A stretch of DNA of 24,852 bases. Origin: Zoopage sp. CT-All (Eukaryota > Zoopagomycota > Zoopagomycetes > Zoopagales > Zoopagaceae). Below the pieces are notes generated by a model. It worked only from the letters and a program-made list of their open reading frames with translations. It searched no databases and was not told the origin of the DNA. The translations under genes were made by a program, and so were the position numbers. Numbering within the stretch: position 1 is the stretch's first letter; every line of letters starts with the position of its first letter. This document shows, in pieces, positions 1-24,852 of the stretch. Where the stretch lies: NCBI GenBank assembly GCA_004114245.1, contig QZWS01000117.1:1-24852 (forward strand). Direction: 5' to 3'.

Positions 1-62
1 TAAGTCTTGTGGAACTTAATGTATCAGAAAAGAGACTGCTACTTTTCTACTGCTGCACCACA
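1..62 (+). repeat. Left arm of a 62-bp inverted repeat
   Basis: The first 62 bases are the reverse complement of 24657-24718 with one mismatch (A at position 23). The match begins exactly at the window edge, so the repeat may be longer to the left. The right-hand copy lies just upstream of a degenerate zinc-finger gene, so this arm may be a fragment of another member of that multicopy unit in the opposite orientation. After position 62 the two copies diverge. Confidence 0.9.
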
Positions 63-722
63 ATATGGATAAAGAAAGATAAGACTACTTATAGAAATTT
101 AATCATAATACATAATACTCAGTTAGAGTAATTACTCTTTACTAGTAGTCCTTCTCCATCTTAGCCCATTCTAAAAACAGAATATAAATCTTAAGCCCAA
201 CTTGTTTACCATATGTAGAATACAGTGTATTTTTATTGTACTTCTTACAAGACTACCTCAACCAACTACTATGCCAATTGGCTCTACAAAGACTGTTATC
301 AATTTTATCTACTATCACATTACTCTCTGGCATCCCACCAGCTTGTTTATGAGCATCAAATACATGGCTGGCAAGTAAATATACCTGTTAGTATCCATAC
401 CTACTATAATATTTAAAATACTTATACTCTAGGTAACTAACAAATATACATTACATTCCACAATACTACACTGCAACTGATACCACATACAATACCTACA
501 TCAGCATTGATATCATCATCAATAGTTATATTCTCTTCTTTTTCAACCACCATCCAGGACCCCAGACGGTCCTTGAGTTTACCTGCAACAGATGAGGCGT
601 CCATCAGCCTTGCGCTGGCGTCGTCGATGTTGCCGATCGAGATACAGCGATTTGTCATTAATCTAACACCTTCCGTTCTCCGCCGCGACATCCCAATACG
701 GCCGCCCAGACGGCCACAATCA
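63..722. other. AT-rich intergenic edge, no supported gene
   Basis: About the first 520 bases are clearly richer in A and T than the gene-dense interior, and near 540-560 the composition switches to the GC-richer state. Only short open frames exist: 63 codons at 225-416 starting with GTG, and 97 codons on the minus strand at 437-730 starting with ATG. Neither resembles a family I know and neither has paralogue support. The last 200 bases must hold the promoter of the secreted Cys-rich gene that starts at 723. Confidence 0.6.
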
Positions 723-1349
723 ATGCACATACCATGGGTTTATTTCGCCCTTGGCGCTATAGCCACCATTCTCGGCGTGCCCGCGTCCCTGCCGCAGACA
801 TCCCGCGTAGATGCCTCCGCGTCGCCCTCTGACGCCAGCCTGACCTGGGTCGTCCTCACCCTCACCCAGGAGACCACGCAAACAACCCAGTCCCTATCCA
901 CGTCCACGGTCACCTCGACCGTTTCCGACTCCACGACAACGTCCATCGCAACCTCCGTCGTCACGCTCACCGCCACGCAGACCCTGACGCTGACCAGCAC
1001 CAGCGTCATCACCACCGAGGTGCCGAAGCCGACCGGATCCAGCATCACGCTCAGCGCGTCGACGTCTGCGACTCAAGTCCCCAAGGAAACAGGCAACTTG
1101 ACGGCGGAGTGCGACGCGTTCAAGGCCCGATGTCGCGACGTCTCCTGCGCATTCCGTAACTCGCGTGCCAATTGCGACCCAAGCGGCGTGTGGACGTGTG
1201 TTTGTGGCGCCCAGGTTGTCGGCATCGGGGGAGCAGATGGGCCGGGGATGGTGGTCGGTGCGCGTGGAGGGCTGGGCATGGTGGCGTGGCTGGGCGGTGC
1301 TGCAGTGACGTTCGTCTCGGCCTCGGTGTCTGCATGGCTCGTGCTGTAG
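723..1349 (+). CDS. Small secreted Ser/Thr-rich protein with six-Cys motif, possibly GPI-anchored (paralogue A)
   Basis: A single exon of 208 residues from the ATG at 723. This start was chosen because it places a hydrophobic signal peptide (MHIPWVYFALGAIATILG) at the N terminus; the open frame runs further upstream, with another ATG at 627. Residues ~25-120 are Ser/Thr-rich and probably O-glycosylated. A six-cysteine module follows, spaced C-x6-C-x4-C-x8-C-x7-C-x-C and containing CRD, AFR and WTCVCG. The protein ends in a Gly-rich linker and a hydrophobic tail that reaches the C terminus, as in GPI-anchor signals. The same module, with identical spacing, occurs in the minus-strand gene at 2686-3339. 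I do not recognise the family. A cell-surface or wall role is inferred from architecture only. Confidence 0.75.
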   Translation: MHIPWVYFALGAIATILGVPASLPQTSRVDASASPSDASLTWVVLTLTQETTQTTQSLSTSTVTSTVSDSTTTSIATSVVTLTATQTLTLTSTSVITTEVPKPTGSSITLSASTSATQVPKETGNLTAECDAFKARCRDVSCAFRNSRANCDPSGVWTCVCGAQVVGIGGADGPGMVVGARGGLGMVAWLGGAAVTFVSASVSAWLVL

Positions 1350-1532
1350 GGTTGACGGGTTGCTGTAATTCTAAGTAAATTCCTACCTGCAAGATGTGCT
1401 TCTGTTTAGCAGGGATACTTTGAACTGCTACGAATCGTCTACTGCAATGCTCCGCGACAATCCGATGGCAATTGGCCCAAACTTGATGCTTCTTCCAAAT
1501 CAATTCCCAGAACGCGCCAAACACCAGCCGCC

Positions 1533-2674
1533 ATGAAAATCGGTAAACCGAACCAAGATACAGGCAAATCTCTTACAAGCAACGACGCATTTAGCCTGCA
1601 TTCAGACGAACCCTGTTCTGATGCAGCAGGATGCAAACATGCAGAGGGCGAGCGCAAGGATCGCCCATCTCTCCGCTGCGGATGAAGTGAACTTGCTCCT
1701 CTTGCCCGAGATGGCCTTTTCAGGTTTCAATACAACCATTGAATAGATGCGGGTAAATCTGACTCTAGGAAGGATATATGTTTGCGTCGCGAGATGAGAT
1801 TGAGCCATACTTGGAAGACGCCCAGTCGGGGTCATCCATCTCTTGGGCCATCGATCAAGGCAGGCTTAACCTCAGCCAATTATTTCATGAAATTCACTCT
1901 TGTTTCCACTAGCGTTGAGGCTGGAGGCGTATGTCGTCGTTGGCTTCCCAGAACGCGGCCAGGGTATGCTCCCTTTCAGCCGCCTTGCTAAGCGTCCGTA
2001 GACAATCACGCGTATAACTCATGTGCGGTCGTCTCGTCCAACGGCGCGCTCATCCATATCTATCGGAAAACCTTTCGATACTACACCGACCTCACCTGGG
2101 CATCCCCAGGCCCCGGCTTCTCCACGTGCACTATTGCACCCACTGTGAGACTTGGCGTTGGCATATGCATGGACTTGAACTCGGATCTCGACGCGGAGGG
2201 CGATGAGGCCATACGGCAGTGGCTTGAGCCGCCATTTTCTACATACCATGCTCAAGCAGGGACACAGGTCGTTGCTGTGCTGATGAACTGGCTCAGGGGC
2301 GATGACGAGGAGCCAGATATTGCGGATAAGAATTCTACGAACAAGAAGCTAGGATACGAGTCCAACGAGCCAGCATGGACGAACGTCGAGTATTGGTGCA
2401 GGCGATTTGAGCCGTTGTTTGACTCCATCTTGCCAACAGGGGAGTCTGTTTGGGTTGTTGCTTGCAATCGATGTGGCGTTGAGCGAGGTAGTGTTTTGGC
2501 TCATTGGGATTTCCGGGCTGAAACCAGAGCCCACTAGATACGACGTTTTGTGGGAGCAGTGCAGTGCTCGAGTTTGTCCGATCGACAAGTGGAAGCAAGT
2601 CGGTGCGCCTGCATGGGGTGCTCGGCGCATCCGAGGAGGATGTGCTGATTCTGGATATTCCTTTAAACAAGTAA
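1533..2674 (+). CDS. NTA1: Protein N-terminal Asn/Gln amidase (Nta1-like, nitrilase superfamily)
   Basis: Nta1 deamidates N-terminal Asn and Gln to Asp and Glu, feeding the Arg/N-degron pathway. Six exons: 1533-1542, 1595-1723, 1773-1859, 1913-1963, 2002-2487, 2538-2674, giving 299 residues with consistent phases. The nitrilase catalytic triad is visible: Glu42 (LPEMAFSGY), Lys115 (IYRKTF) and Cys148 (GVGICMDLN). Further family marks are VVVGFPER, YNSCAVV, YYTDLTWASPGPGF, a CNR motif near position 240 and FCGSSAVLEF. The N terminus (MKIACIQTNP) is typical and needs a first exon of only 10 bases. Intron 3 (1860-1912) uses a GC donor and intron 4 (1964-2001) is only 38 bp; both are supported by the frame. 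The protein is shorter than yeast Nta1. Its stop lies 11 bases from the 3' end of the convergent gene. Confidence 0.88.
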
Positions 2675-2685
2675 CTAGTGTATAA

Positions 2686-3339
2686 CTATAGTATGAGGCT
2701 CCACTTGCAGCCATTGGCATGAGCTTCCGCAAGAGCAAGCCACTGATCTGAGAATACGATGAGGAGTATCGGCACGACGAGCGATAACCATCCAAGACCC
2801 ACCAGCGCCGCATTCGCACCACTGCTGCTCCCTCCATCCGTGCTCCCACTCTCCAACAGATCACCACACACGCAAGTCCACGTGCCGTTTCCGGTACAAT
2901 CCACCTTGTACTTGCGAAACGTGCACGATTGATCACGACACTGCTTTCGGAATTCCTGGCACTGGGCGCCAATATCCCCATTTGGATCCACCTTGAACGT
3001 TGGCGTGCTTGTAACAGTGGCAGACGCTGCAGAAGACGTTCCGCTTGTTCCGCTCGTTCCGGATATAGCCGCTGTTGTCGTGGGTGTTGGAGCAGCCGAT
3101 GGGGAAAGGGCGGCAGGTATCGGGGTTGGGGCGGCAGATGGAGGTGCAGCTGTTCCAGTCGCCGAAGGCGTAGCATGGGAACTCGCAACCGGAAGCTTTG
3201 AAAACACAGGTTCCTCGGACGTGAATATTGGTCCGCCGGACTGTGTGACAATTGCCCGAGAAGCGCTGCAGGGGGGAATAAGCAAGGCCAAGGCTGCAAC
3301 GACGGCGACAAGCGTTCGAAGCAACGCCATGTCCCGCAT
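2686..3339 (-). CDS. Small secreted Ser/Thr-rich protein with six-Cys motif (paralogue B)
   Basis: A single exon of 217 residues from the ATG at 3339; a second ATG at 3330 would work equally well. The order is signal peptide (MALLRTLVAVVAALALLIPP, with CSA following), a Ser/Thr/Pro/Ala-rich stalk to ~residue 120, then the six-Cys module C-x6-C-x4-C-x8-C-x7-C-x-C with CRDQSC, TFRK and WTCVCG. A Ser/Gly linker and a hydrophobic segment (ALVGLGWLSLVVPILLIVF) come next. Unlike paralogue A at 723-1349, about 20 polar residues follow that segment, so it could be a transmembrane helix rather than a GPI signal. The two paralogues flank NTA1 in opposite orientations. Function unknown; extracellular or cell-surface location is inferred. 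Confidence 0.78.
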   Translation of the reverse strand: MRDMALLRTLVAVVAALALLIPPCSASRAIVTQSGGPIFTSEEPVFSKLPVASSHATPSATGTAAPPSAAPTPIPAALSPSAAPTPTTTAAISGTSGTSGTSSAASATVTSTPTFKVDPNGDIGAQCQEFRKQCRDQSCTFRKYKVDCTGNGTWTCVCGDLLESGSTDGGSSSGANAALVGLGWLSLVVPILLIVFSDQWLALAEAHANGCKWSLIL

Positions 3340-3542
3340 TACTAAGTGCGTTTAAGTATTTTCGAGTGGACTCGGCTATTATGGAGGAAATAGGGTGTCG
3401 CAGATAAGGCAATGTCGAGCGGCTTCGCGGGATGTGAGATGGGCCGCATTTAGCTGCACTTCCCACATCCCTACCGCTCCCCGCCACCAAGAATTGTGTT
3501 TAGCCTCGCCGCAGTGTCCCGCTTGCTTCCATCGTCCTTCAC
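3340..3542. promoter_or_regulatory. Divergent intergenic promoter region
   Basis: These 203 bases separate the start of the secreted Cys-rich gene (minus strand) from the start of the cystinosin-like gene (plus strand), so both promoters must lie here. I see no convincing TATA box or named operator; the assignment rests on gene arrangement. Confidence 0.5.
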
Positions 3543-4549
3543 ATGTCGTCGTTTGGCTCGGCGCTCGCGGTTACAAACGACTCGTCCATCCCACTTACAT
3601 CCCCGCGCTCGCTTCGCATCCTCTCACACCTCCTCGGATGGATATACACCGCCGCCTGGTCGCTCTCCTTCTACCCGCAGCTTGTTCTGAATTTTCGGCG
3701 CAAAAGCACCGCGGGTCTGTCGCTGGACTTTGTGTATTTGAATCTGGTTGGCTTCATGTGCTATGCCGCCTACACAGGTGGATTGCTTTGGAATCCGGTC
3801 GTGAGGGATGAGTATGCGCGGAGGCAGAGAGAGAGCTCGGGCGGTGCTGGTGGCAGCGAGGTGCCGTTGGTGCAGGTGAACGATTTCGTTTTTGCCACGC
3901 ATGCGGCGCTGGTGACACTTCTCACGCTCATCCAGACCGTTATTTACAAGGTAGCCTCCCTTTTGGCTGTGCAATTTGGTGTGCTGAATTAGCGACCAGG
4001 GCTCTGCGACACGAAGCTGGCCAAAGTTTGCCGTCGCGTTTATCGCCATCGTTGCCCTCGCTTTCGCCGTTCTTGCCGGTCTGGCTGCTGGGAACCGCCT
4101 CGCATGGCTCGATGTCCTCTACTACCTCTCTTCGGTCAAGATTGTAATTTCGCTGTCAAAATACGTGCCGCAGTTGATTCTGAATTACCGACGACAGAGC
4201 ACGGTTGGCTGGTCCATTATTCAAATACTGTATGTTCTGCAGTCCCGCACCAAACGCGAAATCTACGATATACCCATTTAGGTTGGATTTTACGGGCGGC
4301 GCACTGTCCATTACTCAGGAACTCCTGGACGCGTACATTGCCAAGGATTGGGCAGGGCTGGCTGGCAACTGGCCCAAGATGGTGCTTGGTGCAGTCAGCA
4401 TGCTGTTCGATATCGCATTCATGTTCCAGCACTTCGTGTTGTATTCTGGGCGGGATGCTCCAGACGGCGAGGCGGCGGAAGAGAGCATTGCTAGAGGTTG
4501 GGGCGAGGAGACTCTGGTTGGCACTGCCGGGAGCGACTTGCGCAAATAG
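3543..4549 (+). CDS. CTNS: Cystinosin/Ers1-like PQ-loop transporter
   Basis: Cystinosins export cystine from lysosomes or vacuoles using protons. Three exons, 3543-3950, 4000-4229 and 4282-4549, give 301 residues. Two PQ-loop motifs characterise the family: SFYPQLVLNFRRKST at ~residue 40 and KYVPQLILNYRRQST in exon 2, each followed by G-[LW]-S. Between them are hydrophobic helices, including GLSLDFVYLNLVGF and KFAVAFIAIVALAFAVLAG. After the second loop come LLDFTGGALS, which fits the conserved Asp-bearing helix, and a last helix (SMLFDIAFMFQHFVLY). There is no long glycosylated luminal N-terminal domain as in animal cystinosin, which is usual in fungi. Introns are 49 bp and 52 bp. The nearer AG at 3992 was passed over because only the AG at 3999 keeps the frame. 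Confidence 0.88.
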
Positions 4550-4632
4550 GCGGCAGGTCGACAGCGTACTGTACTTGCAAGATTGTGACGTGTTTCTTCG
4601 AGTCCATCTGGGCAGGCTCATCTCGGACCACC

Positions 4633-5875
4633 ATGCTTGGACGCCCGCCTGAAATCATCGAGGCTATTCTCACCCATCTTTCCGCCCGCAATCTTTTCCA
4701 ATTTGCGATCACCTGCAAACACGCCTGGCGCCTAGTCATGGACGAAGGCTGCGAGTCGGCCGTGCGGTTCTGGCGTCGGCAAGTTCTCGAGCTCGGTCTC
4801 GCGTACAAGGATGCAAGCCAGACTTGGCGAGACACATACCTCGCTGCAGACGCGCAGACCAATTGTCCGCATATAAATAATCTTGTGAATCCAAAGGTTC
4901 TGCAATTCGCCGCAGAGACGTTTGCCGAGATGCAAGCCGCGTCCAGCACCCGCTGCCAAAGTACCAACTGCATTGGGCATCACACATACGACCTGTGGAT
5001 GTGTTTAGCGCCCGATTGCCATTTCGTAGGCACGACTGGCTTTCACACCTATTGGCACTTACTCTGCTGCAGGCTGCGGACGAAGCTCGAGCGGGGACGC
5101 GCGCAAACATTATCACAGCACGACCTCTGCCGCCAAGTTAGTCAGCGCGATTGGATATCCTGGCCGAGTGCCATCGAAATCTCACCCAGTCAATGTGTGT
5201 ATACGTACTGGAGAGCTGTGGTGCTATCCCTGTCACCGATGGCTTGGTGCGCCCATATCCTCTCCCGGCGCCGAGCGATATTTCGTAAACCACGTCGTCG
5301 TGCCCATGCTCACGATGACCAGCTCAAGTACAGTAGCTGACGTTTGGCGCGAGTCTAACGAGATACGCGATCAGCGGCGCCTTGAACGTGACATCTACAA
5401 CTCCAAACGCAACTACTCGCGTCCAGTCTACATCGTTTCTTCCACGTTCTTCCATGCGTGGAGCGCATTCATTTCGCTCGGCCATCCCCCGCCAGACCAG
5501 TGCAATAATTCCGCGCTCATTGTCCTTGACCAACCATCGCTATCGAGCGCGGACACACCTTCCTGGACGCTCGTACGAGGACTTATGCCAACGGTGGAAT
5601 GCCAAGTAGTGACCGAGAGTGTGTGGAAAGAGGTCATCATGCCTAACTACGGATTCGATTTCGAAATACCTGAAAGTGAGCAGTGTGCCTGCCTTTGCTT
5701 TTTACTCATCGCTGTAGTAGCCGTGGTTGCCGAAAGCAATCGCAGCTTGCAGCGATACATTGAGCACATAAGAACGTACACTCCGCTCGAAGGCGACATC
5801 TCTGATTCTGGCGAGAGTGACATAAGCGAGGACAGTGTGGCTGAAAGCGACGACGAGAATAGCTCACTTGTGTAA
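4633..5875 (+). CDS. F-box protein with UBP-type zinc finger and DUSP domain
   Basis: Exons 4633-5029, 5073-5675 and 5718-5875 give 385 residues. Residues 1-45 form an F-box (PPEIIEAILTHLSARNLFQF, then TCKHAWR), which binds Skp1 in SCF ubiquitin ligases. Residues ~75-190 form a ZnF-UBP: NCPH, CQSTNC, LWMCLAPDC, VGCGR, HPV and LWCYPC, which binds free ubiquitin C-termini in deubiquitinases. Residues ~245-330 look like a DUSP domain (YIVSSTFFHAWSAFI, LVRGLMP, VWKEVIMPNYG). The tail is acidic and Ser-rich. No USP catalytic domain (Cys or His box) is present. The first intron is GC-AG; only this splice restores VGCGR. The second (42 bp) is a multiple of three without stops. About 20 extra residues (AAKLVSAIGYPGR region) sit inside the zinc finger. 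It is probably an SCF receptor that recognises ubiquitin. Confidence 0.8.
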
Positions 5876-5901
5876 GATATAAACATATGTATATGGCAAT
5901 G

Positions 5902-8013
5902 CTAATATTTCACATACGGTCTGCACTCCTCGCACGCAAGATCTGACGCTTCTCGAGCACCTCCAGCGCTGACAAGTTCCCGCAGCTCTCGCTCCAGCAT
6001 TAGCCCGTTGCAGTATACGCACGTGGGCGGAGATGGGAAGATGCCGAACCACCAAAGCTTGTCGCTGACATCGTACTCATCGTCGGTTCGACTAAAATTG
6101 GCCACGTCACCATGACGTTCATAGCTTTCAACAGCGCGGGCAACGGACGCTGCATCCCCCTCCAAATCCTCTTCGTTGACTTCGACCACCACATTGTCCG
6201 GCATCTCGTCAATTCCCTCCATACTAGCCAACCCAAGACTGAAGGCACCGACGCTGACGGCACTGCCGCGTCTTGAGTTTGAAATACCCAGGCCGCCAAC
6301 ATACGTTCCACTTGGTCTCAGCCCTGGACTTAGCATGCGCAGTGCGTTTTGCTGTCCCGCACTCACACTGCCCCGCCTCGATATCACGCTATGACCGTAG
6401 ACACTTGTGCCGATGCTGCTGGCAATACTGGCGCGTCGACTGCTCCCGGCACGGCTGCTTCGGTCGACCTCCAATTCCCTGAATGCCTCCAGCATGGTGT
6501 TCATATCGTCCAGATAGCCGTGTATTCCACTGCTCGGCTCACGCAAGCGATCGCGTTGCGCCAGTTCAGAATACGTCAAAGGCACGACAACCTCCACGTC
6601 CATTTCCGGCGAACGCTCGGGCTGTGGAGACATGCTCAACGCTCCGCTTCCTTGAACCTCATCAGGAATGCGCCTACGCAGTATCTTATCAACGAAACTG
6701 CGCGACTGTGGTCGTCGCAGCACGAGTGAGCTGGACGTTGGGCACGAACCTGGCCGCAACGTGTCATCCGCCGATTCGCTGCTTTCAGGATCGAATGCGG
6801 AGAAGAAGCCGTCGCTGCGTAGTCGACCCATTGGCCTTGTCGCCGAAGGAAGCGCGCTTGCTCTTCCGGACTGTGAAAGAGATGCCTTGGTTTGAAAGGA
6901 CTGATTCGCTTTGGAGACGTTGATGTTTGAAAGGCGGACATCCGCCAATGGCAAGCCAATGCTTTGTCGGCGAAATAATAGGCTACTGCGGATGCTTTGA
7001 TCAGTGGTGTGGAAAGAATGCGATGCTAACAGCTGAGGGCTTGGGGGTGATTCGCGTGAATGGTCTGGTCGAAGAAGACGATGGAGAAGGTTTTGGCTAC
7101 CATCGCCAGAGATGGTTTGCCGCCGAGCTCGCGCCAACTTCTCGCTCAGACCAAAGCCGGGCGATTTGACTGGAGCAGCTTTCGGCTCTTCATCGTCGTC
7201 ATCACCTTTATACTGGTGCGGATGGACGATGCTTAAAGCCGGGCTGCTGCGCCCACTACCAGCGCGGATTGATGCAGTTGATTTTCGTCTCAAAGAAAGA
7301 GCAGAATCGCGGGTATCCATAATCTGCTTGATCGCCATAATTGGCGATGACCGCGTGTTTGACGGGTCGGAATTTTCGCTTAGATCGAAACCATTGAAAA
7401 GCGACCATCGTCGGTACTTGCTCCCTAACGGTATTGGCTGATTATGCAATTCTTGATGCGACGATGACGACGACGACGACAACTCGCGCATTTGAGAATA
7501 GTCCGGATATGAGTCCGTGGGGAATACAGAAAAGCCAGGCGGAGGCTTCAGCGCGCTCATTCTCCCAGAAGGTATACTTTCGGCAGTCGGATTAGTTGTT
7601 GGCGGGTTCAGTGTGATATTATTAGCCCCGAATCCCAAAAATCCTCGATGAGGCGAAAGGGCGGTATTAAAACTACCCCGGCGTTCGATTGGAGTGGAGA
7701 GTGCCGAGTAGGACGGGTAGCCAGGCATGCCAGCAGGAGGCACACCAGCACGAGACGCGCCAGCCGACCCCGTGTCCTTTGCCAGACTAGGCATGAGCCA
7801 CCCACCAATACCATTATCTTCAATAAACATATCTTGCGAGCCTATCAAAGGCGTGGATGCAGCGGAGTAGGAGCGGCGCTTCAATGCTACTGAGCGAACC
7901 GCATGAGATGATGACGCTCCGCCGGAGCTCGACTGGGGAGGAGGAGGCGGGAAATAATAATCTTCTTCATCGTCCTCTTCAATCGCTGCGGAGAAGAGGT
8001 CATCAATGTCCAT
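5902..8013 (-). CDS. Ser-rich protein with many RRxS/T phosphosites and a C-terminal CxxC...CxxC
   Basis: One exon of 703 residues from the ATG at 8013 (MDIDDLFSAAIEEDDEEDYY); the frame continues upstream but without a better ATG. Not recognised. The N terminus is acidic and followed by a polyproline run. Most of the rest is low-complexity Ser/Arg/Gly. Eight basophilic kinase sites of the form R-R-x-[S/T] are spread along it, with Ser/Thr at about residues 114, 204, 245, 300, 351, 529, 549 and 584. A short helical segment lies near 500-520 (LDDMNTMLEAFRELEVD). The C terminus is well ordered in appearance: LWWFGIF, then C-x2-C-x25-C-x2-C, probably one zinc site. A scaffold or regulator controlled by PKA-like kinases and 14-3-3 proteins is plausible but inferred. 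Its 3' end faces the F-box gene 26 bases away. Confidence 0.75.
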   Translation of the reverse strand: MDIDDLFSAAIEEDDEEDYYFPPPPPQSSSGGASSSHAVRSVALKRRSYSAASTPLIGSQDMFIEDNGIGGWLMPSLAKDTGSAGASRAGVPPAGMPGYPSYSALSTPIERRGSFNTALSPHRGFLGFGANNITLNPPTTNPTAESIPSGRMSALKPPPGFSVFPTDSYPDYSQMRELSSSSSSSHQELHNQPIPLGSKYRRWSLFNGFDLSENSDPSNTRSSPIMAIKQIMDTRDSALSLRRKSTASIRAGSGRSSPALSIVHPHQYKGDDDDEEPKAAPVKSPGFGLSEKLARARRQTISGDGSQNLLHRLLRPDHSRESPPSPQLLASHSFHTTDQSIRSSLLFRRQSIGLPLADVRLSNINVSKANQSFQTKASLSQSGRASALPSATRPMGRLRSDGFFSAFDPESSESADDTLRPGSCPTSSSLVLRRPQSRSFVDKILRRRIPDEVQGSGALSMSPQPERSPEMDVEVVVPLTYSELAQRDRLREPSSGIHGYLDDMNTMLEAFRELEVDRSSRAGSSRRASIASSIGTSVYGHSVISRRGSVSAGQQNALRMLSPGLRPSGTYVGGLGISNSRRGSAVSVGAFSLGLASMEGIDEMPDNVVVEVNEEDLEGDAASVARAVESYERHGDVANFSRTDDEYDVSDKLWWFGIFPSPPTCVYCNGLMLERELRELVSAGGAREASDLACEECRPYVKY
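7460..7482. repeat. GAC/GAT trinucleotide microsatellite inside the Ser-rich gene
   Basis: About seven tandem GAC/GAT units read on the minus strand as a run of serines (LSSSSSSSH) near residue 180 of the Ser-rich protein. It is a likely site of length variation between strains. Confidence 0.7.
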
Positions 8014-8201
8014 CAAGCTTGAGGCGGGCGATGTGGGAAGCAGCCGCCGAAATTGGCAGAGGGTCAGATGTGTCACACAGCTATCTTGGGTGTTGGTACA
8101 TCTTTATATCGCAATAGCTTCTTTACATCCGACATGACTTTTAGCCTTCTGGTCCCTTGTATTTCTACAAAAAGTAAGTCGAGAGCTACGAAAATGAAGC
8201 A

Positions 8202-11200
8202 TCAATGTACATCTTCCATGCGCAGCTTTTGCGTTGGGTCCAGCTCGTTTTGGATGCCAATCAAGGCTTTTGATACTGCTCCAGACGCGCCAATAATAGG
8301 TCGAAGAATAGCCACCGGTATAGCACGTATAACTGCCTTTGCCGTGCCCTGCACGCCTGATTTTTCATAGACTTCGAGCGGGACGGCGAAAATAGTGTGG
8401 GCTGCATCGCCCATATTTCGTCGAATCGACGAATAGGCCATACCCAATCCTAGCCGCACGTAAGCAGCAACGGGGTGGGACAGCAGGCTACCTTCAGACA
8501 CACCAGCAGGTTGCTCGCCGTATTTGCTCGTAGTCCTCTCCGTGCTCAGTTCGTCGCCCCTTTCCTCAGAGATCACCTCAAGAAAACGGGATTCATCCAA
8601 CGGGGACAAGCTGCCAATTGGCTTGTCGAACGACAAGGTCTCGTCCAAGTGCTCCAACAAGACCTGAGTGCCAACGGACAGCTTCGTCCCAAGACGAAGC
8701 GCTTCCAACGCCGTTTGCTTAGCCAGAGACTCAACCCCGCGTTGAATCCCTAATAGGCGGTCAGCACGCATGGATATGTATGCCAACCTGCCTCTTGACA
8801 CCTGGCCATCCGTTTGGTATTGCTCAAGCGGAAGCAAAACTAAATCGGCGACGCCTGACCCAAGGTTTACCACGGTACGCACGGGTGTCAGACCCGCTGC
8901 CATGTTCATCATCTGAGTCTGAGAGACATGCGGCAGCCAAATGGCAAGGCACTCTTCAACAAGTCTTTGCCAGCCATTGATCTACAGGGACTTCACAAAG
9001 ATCGGTGCCGAGCTGCATTGCCTACCCCACGCAGGTGTACTTCCCGCAAACGAACCTCAGCGCCATCGACCTGAAAGACGTTGAGCAGCTCAAACAGCTT
9101 GCCATGCTTGAGTCCCGACAAATCGAGCTTTTTTGGCTTGTAATCAACTTGAACGCGAATTGGACTAATCCGGCAAATTTCTACAAACATCATGGGCTTG
9201 CACTCTTCATGTCGGTAGCCTTACGTATGAACGGTTCGTACGCACGCTTCAGCGCACTCTGCCCTGATTCTGCATCATCGCCAAAGGTGGCGAAGCGTAG
9301 AATGAATCCCAACGTATCCTGGTCGATATGCAGCCGAAGCGGTAGTACGGTGATATTGACGCGCAGCTCTTCTGCTGAATGTATCGACAGAGGCCGCAGG
9401 GTATCCATACGAACAGACACGACGCTCGAGTAGGACTCGCGAGGGGCTTCCAATGAGGACGGCTTGAGCGTTGTCAAGAATTTATTCCATACGCTGGTTT
9501 TCAAATGATCCATGACCTCCAAATCATGGATATTGGCCGAGATGCGCGATGAGTATTGAGGGTGATTCAGATAGTGTGCATACGTCAACGCAATGGCTGA
9601 CATGACAACGTCAACTTGGCTGTGCTTAGAACGGCCAAATTTGGAGAGCTTGAGGGCCGCACGGCTCCCGTCTGAAGCAACAGACAGTGGTCTGTCATCT
9701 ATCGAGGCAGTGCCGTCTTCAGAGCACGCATAGCTCAGATTCGATGGCCGTGCTTCGGTGGCAGCCAAGCTTGGTGCCCGAGGTCGAGAAGATTGCCCTC
9801 GAAGTGCCGACCAGCGGTTTTCTTCCCAATCAAAGCCCCCATGAAACTTCCAAATGACGCGAAACTCAATCACTTTTAGCAAGATATTGGGCTCACTACA
9901 CACATTTCAGGGGTGATAAACTCCACATAGCATACGCAGAGGGGCTTGCGGATGGTTTTGAACGATCAACCTTCTCGAAATAGGTCTCGTCAATCAGAAA
10001 AATTGACTCGGAGGAGTCATTCAGCGCGAAAACATGGTCCCTGTCTTCTTTTCGGCGAGACATTTCATTCGCGTCTCCACTCGTTGGTTGAGCGTGATCC
10101 TTGCCGTAAAAGTCGTCCGTGAGGTCCAGTAGATCACCGAGTCCTTGTGATCGATCTTTGGATGCCGATTCTAATTTGACCCCACTGTAGACTCCATCTT
10201 GAAAGGCGTTCTCATCGACATCATCTTCTCATCGTAAGCTTTGAGCAGGGCACAAGAGCCATTACCAAACACGCCGAGGGAAGCGGCACCAAACTTTTGC
10301 TTAACAACCAGCGGCTGAGCCCTTCGATGCAAATTAGCAGTACTCTTGGCACTGAATATCAAATGCTACCGTGGTATAGTTGGCCGTAGCCTTTCGGACA
10401 AGTCGTTGAGGATCTCCTGAACTGTTAGGAACGAATCTGCACATGTATGCACGACAAGCTCTCGATTGCTGCACTCAACCTAATCATGCAAATTAAGGAG
10501 GCACAATACTGTGAGCAGCACAAACAATAATGCGTCTGTTTTCTGACACAAAGGTATCCAATGAGAATCTCAGAAAATCAGCTTCAGCCACGCTCACGAA
10601 GCCAACACCCTAAGCACGTCGGCGAACGTAAAATAGCTTTAATTGTCCAAACCTTCCAATAACCGATAGGGTCGCTAATGAGCCGCTCTTGTGCAGACAC
10701 AATCCGCGAAGCAGCAATCAGGCTCCGATTTTGCATAACCAGGAGTGATGAGTTTTGAACTATGCAACTAAAACTTTGACGCGCATTCGACATGCCAAAG
10801 TGCGTGGAGGCCTAAAGATATTTGCCAAACGATGCAATAGAGAAGAAGCTACCTTTAAAGAATTGACATGGAGGACAATTTGCGGATCAATGGTCACTGG
10901 ATCGTACAAGACGGAAAGATCTGTAACGACAAGAAAAGCATCGATAGTCCACTGTGGCAAATCTGCCGCTTTTGGAAGCATCTGTTGAGCAATTACTAAT
11001 TTTCAGAGCAAGCATCAAAATTATACGCTGACAGAGGGCGAAAAAAGACGCAGCAAGTGCTGATGAACGACAAGCGTCGGTTTGACTTGAAAGGTCGGCG
11101 CATCGACGCTGATTGTCAATGCGAACGACGCCACTCCTTGCGGTAGATAGGAAAATGATATGGCCGAATTCGCTCTCCTTGGCTGCATTCATGGATAAGG

Positions 11201-14200
11201 GCGCCTTCAAGTAACAAAGCCAACCTTAAAATCATCCCGCGGTCCACGGTACACGAGCGACGAGCTTTCTCCGTCAATATGCTCGGAAAATATGAAATCG
11301 CCAACATCGAGAAAGAGAGCGAAAGGAGCCTGTCAGCAGGATTGGCTAATGACAGGCAGGTTTATAGCAGCCTACTTCGGGATTGGCCCCGCCGAGAAGT
11401 GCAAACGTTTCCAACGAACTAAGCTGCAGTTCATAAACCGGAAGAGCACTGTCGATATCGGATGCACAGTGCAAAGCGACAACGGTGCTGGAAACGTGAA
11501 TGGTTGCTACAAGTTCGTGCAGTAAGGAGTTCTCGGACGGACGGCGCAAGCGACTTGAGGTGGAAGCTTCTGAACCAGTCGCTGTGTTCCTAGCGGCATT
11601 CACGTTCCTTGCAAGAATTCTGAGCAGATCCAAGGCATTCTTGTCGAGTCGCATTCGCATCAAGGGAATACCGACACTGAGATAGCAAGACTTGCTACTA
11701 TCAGTTGAGCATTTCAAAGCAGAACTTACAGCTTGACGAACGGCGCGATCTTTGAAAAACATAAGGTCTTCCTCCTCTTGAGCAGTGGGAACCCTTGCTT
11801 GGGGCTCGGATTCGAATATTGTAAAGGGCTTGACGAATGGAGCATCCGATGTCGAACCTGAACGACTTGCAGACCCACGGGGCAGTGCGGACTCAAGAAC
11901 AGCGTCTGTCGCATTTGAACGGAAGATTATTTCCATATCAGGACGATTTGCGGAATCGCTGGTTAATGTGGCTACCAGGAGCGGAACCTCTCCCAGAACC
12001 GTTTGATAGAAAACGGACATGGCTTCCACACTGGCCTGGATTTTTCCAACGATCTTTGCCTCGTCACCCAGTGGAGATCTGTGCGGAGTCGAGTACACGC
12101 CTTCTATGCCAGATGATGCACAAAAAGCGCGAATTTCGACAAGGACAGTGCTGGGGTGAAGTGCGCGAGCACTACCAAGAGTCAGGTCCGGCTAGCGCCA
12201 GGCAGTGTACTCACCTGCCGGGTCCCTTGCAGTCAGGAGATCGTAATAGTACAACAATTCGCGGCATACTCAGCTGCCAAACCAGCGTCCGCCTGGCCGC
12301 CTCGATCGACTGCTGGGACACGGTGTCATTTTTTACTGCGTCCAAATCGTCAAATATTGTCTGAGCCAACGTCTGCTCGATGCTGGTAGGCTCGCCTTGG
12401 CTACGATCTTCCGATTGACCTTGGCCAAACATGGACACCCCACCGGCTGCCTTCAACACCCGAACAAGCTCCGAAATGCGATCTGCAAAATAAAAATCCA
12501 GCCCAATCCGCACATCGCCGATGTCTGTAATAAAATTTGGCGATGTTTTGGATGCATTTGGCGCCGATCCAGACTGAAATAACACGTGAACAGCGTCTTT
12601 TGACCCAACGGCTTTGAATCGTTCGCCCGAGGCCTTTTGGCGCGGCGCCAGCCTGGGCGTTCCAGGCACCCATCCAGACCATATTGGAAAGCCGTCAGCA
12701 TCGACTTGGGCTTTAAAAGGCATGGATTGGTGTCGGTTTCCAGCATGCGATAGGTCTATTTCCGGCCTACTCTCAAACCACAGCAATGGCTCGTAGATTT
12801 CTAGACTAAAACCACTGCCGATGGCGGCATCGTAGCGGAGCCATTCGGCGACCGCGAGATCGCGAATGCGTAGTTCGCTGATGACACGATCTGGTTGATG
12901 ACTATCACGAGTTCTCCATATTTGGTGGCGTGCATGGATCCCGTCAATAGCTATGCGCAAATGGTCTTGGCCAGCCAAATCTTCCGGTCCTCGCAATCCT
13001 TCCCATTCATACACTTCGGCGATCGTCTCATCGGCCAGAGTGTCCGCGTAGAGCACATGTGCTCGAATAGTAGTCACGTTTATTTGAATACGTGATTGAG
13101 GCCGAGTTGCTGGAGCGGACGGGAAAGCCGCCATTGCAGTGACGGATCGTTTTAGCGGCGCACGTTGCTTGTTTGTAATTGGCTCAGCAGGCGCACGAGC
13201 ATTTGAATACCCCCGAATAGCGTCGAAATTGATCATCTCAAAAGTTGGGGACCCAGAGGGCAAATCAATATACTCGTACTCATTGCTAACCTCTGCGGCG
13301 TTAAGCGATTCTCGGCGCCGACGTTCATGGGTCTCTAGTCCATCCGCAGGATCGCTTTCGGGCTGAAATACATTGTGATTACAAGTAGTCCGCGAAGGCT
13401 CGCCACTGGCACGCCAAAGGTGGACCTTTTCATGTGAGTCGGCACTGTGAAAATGCATCGAGCTGACAGCGTCAACGAATTCGTCGCCAACGTTTGCACG
13501 GCTGGGGTGGGATTTATGACTTGGTGATGGGGATGGCGATGGCGATGATGGCGCAGATCGATGGCTAGAAGTATCTTGTACCAAGGAAAGCACGGCAAGC
13601 ATGTCTCGAAGATCCCGTGGACGTATAACAGCGGCGACGGTCTCAATGTGTATGTCTGCATCCCATTTGACTTGATTGACAGCCTGGACATCGCTCATGG
13701 ATTGACCCTGCGATCTTGACCCAATGAAGTCTGTTGCAAGTGGGTAGCGAAGGCGAACGCGCGTCCACGACGGAAAGTGCAGCATGCTAACAATCAGGCG
13801 AGAATGACTAAATCTTGCGCCATCAGCATCAGAGGAAGCGTCAGAAATGGTTGCTGGCGGAGACATAATGATGCTGTCAGTCCCAAACGCATTTTGCTCG
13901 TCGTTGGACAGTGAATTGGTGATATCTGAAGCCGAGTCGCTGCCGTTGCGCTCCTCGCGTATCCACAGCTTGATATCATTTACGGTTACCCGCTTGGTGA
14001 CTTCATTGGCGATCCCTTCACCGTGAGTTGCCAAATCCGCTCCAAATGCCACGGGCGGGCCACCAGACGATTGCTGGCCAAGCAGCGCTTCATCAAGGTA
14101 TGTGGCTCCGCCAATGGAGAGCTCAAGGATACGACTGTTCGTCTCTGGAATGCGCACAAGAAGGCGAATGTCCTGCAAACGGATGCGCACACGCTTCATC

Positions 14201-15120
14201 AATCCGTCGATCAATCCAGCAAGAATCCAGAGGCCCTCGTTGCCAACGCCGGCAGCAATATTCGCTGCTGCAGTGGCAGACGGACTCGAAGGCAGCGAAT
14301 TGTTAGCGGTAGCTGGGTACGACGAGGAGTAGGACGACGTCATCGACGGCGAAATGGATGCTGCTCCATAGACATCCGACGCTCTCCCGCCATCGCTGGC
14401 AGCTGAATACATAGAGTCCGTCCCAAACCGAGCAGTATGAAACGACGCGGACATCAAGGATGCGCTCATGAGGGCCTCGGAGATGTACGATGCCTCCATG
14501 GGGTTGGCGCGCGGATCCTGGGTGGTGGCTTGGAGGAACTCGGAGGCAAGAAGGACAGACGAGGTCGCCGCAACTGTGGGAGCGGGCGCGATAAACTCCG
14601 ACTCGACGGAGACGCCCGGCCGTTCTGCGTGCATTGATTGGGCTATAATTAGCGTCAGTCCTGACCAGCAGGTATGGGGCAGCCCACGCTTTTCGCAACT
14701 CGCACTGCGTGCATCCCGAGCCATTTCGATCTCCACAACGACACCGGACACCTCCACATCCAACTGCCCCGTGTTGCTCCAGATATCTCTCCAGGGAATC
14801 CTGACGGCGACCTCGCGGATCCCAGCGTCACACACCCGGACACCAACCACACCGGCCTCGCGCAACTTCTCCTCAATCGCAGCGCCATTTAGGCGAATAT
14901 TTTTGAGATGCAGCAGCCCCTGTGCGAGATTCAGCGTGGTTTCGGGCAGAATGGGGTCGGCCTCGGCGGCCGGGGGATGGGCATTGGCGGAGGGATCAAG
15001 GCGCCGGTCGCCGGGGAGCAAGAACGGGCCCAAGATGCGGCGAACAAGGTAGGTGAGCAGACGCTGGTGGAGGGTGGCGAAAGAAGGGGCGTCGAAGCGC
15101 GGCAGCCAGTTGCTGAACAT
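8202..15120 (-). CDS. ATG2: Autophagy-related protein 2 (Atg2), lipid-transfer protein
   Basis: Atg2 bridges ER and phagophore and transfers lipids during autophagosome growth, with Atg9 and Atg18. Reconstructed exons (minus): 15120-12215, 12171-11730, 11690-11376, 11329-11225, 11182-11027, 10981-10853, 10811-10653, 10609-10526, 10479-10370, 10321-10266, 10227-9936, 9895-9225, 9180-9026, 8981-8202. All phases join, giving 2119 residues, at the long end for the family. The N terminus (MFSNWLPRF, then LNLAQGLLHLKNIRLNG) is the Chorein domain. VVHTCADSFLTVQEIL at ~1442 is the CAD region; FRVIWKFHGGFDW and PIRVQVDYKPKKLDLSG follow. TPVRTVVNLGSGVADLVLLP starts the C-terminal ATG2 domain. Exon 10 is only 56 bases. 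A further 45-bp intron at 14643-14687 is possible. The region between ~300 and ~900 is low-complexity. COX4 diverges upstream. Confidence 0.92.
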
Positions 15121-15499
15121 GCCGGTGGCGGGTTGAGGAGCGGCAGCGGCTGATGGGAGCCAAGTGACGATACCTGAACGCTCCGTGGACGAGCCGCAAC
15201 ACGCCAGGTAAGCCCAGCCACGAGGCCATGTCAGGAGCCAGACGGGGCGTGCCGGAGACGGTGTTTGCTGGGACATATACTGCGCACAAGCCGCTGTCCA
15301 CGTGGTCATAAGCATGTGACTCAGAGCCGGGATGTTTGACGCCGTTCGCCTGCATTCAAGCTGCCAAATAGGCGAATACGCGTACAGCACTGCGCTTGAC
15401 ACTGCCTTGGGACTGCGCTTGTCTCTGCGCTTGCACCAACGGGCGGGCGGCGCCAGCCACCTCACCACACCGGCGATTGTGATTTTTGCTCCGTCAACG
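15121..15499. promoter_or_regulatory. Divergent ATG2/COX4 promoter region
   Basis: These 379 bases lie between the ATG2 start (minus) and the COX4 start (plus). Both reading frames happen to stay open through it, so open frame alone does not mark the start codons; the conserved N termini do. I see no clear TATA box. The assignment as a shared promoter comes from the gene arrangement. Confidence 0.5.
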
Positions 15500-15952
15500 A
15501 TGCTCCGCCGCGTTGCCGTCGCCCTGCGCACCCCCGCCGCCCGCCGCATCCCCGCCGCTGCCGCGCCCGCGGCCATCCGTCGCGCAGCATATGCTTCGGC
15601 CCCGGCAGAGATCCACCAGGGCCCGGGCGCGGCGCCCGGCACCATCCCCACGGACCTGGACCAAGCCACCGGCCTCGAGCGTCTCGAGATCCTCGCGGAG
15701 CAGGAAGGCCGCGTGCTCTGGGACATGTCGCCGCTGGACATGACGCATATGGGCACGAAGGAGAATCCGATCGTGATCAAGACCGTCGATCCCGAGCGGC
15801 TGGTCGGCTGCTCCGGGTACCCGGCCGAGGCGCACGAGACGGTGTGGTTGGCGGTGCAGCACGGGCATGCGCACGATCGGTGCCCAGAGTGCGGCTGCGT
15901 GTACAAGTACGAGTACGTGGGGGAGGGCGCCGGGCCCGAGCTGCATCACTAG
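15500..15952 (+). CDS. COX4: Cytochrome c oxidase subunit 4 (fungal Cox4, animal COX5B family)
   Basis: A zinc-binding, nuclear-encoded subunit of respiratory complex IV on the matrix side. A single exon of 150 residues from the ATG at 15500. The N terminus (MLRRVAVALRTPAARRIPAA) is rich in Arg and Ala without acidic residues, a typical mitochondrial targeting sequence ending near AAYASAP. The mature part has the family order: DLDQATGLERLEIL, then GTKENPIVI, then ERLVGCSGYPAEAHETVWL, then DRCPECGCVYKYEYVG. The zinc ligands are the Cys of VGC and the CPEC pair, with the fungal His variant at EAH. The C-terminal tail is short and Gly-rich. Its stop is 31 bases from the 3' end of MIX14, another mitochondrial gene. 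Confidence 0.92.
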   Translation: MLRRVAVALRTPAARRIPAAAAPAAIRRAAYASAPAEIHQGPGAAPGTIPTDLDQATGLERLEILAEQEGRVLWDMSPLDMTHMGTKENPIVIKTVDPERLVGCSGYPAEAHETVWLAVQHGHAHDRCPECGCVYKYEYVGEGAGPELHH

Positions 15953-15983
15953 GGCTGAGTGATCGCGGCACAGATGATTGTTA

Positions 15984-16357
15984 TTAAGTGTCCCTGCTGC
16001 GCCGCTCCTCGGCAATCTTCTTGGATGCATCGCCCACGCACGCATCCAGCCCCCGCAGCTGCTCAATGCACCGCTCGGGGCGATCGCGATGCTCGGCCAA
16101 GCAGGCATCATACTTTGCCGTCCACTCCGCGCATGCCGCCTTGATGCGCCGCAGCGCCTCCACACTAGGCACCAGCCAGCCATCAGCGGCAGCGCGGGTG
16201 GCGCGCGGGCTCACTTTTGGTCGGCGCAGCGGGTGAGCGCCATCCGCTGCTGCGCACATGCCGTGGCCCAGTCGGACGGGCGGCGGTCGACGCACCGCGC
16301 ATACAGCTCGATCTGCAGCCTGCAGTGCCGCGTCACCTCGTCCAGCGTGGATTCCAT
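15984..16357 (-). CDS. MIX14: Double twin-CX9C mitochondrial protein (Mix14/CHCHD5 family)
   Basis: Two exons, 16357-16215 and 16164-15984, separated by a 50-bp intron with a CTGAT branch site, give 107 residues, close to human CHCHD5. The first CHCH unit has C-RLQIELYAR-C and C-AQQRMALTR-C; the second has C-AEWTAKYDA-C and C-IEQLRGLDA-C. All four are exact CX9C motifs, two per helical hairpin. Such proteins are imported into the intermembrane space and oxidised by the Mia40/Erv1 relay. The start MESTLDEVTRHC was chosen because it is the only ATG that begins just before the first motif. There is no cleavable presequence, as expected. Mix14's exact role is unsettled. The pairing of two tandem twin motifs distinguishes it from Cox17, Cox19 and Cmc1. 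Confidence 0.87.
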
Positions 16358-16476
16358 GGGATGGGATTCGCCGACTGGTGCTGGGTGGCAAGCTGCAGAT
16401 GGCAGTCATGGCCTGCCCATTTTCGGTCAAAAGTGAGCACTGCTTCATTTGCCAGCAACGGCGTGCTCCATCACAG

Positions 16477-17436
16477 TCACTCCCCCTGAACTTCACTGCC
16501 GGTCGCAGAGTCCTGGTGCATTGAGCGCTCTCGCTGCTTGCCCTTCCCCTTCCCCTTGCTTTTGCTGCTACGGGACAATGGAGAACGGCGACTCTCTGTG
16601 CTTGTCCGCGCCGATTCCGACCTTTCGATCAGCATCTTACTTAGGCATTCGTTGACTTGGGTTGCATCTACTTGGGGAGACAGGCTTGGAGATTGGTTTG
16701 TAAACGCGTCAATGCATACCCAGAAGAGTGTGCTTCCTGCATTCCACCAGAACTCAGTCGGAGTTTCCTGTGTCGGTCGCACAGATAGCACGGGCTGCTC
16801 GCTGCTCGAGCCAGAACTCGCCTGATTGGGCTCCCTGGGATCGGACGGCACACCCTGTAGGCCGTTGTGTAGCGTGTTTTGGCTTTCAGAAGCTGAACCG
16901 ACAGATCGAGTAACCGAGCTAGAACGTGGTTTACTCTGCGGTACCTGAGATGAGCCGCTGGTAGAGTATATACTACTGCGGAAATTGGGCAGGCCACTGC
17001 CAACGAGATCAGGGTTGGACGGAAAAATTCCTTTCTTTGCAAGCGCGTCCAGAACAGTTTTGTTGTCAACCACTGACGGGCGCTGTAAATCAAATTCACG
17101 ACCTGGGCTGGAAGGGCTAGAACTTTCAGCAGCAGTATAGTAGTTAGTGGTGCTTGATTTTGACGATCTTTTAGAAAACGTAGGCGACAATTGGTCACGG
17201 ACACGGGCAGGAATGGATTGCTGCTCAGTGCGGTGTTCTTCAGTAGATGGGGTGGATTTAACGATGAATGACGACTTGGCATGGGTCTGCTCAGCGGTGG
17301 GGTTGAAAGAATTGGATCGGGAAAGGTTCTTGCGTTTCTCGGAGCTGGACTCGGACTTGCCGAAGCAGCAAGGCGTGGTCGGATCCACGGTGTATGCAAG
17401 AATCATGCACAGCAGCAGGAGAGAAGAGCGGAGCAT
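16477..17436 (-). CDS. Secreted-looking Ser-rich protein of unknown function
   Basis: One exon of 319 residues from the ATG at 17436. The start is set by a signal-peptide-like N terminus (MLRSSLLLLCMILAYTVDPT). A Cys pair follows (CCFG). Residues 30-230 are Ser/Thr-rich and disordered in appearance, with a possible short ordered element (DNKTVLDALAKKGIFPSNPD). Near residue 235-280 is a more structured part with aromatic residues (TEFWWNAGSTLFWVCIDAF) and VNECLSKMLIERSES. The C terminus is strongly basic (SKSKGKGKGKQRERS). I do not recognise a family. The basic tail would suit a nuclear or nucleic-acid-binding protein, which conflicts with secretion, so either the signal peptide or the location is uncertain. 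The open frame extends 77 codons upstream, with an alternative ATG at 17547. Confidence 0.6.
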   Translation of the reverse strand: MLRSSLLLLCMILAYTVDPTTPCCFGKSESSSEKRKNLSRSNSFNPTAEQTHAKSSFIVKSTPSTEEHRTEQQSIPARVRDQLSPTFSKRSSKSSTTNYYTAAESSSPSSPGREFDLQRPSVVDNKTVLDALAKKGIFPSNPDLVGSGLPNFRSSIYSTSGSSQVPQSKPRSSSVTRSVGSASESQNTLHNGLQGVPSDPREPNQASSGSSSEQPVLSVRPTQETPTEFWWNAGSTLFWVCIDAFTNQSPSLSPQVDATQVNECLSKMLIERSESARTSTESRRSPLSRSSKSKGKGKGKQRERSMHQDSATGSEVQGE

Positions 17437-17500
17437 TTCGGGCGGTTGAGGCGTTGGGGCTGGTGGGATGGGATGCCGGAAGTTGGTGATGGGTGGGCAA

Positions 17501-17524
17501 CCGCATGGCACCGCATGGCACCGC
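17501..17524. repeat. 10-bp tandem repeat upstream of the Ser-rich secreted gene
   Basis: Two exact copies of CCGCATGGCA followed by CCGC lie about 65-90 bases upstream of the start codon of the minus-strand gene at 17436. They could be regulatory or simply slippage. Confidence 0.55.
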
Positions 17525-17696
17525 CTGTATTGCTGAGTGAGTGACATTGAGCAGCAAGCTACTAGCGCAAACCTGAAAGGGCACAGGTCCTTCACTACGC
17601 GCCCGCCAGACTGTCTCTTGGGGTTACCCCACGCTGCCGGAACAGGCGCTCCTCCCCCCACAGGCACAAGCCATCACTCCTCATCCATGCACGGCT

Positions 17697-19722
17697 TCAC
17701 CTCCTATAGGTCTGCCGCCTGAACCGAAAATGCAACTGCAGCACGCCCCTGTCAAACTTGCACTTGAACCCAAACCGGTGCGAGTACTCCCACTCGCGGC
17801 TTACAATCCGGAACGCAACGTCTTCGTATGGCGGCCCCGCGACAAACCGCAGCAACACCGTGTCGCTCGTTCCCGCTTCGCGCTCGATTTTGTACGTCGG
17901 CGCACGCGTGCGGTCGATCAGGTCGGGGTAAAATATGTTGAACTTGTAGCCCTGCACCACCTTGGGCGGAGGGTTGTCGTGATCGTAGTGCGTTTGGTTG
18001 TATTTGTTCCACTCGTAGCCAGTGCGGACGCTGTTCACATACCGCGGCTTCCGGGGATGGTACTTGTCCTGCCAGTCGTATCTGCGTTCGCCGCCGGATT
18101 CGGAAAATGGCTCCACCGCTTGCTCCTCAAACGCTTCTTCGTCCTCGCTCACATCTTCGTCGTTGACAAACCATTCAAACGCCTCCTCGTTCTCAATGCG
18201 TCGGAAGGCAGCCTTGGCCAGTCGCTCCGTCTTGGCCTCTTGCGCCGTCTCCTTTTCAACACGGACAAGATTGTCCACGCGAGTTTGGATCGTTGCAACG
18301 TTATGTTTGGGAACGAACTTTCGGCGCCGGATTCGTTCGCGATTCAATGTCACCTGTTGGAGCTCCGCTGCGGGATCCTTGACAACTGGCAGGCCTGCGT
18401 CTCGTGCTGTTGGAGCTGCCAGCCTTGCTGGGCTCATTGGTCGCCTCGGTTCCACCGACTCCTTGCGTGGCCTGTGCAGCAGCTCGCGTACAGCAAGCTC
18501 GGCATCCTGTCGCTGACGAACTCGCAGCCTGACGATGCGCCGATTCACCAGTTGCGCATACATCATTTTTAGTTTGGCGCGCGCCTTCCACACAATAACG
18601 CCACGAAGAATGCGCTCCCAGTAGTCAATATCGACGCCAGGACCGCCAACGCCGAGCTTCTCGTCTACCTGTCGATGCAGGTGACGCAGCTCCTCCAGCG
18701 ATTTGGTTGACAGCAGCAAATTCACATCGTTCTGAACAGGCGCTGGGAGTGAACGCGTGCGCGCCAACATGCCCACCGTTAATGGCGGTCGGGCGCTTAC
18801 TGATCCGCGCGACGACAACGCATACGCTTCCATCTCAGCCTGATCGCGCAAGTCGGCCAGACGGTCATCGCACACCAGTAGCATGGCGCGCCAAAACTCT
18901 AAATTCTCCTCCTCTGCTTCAAGCTCCAAATACAACCGGATGTCATCGTAGAGTCCCTCGACGTCACGCAAAGGCATCCCATCAAATATGGCATACGGCT
19001 CGGCAAGATCCACGTCGAGATCATCCATTTCGCGCTCCTCGTCCTCATCGATCAGTAGCCTCTTCGCACGACGTATTGATGGATCCACAGCAAGCCGGAT
19101 CTGCATTGCCAGGAGATCGATTGGGCGCGCGCGGCCGTCGCGCACGCGGATCTCGGCACGACGTCGAGCCTGTTCCAGATGAAACGCCTGCTCTTTGGTT
19201 CGCCAGTCGCCCAGCAGCGCAGATTCCTGCTCCTGTTGCACGCGTATTTTTTCCCGTCCGCGCTCTTCGCGCTCCTGTTCCCTCTGATCCCGCTGTAATC
19301 GCAATCGCTCCAGCTCCGTTTCGGTTTCCATTCGCAATCGGCCACGATCGGAGTGCGATCGCCCAAGCTTGCGATCTCTCTCCCGTTTCTTTGACCACAC
19401 AAATTTTGCATTCAAGTTATCATCGTTGAACGGGTTTGCCACGTCGACGTATGTTGAGACGCCGGTGAGGCGCTCGGCAAGCTCGGAGATCTCAACGCTC
19501 GCATGAACCCGCTGTGGCGGTGGCGACTTCGAGGCATCATGCCGTCGATGCTTCGATTTACTCTTCTCGTCTTTCTATAGGGGTCGTGGTAGCTTGGGAG
19601 CGAGGGCTGAAATCACCTACCCGAGTGGATCTCCTGCGATCATCGCCATCGCCATCATTGCGCCAGTGGTGCGGCAAAGGGCTCTGCCGCCGGCTGTGTC
19701 GTTCATATTGAGTGCCAGACAT
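17697..19722 (-). CDS. CACTIN: Cactin, spliceosome-associated protein
   Basis: Cactin is a conserved nuclear spliceosome component (fission yeast Cay1) needed for accurate splicing. Two exons, 19722-19621 and 19574-17697, with a 46-bp intron, give 659 residues. The N terminus (MSGTQYERHSRRQSPL) and the region after the junction (KDEKSKSKHRRH) are basic and RS-like. ANPFNDDNLNAKFVWSKK at ~80 is the family's NPFxDxxL-FxW element, followed by a charged coiled coil. Residues ~185-370 match the middle domain (IDLLAMQIRLAVDPSIRRAK, LEFWRAMLLVCDDRL). The last ~125 residues are the highly conserved C-terminal domain (YDWQDKYHPRKPRYVNSV, GYKFNIFYPDLIDRT, FRIVSREWEYSHRFGFKC, LQLHFRFRRQTYRR). A start inside exon 2 would be GTG only, so the upstream exon is needed. 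It is divergent from the DDI1-like gene. Confidence 0.92.
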
Positions 19723-19837
19723 GCTCGACTGATGCAAAATGCGTCGGTGCGATCGCAAGGAGCTCACGCAGTCGATGATGTTGGGGTGCGCCGTTGACTG
19801 CTTGCCCTTCGAACCTCCACCCACACATACAGTCGTT
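19723..19837. promoter_or_regulatory. Short divergent promoter between Cactin and the DDI1-like gene
   Basis: Only 115 bases separate the Cactin start (minus) and the chosen start of the DDI1-like gene (plus), so the two promoters overlap. An upstream in-frame ATG at 19739 would shrink the gap to 16 bases, which is one reason to prefer the ATG at 19838. No box motif is evident. Confidence 0.45.
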
Positions 19838-20647
19838 ATGATAGTCCGCTTTCATGAATCCCCTGCCATTGCACTTCTCCTTGTATGCATGGCCGCTGCT
19901 GCTTGCACACTTCTTGCCACCGTTCACGCATCCGGTGGCTTCAAGCTCGGCGCGGTCAGCATCGATGACCAAAAGAATATCAAGAATAACCATATCAGCG
20001 CTAAAGCACACCATCCCGAGACATTGGGCCGAGCCGGCATGCTCTATGTCCCAGTGACTATCAAAGGTCACTCGATTGCGGCGTTTGTGGACTGCGGCGC
20101 ACAGTCCACTCTCATGTCACCAGAGCTGGCAATAAAGCTTGGATTGAGTCGATTGATTGATACTCGCGTCACTGGTGTCACGCTTGGTATTGGCTCGTCA
20201 CCGGCAAAGGTCCTTGGCCGAATCTATTCGGCGCCCATGATTATCGGCGACAGTGAGGTGGAGCTCACATTTACCATACTCGAGTTTGGACTGGGTTTCA
20301 GCTCCACTGCTCTGATGCTCGGTCTCGATGCGCTGAAACGGCTGAAGACGGTTATTGATTTGAAGGAGAATGTGCTTAGGATTGGCAGAGGAGTGGTGAA
20401 TTTCCTTACTGACGAAGAGCGACGCGGGCTTGAAAACAGCGCAAGGCCACTTGCACCGTCTGGGTTTCATTCGCCCTCGCCTACTCGCCATAGCAAAACC
20501 ACAGTTGCCACTGCCACCCCCTGGGAAATTTACGCGCAGACACTGGCTGACGTGTTCAAGATTGATGTCGAAAAGGCACTCAACACACTTAATCAGACTG
20601 GGGGAGATGTTGGCAAGGCTATGACAATCTTGATAGGATCGTTGTAG
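19838..20647 (+). CDS. DDI1-like aspartic protease with UBA domain, signal-peptide-like N terminus and DCG active site
   Basis: Single exon, 269 residues from the ATG at 19838 (in-frame ATG also at 19739). Residues ~67-200 match the retroviral-like protease domain of Ddi1, which cleaves heavily ubiquitinated substrates: GMLYVPVTIKGHSIAAFVD, LGLSRLIDTRVTGV, VLGRIYSAPMIIG, LMLGLDALKRLKTVIDLK and ENVLRIG are all Ddi1-like. The catalytic motif, normally D-[TS]-G-A-Q, reads D85-C-G-A-Q-S-T. The C-terminal ~45 residues (YAQTLADVFKIDVEKALNTL, GGDVGKAMTILIGSL) resemble a UBA domain. Ddi1's N-terminal ubiquitin-like domain is missing; instead there is a hydrophobic segment (AIALLLVCMAAAACTLLATV) ending HASGG, like a signal peptide or signal anchor. 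A diverged secreted or ER-anchored paralogue is the simplest reading. A retroelement protease is unlikely because UBA and Ddi1 flanks are present. Confidence 0.82.
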   Translation: MIVRFHESPAIALLLVCMAAAACTLLATVHASGGFKLGAVSIDDQKNIKNNHISAKAHHPETLGRAGMLYVPVTIKGHSIAAFVDCGAQSTLMSPELAIKLGLSRLIDTRVTGVTLGIGSSPAKVLGRIYSAPMIIGDSEVELTFTILEFGLGFSSTALMLGLDALKRLKTVIDLKENVLRIGRGVVNFLTDEERRGLENSARPLAPSGFHSPSPTRHSKTTVATATPWEIYAQTLADVFKIDVEKALNTLNQTGGDVGKAMTILIGSL

Positions 20648-20797
20648 GAGTAGCCAGGCCACTATATTCCTCTTAGAGCCAGGCAGTTCTGATTGATTCT
20701 TGATTTGGCTCAATAGTCTGCATGTTGATCACGTGGTCGCCCTCTCTCTGCCCAAAATCCACCACGCAGTCAACAGCCCATCTACTGCAGAAACTTC

Positions 20798-21895
20798 ATG
20801 ATCATACACTGCGCGATATTCACTGCAATACTTGCCATCTTTTTCACCAGAGGCGCAGCCGTCGAGGCAAGCTTGCACTCTGCTTTGACCAATGCACACA
20901 ACGGTGACATGCACGATTTTGACTATTGGAAAGAGGTTGCTAGCATTCTCAGATTGCGTCGATATCGTGATAAGAGAAAGAATTCCTTCTCCTCCCTTTT
21001 AGAGGAGAACGACGAGCTCTTTGAGCATAGCAAGGATTCGACATTGGTCCCACCGCATCAAGCTGTTCCGTGGCAACATTCTACCATCCAACCTGCTCAA
21101 CCCCATAATGCTGCTCAAATCCTGATAGATTTGTCGGCATATAGCGACAGTGAATCACCCATAGACCTAACTGACGATCACCCTCCGCATTCAAAGAGGC
21201 AACCCACAGCCTTGTCGTCCACTAGTAAAAGATCCCCGAGGGTAGTTATTTCACTTGGCAGTAAGAATAAGCAACAATCCTCTGAGACCAGCGCCGCTCC
21301 TCGACCTGGATTGGTCTCTCCGAAAACTGACTATTTATCCAAAGAGAGGTTGTCCCAGGTGGGTGTAACTGCTGCCGAAAATAATATGCCTGTATTGAAC
21401 TTTGGCATCGCAACTACTGCCAGAAACCAACCAGAGCAGCCTAGCAATCCATCGAAGAACGGAAAGCGCGTGAGAGATGGCGATGGTGAATTATCCGCGG
21501 AAGAGGTCACCGGGCCTGATCCGAAGCGGGTTCGACTTGAGAGCCACTCACCAGGCAATCGCCTTCCACATTCAAAGAATCAACCCACAGCCTTGTCACC
21601 CATTGAGACTCTCTCAATCACCGAATGTCGGGACATATACAACACATTGTCAAAACATGAAAAGTATTATATGCGCAATTTCCTTGAAAACAAGGTTGGG
21701 TGTGACCACTGCAACGAGACAATGAAGCTGAGCGAGGTTAAAAAGCACTATCTCGACAAACATAAGGGCATATATCCCACAAAGCCGATCGCATGTTCCG
21801 ACTGCGGAGGCAAAATTAAATCAAAGTGGACTCCATACAAACATGTGTACACCACAGCGCACATGTTTGTGCATGGTAAGCTCGGAGGTATCTAG
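20798..21895 (+). CDS. Two-zinc-finger protein with signal-peptide-like N terminus, SIM-like and NLS-like motifs
   Basis: Single exon, 365 residues from the ATG at 20798. Residues 1-24 (MIIHCAIFTAILAIFFTRGA, then AVEA) look like a signal peptide. The middle is low-complexity and polar. It holds two hydrophobic-acidic stretches like SUMO-interaction motifs (ILIDLS at 108-113; PIDLTDD at 121-127), basic clusters (KNGKRVR at 220-226; PKRVRLES at 242-249) and two copies of HSK[RN]QPTALS. The C-terminal part has two zinc-finger-like units: C302-x2-C305...H317-x4-H322 and C333-x2-C336...H349-x5-H355. The same pattern recurs in the degenerate gene at 24175-24581. I know no named family. It is either a secreted protein that enters a nucleus or a nuclear protein whose hydrophobic start is misleading. 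It follows the DDI1-like gene after 150 bases, same strand. Confidence 0.72.
   Translation: MIIHCAIFTAILAIFFTRGAAVEASLHSALTNAHNGDMHDFDYWKEVASILRLRRYRDKRKNSFSSLLEENDELFEHSKDSTLVPPHQAVPWQHSTIQPAQPHNAAQILIDLSAYSDSESPIDLTDDHPPHSKRQPTALSSTSKRSPRVVISLGSKNKQQSSETSAAPRPGLVSPKTDYLSKERLSQVGVTAAENNMPVLNFGIATTARNQPEQPSNPSKNGKRVRDGDGELSAEEVTGPDPKRVRLESHSPGNRLPHSKNQPTALSPIETLSITECRDIYNTLSKHEKYYMRNFLENKVGCDHCNETMKLSEVKKHYLDKHKGIYPTKPIACSDCGGKIKSKWTPYKHVYTTAHMFVHGKLGGI
21188..21216 (+). repeat. 29-bp direct repeat, copy 1 (inside the zinc-finger gene)
   Basis: Matches 21569-21597 at 27 of 29 bases. Both copies are in the same frame and encode HSK[R/N]QPTALS, so the protein carries the peptide twice, 127 residues apart. 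Confidence 0.85.
21569..21597 (+). repeat. 29-bp direct repeat, copy 2 (inside the zinc-finger gene)
   Basis: Second copy of the repeat at 21188-21216, with two differences that change Arg to Asn. It lies between the NLS-like cluster and the zinc fingers. Confidence 0.85.
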
Positions 21896-22173
21896 CTGAA
21901 GCACTATCTGGAGTGTGATAAGCAGGACTGATTGATTGTGCATGCTGAGCAGGGTCTGCTGGATGGCATTCTTTCAAATGCATGCTTATCCATCTCCTTC
22001 TTTTGATACCCATTTCAACAACTAGTGCTACAGCAATTCATGTAGTGCTTTTCATCACTTTTGCTTGTCAACTCACATCTCATTTCAACAATATCTCTTC
22101 ACTATGAACGTTGGTATTTCAATACATTTACGGACGGGTCCTATGCATTCGACTGCATCCAGTTTCCCACGCA

Positions 22174-23870
22174 TTAATATTCCCGACTTTCCTCTGCAAG
22201 GGTTGAAAGTTGCGGGTTGCCGTTCCGGTTGAATGCACCCTCGTGCATCAGATCACTCTGATGCTGGTTCATGGTCTGCTCCAACTCCTCGCGCTCAGCC
22301 CGCTCGGCGCTGCGCATCATTCGCTTCATCCCCAGGAATAGGATCTTGTCCTGCAGCATGGGCTCAATCATGAAGATGGCGTCCGAGGCGGACATCTGAC
22401 CGGCGTTGAACTGCTGAATTACTAGAGCGCCATTTAATAGCTGACCAAACAGTGCAATGATACTCACCTCCTGCAAACTCCCTGAATGCAGCCTTGGGCA
22501 GTATTCGTCGAATTTCGCTGTAGAGATTTTCGGCCTCGGCCAGACGTGCTTCTGTCTCATCGTCGTCCGAGCCCGAATTGCCACCTGACGCCGAGCTTGC
22601 ACTATAGCGGGGGACCATGCCGCGGTCGCTGCTTCGGGCACTCGTCGGCATTCGCGGTTGCGAATGATGCCCGTTTGCCGACCCAGGCCTAATGCTCTTA
22701 CTCGCCGATGAGGTGCCATTGTTGGTTGCTGTGGTCTTGGGCCGAATGGGCGAGCTCTGCACCATGGTGGGGACATCGCGCATGCCGAAACGTTTGGCAG
22801 TGGACGCAGACGTTTTGTGCATTGCTGGTTGTGGACGCTCGTCCGACGGAGGCGTCGGAATCATGCCGCTATTCGGGACCTGCACACTGTAAATACGGCG
22901 AATCAGCGTAAACGGAGTGCTACCTTTGATGCTGCATCCTTGGATGGCTGCTGCGATCGGCGCTTAGGGGTGGATGTGATGACCAGTGATTCAGACGCAG
23001 GACGGGTAGGGGTGCGTATCACGGTGGTGTTGAACATGGCCGTGGTCGCATTTGCAAAATTATCCGGGATGCTCTACAATGCGTTACGATGTGAGAATGT
23101 CGCACAAGTGGGGGTCACCTCCTCATCGATATGGTTCTGGGTAGCGGGCGATTCATCGCGGCTCATGCTGCTCCCGCGATGCGACCGCGGCATCCTTATC
23201 CCAGCGGAGGCAAACATGCTCTCGGAAATCCCGGCGGCAGCATCCACCACTTGCCGCAGAGGGGCATGTGCGGTCACCTCCTGGAACGACCTCTCCAGCT
23301 CGACGGGATTCACTTGCTGCCCGGCACCCATGCCGTACTGCACCATGTTTACAATGCTCTTGCGGAATTCCTCGAGCTGCGTGGCCCAGGCACGGATACG
23401 CGCGTGTGAATTGCGCAGCTCCTCGTATGCCTGGCCCAGCTTGCGCAGCTCCGATTGCGACTCGGAGAGGGCGGACTCGGTGTCGTCGAGCTTTGATTCG
23501 ACGCGGTCACGCTCACGTTCCAAAGTGTGAATCTAGCGATGCATGGTGAGAACAGGTGGCTGGCGGCGCGCTAAAATGCAGTTACCTGCTGCGCCTGCTG
23601 GTGGTTGATCTGACGCTCGTGAGACAGGGCTGCGTTCAGCTCCGACACGCGTCTGTCGTACGCGATACGAATGAACTCCATTCCGCGTATTAGCTATATA
23701 TGTGTGTGTCAAGCATAGTGTGAGTTTGGGCGCCTTACCATCTGGTCCGCGTCGTACGACTCGGCGCGCTGAGCGCTCGATCCGTTGCTGGCCGACCCGC
23801 CGGACGCCGACGGCCGCCCCGACGAGGCAACAGTATTGTTACGAGATGCAGCAGAATCAATAGGTGGCAT
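22174..23870 (-). CDS. Six-exon coiled-coil protein of unknown function
   Basis: Exons (minus) 23870-23739, 23693-23586, 23532-23119, 23073-22924, 22879-22468 and 22421-22174 join in frame to 487 residues; introns are 44-53 bp, with GTAAGG, GTAACT, GTGACC, GTAGCA and GTGAGT donors. Residues 1-40 are Ser-rich (MPPIDSAASRNNTVASSGRP). Residues ~45-135 form a coiled coil (ELNAALSHERQINHQQAQQ, LERERDRVESKLDDTESAL, LGQAYEELRNSHARIRAW). The middle is disordered, with many Ser/Thr-Pro sites (RTPTRP, STPKRRS, PTPPSDE, SSPIRP) suited to CDK or MAP kinases. A compact helical domain follows at ~390-445 (AENLYSEIRRILPKAAFREF, VIQQFNAGQMSASDAIFMIE, MLQDKILFLGMKRMM), and then Glu/Gln-rich residues. The helical domain loosely recalls small four-helix interaction modules, but I cannot name it. 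A cytoskeletal or chromatin scaffold is possible. Confidence 0.75.
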
Positions 23871-24174
23871 TTTGCAATATATCGGAGACGATAGCACGGA
23901 GTGGTGGCGTCGGGAGTCGGCCTGCGGTGGGTGTTGTCGGTTGCAGAGAAGCAATTTCGCCTCCGGCCCCCCACTCAGTTGAGACAAGATGGGCATCGCT
24001 GATCAGAGCGCTGAACAACCAGCATGGTCTATGCTATCCGGAGTTGTGCCCTGAGTAGGCGTATTTAATTGTGATCCTGGCTTCTCTCTCTGCCCAATGC
24101 GGATATATGGTTAGGATGCAAGAATTTCAATAAATCTAAGGATAGGCAAGTACATTTCTAGCCTATTTGACTGT
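23871..24174. other. Intergenic region, promoter side of the coiled-coil gene, passing into AT-rich DNA
   Basis: These 304 bases start with the upstream region of the minus-strand coiled-coil gene and become AT-rich after about 24060. No gene or RNA is recognisable. Confidence 0.5.
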
Positions 24175-24581
24175 TTACTTCTTACTGCTTAATGCCTTCT
24201 CAACTGCCTTCATGTGCATCACTTGGTAATAATGTTCAATGACTCTCCTGATCCCTCCTGACCATGAACAAGTACTGCAGTTGATTGTCTCTGTAGGCTG
24301 GCCATGGTGTTTCCTCTTATAATGCCTTAGAAGGTTTCTACTGATGGAGAGGAGTTGCACTTGCTGCACTTGACAGGCTGCTTCATATACGCAAAATAAG
24401 GCTTACTTTCCTCATCTGATAAATTAAGAGTATGTTTTCTGCGTTCAGATCTTTTAGTACTATCTTCATGCTGCTCCTTGTGTATTGTGCATTTCTTTAC
24501 AATGCCACATGGTTGTTTAGCTTTCTTGGTGTGGGTAATACTAGGGTCATGCATTGCCAAATAATATTGATCAAGATCCAT
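24175..24581 (-). pseudogene. Frameshifted relative of the two-zinc-finger gene
   Basis: Read on the minus strand from a possible ATG at 24581 (MDLDQYYLAMHDPSI), a Lys/Glu-rich polar region leads to KCSKCN, the first half of a zinc finger, and then runs into a stop near 24327. The second half (RNLLRHYKRKHHG) and a second finger (INCSTC ... EHYYQVMH) continue in another frame to the stop at 24175. The break lies within about 20 bases around 24335, too short for an intron, and is one base short of the spacing seen at 20798-21895. C-x2-C, H-x4-H, C-x2-C, H-x5-H order is the same in both genes. It is a decayed copy or a sequencing error in an otherwise usable gene. An upstream exon (MLGLTRKNVVWSR, 24763 to 24725) before a GTAAGT donor is possible. 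It lies in AT-rich DNA. Confidence 0.65.
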
Positions 24582-24656
24582 ATAATCTAAAGAAGGTGGG
24601 AGAGGACTTTGGATGGAAGCAAGAGACAGATGATTCCCTGGGATATGAGACATGTA

Positions 24657-24718
24657 TGTGGTGCAGCAGTAGAAAAGTAGCAGTCTCTTTTCTGAGACAT
24701 TAAGTTCCACAAGACTTA
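24657..24718 (-). repeat. Right arm of a 62-bp inverted repeat
   Basis: Reverse complement of 1-62 with 61 of 62 bases identical. On the minus strand it begins just after AGAG with TAAGTCTTG, so it spans a possible GTAAGT splice donor upstream of the degenerate zinc-finger gene and probably lies in that gene's 5' region or first intron. Confidence 0.9.
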
Positions 24719-24761
24719 CTCTGCTCCACACCACATTTTTTCTTGTGAGTCCAAGCATAAT

Positions 24762-24852
24762 ATGGACGAAACTACCGGCGCGGAATCGGTACACTCGTTC
24801 GGGTCGGCAACCACCGGCCTGGGGACAGACGGGGTCTGCGAGGCCCTGTCAG
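24762..24852 (+). CDS. Possible N terminus of a further gene, cut by the window edge
   Basis: An ATG at 24762 opens a frame to the end of the window (30 codons): MDETTGAESVHSFGSATTGL and on. The composition turns GC-rich right here, as in the genuine genes of the window, whereas the DNA to the left is AT-rich. The peptide is acidic, then Ser/Thr/Gly-rich. It is too short to identify. Confidence 0.4.
   Translation, partial: MDETTGAESVHSFGSATTGLGTDGVCEALS

Follow-up and report, generated by a model that had tools for sequence, protein, structure and literature searches.

The locus and its genome

The window analysed here, a stretch of 24,852 nucleotides, is an entire contig (QZWS01000117.1) from Zoopage sp. 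CT-All, for which the genome set amounts to 8.62 Mb in 419 contigs. Positions 19838..20647 (+) hold a single-exon ORF of 269 codons plus a stop codon, and the coordinates and frame first assigned to it were exact on recheck. The encoded Ddi1-like protein begins with a signal-peptide-like leader (residues 1–31, 19838..19930, +), continues with a retropepsin (RVP) domain (residues 60–195, 20015..20422, +) bearing the active-site triad Asp85-Cys86-Gly87 (DCG; 20090..20098, +), and ends in a UBA-like three-helix bundle (residues 229–268, 20522..20641, +). The GC3 of the ORF is 0.55, and that of the other window genes ranges from 0.40 to 0.88, with gpi507 excluded from the range. Homologues were collected by a word-based search, which gave 2 proteins, and by a second search from a 3-row alignment, which gave 89; residue counts refer to all 91 alignment rows, and structure prediction used 62 of them. 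The AlphaFold2 model of the Ddi1-like protein (mean pLDDT 84.8, above 90 for the majority of ten-residue blocks in its retropepsin and UBA parts) consists of a helix at residues 9–31, a retropepsin fold, a low-confidence linker at residues 209–225, and three helices at residues 229–268. A short helical stretch after the leader aligns with one that precedes the retropepsin domain in homologues.

The DNA upstream of the ORF is occupied by a divergent gene for cactin (17697..19574, −), recognised by PF09732 and PF10312 and conserved over 17697–19442. The cactin reading frame stays open as far as a 3′ splice site located just above 19574 (−), and its first exon probably starts at the ATG at 19722 (−), leaving 115 bp between this start codon and that of the Ddi1-like ORF at 19838 (+). 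An in-frame ATG at 19739, which would lengthen the Ddi1-like protein by 33 residues, is an unlikely start because it would lie only 16 bp from the codon at which cactin probably begins on the opposite strand. The first matches of cactin are from early-branching fungi (41%–45% identity), and its sequence appears to place the genome among these fungi without finer resolution: grouping with Syncephalis has an SH-aLRT support of 67 in one tree and values of 42/25 in another, and placements with Synchytrium (p-AU 0.167) or Basidiobolus (p-AU 0.205) are not rejected. The genome is fast-evolving in general. In the retropepsin tree, the end branch of the Ddi1-like protein is the longest, at 2.15. Extra acceleration of this gene does not follow from this, since cactin of the same genome likewise sits on a very long branch (1.44 and 1.66 in two trees).

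The preliminary description had called the protein a paralogue. A search of the 8.62-Mb set for a second, canonical Ddi1 found none, whether the query was PF09668, the Ddi1 of Spongospora, the protein itself, or the HDD; the only other match to the Spongospora query was a UBA region on another contig (C83, E 0.013). A complete genome would be expected to hold 14 proteasome subunits and nine chaperonins. Five of the former and seven of the latter were detected, which makes about 12 of the 23 markers, in a count that treats pieces on the same contig as one gene and may miss genes split by introns. Because the genome set is incomplete, the missing second copy is weak evidence, and the status of paralogue is unproven. 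Nine UBL matches in the genome set, inspected by eye, include two ubiquitin–ribosomal fusions and one match in a USP-type reading frame; no Ddi1 N terminus was recognised among the nine.

The retropepsin domain and the C terminus

Assignment of the protease domain to the Ddi1 family, proposed from the sequence at the outset, is borne out by several comparisons. In a Pfam search of the protein, PF09668 (Asp_protease, Ddi1-type) matches residues 60–174 with an E value of 1.3e-26. Matches to Ddi1 sequences in the PDB extend to residue 194; at E ≤ 0.1, they comprise eight distinct chains, which are Ddi1 retropepsin domains, and the yeast Ddi1 structure 2i1a is matched with E 6e-25. When the AlphaFold2 model was used as the Foldseek query, ranks 1–29 were Ddi1 retropepsins from yeast, human, Cryptosporidium, Toxoplasma, and Leishmania, with identities to the Ddi1 structures of 34%–41%. 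The catalytic Asp, Gly, and Ala, the flap glycines, and the GLD motif, which are among the 17 columns invariant over 62 rows, are all retained.

The triad itself is unusual. Residues 85–87 are encoded by GACTGCGGC at 20090–20098, so the DCG reported earlier is present in the DNA. The D-S/T-G triad of the Ddi1 family is found in 88 of the other 90 alignment rows (DSG in 87, DTG in one) and SSA in the remaining two, with no second DCG in a sample that is uneven because many of the 90 homologues are from plants. The two SSA rows are the olive Ddi1 proteins P0209 and P0211, which are probably not active proteases, judging from SSA at the place of the expected DSG. According to an extract from PMC7072860, Ddi proteases carry Ser, or Thr in yeast, at the middle triad position, and this residue holds the dimer together. 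A single-base error at the TGC codon (20093–20095) could conceivably lie behind the DCG. If the codon is correct, what would a cysteine mean for catalysis? The dimeric HIV-1 protease offers a comparison: its T26C mutant, attributed to Strisovsky et al. in 2000, reportedly has Asp-Cys-Gly at the active site and near-normal activity, and an Ala at the same position is said to abolish activity. By analogy with this variant, DCG is probably compatible with catalysis, and the altered activity that had been suggested for the protein is doubtful. The protein is probably still a dimeric protease.

Cys86 is also the sole cysteine after the leader. Positions 97 and 101, which are Cys in 80 and 79 of the 90 homologues (88%–89%), are both Leu here. 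Over residues 60–195, the other 90 rows contain no cysteine in one case (P0184), two in three cases, three in 21, four in 58, five in five, and six in two. This pattern of loss would fit an oxidising compartment; as the genome is fast-evolving, the clue is suggestive only, and general fast evolution could account both for the lost cysteines and for the long retropepsin branch.

The proposed UBA-like C terminus stands as a fold and is faint as a sequence. No UBA model appeared in the Pfam search of the protein, and the C terminus is not among eight UBA matches in the genome search; the best UBA-type Pfam models reach E values of 0.062 and 0.065, both below their cut-offs. The region is modelled as a three-helix bundle both with and without an alignment, and many of its top structural matches, with weak scores, are UBA or UBA-like domains. 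We thus describe the C terminus as having a predicted UBA-like fold. The L-G-F loop found in many Ddi1 UBAs appears as F-K-I when aligned by eye, a placement that differs slightly in the MAFFT columns. The only N-glycosylation sequon of the protein lies within this domain.

The leader and competing readings of the N terminus

The preliminary description had also proposed that the ubiquitin-like domain was swapped for a signal-peptide-like segment, and this is upheld by what precedes the protease domain. The Pfam search of the protein returned no UBL at E ≤ 0.1; likewise, HDD (PF24669) is absent from the protein at E ≤ 0.1 and from the genome set at E ≤ 1. An upstream exon encoding a UBL and splicing past the hydrophobic segment, which had been named as the finding that would overturn the swap, was sought in six of the longer upstream segments of the plus strand, those nearest the ORF and lying within 19288–19999; none of the six contains a UBL at E ≤ 10. 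In 16 of the 91 rows, including the Ddi1-like protein, the catalytic Asp lies before residue 140; Ddi1 homologues with short N termini therefore exist in the collection, some perhaps as fragments. None of the other 15 passes a crude test for a signal peptide. Indeed, the Ddi1-like protein is the only one of the 91 to do so, and the same retropepsin–UBA layout with a leader was not found in relatives among these rows, making this a case from one genome. The test is a home-made hydropathy heuristic rather than a trained predictor. The window has 259 open ATG starts, counting both strands, and at a threshold of 2.2 eight of them pass; these include the start at 19838 and three further starts (20798; 3339 and 3330) that belong to two genes with genuine-looking leaders.

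The domain order, the in-frame hydrophobic leader, the Ddi1 retropepsin fold with its catalytic Asp, and the DCG can all be read from the sequence. On this basis, we consider it fairly likely that the gene encodes a Ddi1-derived retropepsin–UBA protein with a leader in place of the UBL and HDD, and that this protein enters the secretory pathway.

The chief rival is a membrane anchor. Residues 8–35 contain no D, E, K, or R, the highest 19-residue mean hydropathy in the leader is 2.54, and the segment is modelled as one long helix. A hydrophobic stretch of this length could serve as an uncleaved signal anchor, tethering the protease and UBA to the ER or plasma membrane with the domains in the lumen or, if inverted, in the cytosol. 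The side-chain charges that precede the stretch, R4 and E7, cancel, so the orientation is ambiguous, and a form facing the cytosol would solve the problem of a ligand for the UBA. Against an anchor, the segment has an Ala-rich core followed by VHA|SG, with possible cleavage after A31, which by eye is more like a cleavable leader. We regard the anchor as rather unlikely.

It is also conceivable, with still lower probability, that the product is an ordinary shortened cytosolic Ddi1, in which a downstream start or a splice that skips the leader yields a leaderless retropepsin–UBA protein. Such shortening has precedents: an extract from PMC9168383 states that UBA and/or UBL are absent from the Ddi1 proteins of a few organisms. 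A GT...AG stretch at 19883–19959 could provide the splice. Its donor, GTATGC, also occurs in one measured intron, the share of pyrimidines close to its acceptor falls within the measured range, and its removal would join an ATG at 19854 in frame with the retropepsin domain (by eye). Eight introns measured in chaperonin and proteasome genes of the same genome are unlike it: they are 90–127 nt long with 39%–50% GC, a branch-like motif in all eight, and stops in two or three frames, whereas the stretch measures 77 nt with 62% GC, lacks every branch-point motif that was sought, and is free of stops in all three frames. Introns shorter than 90 nt may exist, given a cactin candidate as short as 46 nt. 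Length, GC content, the missing branch motif, and the missing stops nonetheless argue against the stretch as an intron that removes the leader, although its donor and pyrimidines do not count against it, and the stretch is most likely coding. Moreover, with 19883–19959 removed, translation from the ATG at 19838 would meet a stop, and the first Met beyond the leader is residue 68, within the retropepsin domain. Very improbable is a decaying Ddi1 duplicate that reads through a hydrophobic stretch, with the DCG and UBA loop reflecting relaxed selection or sequencing error: the protein departs from the consensus at 22 of 62 strongly conserved columns, the branch is long, and the UBA loop is altered, but the 269-codon frame is open, the catalytic and flap residues are kept, most retropepsin and UBA blocks are modelled with high confidence, the search found no second copy, and the genome is fast-evolving anyway.

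Possible sites of action, known relatives, and neighbouring genes

How would a protein with a secretory leader work? In the reading that we favour, the UBL and HDD before the retropepsin domain would have been replaced by a cleavable signal peptide, and removal of the leader would leave a mature retropepsin–UBA protein in the secretory pathway. Two chains would dimerise, with Cys86 taking the place of Ser/Thr in the hydrogen bonds of the “fireman’s grip,” and the dimer would cut proteins by means of Asp85. The UBA-like domain possibly provides targeting. The place of work would be an oxidising compartment or the outside of the cell, and the final site may, more tentatively, be a host or prey cell. 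That last step may hold because the gene downstream is a member of an expanded and apparently secreted family, and because the cytosol of another organism could offer a ligand for the UBA. An extract from PMC7369636 describes human DDI2 as a ubiquitin-directed endoprotease that cuts NRF1, and, given this activity, a retropepsin–UBA protein could in principle act alone as a ubiquitin-directed protease. An extracellular enzyme of this kind would need access to host cytosol or a different ligand. In its most elaborate form, the idea is that Ddi1 has become an exported weapon of a fungal parasite or predator, with the UBL swapped for a signal peptide, the cysteines purged, the UBA steering the enzyme to ubiquitinated proteins of the host, and the clasp cysteine able to switch or lock the dimer by oxidation or a cross-dimer disulfide. 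We treat this elaboration as possible but doubtful, and delivery to a host as conjecture.

Comparison with known systems sets the protein apart in several ways. First, Ddi1 and DDI2 have the architecture UBL-HDD-RVP-UBA; the Ddi1-like protein shares with them homology over the full retropepsin domain, the catalytic Asp, and a UBA-like C terminus in the position typical of yeast, but lacks the UBL and HDD and differs in its leader, its DCG, the two conserved Cys changed to Leu, and the altered UBA loop. The Ddi1 family is described in an extract from PMC5028754 as RVP with UBL. Second, the text available from PMC12239564 reports that RloA of Pseudomonas aeruginosa is likewise a retropepsin with an N-terminal signal peptide and that its relative RimB is without one. 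RloA differs in belonging to the bacterial RimB lineage and in its DTG motif, its likeness to Ddi1 is at the level of the fold only, and a UBA is not mentioned in that part of the source (PMC12239564). Ddi1 proteins without UBL or UBA, and secreted bacterial retropepsins, are therefore already known. Searches of an open-licence library turned up no Ddi1 that is secreted or carries a signal peptide, and a report elsewhere is possible; a Ddi1-type retropepsin–UBA protein with a secretory leader and DCG was found neither in that library nor in protein searches. In an extract from a Plasmodium review that also mentions Ddi1 (PMC11532105), the words “signal peptide” concern signal peptide peptidase. 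Third, the DCG of HIV-1 protease is said to be that of a laboratory mutant, whereas the cysteine of the Ddi1-like protein is natural.

What are the implications? Current descriptions of Ddi1 place it in the cytosol and nucleus as a ubiquitin shuttle and protease, a location that the leader of the present protein argues against. A natural swap of the UBL for a leader would uncouple the protease–UBA function from the proteasome, and a secretory Ddi1 would place a ubiquitin-directed protease where ubiquitin is unexpected. Likewise, DCG in a natural retropepsin would demonstrate that Cys can serve as the clasp residue outside the laboratory.

The downstream neighbour (20798..21895, +) has a signal-peptide-like start and a C terminus of the CxxC/HxxxxH type, and no Pfam family matches it above the cut-off. 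It is one of a large family, represented in its own genome by 61 matching stretches at E ≤ 1, the neighbour itself counted. Twenty-five of 30 family loci (L021–L050) were examined, the other five being further matches in the same reading frames. Among the 25 are 19 members with complete 5′ ends, 13 of which start in a signal-peptide-like manner at a hydropathy threshold of 1.9 (the window scan having used the stricter threshold given above). The starts are mostly variants of one segment, as judged by eye, the bodies are divergent, and the C termini bear CxxC and HxxxxH motifs. These sequences point to a large family of apparently secreted proteins in the organism. The family may be like the ZiF effectors of Magnaporthe oryzae, which an extract from PMC11213319 describes as zinc-finger-like secreted families of a host-associated fungus; the likeness is by description, and the Ddi1-like protein is not of the zinc-finger type. 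Borrowing of the Ddi1-like leader from this family was considered and set aside: scores as good as the best arise in 143 of 500 region-wise shuffles (0.286), so there is no detectable kinship. The Ddi1-like gene could lie next to one of the many family members by chance.

Two of the 13 members with signal-peptide-like starts, L034 (contig C251) and L036 (contig C4), share their first 80 residues, and the genome set may, in view of this identity, contain recent duplicates or unmerged haplotypes. Another frame of the window, 24327–24794 (−), has an end, KPYFAYMKQPVKCSKC, that by eye resembles family members such as L033; it stops after the first CxxC and is probably a cut-short member, with a direct comparison to the gene at 20798 that is not significant (E 0.040). 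The frame at 16477–17667 (−) has no Pfam match and fails the signal-peptide heuristic; after an internal Met it has a signal-peptide-like segment, MLRSSLLLLCMILA, and its body, rich in Ser and Pro, is of low complexity. Finally, the proteins encoded at 507–1349 (+) and 2686–3339 (−) are rich in Ser and Thr, have in common a Cys-rich motif of 40 residues (48% identity, E 5e-14), and are perhaps surface-anchored.
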